Source of the DNA: Neobacillus massiliamazoniensis
GTDB lineage: Bacteria; Bacillota; Bacilli; Bacillales; Cytobacillaceae
Direction of reading: 5' to 3'
DNA: 64,000 bases
NCBI RefSeq assembly: GCF_001048695.1
Contig: NZ_CVRB01000002.1
Coordinates: 868,001-932,000 of the forward strand
The notes under the pieces were generated by a model. That model was not told the DNA's origin, searched no databases, and saw nothing but the letters and a program-made list of their open reading frames with translations. Below are positions 1 to 64,000 of this stretch, piece after piece. The first letter of the stretch is position 1, and every line of letters begins with the position of its first letter. A program made the position numbers and the translations under genes.

Positions 1-427
1 AAATCCAGAAGCAACCGATGAAGAAGTATATGAAGCAGCAGAACAAGTCGGACTCCATCAAATGGTGAAAGGGCTGCCGAACGGGTATGACACGATTATG
101 CACGAAACAGGACAGCGCTTTTCGGGAGGAGAACGGCAAAGGATTGCTCTTGCTCGGATTCTTTTGCAAAAAACACCAGTGGTGATAATGGATGAACCGA
201 CAGTGGGGCTTGATCCTATTACAGAAAAGAAATTGTTAATGACCATTTTTGATACGCTAAAAGGGAAGACCATTATTTGGGTAACGCACCATTTAGCGGG
301 TATGGAGAAGATGGACCGGATTCTGTTCATGGACAAAGGCAAAATAACAATGGCTGGCAGTCATCAACAATTACTAGAAAACGAAGAGAGATATCGGCGT
401 CTATATTCAATGGATCATCCACAATAA
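1..427 (+). CDS. cydC: Thiol reductant ABC exporter CydC, C-terminal part (partial gene)
   Basis: This is the 3' end of a gene that begins before the window; the open frame runs from base 2 to the TAA at 425-427. The visible ~141 residues are the end of an ABC ATPase domain: the signature FSGGERQR, Walker B VVIMDEPT and the switch histidine in WVTHHL. The THHL switch and the tail with a GSHQQLL motif are typical of CydC (named CydD in B. subtilis). In that family the CydCD heterodimer exports cysteine/glutathione-type thiols needed to assemble cytochrome bd oxidase. A terminator follows closely, so it is the last gene of its operon. Assignment to CydC rather than another exporter is by motif resemblance only. 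Confidence 0.8.
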   Translation, partial: NPEATDEEVYEAAEQVGLHQMVKGLPNGYDTIMHETGQRFSGGERQRIALARILLQKTPVVIMDEPTVGLDPITEKKLLMTIFDTLKGKTIIWVTHHLAGMEKMDRILFMDKGKITMAGSHQQLLENEERYRRLYSMDHPQ

Positions 428-453
428 TGAATAAATGATATAAAGACCTTCAA

Positions 454-487
454 CTTCCCTATGATTCACTTATAGGGAGGTTTTTTT
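454..487 (+). terminator. Rho-independent terminator after cydC
   Basis: A 9-bp stem (CTTCCCTAT / ATAGGGAGG, one G-T pair) with a 9-nt loop is followed by seven T. It closes the cydC transcript. Confidence 0.85.
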
Positions 488-497
488 ATTTTTTAGG

Positions 498-578
498 ATG
501 TTAAAGCTCATTGTTCACTATGTTGATTGGAGCGGAAAGCGAGCGCCAGGAGCGGAAATCAACAGGTAAGTTTAACAG
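498..578. repeat. Dispersed intergenic element, copy 1 (internally deleted)
   Basis: Short (81 bp) member of a family with four copies here (also 14664-14881, 20933-21088, 35587-35755). It keeps the outer TGTTAAA / TTTAACA and inner TGTTGATT / AATCAACA inverted ends and the flanking GGAGCGGAA blocks. It lacks most of the GC-rich centre seen in the other copies, as expected of a deletion derivative. The rest of the 428-719 gap holds the cydC terminator and the promoter region of the downstream nosD-like gene; I see no gene in it. Confidence 0.75.
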
Positions 579-719
579 ATTTTTCAAAAAAATGAATAAA
601 AATAGCCCGGTTGAGTCATAGGAAAAATTTGTGAATTCGTTTACGTTTTTATAGTAAGACAGCGCAATCCCTTGGACTACTTTATGGATACATATTGCTT
701 AGGAAGGAAATTCGTTTGA

Positions 720-1997
720 ATGAAAGTTTTAATGAAAATCATTTTAGTTATGGGGATTATTTGTGTATTTAGGGGAGAGGAGGCAGCAGCAGCAGGATCG
801 CTTCAGTCACAAATTAATGGGGTACCGGAAGGCGGTACATTAAGGCTGAAGAAGGGGGTCTACGAGGAAGCAATTGTGATAAAAAGACCTATCGTCATTG
901 AAGGGGAAAAAGGGGTCATTTTTAAAGTTTGTTCTTCAAAACCAGCGATTACGATCACTGGAAACAAAGTAACTCTTAAAAGTATAGAAGTGGTGGGGTG
1001 TCAAAAAAATAGTAGCCCTCCTGCCCTATCGGTTAGTGGGAGAAATCATCACTTTGAAGAGATTACCATTCATTCTAGTGGACAGGGAATAAAGCTAGAT
1101 AATGTGGAAAAAACAAGCTTTCAAACAATTATAATATCAGGGCTTGGCAAGGAAAATGGTTTTGATCTTTGGCAATCGCATCATAACACGTTTACAGATG
1201 TCCATATTGACCACGTCCAAGACGGATTTTATATGGAAAATAGCCCCGATAACATGTTTATTCAAAATGATATACATGATTCAAGATATGGGTTTCATGT
1301 CATGTTCTCCGACAACATTACCATTAAAAGCAATACATCGTCAGAAAATTTTACTGGTGCCATGATTATGGGGACGAACCATTCGGTCATTGAGGAAAAT
1401 AAGCTGATCGATAATAACCAAAATGTAAACGCACAGGGACTGCTTCTCTATGATGTCCACGATTCAACGATTAATGGTAATCGTGTTTCAAACAATCGAG
1501 TCGGACTGTATATGGAAGACTCGACTGGAAATGAAATAAATCGCAACGTATTTTCCGCAAATTTTATAGGGGCTCAAATTAATAATATTAAAAAGAATGT
1601 GATTGAAGGAAATACGTTTATTGCTAATGTGAACGAAATACAAGCAAATGGTGGCTCTGACAATCGAATTCGAAATAACTATTGGGATGCAGCTTTGAAT
1701 CTTGATACAGATGGAGATGGAAAGAGTAATCTTCCGTATAAAGCAGATCCGTATTTTCTTACGCTTGTAAAGGATACACCATCTTATCAGCTATTCTTTC
1801 AGCATCCAGGGCTTGTTTTGCTGCAAAAAATGCTAAAGAGTCCTGAGCATTTACTGATTACGGACGAACAGCCATTAATGAATAACGAGGCAAAGATTGT
1901 TCATAGACAATCGCATAATACAGCTGCCTGGTTCATGAGTCTTTCTATGATTCTTGGCAGTCTTATCATCATTTTTTACGGGAGGAAGAAAGTATGA
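720..1997 (+). CDS. nosD: NosD-like periplasmic copper-site maturation protein (first copy)
   Basis: A 425-residue exported protein with an N-terminal hydrophobic signal (residues ~5-24), a long parallel beta-helix of NosD/CASH-type repeats (Asn- and Asp-rich turns, about residues 40-330) and a C-terminal membrane segment (~403-420) ending in RKK. In the nos family NosD works with the NosFY ABC transporter to supply sulfur for the CuZ cluster of nitrous oxide reductase. The start follows AGGAAGGAA at 701-709. The stop overlaps the nosL start (ATGA-type coupling). This set has no nosZ beside it; nosZ lies at 51862-53733 with a second nosD. Overall architecture matches the other NosD in this window. 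Confidence 0.8.
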   Translation: MKVLMKIILVMGIICVFRGEEAAAAGSLQSQINGVPEGGTLRLKKGVYEEAIVIKRPIVIEGEKGVIFKVCSSKPAITITGNKVTLKSIEVVGCQKNSSPPALSVSGRNHHFEEITIHSSGQGIKLDNVEKTSFQTIIISGLGKENGFDLWQSHHNTFTDVHIDHVQDGFYMENSPDNMFIQNDIHDSRYGFHVMFSDNITIKSNTSSENFTGAMIMGTNHSVIEENKLIDNNQNVNAQGLLLYDVHDSTINGNRVSNNRVGLYMEDSTGNEINRNVFSANFIGAQINNIKKNVIEGNTFIANVNEIQANGGSDNRIRNNYWDAALNLDTDGDGKSNLPYKADPYFLTLVKDTPSYQLFFQHPGLVLLQKMLKSPEHLLITDEQPLMNNEAKIVHRQSHNTAAWFMSLSMILGSLIIIFYGRKKV

Positions 1998-2539
1998 AAC
2001 GACAGTATGTAACAATATGTATCATTACTATCCTTAGTTTATTTGTCATCTCAGGGTGTGGAAAGAAAGAGTATCAACCAGTTGCGATTAACGAAAAAAC
2101 AGATAAATGTGATATATGCAATATGGCCGTAAAGGATAATCAATTTTCTACTGAAATTTTCCTTGATAATGGGAAATCCATGGTGTTTGATGATATGGGA
2201 TGCATGGATAAATGGGTGAAGAAAAATAAGGATAAAAAAATATCGATTACATATGTAAGAGACTATAACTCTAAGAAATGGATTGATAGTAAAAAGGCTA
2301 CCTATGTTTATGATAAATCGATTAGAACAGCAATGGCCTACAATGTCATCGCTTTCATCGATAAAAAGGATGCCCAAAAATTTATTGCTGATCATAAAGG
2401 AAAACTATTAAGTTATGATGAACTTCAAAAACATTCCTGGGTACAAAACGAAGACATGGTAAAAGAAATGAAGAAAAAGAAAATGGAAATGGATAGCGCC
2501 AAAAAGGATATGAATACGGGAGATTCCAATAGCCACTAA
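1994..2539 (+). CDS. nosL: NosL-like copper-binding lipoprotein
   Basis: A 181-residue lipoprotein: the signal peptide ends in the lipobox VISGC (Cys22). A CDICNM motif at residues 39-44 matches the Cys/Met Cu(I)-binding site expected for NosL, the copper chaperone for NosZ. The conserved middle region contains the FDDMGCM and YDKS stretches typical of the family. The C-terminus is an unusual Lys/Met/Asp/His-rich tail that could hold extra metal. It overlaps nosD by 4 nt and precedes nosY, so it is part of the nosDLYF operon. It is the only NosL in the window, so it probably serves the distant NosZ as well. Confidence 0.82.
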   Translation: MKRQYVTICIITILSLFVISGCGKKEYQPVAINEKTDKCDICNMAVKDNQFSTEIFLDNGKSMVFDDMGCMDKWVKKNKDKKISITYVRDYNSKKWIDSKKATYVYDKSIRTAMAYNVIAFIDKKDAQKFIADHKGKLLSYDELQKHSWVQNEDMVKEMKKKKMEMDSAKKDMNTGDSNSH

Positions 2540-2568
2540 TAGATGATGTGCTTGAGAGGAAACAAACG

Positions 2569-3381
2569 ATGAGAAATTTTTGGATTTTTGAATGGAAGAC
2601 AATGACTAGGCAACGGTCTTATTATACTTCTATCATCCTATGGGTTCTGGTTTTTTCCCTTCTATTTTTACTAGAAAGAACTAATGATGCTATTTCTGGC
2701 TTTACGAATATAACGGGTACGATTGTCAATATCATCTTGTATTTATTGCCTCTTTTCATGATGATTATCGGTTCCTTCTCGATTGCAAATGAAATGGAGA
2801 GTGGGCAGTGGCAGCTCCTGTGTACGTATCCAATCAGTATACCGTCCTATTTATTCGGAAAATTCATGGGGTTATTTACAGGACAGGCCGTCATTTTTAC
2901 GTTTAGCTTTGGATTAAGCATGGCGATAGGTTTAGTAGCGAGAATCCAGTTATCCATCCAATGGGTGCTTGGAATTTATCTGTTCTCCCTTCTCCTGATC
3001 TACTTTTTTTTAATTCTCGGCATCTTTCTTGGGACCCTGGTCCAAACAAGGTGGAAGGCATTAATGATCTCGGTCGCAGTCTGGTTTTTCTTGATTATGA
3101 TTTGGCCAACCGCTTTGATTACTATACTGGGGCTAGTTCCATATCCAATGATTGACTGGTTGATGAAAATAGCTATGTTCCTAAATCCGGCTGAGTTTCT
3201 ACGAATCTTTTTAATTATTCAATGGGATAGCGGCTCAATTTTCGGCCAATCCTATGATTCTATTGTTCAAGTATTCAAATCAGGAATGGGATGGACAATT
3301 TTTATTGAATATATGATTACTTATATAGTGATCCTCTTTTTCTTTGCCAATCTTTGTTTGAAAAGGAGGAGAGTACAATGA
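2569..3381 (+). CDS. nosY: NosY-like ABC-2 type permease (first copy)
   Basis: A ~270-residue integral membrane protein with about six hydrophobic segments. The N-terminal cytoplasmic FEWKTMTRQRSYY stretch and the ESGQWQLLCTYPI segment are typical of ABC-2 permeases. The chosen ATG at 2569 sits 8 nt after AGAGGA; an upstream in-frame GTG at 2548 has no proper ribosome binding site. The stop overlaps the nosF start as ATGA. By position it is the membrane half of the NosFY transporter that moves a sulfur species to NosD. Homologous in layout to the permease at 49014-49811. Confidence 0.78.
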   Translation: MRNFWIFEWKTMTRQRSYYTSIILWVLVFSLLFLLERTNDAISGFTNITGTIVNIILYLLPLFMMIIGSFSIANEMESGQWQLLCTYPISIPSYLFGKFMGLFTGQAVIFTFSFGLSMAIGLVARIQLSIQWVLGIYLFSLLLIYFFLILGIFLGTLVQTRWKALMISVAVWFFLIMIWPTALITILGLVPYPMIDWLMKIAMFLNPAEFLRIFLIIQWDSGSIFGQSYDSIVQVFKSGMGWTIFIEYMITYIVILFFFANLCLKRRRVQ

Positions 3382-4088
3382 CCGTTCGTCTAGAAGTGAG
3401 AAATGTTTCAAAAATATTCAAGGGGAAAACGGCACTCTATCCTCTCTCTCTGACAGCCGAAGAAGGTGAGTGCCTGGTCCTATGTGGGGGGAATGGAGCG
3501 GGGAAAAGTACATTGCTTCATATCCTTGCTGGTATTTCCACACCAGGGGAAGGGGCCGTATTGATTAATCAAGTCGATCTACAAAATAATCGAAAGAAGT
3601 ATGTATCCTTAATTGGCTATATGCCGGATGAGTTTGCTGCTCAAGAAACAATGACTGTCACTGAGTTTTTAACTTTTTATGGGACCTTTCGAAAAATAGC
3701 AAAGGACCGCGTAAAGGAAGTCATCCATATTCTTGGCCTGGAAGAAAAGAAAAATGAATTGATAAAAAACTTATCCAAAGGGATGCGGCAAAGGCTATTA
3801 TTTGGGCAAGCCTGGATTGCTGAACCATTAGTGCTGATCCTTGATGAACCGACAAATGGCCTAGACCCATATTGGATCAATGTATTTATCGATCTATTAA
3901 AGAAAATAAAAATGAGTGGAACAACAGTTATTTTTTCTACTCATATGATGGACGTTGCGGCAGAAGTAGCAGACAAAATCATATTTATGGAAAATGGAAA
4001 GCAAATGGACACGATTATTAATGAACACAGTAACACTAAACAATTTATGGTAGATTTGTTAAATCGTTATCGAAAAAAGCAAGAGTAA
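3378..4088 (+). CDS. nosF: NosF-like ABC transporter ATPase (first copy)
   Basis: A 236-residue ATPase with Walker A GGNGAGKST, signature LSKGMRQR, Walker B LVLILDEPT and switch motif STHMM. It starts at the ATG at 3378, 8 nt after AAAAGGAGG, overlapping the permease stop, so translation is coupled. The permissive upstream TTG at 3354 is inside nosY and is not used. It would energise the NosY permease. A 53-nt gap then separates it from the sensor kinase gene, with no clear terminator, so the two-component genes are likely co-transcribed. Confidence 0.8.
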   Translation: MTVRLEVRNVSKIFKGKTALYPLSLTAEEGECLVLCGGNGAGKSTLLHILAGISTPGEGAVLINQVDLQNNRKKYVSLIGYMPDEFAAQETMTVTEFLTFYGTFRKIAKDRVKEVIHILGLEEKKNELIKNLSKGMRQRLLFGQAWIAEPLVLILDEPTNGLDPYWINVFIDLLKKIKMSGTTVIFSTHMMDVAAEVADKIIFMENGKQMDTIINEHSNTKQFMVDLLNRYRKKQE

Positions 4089-4141
4089 CGTGAATCTATG
4101 TTTAAATAGAAGTATCAGTAGTTGAAAAGGGGAGCTCTAGC

Positions 4142-4963
4142 ATGTCATACCGAACATTAAAAATACTTTCATGTTTAATCCCTCCCCTTCTCATCGGTGG
4201 GTTTGAATTAGTTCGACACAATATCCTCATGCATTATATGTCGATGAATGTCGGAAACTATTTAATTATCATTTTATCTCTTGTCATTTCTTACGTTTTC
4301 TCAACATGGATGTTTAAGATGATTCAAGAAAAAAATCATCGTCTTACGGAAGAAAGAGAAATGCGGGCGATATATGAAGAAAGAGAAAGACTAGCAAAGG
4401 AATTGCACGATAATATTGCACAAACGTTATTTTTATTAAAAGTGAATTTAAAAAAGGGAAAAATAGACGAAGCAAAGGGACTGGTCAATTCAATCGATTC
4501 CAATGTCAGACAAGCTATTTATAATTTACGAATAAACCCGTCTGAAATGATTTCTTTTCCAAATCGAATTGAGAATTGGCTTGATGAGTGGAGCACGGTC
4601 ACCGGAATTGAAACAACAGTTTCCCTGCAGATCACAAAAGGTTATTTCAGTGCATCAGAAGAAGTGCAGCTTTTTGGAATTATTCAAGAAGCATTTGCCA
4701 ACATTCGTAAACATTCTGGTGCAAAAAACGCTAGGCTATCACTAAGTAACACTCTCAAGGGATGGGAAATGATCATTTCAGATAATGGTAGGGGATTTTC
4801 ACCAAAAGATATCAAAATAAATCAATATGGCCTAGTCATGTTAGAGGAGAGAGTCGAGAAAATTGAGGCTGTGATCGATATCTCTTCCGATCATCATGGA
4901 ACTCAAATCTTGATACAAGGAAGTGGAAAAAATGATGCCCTATCGAGTAATCATTGCAGATGA
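4142..4963 (+). CDS. NarL-family sensor histidine kinase without a large sensor domain
   Basis: 273 residues: two N-terminal membrane helices (about 8-24 and 40-58) joined by a very short loop, a coiled linker, a HisKA_3 dimerisation domain with the phospho-acceptor His89 in KELHDN, and an HATPase domain (N-box around FANIRKHSG, G1 box DNGRGF). There is no recognisable PAS, GAF or large extracellular domain, so the signal is probably read in the membrane or by a partner. The gene overlaps the response regulator by about 30 nt. Its place behind nosDLYF suggests that it controls these genes or senses copper, nitrogen oxides or envelope state; this is inference. Confidence 0.8.
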   Translation: MSYRTLKILSCLIPPLLIGGFELVRHNILMHYMSMNVGNYLIIILSLVISYVFSTWMFKMIQEKNHRLTEEREMRAIYEERERLAKELHDNIAQTLFLLKVNLKKGKIDEAKGLVNSIDSNVRQAIYNLRINPSEMISFPNRIENWLDEWSTVTGIETTVSLQITKGYFSASEEVQLFGIIQEAFANIRKHSGAKNARLSLSNTLKGWEMIISDNGRGFSPKDIKINQYGLVMLEERVEKIEAVIDISSDHHGTQILIQGSGKNDALSSNHCR

Positions 4964-5573
4964 CCATCCCCATGCACGGCAAGCGATTTTGGAGTTGCTC
5001 GAAGAAGATAGCCAATTTACAATTGTTGGACAGGCGAAAAATGGTCATGAGGCGATTCAGCTGTGTGAAGAATATCTCCCCGATATTTTACTAATTGATA
5101 TTCAAATGCCTTATTTAGATGGTTTGGAAGCAACGAAAATTATTAAAGAAAAATTCCCTTTTATAAAAGTTATCATATTAAGTGTTTCAGATAATGTGGG
5201 GGATTTGTTTACTGCCATTCAATATGGAGCACAAGGATATTTATTAAAGAATATGGATCCAGATGATTGGCTTCAATATCTCCGCTCGATTGTTGATGGG
5301 TCTTGTGATGCCATTAGGGATTTGGCAGGAAAGCTTTTGTACCAATTTAGAGAACGCGATTTACAGAACACGCCAGCGATCAGTTCGTTAACACCAAGAG
5401 AAAAGGAAATCCTCCTGTTGGTTTCAGAAGGATTAACGAATAAACAAATTGCTGAAGACTTGTTTATTTCGGAGAATACTGTGAAAAACCACATAAAAAA
5501 TCTATTGGAAAAGTTGGGTCTCGAAAACAGGGTTCAGCTTGCCTCCTATGCAGTTAAATATATAACGAAATAA
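4932..5573 (+). CDS. NarL/LuxR-family response regulator
   Basis: About 213 residues. The N-terminal receiver domain has acidic residues near IIADDH, phospho-acceptor Asp56 in LIDIQMP, a Ser/Thr in ILSVSD and a Lys in LLKNMD. The C-terminal LuxR-type helix-turn-helix contains LTPREKEILLLVSEG and NKQIAEDLFIS. The ATG at 4932 follows AAGGAAGTGG; an upstream GTG at 4923 is possible. It is the cognate partner of the overlapping kinase. The target is not shown by the sequence, but the nosDLYF set directly upstream is the obvious candidate. Confidence 0.85.
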   Translation: MMPYRVIIADDHPHARQAILELLEEDSQFTIVGQAKNGHEAIQLCEEYLPDILLIDIQMPYLDGLEATKIIKEKFPFIKVIILSVSDNVGDLFTAIQYGAQGYLLKNMDPDDWLQYLRSIVDGSCDAIRDLAGKLLYQFRERDLQNTPAISSLTPREKEILLLVSEGLTNKQIAEDLFISENTVKNHIKNLLEKLGLENRVQLASYAVKYITK

Positions 5574-5649
5574 GTCCACATCCGCCCATCAGATAACTTC
5601 TTAAGCGATCTAAGATCGTCCTCAACAGTATAATTCATTGTTTAACAAA

Positions 5650-5695
5650 AAAAGCTAGTAGAACTGTCTAGAAAAATTAGACCTTTCTACTAGCT
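5650..5695 (-). terminator. Terminator after psuG
   Basis: An 11-bp outer stem (AGCTAGTAGAA / TTCTACTAGCT) with an inner GTCTA/TAGAC stem. Read on the minus strand it ends in a run of T, so it terminates psuKG. It may also stop the response-regulator transcript from the other side. Confidence 0.8.
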
Positions 5696-5706
5696 GAAAT
5701 TTGATC

Positions 5707-6621
5707 TTATTTCAATCCATCAAAAGCTACGGCTAATTTAGCTCCAACGACTGCATTGTTTTTTACTAAAGCAATGTTGGCTTCAAGGCTTTTGCCGTCA
5801 GTTAATTCTTTCACTTTCCCTAATAAGAAAGGGGTTACATTTTTACCTGAAATGTTTCGTTCTTCTGCCTCTTTTAAAGCAGATTCAATGACGCCATTAA
5901 TGGTTTTTTCATCCATAGCAAATTCCTCAGGAATTGGGTTGGCGATGACAGCGCCTCCATTTAAATGTAAATCCCATTTTACTTTTAATGTAGAGGCAAT
6001 CGTTTCTACATCGTCTGCACGGAAGTTAACCCCGAAATCACTCTTGCGCGTATAGAAGGCAGGAAGTACATCAGTTTGATAACCGATCACAGGAACCCCT
6101 TTTGTTTCAAGGTATTCCATCGTTAATCCTAAATCTAAAATCGATTTGGCACCTGCACAAATGACCGCCACATTTGTTTGTCCTAATTCTTCGAGGTCAG
6201 CAGAAATATCCATTGTTGTCTCTGCACCACGGTGAACACCGCCAATACCACCGGTAACAAAGATGTTAATGCCAGCAGCTTCTGCACAAATCATTGTAGC
6301 CGCAACGGTTGTAGCACCCAATTTTTTTGTTGCAAGCAAATACGCTAAATCGCGTCTTGAAGCTTTTGCAACATCGGTGCTTTTTCCGAACATTTCTAAC
6401 TCTTCGTCAGATAAGCCGATTTTAATTTTTCCATCAACAAGCGCAATCGTTGCTGGGACTGCACCGTTGTCGCGAATAATTTGTTCTACTTCACGGGCAG
6501 TTTGTACGTTTTGCGGATAAGGCATGCCGTGGGAGATAATTGTAGATTCTAAGGCAACGACCGGTTTTCCTTGTTCTTTCGCAGCCTGTACTTCTTCTGA
6601 TAATGTAATGTATTGTTTCAT
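5707..6621 (-). CDS. psuG: Pseudouridine-5'-phosphate glycosidase
   Basis: 304 residues, full length for PsuG. Family stretches visible include [17 protein letters not shown] near the N-terminus (catalytic Glu in this family), [24 protein letters not shown] and [22 protein letters not shown]. It cleaves pseudouridine 5'-phosphate to uracil and ribose 5-phosphate, or the reverse reaction, in the cytoplasm. It lies 2 nt downstream of psuK in the same operon, so kinase and glycosidase form a complete pseudouridine breakdown route. A terminator follows. Confidence 0.93.
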
Positions 6622-6623
6622 GA

Positions 6624-7727
6624 TTATTCCCCCAAGTCTTTTTGTAGTTGTGCTGCAGATAAATCCTGCCGCACTGTATAAGGTGATTCCAATGTTTTAG
6701 AAGCATTGAGACTTCCAGCTTTGGCAATGTCGAGTAATGTTTTACCCTCTAACCAACTGTAAATAACGGCGGAGGAAAAAGCGTCTCCTGCCCCTGTAAC
6801 ATCAGCGATTTTCTCTGGTGGAATCGATGGAGCATGAAAGATTCCTTCTTCGTTGTTGCCAATCATGGCCCCCAACTTTCCGTTAGTAATGACAACATTG
6901 GAAACTCCAAGTGATAGCCATTTTTGTAACGTGTTTTTCCAATCCTCATCATTTTTGATTTCAGTATTAAAATAGGTTTCAGATTCATCTCTGTTGGTAA
7001 TCAGCCAGGTAACACCCGTTAAATCCTCTGGCAATCGCTTCATCTTTGGTGATGAAACAGGCATTAAAACCAACGGTATATCATGGTTTTTAGCAAAATC
7101 ACATAAGAATTGAATCGTTTCCTTTGGGCAATTTAGATCAACGACTATACATTTTGAACGGCTCAATAAGGCATCATTTTTAAGTAGTAAGTCAGGTGTA
7201 ATTGCCTCATACACTTCCATATCAGCTAGAGCAATAATTAATTCTCCGTTTGCATCTAATACGGCTGTGTAGGAACCTGTCGACATTCCAGGAAATTGTG
7301 TGACGTTTTCAAGATTCATATAGAGCGATGATGACTCTTCAATGAATGACCAATCCTTATCGGCACCGCTTGCCGTTATCATGGTCACATCCATACCAAG
7401 CCGTCCGAGATTTTCAGCAATATTACGGGCAACCCCTCCTGCACTTTGCGTCGAACGAATCGGATTAGAGGTCCCTAACTGAGCTTTGTCCTTAATGTGG
7501 AATTTACGGTCGATATTTGCTCCGCCGATGCAAATGATCTGTTGCGATTCATTTAATATATAGGCTCTGCCTAGAATATTTCCCTTTTTAATGAGACCGG
7601 ATATTAAGTTTGCAATCGACGGCCGGGAGAGTCCTAATGTTTCCGCGAGTTCTTGCTGCGAAACATAAGGATTTTTTCGGATCAAATCAAAAATCAATTG
7701 TTCTTTCTCCGTCATTCTTTCAGGCAT
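6624..7727 (-). CDS. psuK: Pseudouridine kinase with N-terminal winged helix domain
   Basis: About 367 residues. A MarR/Lrp-like helix-turn-helix (residues ~5-50, [19 protein letters not shown]) is fused to a PfkB/ribokinase-type kinase with a GGANIDRKF start and the C-terminal anion-hole motif [12 protein letters not shown]. The kinase makes pseudouridine 5'-phosphate for PsuG. The HTH suggests binding to its own promoter or simply reflects a common domain fusion in this family. The ATG at 7727 has a GGGGTGA site at good spacing; a TTG at 7742 would place the site inside the coding frame. Two cre-like sites lie upstream. Confidence 0.88.
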
Positions 7728-7774
7728 ATATTCACCCCGCAAACATTTGTTTATATTTTAAACTTATGTTTAAA

Positions 7775-7825
7775 TTGTAAGCGCTTTTTTTAAACAGGTC
7801 AATATTTTTTTTGAAAGCGTTTTAA
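7775..7825. promoter_or_regulatory. Two cre-like sites (CcpA boxes) in the psuK promoter region
   Basis: TTGTAAGCGCTTTTT at 7775-7789 and TTGAAAGCGTTTTAA at 7811-7825 each match the WTGNAANCGNWNNCW catabolite-responsive consensus at 14 of 15 positions. They lie 48-98 nt upstream of psuK, 36 bp apart. This suggests carbon catabolite control of pseudouridine use. Inference from motif match only. Confidence 0.5.
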
Positions 7826-7887
7826 CGGGGGGCTCCGTGTAAAAGTGTGAAATCTCTTAAAATATTATTTTCTCCCTCATTTACGAC

Positions 7888-8408
7888 AAAACTGAGTTCA
7901 AGAAAGGAAAAAATGACGCTAATAGAGCTTATTAGAGCTAAAACTGAGTTCAAAAAAGGGGAAAATGACGCTAATCGTCCTCATTAGTGTTAAAACTAGG
8001 TTCAAAAAAGGGAAAAATGACGCTAATAGTCCTTATTAGTGTTAAAACTAGGTTCAAGAGAGGAAAAAATGACGCTAATAGCCCTTATTAGAGCTAAAAC
8101 TAAGTTCAAGAGAGGAAAAAATGACGCTAATAGAGCTTATTAGAGCTAAAACTAGGTTCAAGAGAGGAAAAAATGACGCTAATAGAGATTATTAGAGCTA
8201 AAACTAGGTTCAAGAGTGGAAAAAATGACGCTAATAGAGCTTATTAGAGCTAAAACTAGGTTCAAGAGAGGGAAAAATGACGCTAATAGCCCTTATTAGA
8301 GCTAAAACTAAGTTCAAGAGAGGAAAAAATGCTACTAATAGAGCTTATAGTGCTAAAACTGTGTACAAAAGAAAAAACGTCGCCAATAGCTCTTATTGGC
8401 GACAAAAC
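7888..8408. repeat. Tandem array, ten units of 52 bp
   Basis: Units start at 7888, 7940, 7992, 8044, 8096, 8148, 8200, 8252, 8304 and 8356, exactly 52 bp apart. Each carries AAAACT(A/G)(A/G)GTTCAA, an A-rich GGAAAAAATGACG block and a small inverted repeat CTAATA-N5-TATTAG. The last unit is diverged and contains the terminator of the exporter gene. No open frame runs through the array on a sensible start, so it is non-coding. It fills most of the 7728-8413 gap between divergently placed operon ends. Confidence 0.9.
8373..8403 (-). terminator. Terminator after the YeiH-like gene
   Basis: A perfect 10-bp stem GTCGCCAATA / TATTGGCGAC with a 5-nt loop is followed on the minus strand by six T. It lies in the last, diverged unit of the 52-bp array, so the array ends in a working terminator. 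Confidence 0.85.
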
Positions 8409-8413
8409 TGACT

Positions 8414-9472
8414 TTAAGCTATAAAAAATGTAATGACAGAAAGAAGGACCGATGTGATCAACATTGCGATAAGCGGCCGGGCTGCTTTCGTCCGAAGGTC
8501 ACGTAGGCTTACGTTTAAACCAAGCCCTACCATCGCAGAAGTCAGAATAAAGGTAGTTGCAGAAGAAACCCCGTCCATTACTCCTTTGGAAACAGGAATC
8601 GATTTGCCGAGCACATAGCTTCCAAACAAACTCATGAGGATAAACCCGATGAGGAACCACGGAAATTCAATCTTCGTTTCCTGAGTATTTTCCGTATCCT
8701 TTCGTTTCATCCAATACATCAGAATAAAGCATAATGGGATCAGCAAGAGAACCCGACCTAATTTTGCCAGCAAGGCAATTGCCAACGCATCTTGCCCTGC
8801 AGGAGCTCCTGCTAGTGCCACATGGGCAATTTCGTGGAGGCTAATCCCGCTCCAGATCCCGTAATGGATGGCGGAAACATGGAGAAACGGACGAATGATC
8901 GTATAGGTAATGGAGAAAATAGTACCTACAAGGGCAATAATGCCGACCGCAATGGCAGTATCCTCATCTTTTGTCTTCAATATTGGTGAGACCGCCGCAA
9001 TGGCTGCCGCACCGCAGACCCCAGTGCCGACTCCAAGGAGTAAGACTAATGATGACTCTGCTTTCAAAAGTTTTCCTAACCAAACGGTGGCTAAAATGGC
9101 AAATGTAATGACTCCGATGTCACGAACCAAGAGGCCCAGCCCTTGATGGAGAATAACATCAATGTTTAGCTTTAATCCATATAAAATAATTGCAAATCGT
9201 AAAAAACGTTTAGATGAAAATTGAATTCCAGATCGTATTTTTTCAGGATAGCCAAAAAATTGCCGGTAGGCGACCGATATAACAATGGCACATGCTAACG
9301 GTCCTACACGATCAAACCCAGGTACTTTAGCTAGGGCAAAGCCGATAGCCGCAATGGCAACGGTAAAGGCGATCCCTGCTAACCATAAACCGAATGATGA
9401 ATCAGGGGCTGGCTTTTTTTGCTGCTGACCGACTCGATCATGTGAAGGCAAGGCTTTTGCGCTTTGACTCAT
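8414..9472 (-). CDS. YeiH/UPF0324 family membrane protein (putative sulfate exporter)
   Basis: 352 residues with about ten hydrophobic helices. Family features include FAIILYGLKLN, GVGTGVCGAAAI, SGISLHEIAHVALAG and the C-terminal TSAMVGLGLNVSLRDL. Proteins of this family are annotated as putative sulfate or sulfonate-linked exporters, with little direct biochemistry. It is transcribed divergently from a LysR-type regulator, the same arrangement as yeiH/yeiE in enterobacteria, so it is probably controlled by that regulator. The family call is firm; the substrate is not. Confidence 0.82.
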   Translation of the reverse strand: MSQSAKALPSHDRVGQQQKKPAPDSSFGLWLAGIAFTVAIAAIGFALAKVPGFDRVGPLACAIVISVAYRQFFGYPEKIRSGIQFSSKRFLRFAIILYGLKLNIDVILHQGLGLLVRDIGVITFAILATVWLGKLLKAESSLVLLLGVGTGVCGAAAIAAVSPILKTKDEDTAIAVGIIALVGTIFSITYTIIRPFLHVSAIHYGIWSGISLHEIAHVALAGAPAGQDALAIALLAKLGRVLLLIPLCFILMYWMKRKDTENTQETKIEFPWFLIGFILMSLFGSYVLGKSIPVSKGVMDGVSSATTFILTSAMVGLGLNVSLRDLRTKAARPLIAMLITSVLLSVITFFIA

Positions 9473-9600
9473 AAAATCACCTCAATTTATTTTTTCCAAT
9501 TTCAGCATAACTCTGTTTTATGCATAAGGAAAATAATGATATATTATGAGTATAATAAGTAAAATCATATACATGAAAAAATAGTGAGGGGATCCCCTAT
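9473..9600. promoter_or_regulatory. Divergent promoter region between exporter and LysR regulator
   Basis: This 128-bp shared region contains the palindrome TTATGCATAA (around 9519-9528) and AT-rich stretches with imperfect dyads. LysR proteins usually bind such T-N11-A dyads, so this is the likely operator. The exact bases contacted cannot be told from sequence. Confidence 0.4.
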
Positions 9601-10488
9601 ATGGATCAATATTTAGAGGTGTTTATAAAGGTAGTTGAAAAAGAGAATTTTTCAAAAGCAGCGGAGGAGCTTCATATGACGCAACCAGCTGTAAGCCAAT
9701 ATATTCGAACGCTCGAGGAGAGCATCGGCACAAGATTGCTGGAACGAAGTAATAAATATGTTCGCCTTAATAAGGCCGGAGAGATTGTCTATCACCATGC
9801 GAAGGAAATAGTAGCCCTTTACACAAAGATGCAAAGCTTAGTAGAAGATCTGACAAATAATGCGAGCGGACCGCTTGCGATTGGTGCAAGCTACACGTTT
9901 GGTGAATATATTTTGCCGCATATTATGGCAAGGCTTCAGGAGCAATATCCACTCATTTACCCCTCCATCAAGATCCATAATACAAAGGAAATTATTGAAT
10001 TGGTAAACAGTCATCAGTTGGATATTGGAATTATTGAGGGGCAATTTCATGAGAAAACCTTAAATTCTGAGGTCGTTTCCGAGGATCAAATGGTGATTGT
10101 TGCTCCACCCCATCATCGTTTGCTAGGAAAAACCGTTCGCTTATCTGACTTAGAAGAAGAAACTTGGATACTGCGGGAAACGGGGTCTGGGACAAGGGAA
10201 GCATCGGAAAATCTGTTTCGCATGTATAATTTTAATCCCAAAAAAGTCATGGAGTTTGGAAGTACACAGCTGATTAAAGAGTCTGTTGAAGCAGGATTAG
10301 GGATTAGTTTGGTATCGCGATGGGCGATTGGCAAAGAACTGAAGAACGAATATTTAGGCGTGCTTAATGTAGAGGAGCTGCCGTTTAAACGTAATTTTGC
10401 TATCATTACCCACTCCACCTACCAGACAAAATCGTTAAAAACATTTATTGAAACTCTGAGGCAATATATGGCTGACCACGAACAATGA
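9601..10488 (+). CDS. LysR-family transcriptional regulator
   Basis: 295 residues. The N-terminal winged helix (residues 1-60: FSKAAEELHMTQPAVSQYIRTLE, then LLERSNKYVRLNKAG) is a textbook LysR DNA-binding domain. Residues ~90-290 form the periplasmic-binding-protein-like effector domain. Sequence style resembles the CysL/YwfK group. It starts at ATG behind GTGAGGGG and is divergent from the YeiH-like exporter, its probable target. The effector could be a sulfur metabolite, by analogy with CysL and YeiE; that is inference. Confidence 0.88.
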   Translation: MDQYLEVFIKVVEKENFSKAAEELHMTQPAVSQYIRTLEESIGTRLLERSNKYVRLNKAGEIVYHHAKEIVALYTKMQSLVEDLTNNASGPLAIGASYTFGEYILPHIMARLQEQYPLIYPSIKIHNTKEIIELVNSHQLDIGIIEGQFHEKTLNSEVVSEDQMVIVAPPHHRLLGKTVRLSDLEEETWILRETGSGTREASENLFRMYNFNPKKVMEFGSTQLIKESVEAGLGISLVSRWAIGKELKNEYLGVLNVEELPFKRNFAIITHSTYQTKSLKTFIETLRQYMADHEQ

Positions 10489-10574
10489 AAAAGGAGAGTC
10501 CTTTGGTCTATGTAAAATCCATATAGCTAACATAAACATACCATTATAAACTAAATGAAAGGGGGGCAAGCCGG

Positions 10575-13217
10575 ATGATTGATTTAAATAGGATTAGAAT
10601 TAGTCTGCAAGATGAGAATTCCTCTCTTTCACGATTATCAAAAGAGATGATTCGTGATTTTTATGAAAAGATTCCGTGCAATCCATACAAAGACCTTTGG
10701 AAAAAAGAGTTTATTTTTTTATATGGAGATATCGAAAATAATCTTTCCAGTAATAAAAAAATAAAGCCGGAAGAGCTAGCGACAATTTATTTCATCGATA
10801 CAAATGAAAAAGAAATAGATTTATTTGATTTGTTCTATTCCATTCAAACATTCTTTAGCCTTTTTATAAGATTCGTAGCTTATAAACTTGTCAGTGATGT
10901 GAAAGCGGATACGGAACAAGTAGATCTTGTAAAACCGTTGCTCCTTTCCATTCTATCGGGAAGGTATTTTGAAGCTTTAGGGATAAAAAACTACTGTAAT
11001 CAAGATTGGTTTTGTTGGATCGGCGAAGACATCGATGACAAATTAGAAATGGCAGTTAGCCATCTATTAAAAGAATTGAACCAATATGATACCATCACCG
11101 ATTGCGATGAATTAAGCAAAATTGACAATATGAAACAAATGTATGAAACGATTATCCCTCGTGAGTTAAGGCATGCACTTGGCGAGTTCTACACTCCCGA
11201 TTGGCTGGCGGTTTTTACCATCGAAAAGGTTAGCAAGCTTGACGAAGGGAAGGGGAAAAAATATCTTGACCCGACTTGTGGATCCGGAACGTTTTTGTTT
11301 AAAACGATCCAACAATTAAGGAAAAACAATCCCGCTATTACTTTGGATGAACTTATTTCTTCGGTGCGCGGATTTGATGTAAATCCGATTGCCGTATTAA
11401 CGGCAAAAACAAACTATTTAATTGCGATCCTTGATTTAATTAAGCGGGATACCGTTATCTATATACCTGTTTACAACTATGATGTCATCCACTCTCCTCA
11501 GTTAAAACACAATAGATGGTTATCTGTTGATATTAATGGTGATTTCTATGATATTCCGCTTTTTCTAATTGAAGAGGAGTTCTATCCGTGGTTTAAAAAA
11601 GTTATAGTTGAATCCTTACAAGATCACGTGAGCCCGGACTTATTTATGCACCGTCTTCGTGAAAAGAGAATGCTAGATGAAGGAGAACTTCAGCCGTTAT
11701 ACGCTAAATTGTCGGAGGGGAAAAAGGGATCAATCATTGCTTCCATCCTATTAAACCGAATAGAGGCATATAAACTAGATAAGGTTGATTTCATCATTGG
11801 CAATCCTCCTTGGGTAAATTGGGAGTATCTCCCTAAAGAGTATCGAGAGAAATCCCAGCATTTGTGGACTGAGTACGGTCTTTTTGCGAAAAAAGGAAAA
11901 GACTTAAGTTTTTCAAAAGAAGATATCTCGATTCTCATTACCTATCTGGTGATCGATCAGTTTCTTGTGCCATCCGGTCATGTAGCCTTCGTGATTAATC
12001 AAAGGATCTTGAAAGCGAAAAAGAACGGAATTGGCTTTAGAAGGTTTCGCGTTAGTGATGATTATGATGTAAAGGTGAAAAGAGTAGATGATCTTTCATT
12101 TTTACAGCCATTTGAAAATGCGGCCACAAGTACAGCGGTGATTTTTTTGCAAAAAAATCAACCAACTGATTATCCTGTTCCTTATTATGTGTGGAAGAAG
12201 AGTCGACCTAAAGGGAAAAACAAACTAGGTACATATGAGGAATTGGAAGAAATTCTTTCAAAAATCACCATCAAGGAAATGATTGCATTCCCTTCAGATA
12301 ACGAGGATCGGACCTCCCTCTGGATCACTATTCCAAAGGAAACGGAAATGGCGATTCAACAAGTGTTAGGGACCAATCAGTATAAAGCAAGAACGGGTGT
12401 TTTTACAGGTGGAGCCAATGCCGTTTATTGGCTGGAAATAAAAGAGAAAAAAGAGAATGGGAAAATCCTCGTTTCGAATTTGGTGGACCGGGCAAAAAGG
12501 AAGGTCGAAAAAGTGGAGCGAGAGATTGAACAAGATTTAGTGTATCCCTTCGTGAAAGGCGGCAATATCAACCAGTGGGATGTGGCATCTGAGCATTATT
12601 TGCTTTGTCCTCATACGAAGGAAACGAAAATGGTTCCGATTCAGGAAGAGATCATAAAAAGAGACTATCCCGACAGTTATCTTTATTTACTGAACTTTAA
12701 AGAGGAGCTCGATGCGCGTAAAGGCTTTGCCGGCTGGGAAAAGGAGATTCAAAAGCAAAACTTCCATGCCATTTTACGAATCGGTACTTATACCTTTTCG
12801 CCTTACAAGGTAGCTTGGCGCTATATCGCTAGTGAGTTTATCACTACGGTCATGAGTAGTTCTGATGATGAGTATTTAGGCCGAAAAATGCTCATTCCGA
12901 ATGAAAAGGTTATGTATATTAGCCTAGAGGATGAAGAGGAGGCGTATTATGTCTGCGGGATATTAAGCTCCTCACCCGTTGCCTATTGTGTAAAAAGCTA
13001 TATGAATCCAACAAGCATTTCCACACATGTGCTCGAAAAAATTAAAATCGAACCATTTCAGAAAGCAGACAAAAGGCATACCGCAATCGCCAAACTGTGT
13101 AAATTAGGACACCAAGTAAAAAACCAAAAGGAAAAAGAAAAAATACGTAGTGAAATAGATCAGATTGTCGCTGGAATCTATCACCTTAGCCAAGAACAAA
13201 TGGACCAGTTAACATAA
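10575..13217 (+). CDS. Solitary N6-adenine DNA methyltransferase (type IIG/Eco57I-like)
   Basis: 880 residues. The methylase core has motif I DPTCGSGTF (about residue 233) preceded by the GEFYTP motif X, and motif IV NPPW (about residue 408), which marks N6-adenine methylation. A helical N-terminal domain of ~190 residues and a C-terminal target-recognition-like region (TGVFTGGANAVYWLEI onwards) flank it. I see no PD-(D/E)XK nuclease motif in the N-terminus and no restriction gene next to it, so it is either an orphan epigenetic methylase or part of a defence system with separate parts. The start has a strong AAAGGGGGG site. PglX of BREX is a more distant alternative, but none of its partners are present. 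Confidence 0.82.
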   Translation: MIDLNRIRISLQDENSSLSRLSKEMIRDFYEKIPCNPYKDLWKKEFIFLYGDIENNLSSNKKIKPEELATIYFIDTNEKEIDLFDLFYSIQTFFSLFIRFVAYKLVSDVKADTEQVDLVKPLLLSILSGRYFEALGIKNYCNQDWFCWIGEDIDDKLEMAVSHLLKELNQYDTITDCDELSKIDNMKQMYETIIPRELRHALGEFYTPDWLAVFTIEKVSKLDEGKGKKYLDPTCGSGTFLFKTIQQLRKNNPAITLDELISSVRGFDVNPIAVLTAKTNYLIAILDLIKRDTVIYIPVYNYDVIHSPQLKHNRWLSVDINGDFYDIPLFLIEEEFYPWFKKVIVESLQDHVSPDLFMHRLREKRMLDEGELQPLYAKLSEGKKGSIIASILLNRIEAYKLDKVDFIIGNPPWVNWEYLPKEYREKSQHLWTEYGLFAKKGKDLSFSKEDISILITYLVIDQFLVPSGHVAFVINQRILKAKKNGIGFRRFRVSDDYDVKVKRVDDLSFLQPFENAATSTAVIFLQKNQPTDYPVPYYVWKKSRPKGKNKLGTYEELEEILSKITIKEMIAFPSDNEDRTSLWITIPKETEMAIQQVLGTNQYKARTGVFTGGANAVYWLEIKEKKENGKILVSNLVDRAKRKVEKVEREIEQDLVYPFVKGGNINQWDVASEHYLLCPHTKETKMVPIQEEIIKRDYPDSYLYLLNFKEELDARKGFAGWEKEIQKQNFHAILRIGTYTFSPYKVAWRYIASEFITTVMSSSDDEYLGRKMLIPNEKVMYISLEDEEEAYYVCGILSSSPVAYCVKSYMNPTSISTHVLEKIKIEPFQKADKRHTAIAKLCKLGHQVKNQKEKEKIRSEIDQIVAGIYHLSQEQMDQLT

Positions 13218-13222
13218 CGTTG

Positions 13223-13235
13223 GGTGTCAGGCACC
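13223..13235. repeat. GGTGTCAGGCACC 13-bp motif, intergenic copy
   Basis: Exact copy of a short partly palindromic motif found five times exactly in this window (others at 47425, 48694, 54975 and 63221). It lies just after the methylase stop codon. Confidence 0.8.
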
Positions 13236-13313
13236 AAAACCAGAAAAAAGTTGTTGACGTTTTGCTTGGCTTTCTTTTAAGATAGGTAGGAAAAGAATAC
13301 CCGTACTTTGACG

Positions 13314-13397
13314 GGAGAGGTTCATAGCTGAAACCCTCTATAAAAAACTATGGATACATGATAATTATGCCATGTCCATACGGACGTGGCTTTTTTA
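13314..13397 (+). ncRNA. preQ1-I riboswitch with terminator expression platform
   Basis: The aptamer at 13314-13352 has the P1 stem GAGAGG/CCTCT, a loop starting TTCATAGCT, and the tail CTCTATAAAAAACTA that forms the pseudoknot in class I preQ1 aptamers; this closely matches the B. subtilis queC leader. A strong terminator follows (GCCATGTCC / GGACGTGGC, 13369-13390, then six T). TGGATACATG at 13351-13360 can pair with CATGTCCA of the terminator's left arm as an anti-terminator. preQ1 binding should therefore switch off queF and the precursor transporter downstream. Confidence 0.92.
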
Positions 13398-13482
13398 TTT
13401 TAATCCTTTTGTTTGCATAGATCGGCTGTTTAGAATCTCTCTTGGAAAAGTGGTGGAGACATATTTCAAGGAGGTTTTTTTT

Positions 13483-13983
13483 ATGTCCGGCCGTAAACAA
13501 GAAGAAGGTCTAACGGATTTAACATTATTAGGTAATCAACATACTCAATATTCATTTGAATATGCACCAGAGGTACTAGAGGCAGTCGATAATCTTCACC
13601 CTGAACGAGATTATTTCGTGAAATTTAATTGTCCGGAGTTCACCAGCCTGTGTCCATTAACAAGGCAGCCTGACTTTGCCACGATGTACATTTCGTACAT
13701 CCCTAATCAAAAAATCGTTGAGAGCAAATCACTGAAATTATATTTGTTCAGTTTCCGTAATCATGGCGATTTCCATGAGGATTGCGTCAATATCATCATG
13801 AACGATTTAATTAAATTGTTGGACCCTCGCTACATCGAAGTTTGGGGTAAATTCACACCAAGGGGCGGGATTTCCATTGATCCATGGTGCAACTATGGGA
13901 AACCGGGCACAAAGTATGAGGAAATGGCTCATTTCCGTTTAATGAATCATGACCTCTATCCTGAAAAAGTGGATAATCGCTAA
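13483..13983 (+). CDS. queF: NADPH-dependent 7-cyano-7-deazaguanine reductase QueF
   Basis: 166 residues, the usual size of single-domain (YkvM-type) QueF. It has the catalytic Cys in EFTSLCPLT, the QueF signature [12 protein letters not shown] with catalytic-site Glu, and NHGDFHEDC. It reduces preQ0 to preQ1 in queuosine biosynthesis. The ATG at 13483 follows AAGGAGG; an upstream in-frame ATG at 13372 lies inside the riboswitch terminator and is not credible. Regulation is by the preQ1 riboswitch directly upstream. The next gene, a precursor transporter, is 16 nt away. Confidence 0.96.
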
Positions 13984-13999
13984 GAGAAGGAACAAACAG

Positions 14000-14635
14000 A
14001 TGCTTTTATATTTAAATGGAATTTTTGTCGGCTTGTTGATTTTGGCAAATATTGTGACTGTTAAGCTTTTCAGCATTGGAAATTTGGCCATTCTTCCAGC
14101 CGCTGTGATTATTTATATTTTTACTTATCCAATCGTTGATGTCATAGTTGAGGCTTATGGGAAAAAAGAAGGACAGAGAACGGTGCAGGCGGGCTTGATT
14201 ACGCAAATCCTTGCCTTACTCTTTATTACCATTACCATCCATCTGCCATCAGCTCCTGTATTTAAAGATCAAGTGGCGTTTGAGACCATTTTAAACGGCA
14301 GTTTTCGAGTGATTCTGGCAAGTCTAATCTCTTATGGTGTAAGTCAAAATCTCGATGTTTTCGTATTTAATAAATTAAAATCCATCCATGGGCAAAAAAA
14401 GCTATGGCTGCGTAATAATGCCTCGACCATGCTAAGCCAATTAACGGATACCGTTATTTTCATCACCATAGCCTTTTATGGGACAATGCCTATTGCCGTC
14501 TTAGGCAGTTTAATTCTCACTCAATATATTTTTAAAGTCCTAGCGTCCATTGTAAATACTCCGATTGTTTATCTACTTGTCCACCTGATAAGAAGAATTG
14601 AACCTGGAGCGGGACAATTTTCAAGCTCGAAATAA
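14000..14635 (+). CDS. Queuosine precursor transporter (YhhQ/YpdP, QPTR family)
   Basis: 211 residues with about six hydrophobic helices. Visible family features are AAVIIYIFTYPIVDVIVEAYGKK near the N-terminus and LWLRNNASTMLSQLTDTVIFITIAF in the middle. It imports preQ0/preQ1 or queuine. The ATG at 14000 follows AGAGAAGG; the frame is open upstream into queF but no good site exists there. It shares the riboswitch-controlled transcript with queF, so uptake and reduction of the precursor are co-regulated. Confidence 0.9.
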   Translation: MLLYLNGIFVGLLILANIVTVKLFSIGNLAILPAAVIIYIFTYPIVDVIVEAYGKKEGQRTVQAGLITQILALLFITITIHLPSAPVFKDQVAFETILNGSFRVILASLISYGVSQNLDVFVFNKLKSIHGQKKLWLRNNASTMLSQLTDTVIFITIAFYGTMPIAVLGSLILTQYIFKVLASIVNTPIVYLLVHLIRRIEPGAGQFSSSK

Positions 14636-14663
14636 TATACTTATCGTATAAAAAATAAGGATG

Positions 14664-14881
14664 TGTTAAAGGTCATTGTTGATTTTTGACACTATGTTGA
14701 TTGGAGCGGAAGGCGCGAGATCCTCGAAAATGCTATCGCATTTCCTAGGTACGGTGTTGATTCAAGGATGCTGATTCAACGTCCTGCGGGAGACCCCACA
14801 GGCGCTTAAGTGCCGAGGAGGCTCCCCGGAACGCCCGCGGATGCTCGCTTCTGGAGCGCAAATAAACAGGCAAGTTTAACA
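14664..14881. repeat. Dispersed intergenic element, copy 2 (longest)
   Basis: 218 bp with TGTTAAA at the left end, TTTAACA at the right end, and inner TGTTGATT / AATAAACA ends. The GC-rich core contains GGAGACCCCACAGGCGC and GCCGAGGAGGCTCCCC, able to fold into hairpins. It has an extra internal segment with TGTTGATTCAAGGATG / CTGATTCAAC not seen in the other copies. It sits after the transporter gene and directly before a terminator. Confidence 0.8.
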
Positions 14882-14893
14882 ATGCAAAAATAT

Positions 14894-14934
14894 AAACAGG
14901 CTGACCACAAATATTCCGGTCAGCCTGTTTTAAT
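14894..14934 (+). terminator. Terminator after the queuosine transporter
   Basis: A perfect 13-bp stem AAACAGGCTGACC / GGTCAGCCTGTTT with an 11-nt loop, followed by TTAATTTG. It probably ends the queF operon after read-through of the repeat. Confidence 0.8.
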
Positions 14935-15163
14935 TTGTCCTAAAAATGACAATTCAGATTAATTTTATTTCTGTGGAATGAGGTATATAATCATACTATA
15001 TGGAATAACTTAAAAGGTTGATTCTAAAGGGTGATGAGTCTTTTTACATAAATGGATAAAACTTATTGTTACCCATAATGAAAATCAGTCATCTAGCACT
15101 TGCCCTACCCGTTATTTAGTGTCAATATCTATATATTGATATAGAGAGGTCCGATAGAATTTT
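14935..15163 (+). promoter_or_regulatory. Promoter region of the ATP-grasp/MurE-like cluster
   Basis: AT-rich non-coding DNA. A dyad TCAATAT ... ATATTGA lies at about 15122-15139, close to the first start codon, and could be an operator or part of the leader. No riboswitch or open frame is recognised. Confidence 0.35.
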
Positions 15164-16336
15164 ATGAAAAACAAAGCTGTTATATTAGGATGCAATTATT
15201 ATATAGGTTTAAGTACGATTCGGTGCTTAGGAATTCATGGAATCCACACAGTTGCAGTGGACTATTCAGATAAAGACAATTATGGAGCAGATTCTAAATA
15301 TACATCTGAACGAATCATTGCCCCTCATTATAAAGAGAAGAAACAGGAATTTATCGATTTTCTGAAGGATTATGGCAGCAAACAAAGCGTGCCGCCGGTT
15401 CTTATACCCTGCCATGATTCTTATGTAGAAGTTATTGATGAACATTTAAATGAATTAAAGAAATACTACTTAATTCCGCAAACGAACCAAGGCCTTTGGT
15501 CGAGGGTGATGGATAAAGAAGCGCTGCACCAGTTAGCAGTTGACCATGGTGTCTTAGTACCGGAAACGGTTCGCTTAAATGAAGAGAATTTTTTCGAAAA
15601 AATTGAAACCATTGTTAAGTATCCGTGTATCGTTAAGCCGATAGACTCACCGTCGTTCATGGCGAAATTCAGACGGAAAATCTTTGAGGTTCATAATAAA
15701 CAAGAATTAGAAGAAGCGTTGGCAAAAGCAAAACAGGCAAACGAAGAAGTGATTGTCCAGCGGATTATACCGGGATTTGATGATCATATGTATACTTTTG
15801 ACGCCTATTTAAATCAAGATTCAAAGGTCACTCATTGGTTAACCTGTCAAAAGTTTCGCCAATTTCCGATTAATTTTGGCGCCTCTGTTTACACGGGGCA
15901 AAAATATGTCCCTGAGCTTTATGAAATTGGCGCCAAATTTTTAGAAGAGATTGGCTATAAAGGCTTTGGTGAAATTGAATTCAAAAAAGACGCCGAAACA
16001 GGAAAATTTTATTTAATTGAAATCAATGCAAGGATCACGAACCTTAACAACTTGTTATTTAAAGTAGGGATTAATTTTCCTTACATTACTTATATGGAAA
16101 TGACCGGTAACCCTTTGCCTCCAAAATCCGTCAAAGAAGATACAGGCAGAGTTTTCTGGTATGGCTTTGAAGATATGTTGGCAGTAAGAGATTATGTAAG
16201 AACAGGTCAGCTTTCCTATTCTCAAGTCTTGAAATCTTACTTTAAGCCAAAGGCTTATGCTATTTGGAATTGGAAGGACCCAAAACCAGCTTTTTCATAT
16301 TTGAAACTACTATCTGGAAAGCTTAGGAAGAAATAA
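15164..16336 (+). CDS. ATP-grasp carboxylate-amine ligase, AslA (D-aspartate ligase)-like
   Basis: 390 residues with an ATP-grasp fold: an N-terminal Rossmann-like part (ILGCNYYIGLSTIRCLG), an ATP-binding lysine in PCIVKPIDSPSF, VIVQRIIPGFDDHMYTFDAY, and the Mg-binding GFGEIEFKKDAETGKFYLIEIN. The order and wording of these motifs resemble the enterococcal and lactococcal D-aspartate ligase (AslA), which adds D-Asp to the side chain of a peptidoglycan precursor. It heads a probable operon with a MurE-like ligase, asparagine synthase and racemase, which fits that role. The ribosome binding site (GAGAGG, 14 nt away) is weak. Other ATP-grasp peptide ligases remain possible. Confidence 0.7.
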   Translation: MKNKAVILGCNYYIGLSTIRCLGIHGIHTVAVDYSDKDNYGADSKYTSERIIAPHYKEKKQEFIDFLKDYGSKQSVPPVLIPCHDSYVEVIDEHLNELKKYYLIPQTNQGLWSRVMDKEALHQLAVDHGVLVPETVRLNEENFFEKIETIVKYPCIVKPIDSPSFMAKFRRKIFEVHNKQELEEALAKAKQANEEVIVQRIIPGFDDHMYTFDAYLNQDSKVTHWLTCQKFRQFPINFGASVYTGQKYVPELYEIGAKFLEEIGYKGFGEIEFKKDAETGKFYLIEINARITNLNNLLFKVGINFPYITYMEMTGNPLPPKSVKEDTGRVFWYGFEDMLAVRDYVRTGQLSYSQVLKSYFKPKAYAIWNWKDPKPAFSYLKLLSGKLRKK

Positions 16337-16375
16337 GATTGTCTATTTTAACAAAAAGGAAACGAGGTTGTAAGA

Positions 16376-17965
16376 ATGGTTAGATTAAGCGAATTACTGG
16401 ATGCAATTGAAATCAAGCAAGCATTTAATGATCAGGAATTAAATATTAGCGGTATCTCCTATCATTCAGGAAATGTCTCGAATGGTCAGCTTTTTGTTTG
16501 TGTTAGAGGATATAAAACCGATGGACATAAATACCTTCCTCAAGCGGTAGAAAACGGAGCGGTAGCGGCAATTGTTGAAGAATTCCAAGAAGGAATCGAC
16601 ATCCCGCAATACCTAGTGGAAAATGCCCGAATTGCCTTGGCACGTTTAGGCGATGCTTTTTATGATCATCCAGCGAAAAAAGTGAAAATGATTGGCATTA
16701 CGGCAACAAACGGGAAAACAACGACGACATTTATGACCAATGCGATTTTAGAAAATCACGGCCTTAAAACAGGGATGATTGGTACAGTTTCCGTTAAAAT
16801 GGACGACGAGTCGATTCCGGCGGATTTAACGACACCCGAGTCTCTCGATTTACAATATTATTTAAAGAAAATGGTTGATAAGGGCGTATCTCATGTCAGC
16901 ATGGAGGTTTCCTCTGCTGCCATAGAAACCCATCGTGTTGAAACAATTGATTACGATATTGTGACCTTAAATAATATCAGTCGGGAGCACATTGATTTCC
17001 ACAGTTCATTTGAACAATACTTTGAGGCAAAATCAAGCTTAATTCGCAATGCTAGCGAACACAGTGTGGCCATTCTGAACCTAGATGACTCTTACTCTGC
17101 TTCCCTAATAAATGAAACAAAAGCTCAAGTCATCACTTTTGGCTTAGAGAGCAAGCAAGGGCATATTTACTGTAAAAATTTAGATTTGACGACAGGGCGA
17201 GGAAGGTTTACAGTTGAGATTTTAAAGCCTTTTGAAGTGAATGGACGAGAATTTGTACCAAGCGAGTTTGCTGTCGAGCTGTCCGTCCCAGGATTACACT
17301 CTGTCTATAATTCGATGGTTGCCATCACAATTGGGTTAATATGCGGTGTTTCGGAGTCGACGATTCAAAAAACACTCTCATCATTTGTAGGTGTGGAGAG
17401 ACGATTCCAATTTATTTATGAAGATGATTTTAAAATCATTGACGACCATTTCGCCAATGCTGGGAATATCAACGTGACATTACAAACGTTAAACTATATG
17501 ACCTATAAAAATCTCCATTTAGTATATGCAATTCGCGGTGATAGGGGTCCTACCGTCAATCGGGAAAATGCCGAAATGATTGTCGAATGGGCATCAAAGC
17601 TTGGCTTGAATGAGGTCATTGCTACGAAGAGCATTTCTCATGTAACATCTAAGGATTGGGTAAGTGACGAAGAGGAACGAGTCTTTTTAGAGGTAATGGC
17701 TGAAGCAGGGATTAAAGTGAATCTGTATGATGAACTGTCTGATGCGATTAGTCATGGATTGGACAATGTAGAGACAGGCGACTTAGTATTATTAGCAGGC
17801 TGCCAAGGGATGGATTTCGGCGGTGAGGTTGCTTTACTTCAATTACACGAAAGAAAGCCGGAAATTCCGGTAGAAAAGCTTTTCCATCCGCTTTTGGATC
17901 GAGTTTGTGGTGTTACAAAAGATTATAAGGAATGGGTATTGAAAGAAACCCTTCAAAAATCATAA
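16376..17965 (+). CDS. MurE-like Mur ligase with altered substrate motifs
   Basis: 529 residues in the three-domain Mur ligase order: UDP-substrate domain (1-105), ATPase domain with P-loop GITATNGKTTTT (~107-118), and C-terminal ligase domain. MurE-like landmarks are DLTTPESLDLQ and the Lys in QYFEAKSSLI (the carbamylated-lysine position). Two usual features are changed: SSHAL appears as SSAAI, and the DNPR/DNPA amino-acid selectivity motif is missing (the region reads ATKSISHVTSKDW). It is therefore unlikely to be the housekeeping diaminopimelate-adding MurE. It follows the ATP-grasp gene by 39 nt and precedes asnB. The added amino acid is unknown. Confidence 0.75.
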   Translation: MVRLSELLDAIEIKQAFNDQELNISGISYHSGNVSNGQLFVCVRGYKTDGHKYLPQAVENGAVAAIVEEFQEGIDIPQYLVENARIALARLGDAFYDHPAKKVKMIGITATNGKTTTTFMTNAILENHGLKTGMIGTVSVKMDDESIPADLTTPESLDLQYYLKKMVDKGVSHVSMEVSSAAIETHRVETIDYDIVTLNNISREHIDFHSSFEQYFEAKSSLIRNASEHSVAILNLDDSYSASLINETKAQVITFGLESKQGHIYCKNLDLTTGRGRFTVEILKPFEVNGREFVPSEFAVELSVPGLHSVYNSMVAITIGLICGVSESTIQKTLSSFVGVERRFQFIYEDDFKIIDDHFANAGNINVTLQTLNYMTYKNLHLVYAIRGDRGPTVNRENAEMIVEWASKLGLNEVIATKSISHVTSKDWVSDEEERVFLEVMAEAGIKVNLYDELSDAISHGLDNVETGDLVLLAGCQGMDFGGEVALLQLHERKPEIPVEKLFHPLLDRVCGVTKDYKEWVLKETLQKS

Positions 17966-17992
17966 TAGAAGGACTAAAGGTGATTAAAAACA

Positions 17993-19840
17993 ATGTGCGG
18001 CTTTGTAGGTTTTGCAGATTCTAAGATAGATATCGATAAAGTAAAAACGATTAACGATATGATGGATACGATCATACATAGAGGTCCCGATTCCGGGGAC
18101 TTCTTTACGGATGACCGGGTGGCATTGGGCTTTAGACGCCTTAGCATCATCGATTTATCCGATGAAGGCAGTCAGCCGATGTACAATGAAGATAAAAGCA
18201 TAGTCTTGGTTTTTAACGGAGAAATTTACAACTTTCAAGAAATCCGTGAAGACCTAAAGAATAAGGGGCATATTTTTAAATGTCATTCTGATAGTGAAGT
18301 AATTGTTCACGGCTATGAAGAGTATGGCGTCGACATCTTGCAAAAGGTCAGAGGGATGTTTGCCTTTGCAATTTGGGATATGAAAAACGATAAGATGTTC
18401 TTCGCGAGAGACTTTTTCGGAATTAAGCCGCTCTATTATACGCAGAATACAACTGATAACTCACTGATTTTTGGTTCGGAAATCAAGTCATTCTTAAAGC
18501 AGCCGGCGTTTAAAAAAGAGTTAAACAAGGATGCATTGAAGCCTTATTTAACCTTCCAATATTCCGTTATGGATGAAACCTTTTTTAAAGGTGTCTACAA
18601 GCTAAAACCAGGTCATTATATGATCTATCAAAACGGCAAATTAGACATCAAGCGGTATTGGGATGTTGATTATAATGAAAAAGAAAATTCCCTTGAGTAT
18701 TACAAGGAAAAAATCAAAGACACGCTGCGGGAATCAGTTGCCTATCATAAAATCAGCGATGTGAAGGTAGGCAGCTTTTTATCCGGCGGGATCGATTCCA
18801 GCTATATTACCGCATTGCTAATGCCAAATAAAACTTTCTCAGTCGGCTTTAAGGACTATGAGGGAATCTTTAATGAAACGAATTTAGCAGGGGAATTATC
18901 TGAAATCCTTGACATCGAAAATTATAAAGAGCTCGTCAATGCTGACCAGTGCTTCGACATGCTGCCAACGATTCAGTACCATATGGATGAGCCGCAATCA
19001 AACCTATCATCGGTACCGTTATACTTTTTAGCACAGTTAGCTAGCAAGCATGTGACGGTTGTCTTATCCGGCGAAGGAGCCGATGAAATTTTCGGTGGCT
19101 ATGTCTGGTATCAGAAATCAGCAAACCTAGAGAAATATGAAAAGATCCCGTTCGGCATTCGCCATTCGCTCTCCAACCTTTGTAAGTCATTGCCGCAAAA
19201 CAAGATTACCAACTTCCTTGTGAAGGGCGGTCAAAGGATTGAGGAGAAGTTCATCGGACAAGCTAAGGTATTTGAAGAAAGTGATGCTTTAAATGTGCTT
19301 CGCGATGAATATAAAAAAGGCCCATCTGTTGGCGACATTACGAAAAAGGTATATGACAACATCCAGGGCAAGGATGATATTACGAAAATGCAATATCTTG
19401 ACCTTCACCTCTGGTTGCCAGGTGATATCCTGTTAAAAGCGGATAAAATGAGTATGGCCCACTCCATTGAATTACGGGTTCCATTTTTAGATAAAGAAGT
19501 CATGGCCATGGCAGGTGAAATTCCTGGGAATTTAAGGGTAAATGACATCGACACGAAGTATGCGTTAAGACAGGCATCCAAAGAAGTGCTTCCGGATGAA
19601 TGGGCTAACCGCGAAAAGGTCGGTTTCCCTGTACCTATGCGCCACTGGCTGAAGGAAGAAAAGTACTACAATCTTGTCAAAGAAATGTTCACGTCCGATC
19701 TGGCGAAAGAGTTCTTTAACACAGATGAGCTTGAAAGATACCTTAATGAACATTACACCGGTCAACACAACTATGCCCGTTATATTTGGACGGTTTATGT
19801 TTTCTTAGTTTGGTATAAAAAGTTCTTTGTGGAATTATAA
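17993..19840 (+). CDS. asnB: Glutamine-hydrolysing asparagine synthase family protein
   Basis: 615 residues. The N-terminal class II glutaminase domain starts MCGFVGF, with catalytic Cys2 and the IIHRGPD and NGEIYNF motifs. The C-terminal synthetase domain has the PP-loop SGGIDSS and the GEGADEIFGGY motif. Full length for the AsnB/AsnO/AsnH family. Within this cluster it more likely amidates a peptide-borne or free aspartate (compare AsnH of Lactococcus, which converts D-Asp cross-bridges to D-Asn) than serving general asparagine supply; this is inference from context. The AAAGGTG site precedes ATG. Confidence 0.88.
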   Translation: MCGFVGFADSKIDIDKVKTINDMMDTIIHRGPDSGDFFTDDRVALGFRRLSIIDLSDEGSQPMYNEDKSIVLVFNGEIYNFQEIREDLKNKGHIFKCHSDSEVIVHGYEEYGVDILQKVRGMFAFAIWDMKNDKMFFARDFFGIKPLYYTQNTTDNSLIFGSEIKSFLKQPAFKKELNKDALKPYLTFQYSVMDETFFKGVYKLKPGHYMIYQNGKLDIKRYWDVDYNEKENSLEYYKEKIKDTLRESVAYHKISDVKVGSFLSGGIDSSYITALLMPNKTFSVGFKDYEGIFNETNLAGELSEILDIENYKELVNADQCFDMLPTIQYHMDEPQSNLSSVPLYFLAQLASKHVTVVLSGEGADEIFGGYVWYQKSANLEKYEKIPFGIRHSLSNLCKSLPQNKITNFLVKGGQRIEEKFIGQAKVFEESDALNVLRDEYKKGPSVGDITKKVYDNIQGKDDITKMQYLDLHLWLPGDILLKADKMSMAHSIELRVPFLDKEVMAMAGEIPGNLRVNDIDTKYALRQASKEVLPDEWANREKVGFPVPMRHWLKEEKYYNLVKEMFTSDLAKEFFNTDELERYLNEHYTGQHNYARYIWTVYVFLVWYKKFFVEL

Positions 19841-19858
19841 ATTAAAGAAGGTTATCAA

Positions 19859-20584
19859 ATGGAAAATAAAACCTTAGGTGTATTAGGCGGGATGGGACCA
19901 AAGGCGACATCGGTATTTTTTGAAAAAGTAATCCAAAATACCGAGTCGAATTGCGATCAGGACCATATTGACATGATTATTCTCAATCATGCCTCATTAC
20001 CTGATCGAACGATGTCGATTTTGGATCATCAAGAAGAGGCTTTTATAAAGGTAATTGGAAAAGATATTAAGCTTTTAGAAGCATCAGGTGTTGCTAATAT
20101 CGCCTTAACCTGTAATACGGCCCACTATTTTTATGAGCAAATGCAGGCGTTGACAGACGTTCCCATCATCAATATGGTGGATGAGACGATTAAAGCCATT
20201 TATTTAAAGTACGGGGCTGACAGCAAGGTTGGCATCCTGGCGACAAATGGAACACGACGCAGTGGAATATATAAGAATAGCTGTCATAAATATAACTTAG
20301 AGCCATATTTTCCCGAACCAGATGTACAGGACAGAGTCATGGATATCATTTATAATGATGTAAAAGGTGATTTGGAGGTCGGCTCGAATAATAAGCTAGA
20401 AGGCATCATAAAAGATCTTATTTTTGAGCAAAATTGTAAATGTGTGATTTTGGCCTGCACCGAATTATCTTGTATTAAATTAAGTGATGATGTTGCTAAG
20501 TACAGTATCGATGCCATGGATGTTCTTGTCGAGAAATCGATTCTTTTATCTGGAAAAAAGGTGAAACAACTCCTCAAAGTTTAA
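19859..20584 (+). CDS. Aspartate/glutamate racemase family protein
   Basis: 241 residues with the paired catalytic cysteines of the family: LTCNTAHYF (first half) and ILACTELS (second half), plus the N-terminal GVLGGMGPKAT. This family interconverts L- and D-Asp or Glu without cofactor. It starts 18 nt after asnB, so it belongs to the same transcript. It would provide D-aspartate for the AslA-like ligase. Which amino acid it prefers cannot be told from sequence; broad-specificity (RacX/YgeA-like) racemases look similar. Confidence 0.85.
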   Translation: MENKTLGVLGGMGPKATSVFFEKVIQNTESNCDQDHIDMIILNHASLPDRTMSILDHQEEAFIKVIGKDIKLLEASGVANIALTCNTAHYFYEQMQALTDVPIINMVDETIKAIYLKYGADSKVGILATNGTRRSGIYKNSCHKYNLEPYFPEPDVQDRVMDIIYNDVKGDLEVGSNNKLEGIIKDLIFEQNCKCVILACTELSCIKLSDDVAKYSIDAMDVLVEKSILLSGKKVKQLLKV

Positions 20585-20603
20585 AAGGATTGGAGGGATA
20601 AAG

Positions 20604-20912
20604 TTGATACTAAACCAATTGGAAAAATTTGAAGAATTTCTGGTTAATTCTTTTGGAGATGGAATGTACACGCGAGAGTTACGTTTATCAAACGAAGAAG
20701 TAGAATTTGTTCAGAAAAAGTATCCAAAGCTAAACGTGAAAAAATGTTTCGCAACGGAAGCTTCAGATGGAAAGTGTTGGTATGAGGTCAGTCTATCTAC
20801 TCCAATCGAAAAAGTGGAAAAGTCCTCTAAGTCAAGTGAACTTCACTTAGAAAACCTCCGCTTAAAGCTTGAGCTTGAACGGTTAAAAAATTCGTTAACG
20901 AAATTAGCATAA
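20604..20912 (+). CDS. Small protein of unknown function with C-terminal coiled coil
   Basis: 102 residues, not recognised. It starts at TTG 20604 behind GGAGGGA (spacing ~5-7). The N-terminal two thirds are mixed alpha/beta and contain two cysteines (KKCFATEASDGKCW). Residues ~78-102 are a Leu-rich heptad stretch (LENLRLKLELERLKNSL) likely to form a coiled coil. It lies 19 nt after the racemase, with good coupling spacing, so it is probably the last gene of the ligase/racemase operon. No function is proposed. Confidence 0.65.
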   Translation: MILNQLEKFEEFLVNSFGDGMYTRELRLSNEEVEFVQKKYPKLNVKKCFATEASDGKCWYEVSLSTPIEKVEKSSKSSELHLENLRLKLELERLKNSLTKLA

Positions 20913-20932
20913 CGTTTTTATAGTTTTGGCTA

Positions 20933-21088
20933 TGTTAAAGAACATTGTTGATTTTGCCACTATGTTGATTGGAGCGGAAGGCGCTCGACTCCTATGGGAA
21001 AAACGGGTCAAGGGAGACCCCGCAGGCGCAAGCGCCGAGGAGGCTCCCGAACCGCCACTAGAGCGGAAATCAACAGTCTAGTTTAACA
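20933..21088. repeat. Dispersed intergenic element, copy 3
   Basis: 156 bp with the same ends as copy 2: outer TGTTAAA / TTTAACA and inner TGTTGATT / AATCAACA, with flanking GGAGCGGAA blocks. The core has GGAGACCCCGCAGGCGC and GCCGAGGAGGCTCCC. The outer inverted repeat extends to GGCTnTGTTAAA. It lies between the last gene of the cluster and a terminator. Confidence 0.82.
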
Positions 21089-21104
21089 GAGCCATAGTTT
21101 TAAA

Positions 21105-21137
21105 AAATCACTTAGCAATATTGCTAGGTGATTTTTT
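21105..21137 (+). terminator. Terminator after the ligase/racemase cluster
   Basis: A stem AAATCAC-T-TAGCAA / TTGCTA-G-GTGATTT with a 2-nt centre is followed by a T run. It closes the 15.2-20.9 kb operon downstream of repeat copy 3. Confidence 0.85.
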
Positions 21138-21205
21138 TACAAACAATTTTCCCATTGTGTTAAAATTAAAATATTTCCAATATATAGGTTTTCTGGGAGA
21201 CAGGA

Positions 21206-22840
21206 TTGGGGGAAATGAGATTGTTAATGACGATATTGATCATTCTTTTAGTTGTGTTTATTGTCGGTCCGCTTTGCTTACTTTTGTGGCTCCATTTTTT
21301 AGCAAAAAAACCGCAGCATTCGATTATTCGGGCCCATCCGTATTTAGGCTGGGTGCGCTACTTTTTAGAAAAAATGGGTCCCGAGTTTCGCCAGTATTGG
21401 TTTGATGGGGATAACGAAAGCAAGCCCTTTTCTCGCGCTGACTTTTTAGGGATTGTCTTTTCGGCCAAATATCGCAGTGACCTGCTAAGCTTTGGCTCTA
21501 AGCGTGATTTTGAACAGCCCGGTTATTATATTGCAAACGGCCTATTTCCCCTATTAAATGATGAATTAAAAGTAGACAATCAGGAAAAAATTCATGCGAT
21601 GAAATATAAAATTGATCATGAAGGGTTGTTTACCCGCAAGGAGCATTTTGAAAAAGATGAAGTCACACGATGGCTTTTTCACGAGGATGATGCCATCATT
21701 GTTGGCTCGGAACGGAAATCTCCGTGGCGACTGCGCGGTCCTTTCGGTGCCTCGGCAACCTCCTATGGAGCTGTAGGTGAACATTATATTCTTTCCACAG
21801 GTCAAGGAAGCAAGATGGCAGGCGGCTCCTGGATCAATACAGGGGAAGGCGGAATTGCCCCAGAGCATTTAGAGAGCGGTGCCGATGTCGTGGCTCAAAT
21901 TGGACCGGGGTTGTTTGGTTACCGCGATGATGACGGGAATTTTTCACTTGAAGAATTTAGACGGAAAGCGGAAGAGCCGAATGTAAAAGCATTCGAACTG
22001 AAGTTTGGACAAGGGGCAAAAATTCGCGGCGGCCACCTGGAAGGTTCGAAGGTGACTCCAAAGGTAGCTGGTATTCGTAAGGTCCGCGTCGGGCAAACGA
22101 TCAATTCACCAAACCGTTTTCCATTTTTGCGGAATTCAATCGAGACATTACAGTTTATAAAAACCTTGCAGGATGAAGGCGGCAAGCCGGTTGGCATCAA
22201 GCTAGTTGTCGGCTATCATACAAATCTAGATGAATTTTTCGAGGCGATGAACCTTCTCCGCATTTACCCTGATTTTATTACGGTGGATGGTGGTGAGGGC
22301 GGCACCGGTGCTACGTTTAAATCAATGGCAGACAGCATGGGGCTTCCACTTTATCCTGCTTTAGTGGCTGTTGTAGATAAAGCCCATCAGTTCGGTGTGC
22401 GTGATAAATTGAAAATTTTTGCCTCAGGAAAATTGATTTCTGCAGATAAAATTGCGATTGCACTTGGCATTGGTGCCGATGCGGTCAACTCTGCCCGGGG
22501 CTTTATGATTGCCAATGGCTGCATCATGGCGATGCAGTGTCATACTGGGAAATGCCCGGCCGGCGTAACGACGACCGATCCGAAATACCAGGAAGCCCTG
22601 GTGCCGGAGGAAAAGAAATGGCGCGTCATGAACTATATTATTAATGTGCGTCAAGGCTTGTTTGCCCTTGCGGCGGCATGCGGCCTTGATACACCGCGAA
22701 AATTCACCCGCGACCACATCGTCTTTAAAGATGCCAACGGTCAGGTGAAAAGGCTATCTGAGATATTTCCTCTTCCAGATGCTGTAGACATGCCAAAAAG
22801 ACATCTGCTCGATGCAAAAGAGGATTCACAAGTAGGATAA
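21206..22840 (+). CDS. FMN-binding glutamate synthase family protein (YerD-like)
   Basis: About 540 residues. One N-terminal membrane helix (TILIILLVVFIVGPLCLLLW) is followed by a GltB-type FMN barrel: FGASATSYGA, GGEGGTGATFKS, FASGKLISADKIAIALGIGADAVNSARG, and a Cys-containing region CHTGKCPAGVTTTD for a [3Fe-4S] cluster. It lacks the glutaminase domain of true glutamate synthase, so it is an FMN oxidoreductase of unclear physiological reaction. The start is uncertain: TTG 21206, or TTG 21221 which has GGGGGA at ideal spacing. It is followed after 12 nt by a glycosyltransferase gene. Confidence 0.82.
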   Translation: MGEMRLLMTILIILLVVFIVGPLCLLLWLHFLAKKPQHSIIRAHPYLGWVRYFLEKMGPEFRQYWFDGDNESKPFSRADFLGIVFSAKYRSDLLSFGSKRDFEQPGYYIANGLFPLLNDELKVDNQEKIHAMKYKIDHEGLFTRKEHFEKDEVTRWLFHEDDAIIVGSERKSPWRLRGPFGASATSYGAVGEHYILSTGQGSKMAGGSWINTGEGGIAPEHLESGADVVAQIGPGLFGYRDDDGNFSLEEFRRKAEEPNVKAFELKFGQGAKIRGGHLEGSKVTPKVAGIRKVRVGQTINSPNRFPFLRNSIETLQFIKTLQDEGGKPVGIKLVVGYHTNLDEFFEAMNLLRIYPDFITVDGGEGGTGATFKSMADSMGLPLYPALVAVVDKAHQFGVRDKLKIFASGKLISADKIAIALGIGADAVNSARGFMIANGCIMAMQCHTGKCPAGVTTTDPKYQEALVPEEKKWRVMNYIINVRQGLFALAAACGLDTPRKFTRDHIVFKDANGQVKRLSEIFPLPDAVDMPKRHLLDAKEDSQVG

Positions 22841-22852
22841 GAAGGTGTTTAG

Positions 22853-23854
22853 TTGAAAAAAGTTGGATTAGTCATGCGTAAGATTCAATTTACGGAAGCA
22901 CAGGGACCGCGTGTGTTTGCCGAAAGACTTAAGAGGATTGCAGCAGAATTAGGGGTAGACATCGTCTTTATTTCTCCTGAGCGCCATGTAAGCGGCCATG
23001 ACTGGATCGCCGGCTATGAGCATGAAAAAGGCGATTTAGTCAATTACGATATTGTATTAGATAAAATTTATGCTGAAAAAATTGATCATGTCATATATAC
23101 CGTTTCCGGTTTTACTTTTTTAAAAATGTTTCTTAAAAATAGTGTCCTGTTTCCGCACAGCTTCCCTGACCCGGCCTTGACCGGTTACGAAATGATGAAG
23201 CCGTTCTATTCCATTGTTGATAAAGCGATTGTGCAAACGGAATTTTTGAAACGGGAATTTGCCAGAAACTTTGGGATTACCGATGTCACCGTGATTCCGA
23301 TTGGCTTTAATGAAGCCCTTGCTGCCAAACATTTTGACCCTTTACAAGTTGTTGATAACCGCGTGCTATGGATTGGCAGGGATGAAGAAAACCGCAGGCC
23401 CGACCTCGTTTTGGAGTACGCCCGCAGGAATCCAGATAAGGAAGTATATATGGTCTTCGGCGGCGAGCGCTACAGGGAAAGCATGAAAAAGTATTCGATT
23501 CCTGACAATGTGAAACTGCAGTTTGCCTTAACACAGGATGAAATTTTCGCGCTGATGAATAGCGCTAAGGTGTATTGGAGCTGCTCGAAGTTCGACACCT
23601 TTGCGATGCCGCTCACCGAAGCGCTAGCAATGGGAAAAATCGTCGTCAAGCCGGAGCATCCGTGCTACGGTCACATCAGCTCAACCCATTCCTTTTCCGG
23701 CAACGAGAAAAATTGGTTTGAGCTCGTCAATATGGCCCTCTCCTCGCCTCAGCGAGTTTCCTATGAGAACCGCGACTATGCTTTTGAAAAATTCTCGAGT
23801 AAAGTCATGAAGCAAGGCTATGCAGAGTTTTTTGATAAGTGGCTGTCTAAATAG
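22853..23854 (+). CDS. GT4-like glycosyltransferase
   Basis: 333 residues in the two-domain GT-B style. The C-terminal half has VTVIPIGFNE, RVLWIGRDEENRRPDLVLEYA and the nucleotide-sugar binding stretch FDTFAMPLTEALAMGKIVV, with the E-x7-E-like arrangement of GT4 enzymes. It starts at TTG 22853 behind GAAGGTG. The donor and acceptor are unknown. Coupling with the membrane-anchored FMN protein upstream suggests one transcript. A 21-bp tandem array lies just beyond the stop. Confidence 0.7.
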   Translation: MKKVGLVMRKIQFTEAQGPRVFAERLKRIAAELGVDIVFISPERHVSGHDWIAGYEHEKGDLVNYDIVLDKIYAEKIDHVIYTVSGFTFLKMFLKNSVLFPHSFPDPALTGYEMMKPFYSIVDKAIVQTEFLKREFARNFGITDVTVIPIGFNEALAAKHFDPLQVVDNRVLWIGRDEENRRPDLVLEYARRNPDKEVYMVFGGERYRESMKKYSIPDNVKLQFALTQDEIFALMNSAKVYWSCSKFDTFAMPLTEALAMGKIVVKPEHPCYGHISSTHSFSGNEKNWFELVNMALSSPQRVSYENRDYAFEKFSSKVMKQGYAEFFDKWLSK

Positions 23855-23895
23855 TAGGATCTTTTCGGGAGATGTCGTAAATACGCAGTTTGTGG

Positions 23896-23996
23896 ATTCG
23901 CGGATAGAATAGTGAAATTCGCGGATAGAGCGGTTAGAATCGCGGATAGAACGCATAAATTCGTGGATAGAACGGCCAAATCCGCGGATAGTGTAT
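23896..23996. repeat. Tandem array, about five units of 21 bp (GCGGATAGA type)
   Basis: Units begin at 23896, 23917, 23938, 23959 and 23980, exactly 21 bp apart. The core is ATTCGCGGATAGAA with a variable second half. It is non-coding and lies between the convergent glycosyltransferase and pepT genes. Two more arrays with the same period occur at 25439 and 61153. Confidence 0.88.
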
Positions 23997-24065
23997 CATT
24001 TTTTGCTGATAAACGACGTTTAATGGGAATTTATTTCATTGAAATAGCGATTTTGCCTATTTAAA

Positions 24066-24103
24066 AAAGACTAACCCGCATTTTCGGGTTAGTCTTTCAC
24101 TTT
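24066..24103 (-). terminator. Bidirectional terminator between glycosyltransferase and pepT
   Basis: A perfect 13-bp stem AAAGACTAACCCG / CGGGTTAGTCTTT with a 6-nt loop and T-rich flanks on both strands. It serves pepT on the minus strand and probably the upstream operon on the plus strand. Confidence 0.85.
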
Positions 24104-24104
24104 T

Positions 24105-25346
24105 TTACGCTCTTTCTTCAAAAAGCTTGGCAATTTCTACTACTGTTTGGGTAGCTTTCACCATATTATCGACGGAAATGAATTCATATTTTCCGTGGAA
24201 GTTTTCGCCGCCGGTAAAAATATTTGGTGTCGGCAGACCCATGTAAGAAAGCTGTGAACCGTCCGTGCCGCCACGAATCGGTTTGATGATCGGCGTAATG
24301 TCCAAATTCTCCATAGCCTGATGTGCAATATCAACAATTTCCTTCACAGGTTCAATTTTCTCTCTCATGTTGTAGTATTGGTCTTTTAATTCAAGCAGAA
24401 TGCTGTCTTCGCCATATTTTTCTTGTAATTCTTGAACAATTTTCGTCATGTTGGCTTTACGGGCATTGAAATTTTCTCGGTCAAAATCTCTGATGATATA
24501 GGACAGCTTCGTTTCTTCCACATCTCCGTTAAAAGAGATTAAATGATAAAAGCCCTCGTACCCTTCTGTATGCTCTGGCGCTTCAAATAATGGCAGCCTG
24601 CTGTTCAGCTCCATAGCAATTTTTGCTGAGTTCACCATTTTGTTTTTTGCGGAACCAGGGTGAATATTGGTGCCTTTAATGGTGATTTTCGCTCCAGCCG
24701 CATTAAAGCTTTCGTACTCCAATTCCCCCAGCGGCCCGCCGTCAACGGTATAGGCAAACTTCGCATTAAAGGCTGCAACGTCAAACTTATGTGGTCCCCT
24801 GCCAATTTCCTCATCAGGTGTGAACGCAACGCGGACCTTACCGTGCTTAATTTCTGGATGCTGAATCAAATAAGCCATTGCGGTCATAATTTCCGTAACT
24901 CCGGCTTTGTTATCAGCCCCAAGCAGGGTTGTTCCGTCCGTTGTAATCAGCGTATGGCCTTTATATTCTGAAAGATTAGGGAAGGCATTCGGTGACATGA
25001 TCACCTTCAATGCGTCGTTTAATACAATCTCGCCGCCATCGTAATTTTCATGGATTTGTGGGTTCACGCCTTTCCCAGTGAAATCTGTTGCCGTGTCAAC
25101 ATGGGCTAAGAAACCAATCGTCGGCACATCCTTCTCTGTATTAGAAGGTAGTGTCGCCATACAATAGCCATTCTCATCGATGGTGACTTCCTCCATTCCG
25201 ATCGATTTTAACTCATCGACGAGCATCCGTAACAGTGTCCACTGCCCTTCTGTGGACGGACAGGTCTCGCTGCTTTCATCGGATTGCGTGTCTACTTTTA
25301 CATAGGAGGTAAATCTTTTAATTAATTCGTTTTTCAACTTCACCAC
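24105..25346 (-). CDS. pepT: Peptidase T (tripeptide aminopeptidase)
   Basis: 413 residues, full length for the M20 family enzyme PepT. Two-zinc site motifs are visible: [10 protein letters not shown] (His/Asp), LLGADNKAG (bridging Asp), TPDEEIGRG (catalytic Glu) and the C-terminal NFHGKYEF (His). It removes N-terminal residues from tripeptides in the cytoplasm. The start could be GTG 25346, GTG 25343 or TTG 25337; GGGAG is best spaced for the later ones, and B. subtilis PepT starts near the last. Single-gene unit with its own terminator. Confidence 0.94.
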
Positions 25347-25438
25347 AACTCCCTTTTTGTATGTATATCCTTTTTATCATATCACTCTGAGAGAGCGGTT
25401 ACACGTTTTTAATAAAATCGTTAGCGGTGAAAGAGTTT

Positions 25439-25641
25439 ACTGTCGGATAGAGAAACATAAATGTCGTAAGAGCATGAGTTACTGTCGGATAAGCAAGGAT
25501 TACTGTCGCATAAGGCAGCAATACTGTCGGATAAAGCTACGTAACTGTCGGATAAGCAAGGATTACTGTCGCAGACCACGATAACTGTCGCATAAGGCAG
25601 CAATACTGTCGGATAGAGCTTAATTACTGTCGCAAAATAAG
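25439..25641. repeat. Tandem array, nine to ten units of 21 bp (ACTGTCGGATAAG type)
   Basis: Units start at 25439, 25460, 25481, 25502, 25523, 25544, 25565 (this one 19 bp), 25584, 25605 and 25626 (partial). The core is ACTGTCG(G/C)ATA followed by alternating tails such as AGCAAGGATT and AGGCAGCAAT. The array begins inside the last codons of the decayed NERD gene and runs toward pepT. Small open frames through it consist of repeated residues and are not genes. Confidence 0.88.
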
Positions 25642-26609
25642 TCTTTCCATGTATTGACTGAAGTCCATTATATATGTCCGGTTTCGATATGTCCCTTGGC
25701 TTGGCCAATTCATGCTTTGTAAAATACGTTTGGCGACTTGAATATCATCAATCTGCAAAATATCACGGCATTCCCTATTCGTTATGGTCCTATTAAAAAT
25801 CAAAAACTACTCAAATAAGGTTTTTTGATGCGCCAAGTGATTATACGTCTTACATTTCGGACAATACCAGGTTCTAGCAAACTTAATCATTCCGATTCTG
25901 TCGCACACTTCACACCTTACCCTATTTGAAAATCGCTGAAGGGAATTTGATAGGTCTCGCAAATTGGTTTTGGAATGAAAATCTGATGGTGGTTAAGAAG
26001 CTCAGATGAAAGCCAATGGAAAGTCTCTTGATCCAACTTTTTTGCTTGTTGTGGGATGCTTTTAATAAATGGAGGAATTAAGCTTGGGAATAAGAGTTTC
26101 GTTTTCGCGGGTGGGATAGAAACAATTTGCTTCGGATAGGCGAGAACAACGGCACCGTAAATTGGAATATGGATGTTACGGCTTCTTAGCCAGTCATTCA
26201 ATAATTCTCGATTTCGTTCCAATTGGACGACAGGGCTTTCAAAACCATCGTGATGCCCGTCCTCTCTTGTTCGGATTAACTGAGGAGGATTGCCCTTGAA
26301 TTCCAGGACGCCGGCGATATTTTTTACCTCCAATATGACACCATACCAAGGTGTCAAACAAAAGGTGTCCATTTGAAATTTTTCATCTGAAGAGGGAGAA
26401 AAATCATGGAAAATGTGGTTTTCAAATGGAAGAGGGTGCTTTCGTAATATGTCTGCGACTCGTTCCTCCCCTCCAATACCAGCCTCAACTGACGCTTGCT
26501 TAGCCGCTAATATCGGGAGAATCGGGTGACCTGCAGATAATCGACTTTGAGCAGAAAGTAAACCTTCTGAAGTTAATGATGGATCTCTATTTTTAATGAT
26601 AGTAATGAT
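25624..26609 (-). pseudogene. NERD-domain protein gene, broken
   Basis: The minus strand encodes a recognisable nuclease-related-domain protein in pieces. Frame 1 (26609-25917) starts without ATG: after AGGAGGTGA comes ATC/ATT (26609, 26606), then IIKNRDPSL, the NERD core (MDTFCLTPWYGVILEVKNIAG) and ends at TAA 25917. The expected C-terminal zinc-ribbon part continues in the -1 frame (VRCEVCDRIGMIKFARTWYC, CPKCK) and is cut again by TAG at 25807-25809 before FLIFNRTITNRECRDILQIDD and the natural-looking end at 25624. So there are three lesions: start codon, one-base frameshift and amber stop. Sequencing error could explain one but hardly all. Confidence 0.8.
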
Positions 26610-26695
26610 TCGTCACCTCCTAAATGAATCATAGCATATCCCCAAAAAACTACTTTACAATTTCATATTTTTGTAAAAAAAAATTCTCGCAGCCC

Positions 26696-26747
26696 ATTGA
26701 CCACACGGGTCAATGGAGTTACAATGGCATTGACTAGAGTGGTCAAC
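26696..26747 (+). promoter_or_regulatory. Two inverted-repeat operators upstream of the TetR gene
   Basis: ATTGACC-N5-GGTCAAT (26696-26714) is a perfect dyad. ATTGACT-N5-GGTCAAC (26729-26747) is an imperfect copy with centres 33 bp apart, about three helical turns. They precede the TetR-family gene and its ABC exporter, so they are likely autorepression operators. Confidence 0.6.
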
Positions 26748-26771
26748 AAATTTAAGAAAGGGGCTGCCAGC

Positions 26772-27413
26772 ATGTTTTCAAAATTTCTCAACTTAGATAT
26801 GGAAAAACAAGATCGAATCATTAATGCGGCTATGAAGGAATTTGCCCAGAAAGGATTTGATAAGGCGTCGACTAATGAAATAGTCAAAGAAGCGGAGATT
26901 TCCAAAGGATTGTTATTTCATTATTTCCAAAACAAGAAGCAGCTGTATTTATTTTTGTTTGATCATTGTATTGATGCTATTACCGAAGAATTTTATAAAA
27001 AAATGGACTTTGTAGAAAAAGATTTTTTTGAAAGAATGCGCCAAGCCGTGATTATTAAAGTGGAATTATTGCACAAATATCCCGACATTTTTAAATTTGT
27101 TCAAGAGGCTTATTTAGAAAACTCACCTGAAATTAAGGCAGAGTTAGAGAAGAAGATTAAAGAAATGAGTGATATCAATATTGGCAAAGTGTACGAAGGT
27201 ATTGATATTTCCAAATTTAGAGGCGATATGGACCTCAAGAAAATCCTAAAGATTATCACCTGGATATTTGAAAAAATCGGTGAAGATGAGATTCAGAAAG
27301 CAAAGCTATCTCCTTCACACGAATTTGATTATGAAAAAATCCAGTTGATCGTAGAAGAATATTTTGAGATTTTAACGAAAGCTTTCTATAAAGAAGGGGG
27401 ATTGTCGCGATGA
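26772..27413 (+). CDS. TetR-family transcriptional regulator
   Basis: 213 residues. The N-terminal DNA-binding domain (about 8-55: IINAAMKEFAQKGFDKASTNEIVKEAEISKGLLFHYFQNK) is typical of TetR proteins, and the rest is helical. ATG 26772 follows GAAAGGGG; the frame extends upstream through the operators, but no suitable site is there. The stop overlaps the ABC ATPase start (ATGA), so regulator and transporter form one operon, likely repressed by this protein until its unknown ligand binds. Confidence 0.88.
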   Translation: MFSKFLNLDMEKQDRIINAAMKEFAQKGFDKASTNEIVKEAEISKGLLFHYFQNKKQLYLFLFDHCIDAITEEFYKKMDFVEKDFFERMRQAVIIKVELLHKYPDIFKFVQEAYLENSPEIKAELEKKIKEMSDINIGKVYEGIDISKFRGDMDLKKILKIITWIFEKIGEDEIQKAKLSPSHEFDYEKIQLIVEEYFEILTKAFYKEGGLSR

Positions 27414-28294
27414 ATGTAATTGAAATTAAAAATCTTACAAAGACTTACGGAAAGGCAAGAGGGATTTCTAATATCAGCTTTCATGTTGAAGAAGGAGAGA
27501 TTTTTGGCTTCATCGGTCCGAACGGCGCCGGAAAGTCGACGACCATTCGAACCCTTTTATCGCTCATTTATCCAACGAGCGGAAGCGCCACGATTTTCGG
27601 CAAAGACACGGTGAAGTTCGCACCCGAAATTAAAAAAGAAATCGGTTATTTGCCATCGGAAGTCTTCTACTATGACAACATGAGAGTTAAAGATTTATTG
27701 AAATACTCTGCGAGCTTTTATAAAAAAGATTGCAGCAAGCGAATCAAGGAATTGGCTGAAATAATGGACCTTGATCTTAATAAAAAAATTGATGATTTGT
27801 CGTTTGGGAATAAAAAGAAGGTCGGCATCGTTCAAGGACTGCTTCATAATCCAAAGCTGATCATCCTTGATGAACCAACGAGCGGTCTCGACCCGCTCAT
27901 GCAGCAGAAATTCTTTGATTTGTTAAAAGAAGAAAACAAAAAAGGTACGACGATTCTATTTTCCTCCCACATCCTCAGTGAGGTTCAGAAGATGTGTGAC
28001 CGCGTCGCCATCATTAAAGAAGGGCAGATCGTGAAGGTCGAAAAGATTAGCACGTTAAAGGAAAATAATCATAAGCGATTTAAGCTCGAAACAAAGTCAC
28101 CGATTGAGAAAGGCTTTTTCAATCTGGCAGGTGTGACCAATATGGAAGTGAAGGATCATCATGTAAGTTTCCTCTATAGCGGCAACATCAATATCATCAT
28201 GAAAAAACTGTCGGAAGTCGAGCTGATGAACCTTTGGATTGAGGAACCAGACCTAGAGGAAATCTTCATGCACTATTATGAAAAGGAGAAGTAA
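27410..28294 (+). CDS. ABC transporter ATPase (TetR-linked exporter)
   Basis: 294 residues: Walker A GPNGAGKST, Q-loop near IGYLPSE, signature LSFGNKKKVG (a degenerate LSGGQ), Walker B LIILDEPTSGLDP and switch SSHIL. The ~80-residue C-terminal extension after the ATPase core is usual for drug or lantibiotic-type exporters. It is translationally coupled to the TetR gene and followed 3 nt later by the first of two permeases. Substrate unknown. Confidence 0.88.
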   Translation: MNVIEIKNLTKTYGKARGISNISFHVEEGEIFGFIGPNGAGKSTTIRTLLSLIYPTSGSATIFGKDTVKFAPEIKKEIGYLPSEVFYYDNMRVKDLLKYSASFYKKDCSKRIKELAEIMDLDLNKKIDDLSFGNKKKVGIVQGLLHNPKLIILDEPTSGLDPLMQQKFFDLLKEENKKGTTILFSSHILSEVQKMCDRVAIIKEGQIVKVEKISTLKENNHKRFKLETKSPIEKGFFNLAGVTNMEVKDHHVSFLYSGNINIIMKKLSEVELMNLWIEEPDLEEIFMHYYEKEK

Positions 28295-28297
28295 GCC

Positions 28298-29095
28298 ATG
28301 AATATTTTTCTCCATGAACTAAAGGTAAATCGGAAATCAACGATTATTTGGACGCTTTCATTGGTGGCATTAATCATCTTTTTCATGTCTCTGTTTCCTG
28401 CTATATCAAAGGATGCGGAAGGATTTAAAAAGATACTTGAAAACTATCCTGAAGGAGTGAGGAAAGCATTAGGGATCTCCATTGATTCCATTGCTTCCTT
28501 GGTAGGCTATTATTCTTATGCCTTTACGTATGTCATTTTGATTGGCTCGATTCAGGCTATGAATTTAGGAACCTCGATTTTATCAAAGGAAGTTCGCGAA
28601 AAAACGGCCGATTTCTTGTTAACAAAGCCTGTTACAAGGCAACAAATTGTCACCGCAAAGCTGCTTTCGGCATTTACTTCACTAGTCATTACGAATATTA
28701 TTGTAGTCATTGCCGCTAGCATTACGGTGAAAGCGGTGAGTGAAAAATCGTTCGATATGAATACTGTATTGTTGATTTCTTTAACTGCGTTTTTCGTTGA
28801 ACTCATGTTCCTGGCACTCGGGGTAATCATTTCCGTTGTTGTACCAAAAATCAAATCGGTTCTCACGATTTCACTCGGTACTGTGTTTGGATTTTATATA
28901 TTAAATATGTTGGGTACTGCTATTGGTGAGAAGACTATGCGCTACCTAACACCATTTGATTATTACGAAACTGGCTATATTATCAAACATAATAGCTATG
29001 AAACCACCTATATCATTATCGAAATCATATTTATTTGCGTGGCCATCGCTGCAAGCTATGTGGTTTATAGCAAAAAAGACATTCATTCGGTGTAG
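28298..29095 (+). CDS. ABC-2 type permease (first of pair)
   Basis: 265 residues with about six membrane helices. The N-terminal HELKVNRKSTIIW and the EVREKTADFLLTKPVTRQQI stretch are typical of ABC-2 permeases that pair with such ATPases. It is similar in layout to the next gene (MNLFLREMKANRKS; ERDKTTEFLMVKPISRTQI), so the two probably arose by duplication and form a heterodimeric channel. Confidence 0.85.
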   Translation: MNIFLHELKVNRKSTIIWTLSLVALIIFFMSLFPAISKDAEGFKKILENYPEGVRKALGISIDSIASLVGYYSYAFTYVILIGSIQAMNLGTSILSKEVREKTADFLLTKPVTRQQIVTAKLLSAFTSLVITNIIVVIAASITVKAVSEKSFDMNTVLLISLTAFFVELMFLALGVIISVVVPKIKSVLTISLGTVFGFYILNMLGTAIGEKTMRYLTPFDYYETGYIIKHNSYETTYIIIEIIFICVAIAASYVVYSKKDIHSV

Positions 29096-29107
29096 GAGGT
29101 GTGGTCA

Positions 29108-29905
29108 ATGAATTTATTTTTACGGGAAATGAAGGCAAACCGGAAATCGTTAATCATCTGGTGCTTTGGAATCCTTTTTATGATTGTTGCTGGCATTGCC
29201 AAATTCAAGGCTTTTTCTGGAAGCGGTCAATCGATGAGTGAACTGATGTCGCAATTGCCGAAGTCACTGCAGGCAATTATGGGAATGGGAAAACTGGACT
29301 TGTCAACAGTAACCGGCTTTTATGGCATGCTCTTTATTTACCTACTTTTGATGGCAGCGATACATGCCCTTATGCTCGGAGCTAATATCATTGCTAAAGA
29401 GGAACGGGATAAAACAACGGAGTTTTTAATGGTAAAACCAATTTCGCGAACGCAGATTGTCACCTCAAAGCTGTTAGCGGTGCTTGTTAACCTAGTTATT
29501 TTTAATCTCGTTACCCTTGTTTTATCTGTTTCGATGGTTAAGTATTATATTAAACCAGGTGAGTCAATTAATGATATTTACCTTTTAATGGTTGGTATGT
29601 TTTTGGGGCAGTTAATTTTCGCTGCTTTAGGTTCATGGCTTGCTGCCGTCAGTCGTAAACCAAAACAGGCAGCATCACTGGGAACCGCAATCCTATTAGT
29701 GATGTTTATTTTATCCATTGCGATTGACCTTAATAGTAAACTTGAAAATTTAAAGTATATTACCCCTTTTAAGTTTTATGAAGCGAAAACCGTATTGATT
29801 GATAGAGCCCTTGATCCGGTTTATGTCACAATATCAGTAGTGGTGATAGTCGCCATGATAAGCGCAACCTATGTATTTTATAGAAAAAGAGACTTAAACG
29901 TTTAA
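29108..29905 (+). CDS. ABC-2 type permease (second of pair)
   Basis: About 265 residues with six hydrophobic helices. The ATG at 29108 is 6 nt after AGGAGGTG; a GTG at 29099 would lie inside that site. It is paralogous to the preceding permease. It is the last gene of the TetR-controlled exporter operon and is followed by a terminator. Confidence 0.85.
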   Translation: MNLFLREMKANRKSLIIWCFGILFMIVAGIAKFKAFSGSGQSMSELMSQLPKSLQAIMGMGKLDLSTVTGFYGMLFIYLLLMAAIHALMLGANIIAKEERDKTTEFLMVKPISRTQIVTSKLLAVLVNLVIFNLVTLVLSVSMVKYYIKPGESINDIYLLMVGMFLGQLIFAALGSWLAAVSRKPKQAASLGTAILLVMFILSIAIDLNSKLENLKYITPFKFYEAKTVLIDRALDPVYVTISVVVIVAMISATYVFYRKRDLNV

Positions 29906-29910
29906 AAAAA

Positions 29911-29940
29911 AGGCATTTCCCCGGGAAATGCCTCTTTTTT
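29911..29940 (+). terminator. Terminator of the TetR-ABC operon
   Basis: A 9-bp stem AGGCATTTC / GAAATGCCT with a GC-rich 5-nt loop, followed by CTTTTTT. Confidence 0.9.
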
Positions 29941-30037
29941 AATATGAATGGATTATTTTAGGGGATAATCGGAGACGTTATAGAAGATAAACACACTGCC
30001 TATGTGGTAAAATAAAAAAACCAAAGGAGGAGAGATT

Positions 30038-30388
30038 ATGACAGAACAAAATCAAACTAATGGACTACCGCCGAAAACTTGCTCGATTGAGCGCCTTGTA
30101 ACAGTGAAAGAGGATGTAGAAAAGGTTCTTTCCGGAGAAAAAACTGCTACCCGCAGAAATGGAAGATACGCGGATGCGGGGGAAATCATGACCCTAGAAG
30201 GTCGTCAGTTTGTCGTTGATAACGTGTACTCACAAAGCCTAGGTGAATTAACAGATGCGGATGCACGCCGCGAGGGCTTCGAGACAGTTGAAGACTATAA
30301 GCAATCTATCCTTTCCATGCATCCAGGAATGCCGTGGCTGCCACAAATGCGAGTTTGGGTCCACGAATTCAGTCCGGTAGAAGCTTAA
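30038..30388 (+). CDS. ASCH-domain protein
   Basis: 116 residues. It has the hallmarks of the ASCH fold: a conserved basic start (KVLSGEKTATRRNGRY), the GEIMTLEG stretch and a late acidic/aromatic strand (RVWVHEFSPV). ASCH domains are thought to bind RNA or modified nucleotides; some have nucleosidase activity on N4-acetylcytidine. It is a monocistronic unit with a strong AAAGGAGGAG site and its own terminator. Exact function not known. Confidence 0.75.
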   Translation: MTEQNQTNGLPPKTCSIERLVTVKEDVEKVLSGEKTATRRNGRYADAGEIMTLEGRQFVVDNVYSQSLGELTDADARREGFETVEDYKQSILSMHPGMPWLPQMRVWVHEFSPVEA

Positions 30389-30391
30389 AAC

Positions 30392-30433
30392 AAAAAGAGG
30401 ATGTCCCTTTGTTATGGGGCATCCTCTTTTTAT
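30392..30433 (+). terminator. Terminator after the ASCH gene
   Basis: A long stem from AAAAAGAGGATG-CCC (30392-30406) with GGGGCATCCTCTTTTT (30416-30431), ending in T-rich sequence. Confidence 0.9.
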
Positions 30434-30528
30434 TTTGAGTAAGTATAAATATTTTGAGAATCGAAGGAAAGGAAATTATAATAATCTTATCAAAAAAGAT
30501 TTCCTAACAAGCTTGGAGTGAAGAGTGA

Positions 30529-32256
30529 ATGGAGTTTTTAGGTAAATATGTTAGACAGTATTGGAAATCTTTTAGCATCGCTGTTTTATTTCTCACCTTT
30601 GAGGCCATTTGCGATTTATTACAGCCAACCATTATGTCGAAAATTATTGATATTGGTGTCGTCCAAAAGGATATTCATTATGTGCTGAAAATGGGGGGAC
30701 TTATGCTGTTGATTACGTTTTTTGGAGCAATATCTGCTTCAACAAGAAGCGTTGTCGCCAGCACTGTTTCCCAAAAATTCGGCACGGGATTAAGGTCAGA
30801 TTTGTTCAAAAAGATCCAATCACTTTCCTTTAAAAATATTGATAAATTCGACCGTGCCTCACTGATAACAAGGCTGACAAACGATGTCACCCAAGTGCAG
30901 GTATTCGTAAATGGATTAATGCGCATTTTTGTAAAGTCGCCCCTCTTAGCGATTGGCGGTTTAATCATGGCAACGAGATTAAATCTCCAGTTGGCTGTCG
31001 TATTGGCGGTAGTGGTACCAATTGTGGCTGGGCTAATCGTTTTTAATATGAGATTAGGCTTTCCTCTTTTTGCAAAGGTACAAAAGGCGCTCGACCGTGT
31101 GAATGGGGTCATGAGGGAATATTTGTCCGGAGTCCGAGTTGTCAAAGCCTTTAACCGCTTTGATGTTGAGGTGGACAAATTTAAAGCAGCAAATGATCAG
31201 TTAAAAAACCAGGCGATGACCGCGAATCGCCTCATGTCCATATTCAGCCCTTCCATAATGCTTACGGTAAACCTTGGCATTGTGGTGGTTCTTTGGATAG
31301 GCGGTTTAGGGGTAAATTCCGGGCATATTCAAGTCGGGCATATCATTGCATTTATTAATTATATGACGCAAATATTATTTTCCTTAATGATGATTTCCAT
31401 GGTATTTAATATGTTTGTCAGAGCAAGAGCGTCAGCTGGAAGAATTGGCGAAGTATTTAAGCAGACAGAAACGATCACGTGGAAAAATGAAGCCTTATTC
31501 TCTCCTACTGAGAAAGGGAGAATTGACTTTGAAAATGTCCGCTTTTCCTATGAAGGAGCGGCCGGCGAGCCAGTTTTAAAAAATGCCAATCTGACCTGTC
31601 TACCTGGGGAAACGATTGGAATCATCGGCTCCACTGGGTCGGGGAAAAGTACGCTTGTCGGGCTCATTCCCCGCTTTTATGATGTAACGAGCGGCACAAT
31701 TAAGGTGGATGGGGAAGATATTCGCAATATCAACCCGAAAAAATTACGTGAGAAAATTGCGATTGTTCCTCAAAAAAACATTCTCTTCTCAGGGTCGGTC
31801 AAGGAGAATATTTGCTGGGGGAAAGACGATGCCACCGACGCGGAGGTTGAGATGGCAGCATCAATTGCCGGGGCACATGATTTTATTGCAGCATCACCTG
31901 AAGGCTATCATACAGCGATCGGCCAAGGCGGAGTTAATTTTTCCGGCGGTCAAAAGCAGCGGATTTCCATTGCAAGGGCATTGGTGAAAAATCCAGAAAT
32001 TTTAATCTTAGATGATAGTACAAGCGCCGTCGATGTTACCACTGAAGCAAAAATAAAGGAAGGGCTCAAAAAATATGCAAAAGGGCTTACCTGTCTGTTA
32101 ATTGCCCAGCGCATAACCTCTATTATTGATGCTGATAAAATCGTCGTGATGGATCAAGGCGAGATTGTGGGGATTGGCCGGCACGATGAATTAATGCAGG
32201 AATGTAGAGTGTATCAAGAAATCTTCCATTCCCAGATGGGTAAGGAGGTGCTGTAA
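30529..32256 (+). CDS. yfiB: Heterodimeric ABC exporter subunit, degenerate-site half (YfiB-like)
   Basis: 575 residues: a six-helix ABC exporter membrane domain (1-310) fused to an ATPase (340-575) with Walker A GSTGSGKST, signature FSGGQKQR and Walker B ILILDDSTSAVD. The residue after Walker B is Asp instead of the catalytic Glu, and the switch reads IAQRI, not HR. This marks the degenerate site of a heterodimeric exporter such as BmrCD or YfiBC. The partner starts at the base after this stop codon. Probably multidrug or lipid efflux; substrate unknown. Confidence 0.85.
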   Translation: MEFLGKYVRQYWKSFSIAVLFLTFEAICDLLQPTIMSKIIDIGVVQKDIHYVLKMGGLMLLITFFGAISASTRSVVASTVSQKFGTGLRSDLFKKIQSLSFKNIDKFDRASLITRLTNDVTQVQVFVNGLMRIFVKSPLLAIGGLIMATRLNLQLAVVLAVVVPIVAGLIVFNMRLGFPLFAKVQKALDRVNGVMREYLSGVRVVKAFNRFDVEVDKFKAANDQLKNQAMTANRLMSIFSPSIMLTVNLGIVVVLWIGGLGVNSGHIQVGHIIAFINYMTQILFSLMMISMVFNMFVRARASAGRIGEVFKQTETITWKNEALFSPTEKGRIDFENVRFSYEGAAGEPVLKNANLTCLPGETIGIIGSTGSGKSTLVGLIPRFYDVTSGTIKVDGEDIRNINPKKLREKIAIVPQKNILFSGSVKENICWGKDDATDAEVEMAASIAGAHDFIAASPEGYHTAIGQGGVNFSGGQKQRISIARALVKNPEILILDDSTSAVDVTTEAKIKEGLKKYAKGLTCLLIAQRITSIIDADKIVVMDQGEIVGIGRHDELMQECRVYQEIFHSQMGKEVL

Positions 32257-34113
32257 ATGGCGAAGGAAACAGAAAACAGGCCAACCCCCCCGATGCCACC
32301 TACTATTGGGAGACCTGGCGGAGCTCATCGATTTAGGGGACCTGTAGTCAAACCGAAAAACTTGAAAGGCACATTAAGTAGGCTTTGGGATTACTTTGGC
32401 AAGGAAAGGAAAATGCTTTCCTTTATCTTTGCTTTAATTCTTGTCGATTCGGCCATCACCCTTCTTTCTCCTTATTTAATCGGGAAAGCAGTTGATTCGA
32501 TGGGATTGCATACGGGAAAAGTCAATTTTAACTTTCTTGAAATGACGATTGTGATCCTTGCCGTCGCCTACGTATCCGATGCCATTCTCACCTTTTTACA
32601 AGGCTGGCTGATGGCGGGAGTATCCCAACGGATTGTGAGGAACTTAAGAGCTTCTTTATTTAAAAAGCTGCAAAAGCTACCTGTGTCCTTTTTTGATACA
32701 CGAGCCCACGGGGACCTCATGAGCAGACTGACAAACGATGTCGACAATGTGAGCAATACGATCTCCCAATCAACCACGCAGTTAATGTCAGGTCTAATTG
32801 TCATAATCGGGTCGCTTGTGATGATGATTATTTTAAGCCCAATTTTAACAGTAGCAAGTTTAGTTACCGTACCGCTTGTCTTTTTACTCACCCGTACGAT
32901 TGCTAAAAGAACAAGTGTCTTGTTTAAAGATCAGCAGGTACAGCTTGGAAAATTAAATGGGCATATTGAGGAAACCATTTCTGGTATTGAAATAGTGAAG
33001 GCGTTTAATCACGAGGATAAAGTCATTGAAGAGTTCGAAGCGGTGAATAAAAAACTTCGCGATGTTGGTTTGAGAGCACAAATCTGGTCAGGTTTTTTGA
33101 TGCCGATGATGAATGTCATCAATAACCTTGGCTTTACGCTTGTCGCCGTTATTGGTGGGATTCTCGCGGTGAAAAATATCATTACTGTCGGAGCCATCGC
33201 AAGCTTTATCACCTATTCTAGGCAATTTGTTAGACCGATCAATGACCTTGCGAATATTTTTAATGTCCTGCAATCAGGGATCGCTGGGGCTGAGCGTGTC
33301 TTTGAAATTTTGGATGAACAGGAAGAACCTGAAGATTTGCCGAACGCTATACCTCTCGATCATCCAAAAGGTCATGTGGTTTTTGATCATGTCAGCTTTG
33401 GGTATCGAGCGGATGTACCAATATTGAAGGATGTCAGCTTCGAAGCTCCGGTTGGTTCCAGCACCGCATTAGTTGGTCCAACCGGAGCCGGAAAAACGAC
33501 GATTGTCAATATTTTAACCAGGTTTTACGATGTTACAGGCGGAAGAATCCTGCTCGATGGCCGTGATATAAGAGAATATACAAGGGATTCCTTGAGAAAA
33601 TGCTTTGGTTTTGTCCTTCAGGATACGTACCTATTCTCTGGAACCATCAAGGAAAATATTAAATACGGAAAGCCGGATGCCACAGATGTAGAGGTGGAAA
33701 CAGCGGCAAAAATGGCGAATGCCGATCCTTTTATTAAAAGGCTGCCAAATCAATATGAAACCGTTTTGTCGGAAAATGGTGGAAATTTAAGTCAGGGTCA
33801 GCGCCAGCTACTGGCCATTGCCAGGGTTATTCTTGCCAAACCATCACTGTTGATTTTGGATGAAGCGACAAGTAGCATTGATACCCGAACAGAGATTCAT
33901 ATTCAGGAAGCGTTGTTAACGCTTATGGAGAATCGCACGAGCTTTATTATTGCTCACCGCTTAAATACAATTCGTGATGCGGATACGATTATGGTAATTG
34001 ATAATGGACAAATCATCGAAAGCGGAAGTCACGAAGCTTTAATGAATCAACACGGTCGATACTACAATATGTTCTTCAACCAATTCAAAAATGTGGAAGG
34101 TGCTTTGGATTAA
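32257..34113 (+). CDS. yfiC: Heterodimeric ABC exporter subunit, catalytic half (YfiC-like)
   Basis: 618 residues. A Pro/Gly-rich cytoplasmic N-terminus (1-40), six membrane helices, and an ATPase with Walker A GPTGAGKTT, Walker B LLILDEATSSID carrying the canonical Glu, and switch IAHRL. The signature reads LSQGQRQLL, the usual variant in this partner. ATG follows the previous gene's TAA directly, with AAGGAGG upstream. The N-terminus and SFFDTRAHGDLMSRLTNDVD resemble B. subtilis YfiC. Together with the previous gene it forms one full transporter. Confidence 0.87.
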   Translation: MAKETENRPTPPMPPTIGRPGGAHRFRGPVVKPKNLKGTLSRLWDYFGKERKMLSFIFALILVDSAITLLSPYLIGKAVDSMGLHTGKVNFNFLEMTIVILAVAYVSDAILTFLQGWLMAGVSQRIVRNLRASLFKKLQKLPVSFFDTRAHGDLMSRLTNDVDNVSNTISQSTTQLMSGLIVIIGSLVMMIILSPILTVASLVTVPLVFLLTRTIAKRTSVLFKDQQVQLGKLNGHIEETISGIEIVKAFNHEDKVIEEFEAVNKKLRDVGLRAQIWSGFLMPMMNVINNLGFTLVAVIGGILAVKNIITVGAIASFITYSRQFVRPINDLANIFNVLQSGIAGAERVFEILDEQEEPEDLPNAIPLDHPKGHVVFDHVSFGYRADVPILKDVSFEAPVGSSTALVGPTGAGKTTIVNILTRFYDVTGGRILLDGRDIREYTRDSLRKCFGFVLQDTYLFSGTIKENIKYGKPDATDVEVETAAKMANADPFIKRLPNQYETVLSENGGNLSQGQRQLLAIARVILAKPSLLILDEATSSIDTRTEIHIQEALLTLMENRTSFIIAHRLNTIRDADTIMVIDNGQIIESGSHEALMNQHGRYYNMFFNQFKNVEGALD

Positions 34114-34197
34114 ATAAAGATCACATGAGGATGTCACAATTTGCTGGAAACACGAAAATCGACTCATAACAGCATGGATTCGCTAATAATAATAGAA

Positions 34198-34232
34198 AGA
34201 GAGATTGAGAAAATTACAATCTCTCTTTTTTG
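34198..34232 (+). terminator. Terminator after the YfiBC-like operon
   Basis: A perfect 10-bp stem AGAGAGATTG / CAATCTCTCT with a 9-nt loop and six T. Confidence 0.9.
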
Positions 34233-34235
34233 GTG

Positions 34236-34255
34236 ACAAGTGTAAAGACACTTGT
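34236..34255 (+). promoter_or_regulatory. Candidate NiaR-type operator upstream of niaP
   Basis: ACAAGTGT-AAAG-ACACTTGT is a perfect 8-bp inverted repeat 76 nt upstream of niaP. In Firmicutes the niacin repressor NiaR (YrxA) controls niaP through similar GTGT/ACAC dyads. The match to NiaR is from memory of the motif style and the gene it precedes. Confidence 0.5.
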
Positions 34256-34331
34256 TAAAATACAATTGTTTAGTAAAGTACAAATCGAACTGAATAGAGA
34301 TACTAATCAAATGCTGATACAGGGGGTTTAT

Positions 34332-35537
34332 ATGGACAATCAGAAGGAAATATCGAACCGGAAATTACTTGGGATTGCCGGGATGGGCTGGATGTTTGAC
34401 GCGATGGATGTAGGGATGCTTTCCTTCATCATTGCCGCATTAAAAGTAGAGTGGAATTTATCTCCGGATCAAATGGGCTGGATTGGCAGCGTCAATTCTA
34501 TTGGAATGGCAGTTGGAGCGTTAGTGTTTGGTTTGATGGCAGACCGGATCGGTCGAAAAAATGTTTTCATCCTTACCTTATTATTATTTTCGCTTGGAAG
34601 TGGTGCTGCCGCCTTCACAACAACCTTAACCGTCTTTTTAGTGTTCAGATTTTTTATTGGAATGGGATTAGGAGGAGAGCTTCCGGTTGCTTCGACACTT
34701 GTCTCAGAAAGTGTTCCTGTCGAAAGACGGGGAAGAGTGGTCGTCCTGCTTGAAAGTTTTTGGGCAGTGGGCTGGCTGATTTCAGCCGTTATTTCTTACT
34801 TTATTATTCCTAAATATGGCTGGAAAATTGCCTTGATATTAAGTGCGATTCCAGCTTTATATGCTTTATATTTACGTCTCGGTTTACCAGATTCACCTCG
34901 TTTTGCTGCCGTTAAGGGAAAGAAAACCATCTCTTCTTTAACCGGATTAGCAAAATGCTGGTCGAAAGAGTATAGACGCCAAACAATTATGCTTTGGATT
35001 GTTTGGTTTGGTGTCGTCTTTTCTTACTACGGCATGTTCCTTTGGCTCCCTAGCGTGATGGTGATGAAAGGCTTCAGTTTAATTAAAAGCTTTGAATACG
35101 TCTTGATCATGACCCTTGCTCAATTGCCGGGGTATTTTACAGCAGCATGGTTCATCGAGAAATTCGGTCGGAAATTCGTTCTAGTTGTTTATTTAGTAGG
35201 GACGGCTATCAGTGCCTATTTCTTTGGTACAGCCAATTCAACCGCACTATTAATCGGTTCAGGGATTTTGTTGTCATTTTTTAATCTAGGGGCATGGGGC
35301 GGCCTGTATGCCTATACGCCGGAACAATATCCGACCATCATCCGTGGTACAGGAAGCGGGTTGGCGGCTTCCTTTGGGCGGATTGGTGGAGTACTTGGCC
35401 CGTTATTGGTTGGGTATTGGGTAACACAAAAAATGCCGATTTCCAGTATTTTTTCGATCTTCTGTATTTCGATCTTGATTGCAGCGTTTGCTGTCTTATT
35501 TTTGGGAAAAGAAACGAAGAAAAGAGAATTGGCTTAA
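34332..35537 (+). CDS. niaP: Niacin transporter NiaP (MFS family)
   Basis: 401 residues with twelve predicted helices. It resembles B. subtilis YceI/NiaP along its length: NRKLLGIAGMGWMFDAMDVGMLSF, the MFS loop DRIGRKN, GMGLGGELPVASTLVSE and GAWGGLYAYTPEQYPT. It takes up nicotinate/nicotinamide for NAD synthesis. The ATG at 34332 follows AGGGGGT; the frame is open further upstream through the operator but without a start signal. A dyad resembling a NiaR operator lies upstream, giving a consistent picture. Confidence 0.88.
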   Translation: MDNQKEISNRKLLGIAGMGWMFDAMDVGMLSFIIAALKVEWNLSPDQMGWIGSVNSIGMAVGALVFGLMADRIGRKNVFILTLLLFSLGSGAAAFTTTLTVFLVFRFFIGMGLGGELPVASTLVSESVPVERRGRVVVLLESFWAVGWLISAVISYFIIPKYGWKIALILSAIPALYALYLRLGLPDSPRFAAVKGKKTISSLTGLAKCWSKEYRRQTIMLWIVWFGVVFSYYGMFLWLPSVMVMKGFSLIKSFEYVLIMTLAQLPGYFTAAWFIEKFGRKFVLVVYLVGTAISAYFFGTANSTALLIGSGILLSFFNLGAWGGLYAYTPEQYPTIIRGTGSGLAASFGRIGGVLGPLLVGYWVTQKMPISSIFSIFCISILIAAFAVLFLGKETKKRELA

Positions 35538-35563
35538 TTTTATACGAAGAGGCTGTCCCAAAA

Positions 35564-35576
35564 GGTGATAGGCACC
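35564..35576. repeat. Variant of the 13-bp GGTGTCAGGCACC motif
   Basis: Reads GGTGATAGGCACC, differing from the exact motif in the centre. It lies between the left arm of a terminator-like stem and repeat copy 4. Confidence 0.5.
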
Positions 35577-35586
35577 ACATATTTAC

Positions 35587-35755
35587 AAAGTTCATGATAA
35601 TTTTTCCGTTATGTTGATTGGAGCGGAAGGCGCTCGACTCCTGCGGGAGTACGGGGCAGGGGAGACCCCGCAGGCGCAATAGCGCCGAGGAGGCTCCCCG
35701 TACCGCCCGCGGAAAGCGAGCGCCTGGAGCGGAAATCAACAGACAAAGTTTAACA
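35587..35755. repeat. Dispersed intergenic element, copy 4
   Basis: About 169 bp. It has TATGTTGATTGGAGCGG at the left, a GC-rich core (GGAGACCCCGCAGGCGC, GCCGAGGAGGCTCCCC) and GGAGCGGAAATCAACA-N7-TTTAACA at the right. The outer left end has decayed (AAAGTTCATGATAA). The whole element lies in the loop between GAGGCTGTCCCAAAAG (35550-35565) and CTTTTGGGACACCCTC (35792-35807). Confidence 0.82.
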
Positions 35756-35767
35756 GACCATTAATAA

Positions 35768-35814
35768 AGGGGGTGCTCCTAAAAGTTAATACTTTTGGGA
35801 CACCCTCTTTTTTT
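35768..35814 (+). terminator. Terminator after niaP
   Basis: AGGGGGTG ... AAAAGT pairs with ACTTTT ... CACCCTCT, followed by seven T. The right arm can alternatively pair with GAGGCTGTCCCAAAAG far upstream, across repeat copy 4. Confidence 0.8.
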
Positions 35815-36098
35815 GAGAAAATTTCTCTTTAGAATTGTCTAGCATCTGGTCTTTGTTTACGAGACTTGTATTTAATTTTGAAAAAATATTAATTTGTACT
35901 TAGTATTATATAAAGCTTATTAAAGTTAGTTTGGTTAAAAATAGTCAGTCTTTTCTAAATTATTTTAAAATAGTCAAGAAAATACTAGACGAACCTGAAA
36001 TAATTGGTTACAATATTTTCAGAATATTATTGTTATTAGAAATAATAGAAATTATCGGTGAGAATTCTAGTAAAAATTTTAATACTGGGGGGTAAATT
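35815..36098 (+). promoter_or_regulatory. AT-rich leader of the liv operon with a CodY-like box
   Basis: A 284-bp AT-rich non-coding stretch. TATTTTCAGAATATT at 36014-36028 matches the CodY consensus AATTTTCWGAAAATT with two mismatches, 70-85 nt before livJ; weaker AATTTT-like blocks occur around 35874-35895. CodY control of branched-chain amino acid uptake is well established in Bacillus, so this is a plausible site. No T-box features (specifier loop, TGGN antiterminator) were found. Confidence 0.45.
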
Positions 36099-37277
36099 AT
36101 GAGAAAGAAAAAATGGGCGGGGATCCTTATGTCCATGATAGTGGCAGGAGGATTAATGGCAGGCTGTGGTTCATCAACTACTAGCGGAACTACTGAAAAG
36201 GGCAGCGGCACAATTAAGATTGGGGCAAACCTTGAGCTTTCCGGTGGGGTGGCTTCTTACGGCCAATCTATCAAGGAAGGAATCAATCTAGCGCTAGATG
36301 AAATTAATAAAAAAGGTATTAACGGAAGCAAACTTCAACTCGTAGAAGTGGACAATAAATCAGATGCAGCAGAGGCAACAAATGGTGCTATTAAGCTAAT
36401 CAGCCAAGATAAAGTTGCTGCCATCATTGGTGCGGCAACAAGTACTGATACTTTGGCACAGGTCCAAGTAGCACAAGGAAACAAAGTTCCATTGCTGACA
36501 CCAACCGGGACAAATCCTACGGTTACCTTTAAGGATGGCAAATTAAATGATTATGTATTCCGTACCTGCTTCATTGACCCATTCCAAGGTACGGTTGCTG
36601 CAAACTTTGCCTCAAAAGAATTAAAGGTCAAGAAAGCTGCTGTTTTGGTTGACAGCTCGAGTGACTATTCAAAAGGTCTTGCGGCTTCCTTTAAGACTGA
36701 TTTTAAGAAAAATGGCGGAACATTAATACCAGATGCAGCCTATGTAGCAAAGGATACAGACTTTCACGCTATCTTAACTCGCATTAAGGCTGAAAACCCT
36801 GATTTTGTCTTCATTCCTGGATACTATGAAGAAGTTGGCTTAATTGTTAAGCAAGCTCGTGAATTAGGATTGAATGTTCCAATGATGGGTGCTGATGGCT
36901 GGGATTCTCCTAAACTTGTAGAAATTGCTGGTAAAGATGCATTGAACAATACGTTTATTACTAACCACTATTCTTCTGGTGATACCGATAGCAAGGTTCA
37001 AGACTTTGTTAAAGCGTTCAAAGCTAAATATAACGGCAAGTCTCCTGATGCTTTCAACGCATTAGGTTATGATTCAGCTTTCTTCCTGGCAGATGCTATC
37101 AAGCGTGCCGGTTCAAGCGACCCGCAGAAAATTGAAAAAGCACTTGCTGAGACGAATGGACTTGATCTTGTAACTGGAAATATGAAGCTTGATAAAAACC
37201 ATGATCCAATTAAATCCGCTGTTATTCTTGAATACAAAAATGGCGAACAAACATTTAAAACAAAGGTTAGCCCTTAA
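36099..37277 (+). CDS. livJ: Branched-chain amino acid ABC transporter substrate-binding lipoprotein
   Basis: 392 residues. A signal peptide with lipobox LMAGC (Cys23) is followed by a Leu/Ile/Val-binding-protein fold (IGANLELSGGVASYGQSIKEGINLALDEIN; AIIGAATSTDTLA). It is the extracellular receptor of the LivHMGF importer downstream. ATG follows a strong GGGG site. The gap to livH contains a hairpin. Family members bind Leu/Ile/Val but also other amino acids or amides; the ligand is not certain. Confidence 0.88.
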   Translation: MRKKKWAGILMSMIVAGGLMAGCGSSTTSGTTEKGSGTIKIGANLELSGGVASYGQSIKEGINLALDEINKKGINGSKLQLVEVDNKSDAAEATNGAIKLISQDKVAAIIGAATSTDTLAQVQVAQGNKVPLLTPTGTNPTVTFKDGKLNDYVFRTCFIDPFQGTVAANFASKELKVKKAAVLVDSSSDYSKGLAASFKTDFKKNGGTLIPDAAYVAKDTDFHAILTRIKAENPDFVFIPGYYEEVGLIVKQARELGLNVPMMGADGWDSPKLVEIAGKDALNNTFITNHYSSGDTDSKVQDFVKAFKAKYNGKSPDAFNALGYDSAFFLADAIKRAGSSDPQKIEKALAETNGLDLVTGNMKLDKNHDPIKSAVILEYKNGEQTFKTKVSP

Positions 37278-37296
37278 ATTTTATAGCACTCAAATG

Positions 37297-37323
37297 AATA
37301 GGGAGCATTTTTGTCTCCCTATT
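37297..37323 (+). promoter_or_regulatory. Intercistronic hairpin between livJ and livH
   Basis: A perfect 9-bp stem AATAGGGAG / CTCCCTATT with a 9-nt loop and no T-run. Such a structure can protect the abundant receptor mRNA and lower expression of the membrane genes. Confidence 0.6.
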
Positions 37324-37359
37324 CTCATGTAAGCCCGTAGAAAAGAGGAGTGTTTGGAC

Positions 37360-38241
37360 ATGGAACAATTTATTCAGCAGCTTGTCAATGGAATATCCCT
37401 AGGAAGTATTTATGCGTTGATTGCTCTTGGCTACACAATGGTTTATGGGATTGTTAAATTAATCAATTTTGCCCATGGAGATGTCTTCATGATTGGTGCA
37501 TTTATCGGTTTTTATTCTATTTCTGTATTTCATTTAAGCTTTTTCCCGGCATTGCTCATTTCGATGGCTGCCTGTGCAATTATAGGTGTTTTAATTGAAC
37601 GGATTGCGTACAAGCCGTTAAGGAATGCGACAAGGATTGCTGCCTTGATTACGGCGATTGGTGTTTCGTTGTTCATCGAATATGGGACCATCTATATTCG
37701 CGGTGCTCAGCCGGAAGCTTATCCTGACAACTTAGTACCATTTAAAAGTTTAAATATTTTTGGAGTAAATATCAGCGGTCAGTCACTGTTGATATTAGGA
37801 ACGGCGGTATTATTAATGGTGCTGTTGCAATTTATCGTTCATCGTACAAAAATCGGGAAAGCAATGCGTGCAGTATCACATGATATGGATGCAGCGAGAT
37901 TAATGGGGATTAATGTAAACAATACGATTTCGGCAACATTTGCGATTGGCTCAGCGCTTGCCGGTGCTGCTGGAGTCATTTTTGGCATGTATTATACGAA
38001 AATTGAACCATTGATGGGAATTATTCCGGGTCTTAAAGCATTCGTTGCAGCGGTACTCGGCGGAATCGGTATTATTCCAGGGGCAATGGTTGGCGGACTT
38101 GTATTAGGTGTCATTGAGGCACTGGTTAGTGCGCTTGGTTATTCACTATGGCGTGATGGTGTTGCCTTTGTTGTCCTCATCTTAATCCTTATTTTCCGCC
38201 CTTCAGGCCTGTTTGGTAAAAATGTCAGGGAAAAAGTGTAA
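37360..38241 (+). CDS. livH: Branched-chain amino acid ABC permease LivH
   Basis: About 293 residues with eight or so membrane helices. Family features: GISLGSIYALIALGYTMVYGIVKLINFAHGD at the N-terminus and GLKAFVAAVLGGIGIIPGAMVGG near the end. The ATG at 37360 is 9 nt after AAAGAGGAG; the TTG at 37354 is too close. It pairs with LivM. It sits between livJ and livM in a complete livJHMGF set. Confidence 0.92.
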   Translation: MEQFIQQLVNGISLGSIYALIALGYTMVYGIVKLINFAHGDVFMIGAFIGFYSISVFHLSFFPALLISMAACAIIGVLIERIAYKPLRNATRIAALITAIGVSLFIEYGTIYIRGAQPEAYPDNLVPFKSLNIFGVNISGQSLLILGTAVLLMVLLQFIVHRTKIGKAMRAVSHDMDAARLMGINVNNTISATFAIGSALAGAAGVIFGMYYTKIEPLMGIIPGLKAFVAAVLGGIGIIPGAMVGGLVLGVIEALVSALGYSLWRDGVAFVVLILILIFRPSGLFGKNVREKV

Positions 38242-38255
38242 GGGAGGCTTGAGCG

Positions 38256-39230
38256 ATGAATCTTTTTAAACAAGTAAAGGGCTTTTGGGCCTCAATCGTT
38301 TTAGCCGTCATCTTCGCTGTTGTAACCCAATTTTTAATAACTGGTGATGTGTTAAACCAATTTTACTCAAATACCCTTTTCTATATCGGAATTAATATTA
38401 TTCTTGCAGCAAGTCTGCATTTAATCATTGGAGTAACTGGCCAATTTTCAATTGGACATGCCGGCTTTCTTGCTATCGGGGCATATGCTTCCGCGATTAT
38501 GACCGTGAAATTAGGCCTTCCCTTCCCAGTCGCTTTGTTGGCGGGGGGAATTGCCGCTGCCTTGGCTGGTCTTGTCATTGGGATTCCAAGCCTCAGACTA
38601 AAAGGCGATTATCTTGCCATTGCCACCCTCGGTTTTGGCGAAATTGTCAGGATTATCTTTTTAAATGTTGATTATGTCGGCGGTGCAAGCGGAATGACTG
38701 TTCCACACCTGACGACATGGCCATGGATTTTTGCTTGTGTAGTGTTCACGATTGTCGTGATTGTTAACTTCACCAATTCTACACATGGACGAGCCTGCAT
38801 TTCCATTCGTGAGAATGAAATTGCTGCCGATGCCATGGGAATTAATACGACCTATTATAAAGTAACAGCCTTTGTGATCGGTTCCTTTTTTGCCGGAATT
38901 GCCGGTGCATTGTATGCCCATAACTTTTATATTATTCAGCCGACAAACTTTGGCTTCTTAAAATCATTTGATATTTTGATTTTTGTTGTATTCGGCGGTC
39001 TGGGTAGTATGTCTGGGGCAGTCATTGCCGCAATTCTTCTGACCATTGTTTCTACTTACCTCCAAAGCTATCCAGAATTAAGGATGATTATTTACAGCCT
39101 TGTGCTCGTCGTTATGATGATTTATCGTCCGCAAGGATTGTTAGGTACGAAAGAATTAACTTCATTCTTTAAGTTTGGAAAATCCGCCAAAGGAGGAGCC
39201 CGCGATGAAAACAAACACACCGTTGCTTAA
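38256..39230 (+). CDS. livM: Branched-chain amino acid ABC permease LivM
   Basis: 324 residues with about nine membrane helices. Family features: HLIIGVTGQFSIGHAGFLAIGAYASA, RLKGDYLAIATLGFGEI and DILIFVVFGGLGSMSGAVIAA. A GGGAGG site precedes ATG 38256. The 3' end overlaps livG by 26 nt, so translation is coupled. Second permease of the importer. Confidence 0.92.
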   Translation: MNLFKQVKGFWASIVLAVIFAVVTQFLITGDVLNQFYSNTLFYIGINIILAASLHLIIGVTGQFSIGHAGFLAIGAYASAIMTVKLGLPFPVALLAGGIAAALAGLVIGIPSLRLKGDYLAIATLGFGEIVRIIFLNVDYVGGASGMTVPHLTTWPWIFACVVFTIVVIVNFTNSTHGRACISIRENEIAADAMGINTTYYKVTAFVIGSFFAGIAGALYAHNFYIIQPTNFGFLKSFDILIFVVFGGLGSMSGAVIAAILLTIVSTYLQSYPELRMIIYSLVLVVMMIYRPQGLLGTKELTSFFKFGKSAKGGARDENKHTVA

Positions 39231-39984
39231 GGTAAACAATGCAGGAATCCGGTTTGGCGGATTAAAGGCAGTTTCTGATGTAAACCTTGAATTAAATCAA
39301 GGAGAGTTAGTCGGACTGATTGGACCAAACGGGGCCGGAAAAACAACCTTTTTCAATTTATTAACGGGTGTTTACGTGCCTACTGAAGGAAGCATTGAAT
39401 TGGATGGAGAAAGAGTAAATGGTTTAGCACCGTATAAAATCACGAAAAAAGGAATTAGCCGTACATTTCAAAATATCCGCTTATTTAGTGAATTGTCGGT
39501 TCTCGATAATGTTAAGGTTGCATATCACTCTCTTGCCAAGCATTCAATGATTAGCTCGATTTTCCGCCTTCCTCCCCACTTTTCGGGTGAGAAGGAGATG
39601 GAGGAAAAGGCAATTGAGTTTTTAAAAATTTTTAACCTTGACCCATTCATGCATGAAAAAGCAAAGAACTTGCCTTATGGTCAGCAGCGCCGCCTTGAAA
39701 TTGCCCGAGCACTGGCGGCCAATCCCAAATTGCTGCTCCTTGATGAGCCTGCAGCCGGAATGAATCCTCAGGAAACTGAAGAACTCATGCATTTAATTGC
39801 GCTTATTCGTGAACGTTTTTCTTTAACGATTTTACTGATTGAACATGACATGCTTCTCGTAATGGGAGTGTGTGAACGAATATATGTACTTGACCACGGT
39901 CAATTGATTGCTCAAGGTACTCCCGAACAAATCCGGAATAATCCAAAAGTCATCGAAGCCTATCTTGGGGAGGAGGTCTCCTAA
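39205..39984 (+). CDS. livG: Branched-chain amino acid ABC ATPase LivG
   Basis: 259 residues. Walker A GPNGAGKTT, Walker B LLLLDEPAAGMNP, and the LivG-type GISRTFQNIRLF segment; the signature is LPYGQQRR. The ATG at 39205 follows AAAGGAGG. It overlaps both neighbours (26 nt with livM, 1 nt with livF). Confidence 0.93.
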   Translation: MKTNTPLLKVNNAGIRFGGLKAVSDVNLELNQGELVGLIGPNGAGKTTFFNLLTGVYVPTEGSIELDGERVNGLAPYKITKKGISRTFQNIRLFSELSVLDNVKVAYHSLAKHSMISSIFRLPPHFSGEKEMEEKAIEFLKIFNLDPFMHEKAKNLPYGQQRRLEIARALAANPKLLLLDEPAAGMNPQETEELMHLIALIRERFSLTILLIEHDMLLVMGVCERIYVLDHGQLIAQGTPEQIRNNPKVIEAYLGEEVS

Positions 39985-40691
39985 TGCTGCAAATAAACGA
40001 TATCCATGTCTATTACGGTAATATCCATGCCATAAAGGGTATATCGCTTGAAATCAATCAAGGTGAGATTGTCACGCTAATCGGGGCAAATGGTGCCGGG
40101 AAAAGTACACTGTTAAAAACTATTTCTGGTCTGCTGAAGCCAAAAAATGGCGATATTTTATTTGAAGGGCAATCTGTTGCCGGAAATGTTGCACAAGCCA
40201 TTGTGAAAAAGGGCATTTCCCAAGTACCTGAAGGCCGTCGAGTCTTTTCAAACATGTCGGTTGAGGAAAACTTGGAATTAGGGGCCTATATAAGAAAAGA
40301 TAAACAAGGGATTCGCGAGGACTTTGACAAGGTCTATCAGTTATTCCCTCGCCTCCATGAACGCCGGAAGCAGCAGGCTGGAACAATGTCAGGTGGTGAA
40401 CAGCAAATGCTTGCTATGGGACGGGCTCTCATGGCACGGCCAAGGCTGCTATTATTAGATGAGCCGTCAATGGGGCTTGCACCATTGTTAGTCAAAACCA
40501 TTTTTCGGATCATTAAAGAAATCAACCAAAGTGGAACTACTATTCTATTGGTTGAGCAAAATGCCAACATGGCACTCTCTATTGCGGACCGAGCCTATGT
40601 CATTGAAACTGGAAAAATAGTCCTCTCCGGTACATCGGACGAACTAAATCAGAGTGAACAAATTCAAATGGCTTATTTAGGCGGACATTAG
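39984..40691 (+). CDS. livF: Branched-chain amino acid ABC ATPase LivF
   Basis: 235 residues. Walker A GANGAGKST, signature MSGGEQQML, Walker B LLLLDEPSMGL and the LivF-type VPEGRRVFSNMSVEENL. It starts in the stop codon of livG (TAATG overlap). Last gene of the liv operon; a long stem-loop follows. Confidence 0.93.
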   Translation: MLQINDIHVYYGNIHAIKGISLEINQGEIVTLIGANGAGKSTLLKTISGLLKPKNGDILFEGQSVAGNVAQAIVKKGISQVPEGRRVFSNMSVEENLELGAYIRKDKQGIREDFDKVYQLFPRLHERRKQQAGTMSGGEQQMLAMGRALMARPRLLLLDEPSMGLAPLLVKTIFRIIKEINQSGTTILLVEQNANMALSIADRAYVIETGKIVLSGTSDELNQSEQIQMAYLGGH

Positions 40692-40720
40692 GGTCTTGAA
40701 AAGCCGAGTCGGACAAAATG

Positions 40721-40850
40721 AGGATGTCCCAAACAAAGTGTCAGACCTCTCAACTTACAAATATATAGTTGAACTTTGCAAAAAAGGCAGCTATATAATG
40801 AATGTTAAGCGAGAGGTTAAACCCTTTTGGGACACCCTTGTTATTTTATT
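40721..40850. terminator. Large-loop terminator between livF and the radical SAM gene
   Basis: AGGATGTCCCAAA (40721-40733) pairs with TTTGGGACACCCT (40826-40838), enclosing ~90 nt that contain a second stem ACCTCTC (40745) / GAGAGGT (40811). T-rich sequence follows. The genes on both sides converge here, so it may work in both directions. Confidence 0.5.
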
Positions 40851-42631
40851 TCTACTTTTACTTGCTCGCGTTTTTTCGGGCTTAATTGGGTCCTGATTTT
40901 TATTAAGTATTCTTCATAAAGCTGTTCTAATCCTACTAAGGCAAGTGAGAAAAAGTTGGCATAATTCTTTTGTACTTCCCATTTCAATTCATTTTTACCG
41001 CAAATACTGTATCGATTCAGTTCCTCTATTTCTTTATTGAGCTTAACAAATTCTAGTTCCTTTTTTTCCTTAGGCAGGTTAATGAGAGAATCAATTTTCT
41101 CAATATAGGTCTGCGATTTATCGATCTTTCTTTCAATGTCTTCAAATCCACTTTGATCAATAAGCTGATACTTTAATTTAAAGTGATTTAGTAGTTTAGC
41201 AGCTTCATAGGTAGCATTTACGATATCGTCCCGTGTCATTTCATTTGTTTCATAGCTTAGCATATGCTTCCAGGAAGGCTGGGTAATCGCTTTGCGGTGA
41301 TCCTCAAGCGTATGGCAGAATTTTTTATATCCATAGAGTTCCGGATGCTCAAATGCCGGGCTGGCTGGGTCAAGGAATGGTGCAAGTGGTGCCACAAAGT
41401 AAAAAATTCGCGGGTCTAACTGACAAGCCTGATGGATCCTTTCGCAAAACTCGATGTTTTGTAAGGCACTTTCATAGGTTTGTCCAGGAATACCCACCAT
41501 AAAAAACAAATCGATTTTCTTACAGCCGTGCTTTAAGGCAGAATTCAAGGTTTCAATCACTTTTTCATTCGTGCAGCTAAACTTTCCATTAAATTTTCTT
41601 AACCGTTCATCATGGGTTTCAAGGGTTATTTCAATACTGTATTTTGGAACACTGTCATTTATTTTTTTAAAGAACTCTTCATCTGCATACTGAAATAATT
41701 CAAACACAATTTCATTTTTTGGCTTTAATTTCTTTAGTAGACTAAAAAATTCATTCATATATTCTTTTCCCCCCTGCCGGATGTCATGAAGGATAAAAAT
41801 AGGTGCCCGGCTAAAGCGTTGAATAAATTGAATATCCTCTACAAGCTTACGAGGCGATCGTAAGGCAAGGGATTTCCGATTACAGTTCTGTCCGTATGCC
41901 TCTCTTGATCCGCCGCAAATGAGGCAGTTTTGCGTGCAGCCCCGGGCAGTCAAAAGAGCTGTGTTTGGATATTGAAGCCAGCCATTGTATGGAAGTGGGT
42001 CCAGGAAATTGCGATACTTAAAAACGGAACGGATCGTGTACCGATAGCCGGGGACATCGAATTCATCCAAATCTTTAGGAACATACGTAAGTGGATTATA
42101 GTGGGTCTCTGTCCCCTTCTTCCAAGTGAGGTTGGGAATATCTGAATAATTGGTGTTGCCATATTCAAATTTATTCATCAAAAGAAGCATGAGCTTTTCC
42201 GTTGAGTCGCCTCTCATGACAAAGTCAACAAAAGGATATTGAATTAATTCTTGATGATAATAGGTTGCTGATAATCCGCCAAAAATGATGGAGCTGTCAG
42301 GATGCAGGCTTTTCACCAACTTGGCCAGTTCAATGCTGCCATGGGCATGCGGCAGCCAGTGAAGGTCGATTCCGAACGCTCTTGTATTGATTTTCTTTAA
42401 CTTTTTTTCAACATCAAAGCTTTGATTCATCAGCATCCGATTGGCAATATTAATGATTTTCACTCTTAAACCGAATCTCTCGAGATAGTCTGCAATACTT
42501 GTCAGACCGATTGGGTACATCTCAAATACTGGCGATGATGGAACCACATCGCTAATAGGTCCAGCTAGCAAGGGATTTTTGCGAAAATCATAGACACTCG
42601 GGGCATGCAGCAAAACTAAATCATATTTCAT
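40841..42631 (-). CDS. B12-binding-domain radical SAM protein of unknown function
   Basis: About 596 residues. An N-terminal cobalamin-binding-like Rossmann domain (1-170; SIIFGGLSATYYHQEL) is followed by a radical SAM core with the cluster motif CTQNCLIC near residue 232 and later strands (YSIEITLETHDERLRKFNGKF, LFFMVGIPGQTYESA). The C-terminal ~150 residues are helical and charged. The B12 domain lacks an obvious DxHxxG base-off motif. ATG 42631 is 8 nt after GAGG; the upstream GTG 42640 overlaps the site. The family is widespread as a 'B12-binding domain/radical SAM' protein, and no substrate can be assigned. Single-gene unit. Confidence 0.8.
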   Translation of the reverse strand: MKYDLVLLHAPSVYDFRKNPLLAGPISDVVPSSPVFEMYPIGLTSIADYLERFGLRVKIINIANRMLMNQSFDVEKKLKKINTRAFGIDLHWLPHAHGSIELAKLVKSLHPDSSIIFGGLSATYYHQELIQYPFVDFVMRGDSTEKLMLLLMNKFEYGNTNYSDIPNLTWKKGTETHYNPLTYVPKDLDEFDVPGYRYTIRSVFKYRNFLDPLPYNGWLQYPNTALLTARGCTQNCLICGGSREAYGQNCNRKSLALRSPRKLVEDIQFIQRFSRAPIFILHDIRQGGKEYMNEFFSLLKKLKPKNEIVFELFQYADEEFFKKINDSVPKYSIEITLETHDERLRKFNGKFSCTNEKVIETLNSALKHGCKKIDLFFMVGIPGQTYESALQNIEFCERIHQACQLDPRIFYFVAPLAPFLDPASPAFEHPELYGYKKFCHTLEDHRKAITQPSWKHMLSYETNEMTRDDIVNATYEAAKLLNHFKLKYQLIDQSGFEDIERKIDKSQTYIEKIDSLINLPKEKKELEFVKLNKEIEELNRYSICGKNELKWEVQKNYANFFSLALVGLEQLYEEYLIKIRTQLSPKKREQVKVEIK

Positions 42632-42871
42632 GTCATCCACCTCTAATTTAATTACACTATGTATATATATTTATATGTGAATAATTTCACACACTAATTT
42701 ATCTCTTAAAGTGAAGCGAAAACTTTCAATTAAAGTGTACTATAATTTAGATATAATAAAGTGACAAACGGGTGACAGATTTTGGATGAATTTGTGGATA
42801 AAAGGTACATTGAAAGCAGTTGGTTTAATATTGCTATAATAAACCTACATCAATAAAAAAGGATGATCATG

Positions 42872-43357
42872 ATGTCTCAAGTAAAGACGAATGCGATGCG
42901 GATTCTTGATGCTAAAAAGGTATCATATGAAATGCTGACCTATGATAATAAGGATGGAAAAATCGACGGCGTTTCGGTTGCCGAGAAAATTTGCAGAAAT
43001 CCAAAGGAAGTTTACAAAACACTTGTCGCTCAAGGGACAAGCAATAATATCTATGTTTTTGTTATTCCTGTGGCCGCAGAATTGGATTTGAAGAAAGCAG
43101 CCAAGGCGGCAGCTGAAAAGAAAATCGAAATGGTGCCGGTGAAGGATATCCAAAAATGGACTGGCTATATCCGTGGAGGTTGTTCGCCAATCGGAATGAA
43201 AAAGGAATATCAGACGTTTATCGATGAAAGCTGTCTGCAAATTGACTCCATCATTGTCAGTGCCGGAAAAATTGGTGTCCAAATCGTATTGGCACCGGCC
43301 AAGTTAAAGGAGCTCACAACCGCCGAAATTACCCATCTCATAAAAAATGGTGCCTGA
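42872..43357 (+). CDS. ybaK: Cys-tRNA(Pro)/Cys-tRNA deacylase YbaK/EbsC family
   Basis: About 161 residues, usual family size. Family features: the catalytic Lys region KEVYKTLVAQG, LDLKKAAKAAAEKKIEMVP and GYIRGGCSPIGMKKEY. It removes mischarged Cys from tRNA in trans. Start could be ATG 42863, 42869 or 42872; the AAAAAAGGA site fits the last two. The final Gly and Ala codons and the TGA stop lie in a variant of the 13-bp GGTGCCTGACACC repeat (43349-43362), so the repeat sets this protein's C-terminus. Confidence 0.9.
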   Translation: MSQVKTNAMRILDAKKVSYEMLTYDNKDGKIDGVSVAEKICRNPKEVYKTLVAQGTSNNIYVFVIPVAAELDLKKAAKAAAEKKIEMVPVKDIQKWTGYIRGGCSPIGMKKEYQTFIDESCLQIDSIIVSAGKIGVQIVLAPAKLKELTTAEITHLIKNGA

Positions 43358-43438
43358 CATCCATTAGGCATTCACCTATATGTGGCATAAGCATAAGATA
43401 ATGTGAAAATATGTCACGGAAAAGGGAGTGTCGAATAA

Positions 43439-44542
43439 GTGGCTGGAAAAATAAAAAATTATTATGCAGGCGGTAACACGGCACGAGGCTTTCACAATCT
43501 CTATGACTCCAACCTGCAAGGACTTGATCGCTTATTTATTTTAAAAGGCGGCCCAGGAACAGGAAAATCTTCGTTGATGAAAAAGATCGGCAATGAGTGG
43601 GTAGAAAAAGGCTATAATATTGAATTACTTCACTGCTCTTCCGATAATCAATCGATTGACGGTGTCATCATTCCTGCTTTGAAAGTAGGAATTGTTGACG
43701 GAACAGCGCCACATGTGATTGAACCGAAAGCACCAGGTGCCATCGAGCAGTATATTAACCTTGGTGAAGCATGGGATGTTCAAGTGCTGGGCCTTCATAA
43801 AAATAAAATCCAACGTTTTACCTATCAGATTAACCAATTGTTTCAAAAGGCTTATTCCACGTTTAATGAAGCATTGGAAATCCACGATGATTGGGAAAAA
43901 ATTTATATTAATAGCATGGATTTTAATAAAGCAGACCAATTGACCAATAGATTGATTGCAGCTTTCTTGGGGAAAATGAAGCTGAACAAAAAATCGGACA
44001 TCCGCCATCGTTTTTTAGGCGCGGCCACACCCATGGGGGCAGTGGATTTTGTCCCCAATTTAACAGAGGATATTTCGAAGCGTTATTTCATCAAGGGTCG
44101 TCCTGGTTCCGGGAAATCCACGATGTTAAAAAAGCTTGCTGCTGCAGCTGAAGAGCGAGGCGTAGATGCTGAAATTTATCATTGCGGATTTGATCCGAAC
44201 AGCCTTGATATGGTGATTTTCCGTGAGTTGGGAATTGCTATTTTTGATAGCACGGCCCCGCACGAATATTTTCCAAGCCGTGATGGTGACGAAATTATTG
44301 ATATGTATGAACTTCTCATTGCCCCTAAAACGGATGAACTTTATGCCGAAATAATCGAAAGAATTACAGCAAAATATAAAGAAAAGATGGCAGAAGCAAC
44401 CTCCTATCTAGCAAAGGCAAAGGAACTTCATGATAAGCTTGAAGCCATTTATATTTCCGCAATGGATTTTACAGTGGTTGAAGAAATTCAAAATCAAATC
44501 GCTGAGCAAATTAGGGAATTGGCCGGGGTTAGAGTTGAATAG
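43439..44542 (+). CDS. Tandem P-loop ATPase of unknown function (PRK06851-like)
   Basis: 367 residues with an internal duplication. Each half has a P-loop (GGPGTGKSS about residue 37; GRPGSGKST about residue 222), followed by a matching LLHCSSD / IYHCGFD strand and the repeated phrase GIVDGTAPH / AIFDSTAPH, then a helical segment ending in IYINSMDF / IYISAMDF. Both sites look intact. It starts at GTG 43439 behind AAGGGAG. No neighbour gives a clue to its role; it is not an ABC protein. Call based on the duplicated motifs and remembered family description. Confidence 0.7.
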   Translation: MAGKIKNYYAGGNTARGFHNLYDSNLQGLDRLFILKGGPGTGKSSLMKKIGNEWVEKGYNIELLHCSSDNQSIDGVIIPALKVGIVDGTAPHVIEPKAPGAIEQYINLGEAWDVQVLGLHKNKIQRFTYQINQLFQKAYSTFNEALEIHDDWEKIYINSMDFNKADQLTNRLIAAFLGKMKLNKKSDIRHRFLGAATPMGAVDFVPNLTEDISKRYFIKGRPGSGKSTMLKKLAAAAEERGVDAEIYHCGFDPNSLDMVIFRELGIAIFDSTAPHEYFPSRDGDEIIDMYELLIAPKTDELYAEIIERITAKYKEKMAEATSYLAKAKELHDKLEAIYISAMDFTVVEEIQNQIAEQIRELAGVRVE

Positions 44543-44600
44543 GGAAAATAATATAAGAGGGTACGGGGTTTTTCTAAACAGCTGATACCTATAATTAAAA

Positions 44601-44637
44601 AAAGCAATGCAAGAACTGAAACGCATTGCTTTTTTTA
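44601..44637 (+). terminator. Terminator after the tandem ATPase gene
   Basis: Stem AAAGCAATGC / GCATTGCTTT with a 12-nt loop and seven T. Confidence 0.9.
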
Positions 44638-44730
44638 TGGAGTAAATACGATTTAATATCGTAACAATAGAGTTTAATTTTATAAACAAGTAAAAGAAAC
44701 GATGCTAGAAACCGAAAAAGACAGATTGTG

Positions 44731-45127
44731 ATCTCATAAAAAGAGGCTACCGGTCGTTGAGCCCGTACATCAATGCCCGTTTTCTCATAAAAAGAGGTCG
44801 AAAGGTCGTTGAGCCCGTGTATCAACGCCCTTTTTCACGTAAAAAGGGGTCGAAAGGTCGTTGAGCCCGTGTATCAACGCCCGTTTTCACGTAAAAAGGA
44901 GTCGAAAGGTCGTTGAGCCTGTGTATCAACGCCCTTTTTCACGTAAAAAGGGGTCGAAAGGTCGTTGAGCCAGTTTATCAACGCCCGTTTTCACGTAAAA
45001 AGGAGTCAAAAGGTCGTTGAGCCCGTGTATCAACGCCCGTTTTCTCATAAAAAGAGGTCGAAAGGTCGTTGAGACGATGGATCAACGACCTTTTCTCATA
45101 ATAAGAGATCAAACGGTCGTTGAGACT
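44731..45127. repeat. Tandem array, eight units of 52 bp (GGTCGTTGAGCCC type)
   Basis: GGTCGTTGA recurs at 44752, 44804, 44856, 44908, 44960, 45012 and 45064, exactly 52 bp apart, with a last copy at 45115. Each unit contains an inverted repeat CGTTGA-N9-11-TCAACG and an AAAAAG(A/G)(A/G)GTCGAAA block. No convincing frame uses it. It fills most of the 44543-45199 gap. Its period equals that of the unrelated array at 7888. Confidence 0.9.
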
Positions 45128-45199
45128 TTACGTTTTCTAAATAATGTGTGCTTCATAAAACGGATGACTTAGGATTTTCGGTTTCATCGGGGGTTAACT

Positions 45200-45334
45200 T
45201 TACTTCTTACCCTTCTGTGTTCGATTATGCTTATTTCCTTTACTGTTGTCACCACTGACAAATTCACCGGCAAATTCGGCTTCTGCTCTTGGTGAATTTT
45301 GATTTTGGCTGCCTTTATTATACTTCTTTGTCAT
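45200..45334 (-). CDS. Small basic hydrophilic protein, possibly spore-associated
   Basis: 44 residues starting at ATG 45334, 8 nt after a near-perfect AAGGAGGG. It is rich in Lys, Asn, Ser and Gly with no hydrophobic core (MTKKYNKGSQNQN ... RTQKGKK), so probably disordered. Many minor spore proteins of Bacillus look like this, but I cannot name a family. Earlier in-frame starts lack a binding site. Confidence 0.6.
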   Translation of the reverse strand: MTKKYNKGSQNQNSPRAEAEFAGEFVSGDNSKGNKHNRTQKGKK

Positions 45335-45478
45335 TCGAGAATCCCTCCTTAACAGTCCATTATTAGTGTGGCAGCGGTACAATTGTTTATGCAGGTTAAC
45401 AGAAAAAAGGTTAAAAAAGAATGGTGCTAGAATAATTACTTTAGGCTAACAATTCAAAAATGAAGGAAGGGCGCGTAA

Positions 45479-46144
45479 ATGACAACACATATCGACGTAT
45501 TAACTCAAATGTTCGAGGAAAACCGAAACGCTATGAATGCAGAATCAATGAAGAAATATATGAAAGACCACTTTCCATTCCTAGGGATCAAGTCGCCACT
45601 GAGAAAGGAGCTAGAAAGACAATTTTTCAATAAGACTGGGCTGTTAAAAGAGCCATTTAACAAGGACTTTGTGACGGGTCTTTGGGAGAAGGAAGAACGG
45701 GAATATCAATATACAGCCCTGGTTTACCTTGAAAAGTCGGTGAAAAAGCTTGAAAAAAATGACTTGGATTTCATGGAGCAGCTAATTACCACCAAATCAT
45801 GGTGGGATACGGTCGATGCCATAGCGCCCAAGCCGGTTGGGGAAATCGCCAGAAGGTTTCCGGAAGTGATTCATGAGACAATTGATGGCTGGGCCAGCCA
45901 CGACAATATGTGGCTGCGAAGGGCAGCTCTTCTTTTTCAATTAAAATATAAGAAGCAAACAAATGAAGAGCTTCTCTACCAATACATAGTGAAAAATGCC
46001 GATAGCAAGGAATTTTTTATCCAAAAGGCAATTGGCTGGGCATTACGGGAATATTCAAAAACGAATCCGGAATCCGTGGGGAAGTTCATTGCAGGCCAGA
46101 AGCTGGCGCCATTAAGTGTACGAGAAGGAAGCAAGTATGTATGA
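45479..46144 (+). CDS. alkD: DNA alkylation repair glycosylase AlkD-like
   Basis: 221 residues of HEAT-like helical repeats. Residues matching the B. cereus AlkD active site fall at the same numbers: Trp109 and Asp113 in KSWWDTVD, Arg148 in MWLRRAA, and Trp187 in KAIGWALREYSK. AlkD removes positively charged N3- and N7-alkylpurines without base flipping. It is a single gene with an AAGGAAGGGCG site. The call is strong because all four residues are conserved. Confidence 0.93.
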   Translation: MTTHIDVLTQMFEENRNAMNAESMKKYMKDHFPFLGIKSPLRKELERQFFNKTGLLKEPFNKDFVTGLWEKEEREYQYTALVYLEKSVKKLEKNDLDFMEQLITTKSWWDTVDAIAPKPVGEIARRFPEVIHETIDGWASHDNMWLRRAALLFQLKYKKQTNEELLYQYIVKNADSKEFFIQKAIGWALREYSKTNPESVGKFIAGQKLAPLSVREGSKYV

Positions 46145-46213
46145 TGGGAAAAATGGCATAGATATTAACATAAATGTTAAAATACGAGTAGCAAAAAAAT
46201 TGAGGAGGACAGC

Positions 46214-47086
46214 ATGATTGAATGTATTGCAACAGACATGGATGGAACATTGTTGAATTCACTGCAGCAAATCAGCCAGGAAAATAAAGAAGCCATTTTA
46301 AAAGCACAGGCCCAAGGAATTGAAGTAGTCGTTGCAACAGGGCGATCATATCAGGAGGCAACCTATGTATTAGCGGATGCCGGCGTAAAATGTCCCATTA
46401 TTTGTGTGAATGGTGCAGAGGTCCGCACGAAAGAGGGAAATGTCCTTACCTCAAACCCTATTGATAAACAATTGGCAAGGGAAGCAGCGGCAAAGCTAAC
46501 GGAACATGATGTTTATTTTGAGGTTTACACCAATAATGGGGCATACACGATAAATATGGATTTGGCGGTGTCCATTCTGGTTGACATTATTGTCAGTGCT
46601 AATCCGGATGTTGACCGCGATGAGGTAGCCCATGCAGCAGGAGCAAGATTGCGTGACGGGCTGATTCAGGTAATTGAAGATTATGAAGAGTTGTTTGCCG
46701 ATGAAGCGCAACAAATTTATAAGCTGCTTGTATTCTCCTTTGATCCTGTTAAGCTTCAAGAAGCTGGTAAATTTCTCTCAGAGTTTGAAGAATTAGCTGT
46801 TTCTGCTTCAGGCCATGAAAATTTGGAAATTACCCACAAGCAAGCCCAAAAGGGTGTTGCCCTTGAAGCATTTGTCAAAGCCCATGGAATCGATCTCGCT
46901 GAAACGATGGCAATTGGAGATAATTTTAATGATATCTCCATGCTGCAAAGAGCAGGGAAATCGGTGGCGATGGGAAATGCGAGTGATGTAATTAAGTCCC
47001 TATGTGATGTCGTCACGAATACGAATGAAGAAAACGGCGTGGCGAAGGCGATTGTTGACGTGCTTAGGAAGAGTGTAAGAGATTAA
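46214..47086 (+). CDS. Cof-type HAD family phosphatase
   Basis: 290 residues. HAD motif I DMDGTLL at the N-terminus, motif II VVATGRS, motif III Lys in THKQAQKG, and motif IV GDNFNDISML. A C2-type cap lies in the middle. Such Cof/YkrA-type enzymes hydrolyse sugar phosphates or FMN-like substrates. Starts behind GAGGAGG. Substrate unknown. Confidence 0.9.
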   Translation: MIECIATDMDGTLLNSLQQISQENKEAILKAQAQGIEVVVATGRSYQEATYVLADAGVKCPIICVNGAEVRTKEGNVLTSNPIDKQLAREAAAKLTEHDVYFEVYTNNGAYTINMDLAVSILVDIIVSANPDVDRDEVAHAAGARLRDGLIQVIEDYEELFADEAQQIYKLLVFSFDPVKLQEAGKFLSEFEELAVSASGHENLEITHKQAQKGVALEAFVKAHGIDLAETMAIGDNFNDISMLQRAGKSVAMGNASDVIKSLCDVVTNTNEENGVAKAIVDVLRKSVRD

Positions 47087-47136
47087 CAATTTATTCATAT
47101 TTAGTATATAATTTAATCAAAAAAGGCAGGTTTGGA

Positions 47137-47370
47137 ATGAGTACAAAAAGTAACCCATTACAATATGGCTGGACGTTGATTACGCATAGTTCCTATCAAA
47201 TTTACTCGAATAAAAACTGCTACGTGGTCATGGACGAGGAAAATGATGCCGTGATCCGTTTCGGGGTACAGGAAAACGAAGTAGAGGTTTTCAGCAGTAA
47301 TTGGAATTTGAATTACAAAGTGAATATCGGCTTTAAAACAATCAAAATCATGAACTCGCCGGAAAACTAA
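47137..47370 (+). CDS. Small protein of unknown function
   Basis: 77 residues, mostly alternating polar/hydrophobic, likely beta-rich (YVVMDEENDAVIRFGVQENEVEVFSSNW). No family recognised. It has a plausible AGGTTTGGA site, lies 50 nt after the HAD gene and has its own terminator, so it is probably real and may be co-transcribed with it. Confidence 0.65.
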   Translation: MSTKSNPLQYGWTLITHSSYQIYSNKNCYVVMDEENDAVIRFGVQENEVEVFSSNWNLNYKVNIGFKTIKIMNSPEN

Positions 47371-47402
47371 AAGCACGCTCAAAGGTTGAAGCGTGCTTTT
47401 TT
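47369..47402 (+). terminator. Terminator between the small gene and the nos operon
   Basis: Stem AAAAGCACGC / GCGTGCTTTT with a 12-nt loop and further T. It overlaps the stop codon of the 77-residue gene. Confidence 0.88.
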
Positions 47403-47424
47403 ACATCTTATGTGGTGCCACTCT

Positions 47425-47437
47425 GGTGCCTGACACC
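47425..47437. repeat. GGTGCCTGACACC 13-bp motif at the end of the nos operon
   Basis: Exact copy, directly abutting the stop codon (47438-47440, minus strand) of the FixH-like lipoprotein gene. Confidence 0.8.
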
Positions 47438-48346
47438 TTAGAGGATTTCGATGTTTAATGAGTTAATCTGGGAAACGAGCAGGTCTTCGAAACTTTGCTG
47501 GGCTTGATAGGTAATTTCTTGAGTACCTACATTGGGATTTGCTTTTTTTGCTTGTTCGACCAAGTCTGAGAGTACTTGGTTGGATAGGATGGTATAACGA
47601 TATTCCTTTTCTTCAAGTGTTTGAAACTTGGCTTCACCGAATTCACCGATTAGTTTTTTAGTAGAATCATATTGAAGATATTGCGTATGGTCTTTATTAA
47701 TAGCATTCTTAATAGCATCTTCATTAGCTTTGTGACCTTTTTGCTCAGCAAGAAGGGCCATTGCACGTATGCGGATGATTTGAGTTAACAGCTGATTTTT
47801 ATCTTTTGCCGATTTTTCTTGTGAATCTAAATAGGCCATTTCTTCCTCTAACTGCTGGCCGCTATAGGTCTTACGGGCATTCTCGCGGTTAATAGCCAAT
47901 TGTAGCTTATTAATTAGCTGATAAAACTGTAAGTCTTCCTTTTTAATCCATTCTCCATTAATGAGAGCAACGCCGTCGGCTTTTTTTACAGTGTAATCAG
48001 TCGTTTTTTCAACTTTTTTTCCGTCCTTTTCAATGGTAAAGGTAATTTGATATTTGCCATCCATCGAAAGCTTCACTTTCCCTAAATACGTTCCTTCTTG
48101 GCCTTCAGTTAATTTCACGCTACTGGTGCCATGATCCATATTAGCCATTGATAGCTCAGCGGAAATCTTAAGACCCTTAACAGGCTTGTTGTTTTCCGTG
48201 ATCTTTATTTCAAAAGGTGAGGCGGAATCTTTTTGAAAATAGAGCGGTTTTGAGACAGAAATTTTATAATCAGGTCCTGAACTGCAACTAGTCAGCACGG
48301 CTACTAGCAACATGAGCAACACAAACAACCCTTTTTTTATCATCAT
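47438..48346 (-). CDS. FixH/YtkA-like lipoprotein with SurA-like C-terminal domain (nos operon)
   Basis: 302 residues. A signal with lipobox VLTSC (Cys21) is followed by a FixH/YtkA-type beta domain (~28-120: SMANMDHGTSSVKLTEGQEGTY), where Met-Ala-Asn-Met-Asp-His resembles a copper-site loop. The C-terminal part (~130-300) is helical and resembles the N-terminal domain of SurA/PrsA-type chaperones (VALINGEWIKKEDLQFY). It overlaps nosF by 4 nt and is the last gene of the nosZ operon. It could carry copper or help fold NosZ outside the membrane; this role is inference. The domain pairing is uncommon. Confidence 0.68.
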   Translation of the reverse strand: MMIKKGLFVLLMLLVAVLTSCSSGPDYKISVSKPLYFQKDSASPFEIKITENNKPVKGLKISAELSMANMDHGTSSVKLTEGQEGTYLGKVKLSMDGKYQITFTIEKDGKKVEKTTDYTVKKADGVALINGEWIKKEDLQFYQLINKLQLAINRENARKTYSGQQLEEEMAYLDSQEKSAKDKNQLLTQIIRIRAMALLAEQKGHKANEDAIKNAINKDHTQYLQYDSTKKLIGEFGEAKFQTLEEKEYRYTILSNQVLSDLVEQAKKANPNVGTQEITYQAQQSFEDLLVSQINSLNIEIL

Positions 48347-49017
48347 TCAGATCCCCCTAATTTTTGAGATTGTAGAAAATCTTCGACTGTGTATTTTTCC
48401 ATTTTTCCATCATTTAAATAGGCCACATGCGTACATACTTGTTTAATTTCATCAAGATGGTGTGAAGAGAGGAGAACGGTTTTGTGATGAAGGGTTTTTA
48501 GCACCTCTAGGATTTCTCTTCTCCCGATTGGGTCAATGCCGCTTGTCGGCTCATCTAGGATAAGAATGCTGGCATCCTGGTAAAGCGTAATGGCCAAACC
48601 AAGTCGCTGCAGCATCCCTTTGGAATACTTTTTCACCTGAAGATCACGGTCGTCCCATAAACGAACCGATTGAAGGGTTTGTTTTATCCGATCGGTGTCA
48701 GGCACCTTTGCCAATGCTTCTGCAAAAAATGTCATGTTTTCAAGGCCTGTTAGCATTGGATAGAGCATGAATTTTTCCGGCAGGTAGGCGATTTCCTTTT
48801 TCCATTCCTCGTTTTTCCTAGTGACTTCGCTTCCGTTTATGGTGATGGTTCCTTGTTTGACTGGAAGCAGTCCGAGGAGACTATTAATAAACGTTGATTT
48901 TCCAGCGCCATTGCGGCCGACAAGGGCACAAATTTCATGCTTTTTGATGTCAAGATTGACCCCGTCTAGTATGGTCTTTTTCCCGAAGGATTGGTATAAA
49001 TTCGTAACCTTAATCAT
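48343..49017 (-). CDS. nosF: NosF-like ABC ATPase (second copy)
   Basis: 224 residues. Walker A GRNGAGKST, signature YSKGMLQR, Walker B ILILDEPTSGIDP and switch SSHHL. Overlaps nosY by 4 nt and the FixH-like gene by 4 nt. A copy of the 13-bp GGTGTCAGGCACC motif lies inside the gene (48694-48706), encoding VPDT in the KVPDTDR stretch, without breaking the frame. It works with NosY/NosD for CuZ assembly. Confidence 0.85.
   Translation of the reverse strand: MIKVTNLYQSFGKKTILDGVNLDIKKHEICALVGRNGAGKSTFINSLLGLLPVKQGTITINGSEVTRKNEEWKKEIAYLPEKFMLYPMLTGLENMTFFAEALAKVPDTDRIKQTLQSVRLWDDRDLQVKKYSKGMLQRLGLAITLYQDASILILDEPTSGIDPIGRREILEVLKTLHHKTVLLSSHHLDEIKQVCTHVAYLNDGKMEKYTVEDFLQSQKLGGSE
48694..48706. 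repeat. 13-bp motif inside nosF
   Basis: Exact GGTGTCAGGCACC within the coding sequence; on the coding strand it reads GGTGCCTGACACC and encodes part of KVPDTD. Confidence 0.75.
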
Positions 49018-49811
49018 TCAAATCCCTCCTTCCGATGGAAAATAACTCCCACACCAGTGGTAACGACCAGCCAAAACGCTAGATTACCAAAAAGGAAGAA
49101 TACTGGTTTCGTCCACATAAATGTTTGCATCAACTTTGACATGTGGCCAAAGGAATAGACGCCCATCCCCGTTTCTAAAAACATCCGTACTGCTTCAAGA
49201 GGGTTTAGAAAATAGGCGATGGAAAACCACTGGACGTTGTCATAGGTGACAGTAGGAAGTAACGATAGTAAAAGAAAGTCGTGCATGAAAAAGAAATAAA
49301 ACCAGATAAAAAGGCAATAGCCGACAATCTGCATTCGAGAACGGCTGAAGCTTCCGATTGCCGCACCCATTTGCAAAAAGATCATTGATAGACAAATAAG
49401 CGAAAATACAAAGAGCAGATAACTTTTGACATCTAATTGAAAATAAAATTTCAGCAAGAGTAAATAGAAGAAAAACCAGACCACGAGCGGCATGAGAACG
49501 ACGGTATTCAAACCAAGGCTTTTCTTAAATAAGAAGCTTGAATAACGTTCATTTTTCGTCAGTAGCATAATCAAGGTTTTCTGTTCCTTCTCCTGAAAGA
49601 TGGAGAATGCTCCGATAAACAGGCAAAGAATCGGGATAAAATAAATAATCGTATCAAATAGGTTAATTAACAAGACAAGAAAGCCTTTATCATAAGAAAG
49701 AACGGAAGAGCGAAACAAAATGCTGATAGAGATGATTACGATAATGCTTAATGACAACCATAATCCTTTTCCTCTTAAATTTTCTTTCCATTCCTTCCAA
49801 ACATAATGCAT
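49014..49811 (-). CDS. nosY: NosY-like ABC permease (second copy)
   Basis: 265 residues with six hydrophobic helices. The FSIFQEKEQKTLIMLLTKNERY stretch is typical of ABC-2/NosY permeases. It starts inside the end of nosD (37-nt overlap) and its stop overlaps nosF, so the three are tightly coupled. Same architecture as the permease at 2569-3381, although sequence similarity by eye is low. Confidence 0.8.
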   Translation of the reverse strand: MHYVWKEWKENLRGKGLWLSLSIIVIISISILFRSSVLSYDKGFLVLLINLFDTIIYFIPILCLFIGAFSIFQEKEQKTLIMLLTKNERYSSFLFKKSLGLNTVVLMPLVVWFFFYLLLLKFYFQLDVKSYLLFVFSLICLSMIFLQMGAAIGSFSRSRMQIVGYCLFIWFYFFFMHDFLLLSLLPTVTYDNVQWFSIAYFLNPLEAVRMFLETGMGVYSFGHMSKLMQTFMWTKPVFFLFGNLAFWLVVTTGVGVIFHRKEGFE

Positions 49812-51112
49812 AGTCGATGTCTCCCTTTAAATAAAATCAGTACAGAAAGAATTCCTAACCCAATCAGGAGGGGATGAATCGTTGGATGCTTCGTCACTAA
49901 TGGATATGAATCACTGAACATGACATCATCATGTTCAAGCAGAGCATTCATTTTTTCATAGATGGCAATTGCTGGGCTCTTTAAAAATAAATTTGTTAAT
50001 TCCTGATTCTCGAGCAATTGATGGAGAGAGGAATGATACGTGACTGGGAAATCGCCAATCCCATCTTGGTTTAAATCAGTGAGCGGGAAGGCACTGCCCC
50101 AATCATTTCCTTTATTATTCTTGCTCCAGGCGTTTCCCTCTCCCTTACCGCCAATGGTAACGGCCGGCAGGTTATTGTCTGTAATTCGGTTTAGAGAAAA
50201 GGTCTGTTTGTTAGAGCTCCCCCATAGTTCAATCCCGATTTGGTTTTGCACGATTTTGTTTTGTAAATAGAGATTTCTCGTTGATTGGTCGATATAAATT
50301 CCCCGCTGGTTCATATAAAACGTATTTTTTTCTATATAGTTGTCATTCGCCTGCATAAGTAAGAGGCCAAATGATTGATTTCCATCGTTAAAAATAAATT
50401 GGTTATTTCGTAGTTTAAGATAATTAGAGTTCATAATGGCGGCCCCGCCTATATTCATCGTAAACGTATTATTCTCAAAAGTGTTTTCGTCAGAATACAT
50501 ATAATGGAGTCCATATCTGGTATTGCTAATTTGATTGCCAAAGCTTCGATTATTATTGGCGTAATCGAAGAACATACCGTCTCGGGTTCCCTCAATTCGA
50601 TTATTTTCTAGAAGGTTATTATTTGCATAGTACACATGGAGGCCGTTTCCTTGGGAAGCAATTTCTCCTTTCCCCAAGCCTCGTATATCATTGTCGCGAA
50701 TTGTATTATACTGCCCCTGGCTTATATAAATACCGTGAAAGGAGTCACGGACGGTTACATGGTCGACCACATTTTCGTTTGAATAAATTTTGATGGCTGC
50801 GTACTCCTCAGCAGTGTCAAGGCTCATGCTGCTGTGGCGAACGGTCAGGTGGCTTAAATGCACATTTGGAGCCTTGATGGAGATAACATTTCCGGTTCCG
50901 TCTCCTTTTATCACGGTTTTATTGGAGCCTATGATCGTTATGCTTTTATCAATGATGATATTGCCCTCATAGGTCTTATTCTTGAGCTTCAAAACCGCTC
51001 CCTCTTTCATGGAGTCGATCATCGATTGAAGGTTTTCGGCTGCCATATTCTTCTCAGGATAGATGAGTAATAATAGAGAAAAAGTTAAAGAGAAGAGCGT
51101 CCATTTTTTCAT
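49775..51112 (-). CDS. nosD: NosD-like periplasmic beta-helix protein (second copy)
   Basis: About 445 residues: signal peptide (3-24), beta-helix repeats with recurrent N-x-I/V-x-x-N-x-F turns (~40-340), and a C-terminal membrane helix (~420-436, LLIGLGILSVLILF). ATG 51112 is preferred: AAGGA lies 9 nt upstream and the start overlaps the previous stop (ATGA). An ATG at 51130 is in frame but less well placed. Functions with NosFY in building the tetranuclear copper site of the NosZ encoded upstream. Confidence 0.85.
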   Translation of the reverse strand: MKKWTLFSLTFSLLLLIYPEKNMAAENLQSMIDSMKEGAVLKLKNKTYEGNIIIDKSITIIGSNKTVIKGDGTGNVISIKAPNVHLSHLTVRHSSMSLDTAEEYAAIKIYSNENVVDHVTVRDSFHGIYISQGQYNTIRDNDIRGLGKGEIASQGNGLHVYYANNNLLENNRIEGTRDGMFFDYANNNRSFGNQISNTRYGLHYMYSDENTFENNTFTMNIGGAAIMNSNYLKLRNNQFIFNDGNQSFGLLLMQANDNYIEKNTFYMNQRGIYIDQSTRNLYLQNKIVQNQIGIELWGSSNKQTFSLNRITDNNLPAVTIGGKGEGNAWSKNNKGNDWGSAFPLTDLNQDGIGDFPVTYHSSLHQLLENQELTNLFLKSPAIAIYEKMNALLEHDDVMFSDSYPLVTKHPTIHPLLIGLGILSVLILFKGRHRLCIMFGRNGKKI

Positions 51113-51675
51113 CTTTTTCGTTCCTTCCATAACGGAATCAGTAATAATACAAAGGCAGCAAGGATGAAATAGGTGCCTAAGCCAAGAAGGCTGTGTGTCG
51201 TAAAATTTGCCACCTGGTTTTGCCCAATAATCGGCGGTACAAATGGTTTAATTTTTATCGCAGCATGTGGGTCTAAATTCGTTCCATATTTATAAAGGGC
51301 GTGGTGGAGGTCGTAGATGCCGAGTAATCCGCCGATTGTAATCAGACTGATTAGACCGTATAGAACCGCTTTATTTCGAATAATCGCCGTTAAGAGGGTG
51401 AGAACAACCAAGCCGATAACTATATATCCAAGATAGGACAGCTCGGGGAAATTTTTTTCACCGAAGTTTGCCATTCCTATATAGTGGTTAAGCCCATTAA
51501 TGATATCTATTTGTCCTTCAAGCTTAGTCGGATACACAATAATATTTAAGCCCTCGGGATATTGAGGGGCATAGAAGCCCATTTTCCACCACGGGAAAAA
51601 CGCGGATACCCCAAATAAAATTGCTGAACATGTGATGAGTAAAGAAGAACCGATCGAAAACTTTTTACTTTTCAA
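51109..51675 (-). CDS. Four-helix membrane protein of the nos operon
   Basis: About 188 residues with four or five hydrophobic segments and a large outside loop between the first two (FFPWWKMGFYAPQYPEGLNIIVYP) plus a later HSLLG segment. It lies between nosZ and nosD, where clade II nos clusters usually have a small integral membrane protein (NosB-like); that name is by position only. The reading frame opens at 51723, but those first codons lie in a dispersed repeat (51698-51810), so a start at TTG 51675 or TTG 51684 downstream of AGAAAGG is more likely. Confidence 0.7.
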   Translation of the reverse strand: MKSKKFSIGSSLLITCSAILFGVSAFFPWWKMGFYAPQYPEGLNIIVYPTKLEGQIDIINGLNHYIGMANFGEKNFPELSYLGYIVIGLVVLTLLTAIIRNKAVLYGLISLITIGGLLGIYDLHHALYKYGTNLDPHAAIKIKPFVPPIIGQNQVANFTTHSLLGLGTYFILAAFVLLLIPLWKERKR

Positions 51676-51697
51676 AATAAACAAGACCTTTCTTAGA

Positions 51698-51810
51698 GAA
51701 GCGAAAGCGCCAGTCTCATCCAAGTCAAGCTGGAGGGTATGACGGTGAAGTCATTTTTTGTGCTTCAAGTCAGGACCGAAGCGATCTCGAGGGCCTGGCG
51801 CTGCAGCTAG
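51698..51810. repeat. Palindromic dispersed element between nosZ and the nos membrane protein
   Basis: About 113 bp bounded by AGCGCCAG (51705) and CTGGCGCT (51795). It contains the blocks GAAGCGAAAGCGCC and CAGGACCGAAGCGATCTCGAGG, known to me as a repeated intergenic sequence in many Bacillaceae genomes. It lies inside the nos operon and supplies the first codons of the longest reading frame of the next gene. Confidence 0.6.
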
Positions 51811-51861
51811 TCATTAGTATAAGTCCAAATAACATAAAGTTAGGGCTAAGGGTATCAACGA

Positions 51862-53733
51862 TTAGTTATTAGGTTTTACCAGCAAGTAACCAGTCATTTC
51901 TTGATGAAGTGCTGAACAGAAATTCGTGCAGTAAATCGGATACGTACCGGCTTTATCTGCGATAAAGTCAATCGTATTGGTCTGCCCTGGCTGAACTTCC
52001 ATGTTGAGATTGTAGCCGTTGATGGCGAATCCATGGGTGATATCTTCATCAAAATCAATATTGGTTAAATGGATAAACACATGATCGCCTTGATTTACAT
52101 CAATTTCGTCAGGCCGTTTCTGCGTATGGTCAAAGGTAAACCTTGAACGTACGGCTGTTCCATATACATGGACTTCATTTCCATTTCTGACGATTTTCGT
52201 ATCCGATTGTTTATAGACAGCAAATGGATTGCTAGGATCTTTCGGATAGACGTTGATGGTATGAATTTTATCGGCCTTAATCATTTGCGCATAGTGCGGT
52301 TCAGGGTTCACAGGAACGGTATCAAGGATGTGCATTTTTGAGCCGCTAATATCGATTAACTGCATCGTTTCCGGGTGGGATGGACCAACAGATAAGAAGT
52401 TATCCTTCGCCATTTTGTTCAGCGAAACAAGGTAATGTCCTTGCGGTGAAGCTGTATCGCCTTCAGCAGCAGCAGAGTGGCCTGGTGCATATTGAACAGG
52501 AACCCGATCGACAACTTCCCCTGTTTTATAATTCCATTTCACGACTTCAGAAGAAATAAACATCGTTGTATAGGCAAAGCCTTTATCATCGAATTGTGTA
52601 TGAAGTGGTCCAAGAGCATTTTCTGGGTTTACTTCTCTTTCCATAACAGATTTGTATTTCAGAATAGGAATCCCGTTTCTTTCTCCAGCAAAATCTTTAT
52701 TTTCGATGGCTTTAAATGCTTTTTCAAATGAAAATACGGTCATCAATGGTGCCAGCTTACCTGAGGCAATAAAGTATTTACCGTCTGGAGAGACATCGAC
52801 ACCATGCGGTGATTTCGCGACAGGCACTAAATAGATTCCACCTTTTTGTTTTTCAGGAAAAATCATTTTCTGGCCGTTCACATCTTCATACTTTCCGTCC
52901 TTCACCATTTGCGCAAGCTCTTTCCAGTTGAACAAAACGATATAGTCACGGTCTGCCTGGGAAGCGTTGATTTCAAGTGTAGTCGTTGCTTCTTCGGTGT
53001 TATAGGATGTTATAACAGCCCAGTCTCCGGATTCTTTTTTACCGGCATCTGACAGGTCATAATTCCATGGTGGAAGAGCAACCTGGTAGGCGATATTTAA
53101 TTTTTCCTTCTTTTCATCAAAGGTTACGGCAGACATGACGCCGCGGTATTTCGTGCTATATTGATCTAATGGCTGATATTCTTGGCCTAGAGGGACAGCA
53201 AATCGTGTTGGTAAAAATAAATACTCTGTATTTTGGGTAACAAATGCGGCACAATGCGGACCGCTTGTGTTCGGTACTTTAATGATATCTTTCGTTGTAA
53301 AGGTTTTAAGGTCGACAACCGCTGCCCGGCTATTCCCTACGTCAGTCGCAAATAAGTATTTTCCGTTATAATTGCCGTTTGTTTCGGAGATTGCTGGGTG
53401 ATGGAGGTCACCCCATGTATAGCCGCCAAGCATTTTTTTTGTTTCGGTATCAAACCCGTATCCAGTTGCCGGGTCAGGAGAAAATACCGGAATCGTGCGA
53501 ATTTCTCTCATTGATGGAACACCATAGACAAATAGCTGCCCTGAGTGCCCGCCCGAAGCGAATAAGTAGTATTCATCTTTTTGCCCATAAGGAACATAAA
53601 CCTTTTCGGCATCGCTTTTTGTGTTGCTTGTTACCGCCTGAGTTGTCTTGTTCGTCCCAAAGTTTCCGAAGGCAATGGTCGCTGCCGCAAACCCAGCAGC
53701 TAAGCCGGCAGCAATTGGAATCCATTTTTTCAT
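51862..53733 (-). CDS. nosZ: Nitrous oxide reductase NosZ
   Basis: 623 residues. The N-terminal Sec-type signal (no twin arginine) is typical of clade II NosZ. A seven-bladed propeller carries CuZ histidines (DLHHP, SGPHCAAF, KSPHGVDVSPDG, LGPLHTQF, APGHSAAAEG, EPHYAQ). The C-terminal cupredoxin domain has the CuA motif CTNFCSALHQEM (about residues 602-613). It reduces N2O to N2 outside the membrane. It lies 15 nt after the cytochrome c gene. All expected copper ligands appear present, so the enzyme should be active. Confidence 0.96.
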   Translation of the reverse strand: MKKWIPIAAGLAAGFAAATIAFGNFGTNKTTQAVTSNTKSDAEKVYVPYGQKDEYYLFASGGHSGQLFVYGVPSMREIRTIPVFSPDPATGYGFDTETKKMLGGYTWGDLHHPAISETNGNYNGKYLFATDVGNSRAAVVDLKTFTTKDIIKVPNTSGPHCAAFVTQNTEYLFLPTRFAVPLGQEYQPLDQYSTKYRGVMSAVTFDEKKEKLNIAYQVALPPWNYDLSDAGKKESGDWAVITSYNTEEATTTLEINASQADRDYIVLFNWKELAQMVKDGKYEDVNGQKMIFPEKQKGGIYLVPVAKSPHGVDVSPDGKYFIASGKLAPLMTVFSFEKAFKAIENKDFAGERNGIPILKYKSVMEREVNPENALGPLHTQFDDKGFAYTTMFISSEVVKWNYKTGEVVDRVPVQYAPGHSAAAEGDTASPQGHYLVSLNKMAKDNFLSVGPSHPETMQLIDISGSKMHILDTVPVNPEPHYAQMIKADKIHTINVYPKDPSNPFAVYKQSDTKIVRNGNEVHVYGTAVRSRFTFDHTQKRPDEIDVNQGDHVFIHLTNIDFDEDITHGFAINGYNLNMEVQPGQTNTIDFIADKAGTYPIYCTNFCSALHQEMTGYLLVKPNN

Positions 53734-53748
53734 ACACTACACCACCTT

Positions 53749-54207
53749 TTATTTTTCAGATGCTTTTTTCAGGATATCCAGTACTTGTTTGCGTTGGTCA
53801 TCTGTTAATGGATTGCTGCCAAGAACGCCTGTCATAACAGCTGAGTTTGGCTTTTTCAAGAACTCCTCGATTGGCATATTGTGTTTGCTTTCAACCTCAA
53901 CATACGCATGGGATAGGTCCGGTCCAACCTGCCCACCATTCAAGCTTAAAGCGGAAACAGAGTGGCAACTGAGGCATCCTCTTTTTGAAAGAATATTGTC
54001 TTGGTCAGCAGCTGTAGTAGCTGCCGTTGTCGCAGCCTTGGAATCGGAGCTTTTGTCTTTGGAATCTTTAGTTGTTGTTTTTTGCTCCGAGGTAGCTGCC
54101 ACTTGATTTTGCGTCCCGGAATGACCCATGATGACATCAAACACTAAGTAACCAAGGCCAAAACCAAGTAAAGCGCTTACAATAAAGCTGATAATGGTTT
54201 TCTTCAT
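53749..54207 (-). CDS. nosC: Membrane-anchored cytochrome c of the nos operon (NosC)
   Basis: 152 residues: one N-terminal membrane anchor (4-25), a Thr/Lys/Ser/Ala-rich flexible linker (30-68), and a small cytochrome c domain with CLSCH (Cys78, Cys81, His82) and a likely distal Met in the second half. First gene of the nosZ operon, a usual place for NosC in Bacillus-type clusters. It would hand electrons to the CuA centre of NosZ. An FNR-like box lies ~70 nt upstream. Confidence 0.9.
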   Translation of the reverse strand: MKKTIISFIVSALLGFGLGYLVFDVIMGHSGTQNQVAATSEQKTTTKDSKDKSSDSKAATTAATTAADQDNILSKRGCLSCHSVSALSLNGGQVGPDLSHAYVEVESKHNMPIEEFLKKPNSAVMTGVLGSNPLTDDQRKQVLDILKKASEK

Positions 54208-54273
54208 TTTTCCCCCTCCTTACATATTTGGAATGTGTATATTTTCATATTATTCTGTCGGTGTTTTTTACAC

Positions 54274-54289
54274 TGTGATGTAAAACACA
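54274..54289 (-). promoter_or_regulatory. FNR-like box upstream of nosC
   Basis: TGTGA-N6-ACACA (54274-54289) matches the FNR/CRP-family dyad TGTGA-N6-TCACA with one mismatch, 67-82 nt before the nosC start. This fits anaerobic activation. A weaker TGTGAAAAGATGTAAA lies at ~54317. Confidence 0.5.
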
Positions 54290-54340
54290 ATTCATTTCCC
54301 TGTTTATGAACGTTATGTGAAAAGATGTAAATTAATACAA

Positions 54341-54369
54341 AAAAGCCCTTCGGATAACGAAGGGCTTTT
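54341..54369 (-). terminator. Terminator after bshB2
   Basis: Perfect 12-bp stem AAAAGCCCTTCG / CGAAGGGCTTTT with a 5-nt loop. It separates the bshB2 operon from the nos promoter, both on the minus strand. Confidence 0.9.
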
Positions 54370-54374
54370 AAAGT

Positions 54375-55046
54375 CTAATCTGTATATTTGTAGGTCCAAA
54401 ATCGTTCATGAAGAATCCTTGCCATCACTTTAGGGTCCTGGGTCTTTAAACCTTCAGACATGTTGGCAAACATTTGCTCCGTTTGCGAACGGTGAGCCCG
54501 AATGGCTCCTAGTTTCTTTTCGACAACGGCATTTATATTATTTACGATGTCTGGCTCGCCGAGCTCCTCGACACAATTATTCGAGAATGCAACGCAATGT
54601 AATGTCGGCCTTGCGGCGCTCGGAATCTTCCCAACAGCACGAACGACGGCCGCACCGGTCGCGTCATGGTCGGGATGGACAGCGTAGCCTGGATAAAAGG
54701 TAATGATGAGAGAGGGTTTTACCTCTTCAATTAATGAAAGCATCCTATTGGTTAGCTTGTCGTCATCCTCAAATTCAATTGTTTTATCACGATAACCCAT
54801 CATTCGAAGATCTTGAATCCCCAAAATGCTGGCGGCGTTTTTCAATTCTTCCTTCCTGATTTTCGGAAGGTTTTCTCTGTTGGTAAAAGGGGGATTTCCC
54901 ATGTTTCGGCCCATTTCACCTAAGGTTAAACAAGCATAAGTAACGGGTGTCCCATTTGCAACATGGGTTGCGATGGTGCCTGACACCCCAAAGGCTTCGT
55001 CATCCGGATGAGGAAAGACGACCAGGAGTTGTCGTTCTTTTTCCAT
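54375..55046 (-). CDS. bshB2: Bacillithiol biosynthesis deacetylase BshB2
   Basis: 223 residues, PIG-L/LmbE deacetylase fold. Zinc-site motifs HPDDEAFG and HPDHDATG, and the family stretch YACLTLGEMGRNMGNPPF. It removes the acetyl group from GlcNAc-malate in bacillithiol synthesis, or acts as a bacillithiol S-conjugate amidase. It is paired with a yojF-like gene, as in B. subtilis yojFG. The 13-bp repeat motif lies inside the gene at 54975-54987 (GVSGT in the FGVSGTIA stretch). Confidence 0.93.
   Translation of the reverse strand: MEKERQLLVVFPHPDDEAFGVSGTIATHVANGTPVTYACLTLGEMGRNMGNPPFTNRENLPKIRKEELKNAASILGIQDLRMMGYRDKTIEFEDDDKLTNRMLSLIEEVKPSLIITFYPGYAVHPDHDATGAAVVRAVGKIPSAARPTLHCVAFSNNCVEELGEPDIVNNINAVVEKKLGAIRAHRSQTEQMFANMSEGLKTQDPKVMARILHERFWTYKYTD
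54975..54987. repeat. 13-bp motif inside bshB2
   Basis: Exact GGTGCCTGACACC; read on the coding strand it gives GTGTCAGGCACC and encodes VSGT in the substrate-binding loop region after HPDDEAFG. Confidence 0.75.
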
Positions 55047-55067
55047 TCCTATTTCTCCTTTCCGGTA

Positions 55068-55415
55068 TTAATCAAACGGTATTTGGCTTATTTCAAGGGC
55101 CACGGCTAGTTTCCCTTGAGTGTCGTGACCGGCTAAAAGCAGTCGTCCTTGTTCATCCATTTCATAATGGGTAAGTCCCTCTGCATACACCCAGCCGAGG
55201 TTGATTTTCAACCCAACCCTATAGGGGTCGTTTCCGGTGATTTTCCCTATCTCATACCGAACTTGTGCATTTCGGATATACGCCCCTGCTGAAAAGAACG
55301 ATTCGTTGAAATGCGATGCATAAGCACCGTTCGTCGTTTCGAGATGGATGTAGACATCTTGATTGGCAAAGTGGTTGATATGAGCTTGCACTGTTTTTAC
55401 ATCAATTCGTTCCAA
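55068..55415 (-). CDS. yojF: YojF family protein
   Basis: About 115 residues of the DUF1806 family; VYIHLETTNGAYASHFNE and FFSAGAYIRNAQVRYE are typical. It is always found beside bshB2-like genes, so a role in thiol metabolism is likely but unproven. TTG 55415 behind AAGGGGGGCG is the best start; the frame opens upstream at ATG 55457 without a site. It precedes bshB2 by 21 nt. Confidence 0.85.
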   Translation of the reverse strand: MERIDVKTVQAHINHFANQDVYIHLETTNGAYASHFNESFFSAGAYIRNAQVRYEIGKITGNDPYRVGLKINLGWVYAEGLTHYEMDEQGRLLLAGHDTQGKLAVALEISQIPFD

Positions 55416-55759
55416 AATAACGCCCCCCTTCCATTTAAAAAGAAGCACTGAATTCATTTTTAGTTAAGAATGTAATTATCATACTAAAATTAGTAAAAAA
55501 AAGCGAAGTTTGTGCCTTGATATCCCCTTTAGCAATGACAATAGTAAAAGACCAGCCAGGAGTTTTTCTAATGGCTGGTCTTTTTGGTAATGAATTAACA
55601 ATATTTAGACGTTGCTTAACTTGGCGGTTCACAAAAAAGCAGGAAAAAAGACACAAATATGAAAATAATTTGTCAAATTCCCGTCGGACAAAATTGGTAA
55701 TTTAATATAAATTTAAGTTACCTACGATGAATAAATAAAGAAAGATTAGAGGGAAGAAG
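55416..55759. promoter_or_regulatory. Divergent region between yojF and fdhD, with hairpin
   Basis: A 344-bp region without a credible gene. A strong hairpin AAAAGACCAGCCA / TGGCTGGTCTTTTT at 55546-55585 looks like a plus-strand terminator although no plus-strand gene precedes it. An inverted repeat TTTGTC-N12-GACAAA (55668-55691) lies 70-90 nt before fdhD and may be an operator. Confidence 0.45.
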
Positions 55760-56500
55760 ATGAATCATAAAGGAAGTCCTGATGAATATCCCATTCCTTT
55801 GGTGTTAAACGGCTATGAGATTGCTGTTTTTCAGCTTACAAAAGCGGATCTCGAGGACTGGACATATGGTTATTTGTTTTCTGAAGGATTTATTCAGGAT
55901 CCAGATGAGATAAAAACGATCCGCATTAATGAAGAAACAGGAAGTATCCACGTTACCCTCCGAACTAATTTTGATGCCGAACAGCTCTTTTCGAAAAAGA
56001 AACACTATACCGCAGGATGCGGCAGGGGTGTAACGTTTTTTTCAATGACAGACGTGAAAAATTTCCAAAAGATATCCTCTGGTAAGACCTACCAACTTAG
56101 TTATCTTTTAAAAAAACGCAGTGAGTTTGCTCAAAATTCGACACTGTACCTTGAAACTGGCGGTATGCATGGGGCCTGTATTATTGATGAAAAAGGAAAT
56201 ATGACCATTCGTGAAGATATCGGCAGGCATAATGCTGTCGATAAGATTATTGGCTATTGTTTACGAAACCGCTTACATCCAAAGCGTTTAATTTTACTTA
56301 CGACCGGCAGGGTTTCCTATGAAATGCTTTCGAAGGCGGCGAAATTTGGCTTTGCTGTGATTGGATCAAGGACAGCTGCTACCAGGCAGGCCATCCAATT
56401 AGCTAAATTTTTACATATAGAGGTAATAGGCTATTTAAGAGGAAAAATGGCTATGATTTATACCTCAGAGGGCCGAGTACAAAACGATATACAAGAATAG
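55760..56500 (+). CDS. fdhD: Formate dehydrogenase accessory sulfurtransferase FdhD
   Basis: 246 residues. Catalytic Cys87 lies in TAGCGRG (the second Cys of the E. coli CxxC is absent here, as in many homologues). Other family features: ETGGMHGACI, REDIGRHNAVDKIIG and TGRVSYEMLSKAAK. It delivers sulfur to the bis-MGD molybdenum cofactor of formate dehydrogenase, encoded directly downstream. First gene of the fdh block. Confidence 0.94.
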   Translation: MNHKGSPDEYPIPLVLNGYEIAVFQLTKADLEDWTYGYLFSEGFIQDPDEIKTIRINEETGSIHVTLRTNFDAEQLFSKKKHYTAGCGRGVTFFSMTDVKNFQKISSGKTYQLSYLLKKRSEFAQNSTLYLETGGMHGACIIDEKGNMTIREDIGRHNAVDKIIGYCLRNRLHPKRLILLTTGRVSYEMLSKAAKFGFAVIGSRTAATRQAIQLAKFLHIEVIGYLRGKMAMIYTSEGRVQNDIQE

Positions 56501-56591
56501 CTCTCCGTAGAGATGCTTTGAAAGGGGGGGATTATTTAGAGAAGAAGATTAGGTGGATAGAGATCAATTCATGATGGGAAGGAGATTAGAG

Positions 56592-59576
56592 ATGGTAGAA
56601 ATGAACCTGAATCGTCGGCAATTCTTAAAGCTTTCGGGCGCGGCCGCTGCTACTTTAGCCGTTGTAGAGCTCGGCTTTAATGAGAAAAAAGCCTATGCCA
56701 CAACAAAAGAATTCAAAATTGCCCAAGCTACTGTAACGCCAACCATTTGCTGCTATTGTGGCGTCGGCTGTGGGATTCTTGTCCACACCAAAAACAACAC
56801 TGTGGTTTATACGGAAGGGGATCCGGATAACCCCATCAACGAAGGAAAGCTTTGCAGCAAAGGGACTACAATCAGACAATTATATACCTCTGAAAAACGT
56901 TTAACAAAACCTCTTTACCGCGCACCCGGCAGCAGTAAATGGGAAGAAAAAGACTGGGACTGGATGCTCGACATGATTGCGAGTCGAACAAAAGAAACTC
57001 GCGATCATTCATTTGTCGAGGTGGAACAGGGCATTACCGTAAATAAAACGGAAAAGATCGCCAGCCTTGGCGGCGCAGCCCTTGATAACGAAGAAACGTA
57101 TTTGCTGTCGAAACTAATGAGAGGGCTTGGTGTCGTTTATTTAGAGCATCAAGCACGGATATGACATAGTTCTACGGTTGCCGGTCTGGCACCCTCATTT
57201 GGTCGTGGAGCAATGACTAACCATTGGAATGATTTGCAGCATACTGATTGTGCATTGATTATGGGCGCAAACCCTGCTGAAAACCATCCTATCAGCTTTA
57301 GATGGTTAACGAAAGCGAAGGAAAACGGAGGAAAAATTGTTTCCGTTGATCCTCGTTTTACAAGAACATCCGCACAGGCTGACATTTATGCACCACTCCG
57401 TTCAGGTACGGATATTGCATTTCTTGGCGGAATGATTAACTATGCGCTGCAAAATAATCTGATTCACAAAGAGTATGTTGCTAAATATACAAATGCTTCT
57501 TTTATTGTGAAAGAGGGCTATGACTTTAAAGACGGCCTCTTCACTGGATATGATGAAACGAAAAGAGCTTATGATAAAACAAAATGGGCATTGGAAGCAA
57601 CAGAAGACGGCAAGCCGGTGAAAGATGAAACATTAGAAAACCCACGAACCGTATTCCAATTAATGAAAAAGCATTATTCGCGTTATGATGTGGATAAGGT
57701 TATCTCCGTAACAGGTACGCCAAAAGAAGATTACTTAAAGGTGTGCGAAGCCTTCTGTTCAACAGGAAAGACTGGAAAATCCGGTACGATTCTGTATGCC
57801 ATGGGCACAACCCAGCATACAGTAGGGACCCAAAATGTTCGTTGCTACGCCATCCTGCAGCTTTTATTAGGAAACATCGGAATTCCTGGCGGTGGTATTA
57901 ACGCTATGCGCGGCGAATCCAATGTTCAAGGCTCAACAGACTTTGGCCTATTGTACGATAACTTAACAGGATATCTCGGTGCGCCAAAAGCAACCGTTCC
58001 TGAGCATGCCACCCTAAAAGGCTTTCTCGATAAAGAAACACCAAAAACGGGCTATTGGAGCAACAAACCAAAATTCGTTGTCAGCTTATTAAAAGCATGG
58101 TATGGAGAAAATGCCACAAAGGACAACGAGTTTGGCTATCAATTTTTACCAAAAGGCAATAAAAACTATTCGCATATTAATCTATTTAATGCTATGTATC
58201 AGGGCCATCTTGACGGGGCTTTTCTATTTGGGACAAACCCGGTCGTCGGCGGACCGAATTCCGGTAAAGAGAAAGAAGCCCTCAGCAAACTAAAGTGGCT
58301 TGTTGCTATTGATCTATGGGAAACCGAAACCTCCTCTTTCTGGCAAAAGGAAGCTGGCAGCAACCCGGCGAATATTAATACCGAGGTATTCCTCCTGCCG
58401 GCATCCGCATCATATGAGAAAGAGGGCAGTGTATCCAATAGTTCACGATGGATGCAATATCGTTGGAAAGCCATTGATTCAAGAGGTGAAGCAAGACCAG
58501 ACCTTGACGTCATTCATGAGCTTGCCTTAAGAATGAAAAAGCTTTATGCCGATAGTACGAAATCAGCTGATAAGCCTATTCAAGCGCTTGATTGGAGCTA
58601 CGGCACAGGTGAGACGCCGGATATCGACCTTATTGCAAAAGAAATCAATGGCTACGATCTCAAAACAGGCAAACTGCTCGCAGGCTTTGGCTCCTTATTA
58701 GATGACGGAACAACCTCGAGCGGTAACTGGATTTACTCCGGCTTCTATCCGGCAGAAGGGAAAAACCTATCAAAACGCCGTGATAACAAGGATACCGGCA
58801 ATGCCAACTACTTAAACTGGTCTTATGCTTGGCCAATGAACCGCCGGATTCTTTACAACCGAGCTTCAGCAGATCCAAGCGGCCAGCCATGGAGCAAGGA
58901 AAAAGCAGTCATTTGGTGGGATGCCATTCAAAAGAAATGGGTAGGTAATGATGTCCCTGACTTTAAAGCCGTTACAGCACCTACCGAGCCGGACGGCACA
59001 GGGCCATTTATCATGAACAAAGACGGAGTAGGCTTACTATTTGCGCCAACTCTAAATGACGGGCCGTTCCCTGAACATTATGAACCGTTTGAAAGCCCTG
59101 TTCCGAATGTTTTTTCAAGTCAGCAAATGAACCCTACGACTGTTATTATTCAAGGGGACTTTAATAAAAAAGGTGAAAAGAAAGACTTCCCGATTGTAGC
59201 GACCAACTATCGAGTAAGCGAACACTGGCAGTCGGGCTCGATGACACGAAACCAAGAATGGCTTTCAGAGCTTGCCGGCCACATGTTTGTTGAAATGAGT
59301 GAGGAGTTAGCACAAGAAAAGGGAATCAAAAATAAAGACATGGTCATTGTCAGCTCAGCGCGCGGTGAAATTAAAGCTTATGCAATGGTCACAAAACGCT
59401 TTAAGCCGTTTACCATTCAAGGCAAAAAAGTCCATCAAATTGGGATGCCATGGCATTTTGGCTTTAAGGGCTTTGCAACCGGTGATACAGCAAACAGGCT
59501 GACACCGCATATTGGGGATGCAAATACAACAATTCCTGAATACAAGGCATTCCTCTGTAACGTAAGGAGGGCTTAA
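56592..59576 (+). CDS. fdnG: Formate dehydrogenase-N/O type alpha subunit, selenoprotein (TGA = Sec191)
   Basis: About 994 residues when the in-frame TGA at 57162-57164 is read as selenocysteine. Flanking residues match FDH: QARI-Sec-HSSTVAGLAP followed by FGRGAMTNHW, as in E. coli FdnG around its Sec. Before it come a twin-arginine signal (NRRQFLKLSG) and a [4Fe-4S] motif (CCYCGVGCG, LCSKG); after it, molybdopterin-dinucleotide binding domains up to the end. ATG 56592 is 7 nt after GGGAAGGAG; GTG 56553 is weaker. It oxidises formate to CO2 outside the membrane and passes electrons to the beta and gamma subunits. A conventional caller would split it in two. Confidence 0.95.
57162..57194 (+). 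promoter_or_regulatory. Selenocysteine codon and bacterial SECIS hairpin
   Basis: Eleven bases after TGA begins GGTTGCC-GGTCT-GGCACC (57176-57193): a short stem with one unpaired T and apical loop GGTCT. The spacing, bulged U and GGUCU loop are the same as in the E. coli fdhF SECIS recognised by SelB, although the stem bases differ slightly. It lies within the coding sequence. Confidence 0.92.
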
Positions 59577-59578
59577 GG

Positions 59579-60406
59579 ATGACGGAATATGTGAAATATG
59601 TAGATGTTACCAAATGTGACGGCTGTCGTGCTTGTATGGTGGCATGCAAAAACTGGAATGACCTGCCGGCGGAGAATACCGAATTCCTCGGCAGTGTCCA
59701 ATCACATAAAAAAGTAACTGCAGATACGTGGAATGTGCTGCAATATATTGAGCATGAGAATGGCAAGGGCAATCTTGAATATCTTTTCCGCCATTCCTCC
59801 TGCTTCCATTGCCATGATGCTGCTTGTGAAAAGGTATGCCCTGAAGACGCCATCAGTCACACGAAATATGGCTCTGTAGTTATTGATCACGACAAATGCA
59901 TTGGCTGCGGCTATTGCGTACAAAACTGTCCGTTTGAAGTTATTTCCTTAAAGGAATACAAAGATAAAAACGGAAGCACGTACCGGAAATCACAAAAGTG
60001 CACATTGTGTACCGACCGCCTCGATGAAGGTTTACAGCCGGCCTGTGTCACCACCTGCCATACAGGGACGATGGAGTTCGGCGACAAAACGGCGATGATC
60101 AATAAGGCCGAGCAGCGTGTACGGGAAATCAAGAGTCGTTTCCCTAACGCCCAGGTTTATAATCCATCAGGTGTCGGCGGTACGAATACTATTTATGTTT
60201 TAGCGGAAAAACCATCTGTTTATGGTCTGCCGGAAAGCCCTAAAGTCCCAACATCGGCGGTTGCTTGGAAGGATTATGCCCAACCAATCGGCAAACTGAT
60301 GCTGGGGGCCACAACAATGGCTGTTGTCGGTGCTTTTGTAACGAACAGGCTTTTCAATAAAGCAGGAAAAGGCGAGACGCAAGACGGGGGTGGAAGCCAT
60401 GAGTAA
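59579..60406 (+). CDS. fdnH: Formate dehydrogenase beta subunit (four [4Fe-4S] ferredoxin-like)
   Basis: 275 residues. Four cysteine clusters: CDGCRACMVAC, CFHCHDAACEKVCP, CIGCGYCVQNCP and CTLCTDRLDEGLQPACVTTC. A C-terminal membrane helix (~245-262, PIGKLMLGATTMAVVGAFVTNRLF) anchors it. It carries electrons from the alpha subunit to the cytochrome b gamma subunit. It starts 2 nt after the alpha stop with a GGAGG site and overlaps the gamma gene. Confidence 0.94.
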   Translation: MTEYVKYVDVTKCDGCRACMVACKNWNDLPAENTEFLGSVQSHKKVTADTWNVLQYIEHENGKGNLEYLFRHSSCFHCHDAACEKVCPEDAISHTKYGSVVIDHDKCIGCGYCVQNCPFEVISLKEYKDKNGSTYRKSQKCTLCTDRLDEGLQPACVTTCHTGTMEFGDKTAMINKAEQRVREIKSRFPNAQVYNPSGVGGTNTIYVLAEKPSVYGLPESPKVPTSAVAWKDYAQPIGKLMLGATTMAVVGAFVTNRLFNKAGKGETQDGGGSHE

Positions 60407-61103
60407 TCAGAAAAAACCAGATGTGCAAGTAAGACGTTTTTCGAAAGCGTTCGTTATCGCCCATGCTGTAAATGCGTTTTCTTTCTTTGCTCTCTACATT
60501 ACGGCTTTGCCAATGTACGCCCATTCCTTTAACTGGCTTTATACGGTTCTTGGCGGCCCAGCGAATGCTCGCTTGCTTCACCGCATCTTTGCCGTTATGT
60601 TCGTCACCCCAACGATTATCTTTTTGATTTTTGACCGTAAAGGCTTCTTTAATTGGATGAAAGAACTTGTTACATGGAAAAAAAGAGATCTTCAATTTTT
60701 TACCGAATTTGTGAAAGAATTGTTTGGTTTAAACTTTAAGCATGTAAGGCAAACATTTTTTAATGCCGGTGAAAAAATTAACTCAATCCTCCAGATTTTG
60801 TGTGCCATTATCATTATCTGTTCAGGATTCATCATGTGGTTTCCGCAATTTTTCCCAAGGGCTGTTTTTCAGTGGGGCTACTTCTTACATGACTTCGGCT
60901 TTGGCCTTGCGATTGCCGTCATTGTCGGCCACATTTACTTGAGCGTTGTTCATAAAAATTCAAGACCAGGCTATTCTGGAGTGGTAACGGGAAAGGTTCC
61001 TGCATGGTGGGCAAAGGATCACTATACCGACTGGTATGAAGAAGAAGTCAAAAAAGGCAACTTCCCAAAATTGGATGATCCGAAAAAGAAGAAGCATGCT
61101 TAA
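60399..61103 (+). CDS. fdnI: Formate dehydrogenase gamma subunit (cytochrome b556)
   Basis: About 234 residues with four membrane helices and histidines in helices (FVIAHAVNAFSFF, ARLLHRIF, FLHDFGFGLAIAVIVGHIYLSV) suited to bind two b hemes. It passes electrons to the quinone pool. The start overlaps the beta stop (ATGAGTAA). The C-terminal cytoplasmic tail ends KKKKHA. Followed by a 21-bp tandem array. Confidence 0.92.
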   Translation: MSNQKKPDVQVRRFSKAFVIAHAVNAFSFFALYITALPMYAHSFNWLYTVLGGPANARLLHRIFAVMFVTPTIIFLIFDRKGFFNWMKELVTWKKRDLQFFTEFVKELFGLNFKHVRQTFFNAGEKINSILQILCAIIIICSGFIMWFPQFFPRAVFQWGYFLHDFGFGLAIAVIVGHIYLSVVHKNSRPGYSGVVTGKVPAWWAKDHYTDWYEEEVKKGNFPKLDDPKKKKHA

Positions 61104-61152
61104 TTTTAATAGGGGGAATGGCCTTGGTGAGGCTATTTCCCTTAAAAATTCG

Positions 61153-61502
61153 ATTCGCGCATATCCCGAGTGAATTCGCGCATAAAATGAAAAATTCGCG
61201 CATATCCCGAGTGAATTCGCGCATAAAATGAAAAATTCGCGCATATCCCGAGTGAATTCGCGCATAAAATGAAAAATTCGCGCATATCCCGAGTGAATTC
61301 GCGCATAAAATGAAAAATTCGCGCATATCCCGTGTGGATTCGCGCATAAAAATAGAAAATTCGCAGATATATCATGTGGATTCGCAGATAAAATGGAAAA
61401 TCCGCAGAGATATCGTGGGGATCCGCAGATAAAATTAGAATCCCGAAGATATATCATGTAGATTCGCAGATAAAACTGTAAAATTCGCAGATAAAGTCGT
61501 GA
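61153..61502. repeat. Tandem array of 20-21 bp units (ATTCGCGCATA type)
   Basis: About 17 units. In the first part two forms alternate, ATTCGCGCATATCCCGAGTGA (21 bp, starts 61153, 61194) and ATTCGCGCATAAAATGAAAA (20 bp, start 61174), giving a 41-bp higher-order period. Later units have the core ATTCGCAGATA. Long minus-strand frames across it are made only of repeated peptides such as CANSLGICANF and are not genes. It fills the 61104-61527 gap inside the fdh operon. Confidence 0.9.
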
Positions 61503-61527
61503 AACAGCCCAAAAAGAATGAGGTGAC

Positions 61528-62340
61528 ATGGTGAAAAAGTCTGTTGTGAACAAAGAATATCAAAATTTGAATAAAACAATTGTTGATTTACAAGAAAAAT
61601 GGAAGAATAGTTTACGAGAAGAGGCAGTTCTGCCGAAAGTGGATAAGGCGGCGCTAGATGCAGGGGTGCCGGTTATCGCTTTAACGGATTTTCATTTTGA
61701 TATTTCTCTATTTTTACAGTGGATAGAGGAAGTTGTGGAAGCGATTATCGCCTCAAATGGCGAATTAGCAGTAAAGCTGGACAAGCTTTCCGACATCATG
61801 AACGAGGAAGTGGGACTGCGCTGGATCCAGGAAGCACTCGCCTTCAATCAAGCCTATTTTACAGAATTTGCTGAAGAAAAAGACCTTGAAGAATGGATTC
61901 CCTCATATTTCGCGGAAACAGCTGTCCGGCCATATTTGCAGCTTTTAGCCGAAAGCGTCCAAGACCGGATTGAATATGCGGTTCCGGATGAAGGCTGTCC
62001 TGTTTGTGGTGAGCCGGTAAGGCTGGCAGCGCTTGAGGAGGAAGGGAAAAAGGTGGTCCATTGCCCTCGCTGTCTGGCTCATTGGCAAGGGAAACGCTTA
62101 GAATGCGACCATTGCGGCAATGATGACCATCAAAAATTAAAGTTCTTGACCATTGAAGGAGATGCCATTTCACAAATCCAAGTTTGCGAGGTATGTAACG
62201 GATATATGAAAGTAATCGATACGAGGCAATATATTACAAAGCCATCAGCAGCACAGATCGACTTAGACACCATTCATTTGGACTTTGTAGCCCAGCAAAA
62301 TGGTTATCGGGCAGTTGGCGAGAAAAAAATAACGAATTAA
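61528..62340 (+). CDS. fdhE: Formate dehydrogenase accessory protein FdhE
   Basis: 270 residues. The C-terminal half has four CxxC zinc/iron-ribbon motifs (CPVC, CPRC, CDHC, CEVC) typical of FdhE, which acts in late maturation of membrane formate dehydrogenases. A helical N-terminal half precedes them. ATG 61528 follows GAGGTG. It is separated from the gamma gene by the tandem array but has no intervening terminator, so co-transcription is possible. Confidence 0.9.
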   Translation: MVKKSVVNKEYQNLNKTIVDLQEKWKNSLREEAVLPKVDKAALDAGVPVIALTDFHFDISLFLQWIEEVVEAIIASNGELAVKLDKLSDIMNEEVGLRWIQEALAFNQAYFTEFAEEKDLEEWIPSYFAETAVRPYLQLLAESVQDRIEYAVPDEGCPVCGEPVRLAALEEEGKKVVHCPRCLAHWQGKRLECDHCGNDDHQKLKFLTIEGDAISQIQVCEVCNGYMKVIDTRQYITKPSAAQIDLDTIHLDFVAQQNGYRAVGEKKITN

Positions 62341-62351
62341 GAGGTGGAATC

Positions 62352-62951
62352 ATGAAGGCGGCTGCAATTATTTTATCCGGCGGGAAATCGAGCAGAATGG
62401 GCACGAATAAAGCCCTCCTGAAAATTAATGAGAAAACCAATATTGAGAGAATTGTAGATAGGTTAAAGCCGCTTTTTGATGAAATGATCCTAGTTACAAA
62501 TAATCCAAAGCAATATGAATTTTTGGAATTGAAAACGGTGACTGATCATTTTCCCGGCATGGGTCCGCTTGCAGGTGTGCATGCTGGGCTCGAGGCCAGT
62601 TCCTATGAAACCAATTTTATCGTTGCCTGCGATATGCCGTTTGTTTTAGGGGAACTAGCCCGGGCCCTAGTGGACAAGAGCAGTGGTTATGATGCAGTGA
62701 TTCCAGTCATTTTTGGAAAACAGCATCCTTTATTTGCAGTTTTCCAAAAAAGGCTTGTCCCAACTGTCGAGCAGTGCCTAAAGGAAGAGCGACTAAGGGT
62801 GAAGAATTTGCTTGATCAGCTACATGTCCGTTACGTTACGGAAAATGACTTGACGGAGTTTGACCTTGCCCGTGTTTTTTTCAACATGAATCACCCAAAT
62901 GAGTACGAAGATGCTTTAATGTGGGCCAAGAATGAGCAAGAGGGGAAGTAA
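62352..62951 (+). CDS. mobA: Molybdenum cofactor guanylyltransferase MobA
   Basis: 199 residues. The nucleotidyltransferase motif LSGGKSSRMGTNKALL, VTDHFPGMGPLAG and VACDMPFV are diagnostic. It attaches GMP to molybdopterin to make MGD, the cofactor form formate dehydrogenase needs. Its start is 11 nt after fdhE. Confidence 0.94.
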   Translation: MKAAAIILSGGKSSRMGTNKALLKINEKTNIERIVDRLKPLFDEMILVTNNPKQYEFLELKTVTDHFPGMGPLAGVHAGLEASSYETNFIVACDMPFVLGELARALVDKSSGYDAVIPVIFGKQHPLFAVFQKRLVPTVEQCLKEERLRVKNLLDQLHVRYVTENDLTEFDLARVFFNMNHPNEYEDALMWAKNEQEGK

Positions 62952-62956
62952 GGCAG

Positions 62957-64000
62957 ATGCAATTTTTCAAGGTAAAAACAGTCGAAGAGACATATGCCTT
63001 AATCGATGAAATGATTCCTTCCATTCAAGATGTGGAGGTCCGTTCACTTGAAGAAGCGCTCCACTATATCTTAGCCGAGCCGGTCGCAGCAACGGAAAAC
63101 GTCCCGGGCTTTGACCGTTCAACGGTGGACGGATATGCGGTAAAAGCCAAGGACACGTACGGTTCATCTGAATCAATGCCTGCATTTTTAACGGTTATCG
63201 GCGAAGTAAAAATGGGTGAAGGTGTCAGGCACCACATCGGGTCCAGTGAGGCAGTATATGTTCCAACAGGCGGGATGCTCCCTCCCGACAGCGACAGCGT
63301 CATCATGATCGAGCATTGTGAGGATATGGATGGTCTCCTCAATATATACAAACAAGTGGCACCGGGCGAAAATATCATCCGTGCCGGTGAAGATATTAGA
63401 AATGGAGATCTTCTTCTTCCGGAAGGGACGAAACTAAGGCCGCAGGAGTTAGGGGCACTTGCGTCGTTAGGGGTTACGCATGTCCGAGTGTACCGCAAAT
63501 TAAAGGTCGGTTACCTTTCATCCGGAGATGAGATCGTTCCCTATCAAACCAAAACGCTTTCCACCGGACAAATTCGTGACGTGAACTATTTAGCTATTTT
63601 AGGTCTGGCAAGCGAATGGGGTGTGGAGGTACTGTACGGTGGAATTGTTAAAGATGATATTTCTCAGTTTCAACAAAAAGCCCGCGAGCTGTATGACCAA
63701 GTTGATTGCTTAATTCTTTCCGGCGGCAGTTCAGTTGGGGTCAAAGACTATACAATTGAAGTTATTGAAGGGCTAGGCGAGCCTGGGGTGTTTGTTCACG
63801 GCATATCAATCAAGCCTGGGAAACCGACGATTCTCGCCCTGGCAGATGGAAAGCCCGTCATCGGCTTACCAGGGCACCCGGCATCAGCAATGATTATTTT
63901 TAAGCTTTTTGGCGAGCGCATTGTGAGAAAGCTGCAAGGGGAAAAAATTGCTAAGAAGCCTGACCGAATTTTTGCCCGAATGACGAAAAATATCCCCTCC
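62957..64000 (+). CDS. moeA: Molybdopterin molybdenumtransferase MoeA (partial, runs off the window)
   Basis: 348 residues are visible with no stop. It starts at ATG 62957, 5 nt after mobA. Family features: PGFDRSTVDGYAVKA, VPTGGMLPPDSDSVIMIE, RPQELGALASLGV, VGYLSSGDEIVP, LILSGGSSVGVKDYT, GKPTILALADGKPVIGLPGHPAS. It inserts molybdenum into molybdopterin. A 13-bp repeat motif lies in the gene at 63221-63233 (GVRHH in the GEGVRHHIG stretch), where other MoeA usually have a short loop. Confidence 0.95.
   Translation, partial: MQFFKVKTVEETYALIDEMIPSIQDVEVRSLEEALHYILAEPVAATENVPGFDRSTVDGYAVKAKDTYGSSESMPAFLTVIGEVKMGEGVRHHIGSSEAVYVPTGGMLPPDSDSVIMIEHCEDMDGLLNIYKQVAPGENIIRAGEDIRNGDLLLPEGTKLRPQELGALASLGVTHVRVYRKLKVGYLSSGDEIVPYQTKTLSTGQIRDVNYLAILGLASEWGVEVLYGGIVKDDISQFQQKARELYDQVDCLILSGGSSVGVKDYTIEVIEGLGEPGVFVHGISIKPGKPTILALADGKPVIGLPGHPASAMIIFKLFGERIVRKLQGEKIAKKPDRIFARMTKNIPS
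63221..63233. repeat. 13-bp motif inside moeA
   Basis: Exact GGTGTCAGGCACC within the reading frame, encoding GVRH; the frame is intact. Confidence 0.75.

Follow-up and report, generated by a model that had tools for sequence, protein, structure and literature searches.

The frame of a formate dehydrogenase (FDH) alpha subunit in Neobacillus massiliamazoniensis contains an internal TGA, which raises the question of whether this triplet ends the protein or is read as selenocysteine (Sec). The gene lies in the window, by which we mean the whole 64,000-nucleotide stretch of DNA that was analyzed, taken from an assembly of 5.60 Mb in 10 contigs. On the forward strand the frame runs from an ATG at 56592 to a TAA at 59574–59576 (56592–59576, 994 residues), and TGA occurs in it once, at 57162–57164, corresponding to residue 191 in the context HQARI-U-HSSTVAGLAP at the formate dehydrogenase active site. 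A mechanical list of open reading frames splits the gene into 56553–57164 and 57213–59576, the two truncated proteins that the earlier note had expected of a routine annotation. Judged by its sequence, this is a real selenoprotein gene in a genome with full machinery. We put the probability at about 97% that it works as one, with Sec predicted to be inserted with the help of SelB binding, and that it encodes the catalytic subunit of a respiratory formate dehydrogenase that is exported by Tat and bound to the membrane.

The identity of the alpha subunit is clear from family models: it matches TIGR01553 (formate dehydrogenase-N alpha) with 1303.6 bits over residues 6–992 (cut-off 814.2), and its Pfam domains comprise a Tat signal (TAT_signal, 26.2 bits, cut-off 22.7), Fe4S4, Molybdopterin, and a dinucleotide-binding domain. 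The surrounding genes, all on the forward strand, follow the order fdhD, alpha, beta, gamma, fdhE-like, mobA-like. The first encodes the formate dehydrogenase accessory sulfurtransferase FdhD (55760–56500; TIGR00129, 165.3 bits, cut-off 140.9). Because their NCBIfam scores fall under the cut-offs, the names of the remaining four rest on the best family and on gene order: the iron-sulphur beta subunit (59579–60406; TIGR01582, 229.3 bits, cut-off 334.7), the cytochrome b gamma subunit (60390–61103; TIGR01583, 94.0 bits, cut-off 115.85), an fdhE-like maturation protein (61528–62340; TIGR01562, 52.5 bits, cut-off 187.65, with Pfam FdhE_C at 28.0, cut-off 27), and a mobA-like molybdenum cofactor guanylyltransferase (62352–62951; TIGR02665, 117.3 bits, cut-off 151.85), for which every listed family scores below its cut-off.

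A protein scan matched 583 stretches, 574 of them encoding relatives, and the best 80 of these 574 loci were analyzed; by name they are mostly Bacillaceae, with other families represented as well, e.g. Ammoniphilus (Paenibacillaceae). Within these best 80, the closest FDH relatives are mostly Neobacillus, at 88–89% identity, and the codon at the Sec position is TGA in 79 and TGC in one. The earlier proposal that the frame continues through the TGA at the active site is thus borne out by the translation and by conservation of the codon, and the ordinary Cys codon that the earlier note had thought close relatives might carry is not what 79 of the 80 have. A second set of 47 loci was read from a whole-genome collection, the window gene itself (L030) among them; here 44 carry TGA, two carry Cys (L067 and L069), and in one (L078) the motif was not matched. 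The TGC locus of the 80-locus set (L132) and L067 lie on contigs of equal length (4302) and are very probably the same gene, so that the two collections overlap. Both genomes with Cys paralogues (G058 and G056) also possess a TGA copy with the downstream hairpin described below. The triplet therefore stands at a catalytic Sec/Cys position, is conserved among relatives, and has Cys-encoding homologues, which is the pattern that marks a selenoprotein. Apparent extra TAG or TAA codons inside the FDH of four genomes (G145, G131, G122, and G033) were rejected; the open frame starts directly at Met in all four, so these triplets sit just upstream of the start.

In bacteria, a SECIS element is a hairpin that follows shortly after the TGA and presents a small loop bearing G. 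The forward-strand segment 57176–57193, GGTTGCCGGTCTGGCACC, lies 11 bases past the TGA and has the loop GGTCT at 57183–57187; spacer, position, and loop are exactly as first described. The segment combines proximity to the TGA, a small G-bearing loop, and conservation at synonymous sites. All 80 TGA genes (the window gene included) have the same codons at +4 to +8 after the TGA, and these five consecutive codons, ACG GTT GCC GGT CTG, fall in the hairpin. Across the same 80 genes, 202 residues that have four- or six-fold degenerate codons are conserved in at least 97% of sequences, and only seven of them are frozen in this way, a single codon being used in at least 98%. Being limited to conserved residues with degenerate codons, this count controls for constraint on the protein. 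The other two frozen codons are AGG AGG (78/78 each) at 59565–59570 on the forward strand, inside the 3' end of the alpha gene, where AGGAGG probably serves the beta gene as its ribosome-binding site. The Cys paralogues use other codons through most of the hairpin, L067 retaining ACG GTT and GGT. Their amino acids differ in this region as well (VPGLAT and VPGLSP), so that synonymous change alone does not account for their lack of the hairpin.

Structural statistics contribute less. We aligned 68 distinct FDH sequences, 22 of them from genomes of the phylum outside the family, and found that 96.6% of pair cells in the hairpin are standard pairs, a value reached by none of 500 shuffles and compared with at most 48.3% in slid versions. 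The hairpin is partly covarying: column pair 18–30 is U-A in 52 sequences, U-G in six, C-G in five, and unpaired in five. Two pairs show change on both sides, a number reached by 43 of 500 shuffles, and most pairs hardly vary and so carry little information on pairing. The bulged base may be either of the two Ts of GGTT: both registers pair, the other one reaching 97.8% with one both-sides change. RNAalifold placed its consensus for the FDH hairpin alignment in that other register and recorded no both-sides changes. Folding energy is not supportive: of 200 dinucleotide shuffles, 134 were at least as stable as the 48-nt RNA itself (z = 0.52). The case for the hairpin thus leans less on energy or covariation than on the frozen synonymous sites, its position, and the Cys genes.

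The isoleucine codon directly before the TGA, ATA at 57159–57161 (forward strand), is frozen too. In the 80-gene set, ATA is used in all 79 genes with Ile at this site, as against 359 of 3966 Ile codons overall and 2 to 13 of about 80 at each of nine other conserved Ile positions; the Cys paralogues carry ATC and ATT before their Cys codon. We considered whether ATA plays a part before Sec codons in general, and rejected the idea. In contrast to the constancy seen in the 80-gene set, Sec FDHs of the wider phylum vary here (ATC, ATT, CTC, TTG, GTC, or ATA), and SelD and FdhF genes have GGT/GGC and ACN, respectively, before TGA.

SelB and SelC are regarded as signatures of the Sec-decoding trait (PMC1273633, in the part available). 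A genome search located all four components that the earlier note had predicted to lie elsewhere in the genome, and with SelB and tRNA-Sec present the genomic objection it had envisaged falls away. The tRNA-Sec has the anticodon TCA (RF01852, 65.4 bits, cut-off 47), and SelB (351 bits, cut-off 242), SelA (555 bits, cut-off 268), and SelD (405 bits, cut-off 125) were found, the last with an in-frame TGA of its own; the Sec-decoding trait is complete. About 1 kb separates the SelA and SelD genes on contig 3, while SelB and tRNA-Sec are both on contig 1, separated by about 750 kb. A prophage is inserted in the tRNA-Sec gene; the second copy of the phage attachment site was located by k-mer comparison, and a search with a 37-base pattern for this site matched the tRNA gene itself and nothing else.

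With gene, hairpin, and machinery in hand, three other explanations can be weighed. One holds that the gene and its SECIS were recently imported from enterobacteria, an idea encouraged by the bulged U and GGUCU that the window hairpin has in common with that of E. coli fdhF. When compared with PDB sequences, however, the alpha subunit scores higher with 1h0h (1064 bits), which we take to be the Desulfovibrio enzyme, than with 1kqf (977 bits), presumably E. coli FdnG. For SelB likewise, the score is 235 bits with the 4zu9 SelB, along the full length of the protein, against 196 bits over residues 11–360 with the E. coli protein, and the best 80 of the 574 related loci bear Bacillus-type or other Bacillota names, bar one record that has no taxonomy entry. 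The question is judged on scores and names, and as the phylum FDH-N sample is confined to the phylum it is not decisive here; on this evidence we consider import very unlikely. Still less probable is that the TGA is a nonsense mutation in a pseudogene, or a base-call error, in what is otherwise a Cys enzyme: although the plain frame list does give two fragments, and fragmented FDH genes occur in three genomes (G130, G133, and G084), 79 of the 80 related loci carry TGA there too, the frame is open on both sides, and SelA, SelB, SelD, and tRNA-Sec are all encoded in the genome. That UGA is a general sense codon (e.g. for Trp) in N. massiliamazoniensis would also keep the frame open, but TGA terminates eight of 45 larger frames picked from the 64-kb window list, Sec machinery is present, and the two TGA-free paralogues read have Cys rather than Trp, which leaves this idea scarcely credible.

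The selenoprotein reading extends well beyond this locus. We surveyed 151 family genomes, evenly sampled and including the own genome, together with 14 control genomes. The tRNA-Sec model exceeds the Rfam cut-off in 130 of 151; at E ≤0.001 it matches 151/151, and also 14/14 controls, of which five are over the cut-off (the output does not name which five). ARAGORN found a tRNA-Sec with TCA in all 22 neighborhoods fetched from 20 other genomes. FDH-N matches at E ≤1e-100 occur in 93 genomes, each with at least one TGA-bearing match (in G022 the match is only a 48% identical paralogue), and FdhF-type FDH at E ≤1e-250 in 88 genomes, 88/88 with TGA; the TGA position could be read in 26 of 30 FdhF-type loci fetched, the other four having no match to the motif used. 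One or the other FDH type is present in 100 of the 151 genomes, and the trait and the enzymes co-occur: 98 of these 100 have tRNA-Sec over the cut-off, and the two that do not are incomplete assemblies (85% and 66%). Conversely, among the 21 genomes without tRNA-Sec over the cut-off, a SelD match is absent or TGA-free in 19, the remaining two being the same 85% and 66% assemblies, whereas one genome (G067, 80% complete) has tRNA-Sec and no SelD match. The earlier premise that selenoproteins are uncommon in Bacillaceae is therefore not supported for this family, given how high the tRNA-Sec, FDH-N, and FdhF-type counts are in the 151 genomes. The Sec FDH trait is common among the sampled family genomes, and nothing in its distribution suggests that it came recently from enterobacteria. 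In a sample of the phylum, FDH-N at E ≤1e-150 was matched in 98 of 398 genomes, two of them of this family.

A literature search, with most subscription journals outside it, returned work on Moorella alone for selenocysteine formate dehydrogenase in Bacillaceae and none for selenocysteine in Neobacillus. A paper on denitrifying Bacillus (PMC3475470) mentions formate dehydrogenase and, in the part available, has "selen" only within the name selenitireducens; the available parts of PMC13188914, PMC5330540, and PMC12013277 contain no Bacill- names.

Three further selenoprotein candidates are present in the genome, namely an FdhF-type dehydrogenase, SelD, and an Rdx/SelW-like protein. We ran a covariance model of the FDH hairpin on 38 genomes (own genome plus 37 with tRNA-Sec over the cut-off and without an FDH-N match) and obtained matches at E ≤1 in nine. 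In the own genome it recovered the window gene and a locus on contig 4 (E = 5.9e-4), which encodes the FdhF-type FDH (683 residues as read, the start not being fixed; TIGR01591, 790 bits, cut-off 666). The model's remaining matches were FdhF-type genes and five weak ones (E = 0.07–0.75). Of these five, the two that were read on the correct strand, L234 and L235, have no TGA there. Among the matches listed for TGA-spanning frames in 20 fetched and two own stretches, an Rdx/SelW-like gene with a CxxU motif adjoins selD; its product has 79 residues and scores 76.7 bits with Pfam Rdx (cut-off 22.6). At E ≤1e-10, this protein is matched in 118 of the 151 family genomes, 117 of them with TGA and one (G122) without, and the TGA is in place in 30/30 loci fetched. 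Thirty-two genomes with tRNA-Sec over the cut-off have neither FDH; 30 of these have the Rdx/SelW-like protein, which was not matched in G021 and G101. TGA-free homologues occur in relatives for FDH-N, SelD, and the Rdx/SelW-like protein, the replacing residue having been read (as Cys) for FDH-N only.

The hairpins of the four genes have two kinds of loop in this genome, GGUCU in FDH-N and FdhF and AGUUU in SelD and the Rdx/SelW-like gene. The outer A and U of AGUUU can pair to leave a GUU triloop, and SelD was counted in this way. Relatives also have AGUGU, AGUAU, GGUAC, and GGUUC in SelD, and GGUCU and AGGUU in the Rdx/SelW-like gene. The SelD stem is paired in 98.9% of cells with eight both-sides changes in 38 sequences (0/500 shuffles as high on either measure), and this second hairpin fits better as the SelD SECIS than the first, GGTCC-TGA-GGACC (95.3%, two changes). 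For the Rdx/SelW-like stem the values are 99.3% and three changes in 29 sequences (3/500 shuffles on either). Both stems beat their slid versions on cells paired. Counted as pairs with both-sides change, SelD has two (reached by 103/500 shuffles) and Rdx/SelW-like one (240/500).

During translation, a complex of SelB, GTP, and Sec-tRNA(Sec) would bind the window hairpin 11 nt past the UGA, the Sec itself presumably being made by SelA and SelD on tRNA-Sec, and selenocysteine would be inserted at the position of the Mo/W ligand. We infer that one SelB reads all four hairpins. A broader reading, for which we see even odds, is that this Bacillaceae family is Sec-using with a compact selenoproteome (SelD, Rdx/SelW-like, FDH-N, and FdhF), served by one SelB through a common loop code (GGUCU/AGUUU here, R-G-U/G-N-Y in most relatives read) on four unrelated stems; that, after SelD, it is the Rdx/SelW-like protein (118/151) and not FDH that most widely gives genomes a reason to retain the trait; and that the AUA before the Sec codon of FDH-N is under selection, perhaps favoring Sec insertion over release. 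The window gene itself cleanly illustrates an enzyme and a recoding mechanism that are both already known. Of more interest is the selenoproteome of the family as a whole, Sec use being widespread in the sampled genomes of this Bacillaceae family contrary to earlier expectation. With its four selenoprotein genes, this Gram-positive genome would also be a convenient system for testing SelB recognition. All four genes would be broken by any gene caller that ends its frames at TGA.

Comparison with characterized systems places these elements more precisely. The window hairpin was earlier called a near-enterobacterial SECIS, and the likeness to E. coli fdhF is real: both have GGUU...GGUCU...ACC with a bulged U, and a related hairpin, likewise with GGUCU, is found in the FdhF-type gene of this genome. 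The label is nevertheless misleading. E. coli fdhF encodes a different, soluble FDH, whereas the window hairpin sits in an FDH-N gene. The enzymes of the same type in E. coli, FdnG and FdoG (formate dehydrogenase N/O), have the active-site TGA at the same position and a hairpin at the same codons, but the fdnG/fdoG hairpin (GGUAGCAAGUCUUGCUCC; window gene, GGUUGCCGGUCUGGCACC) has AAGUCUU, unlike the GGUCU of the window gene. Moreover, SelB has 37% identity with its E. coli counterpart over 356 residues, and the match does not extend further. Sec FDHs from elsewhere in the phylum are 59–65% identical in 28 loci fetched outside the family; the motif could be read in 26 of these (all but L219 and L221), and 24 share GGTCTGG with the window gene, the exceptions being L218 and L222. 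SelW-like proteins, SelD, and FdhA belong to the selenoprotein families already described in bacteria, and three selenoprotein families were counted for the Bacillales in 2006 (PMC1794560, in the part available). The Rdx/SelW-like protein and SelD of this genome have the CxxU and the TGA, respectively, of their known bacterial counterparts; nothing about the proteins is unusual, and the surprising part is the spread of the Rdx/SelW-like protein, over 118 of the 151 family genomes.

In the formate dehydrogenase FDH-N alpha gene, the codon immediately 5' of the selenocysteine TGA (window 57159-57161) is ATA, and it is frozen across the set of 80 TGA-bearing FDH-N genes; ATA is the rare isoleucine codon of this gene, yet it is fixed directly before the TGA. 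A diverged FDH-N paralogue in two genomes of the family sample (loci L072 and L077, from G022 and G056; 47-48% identity) retains the TGA and carries a different hairpin, with AGTTT. FDH-N occurs in two pieces in three further genomes (G130, G133, and G084), reflecting either broken genes or assembly faults. The FDH region is adjoined by a nitrous oxide reductase cluster (window 47438-54207) comprising a NosZ of the Sec-exported type, NosD, an ABC transporter ATPase, and a possible cytochrome c; elsewhere in the window, a PreQ1 riboswitch (13311-13357) scores 41.5 bits.

The same genome encodes a second candidate selenocysteine formate dehydrogenase, of the FdhF type (contig C4, 74361-76409, minus strand; fetched loci L236, L240, and L242), with the hairpin GTTGCCGGTCTGGCAAC 3' of its TGA. 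A TGA lies within the FdhF-type match in all 88 matching family genomes. On contig C3, selD (679511-680623, plus strand; locus L060) contains an in-frame TGA with a covarying hairpin about 30 bases 3' of it, and is oriented divergently from a candidate Rdx/SelW-like selenoprotein gene with a CxxU motif (679199-679435, minus strand; L060 9197-9436). Rdx/SelW-like matches were found in 118 of the 151 family genomes, 117 of them with TGA. Two genomes, G021 and G101, have a tRNA-Sec above the Rfam cut-off and a TGA-bearing SelD, while neither type of formate dehydrogenase nor an Rdx/SelW-like gene was matched in them at the search thresholds used; these genomes may encode further selenoproteins.

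The tRNA-Sec gene of the Neobacillus genome is itself interrupted by a prophage (contig C1, 164838-208982; loci L022, L061, L224, and L225). This element is siphovirus-like, spans some 44 kb, and encodes an integrase, anti-repressor, DnaC, terminase, portal, capsid, and tape measure protein. The prophage is flanked by 66-base repeats with two differences, which span the tRNA-Sec from anticodon loop to 3' end; judging from the sequence, the displaced tRNA-Sec copy would be expected to carry an acceptor-stem mismatch.
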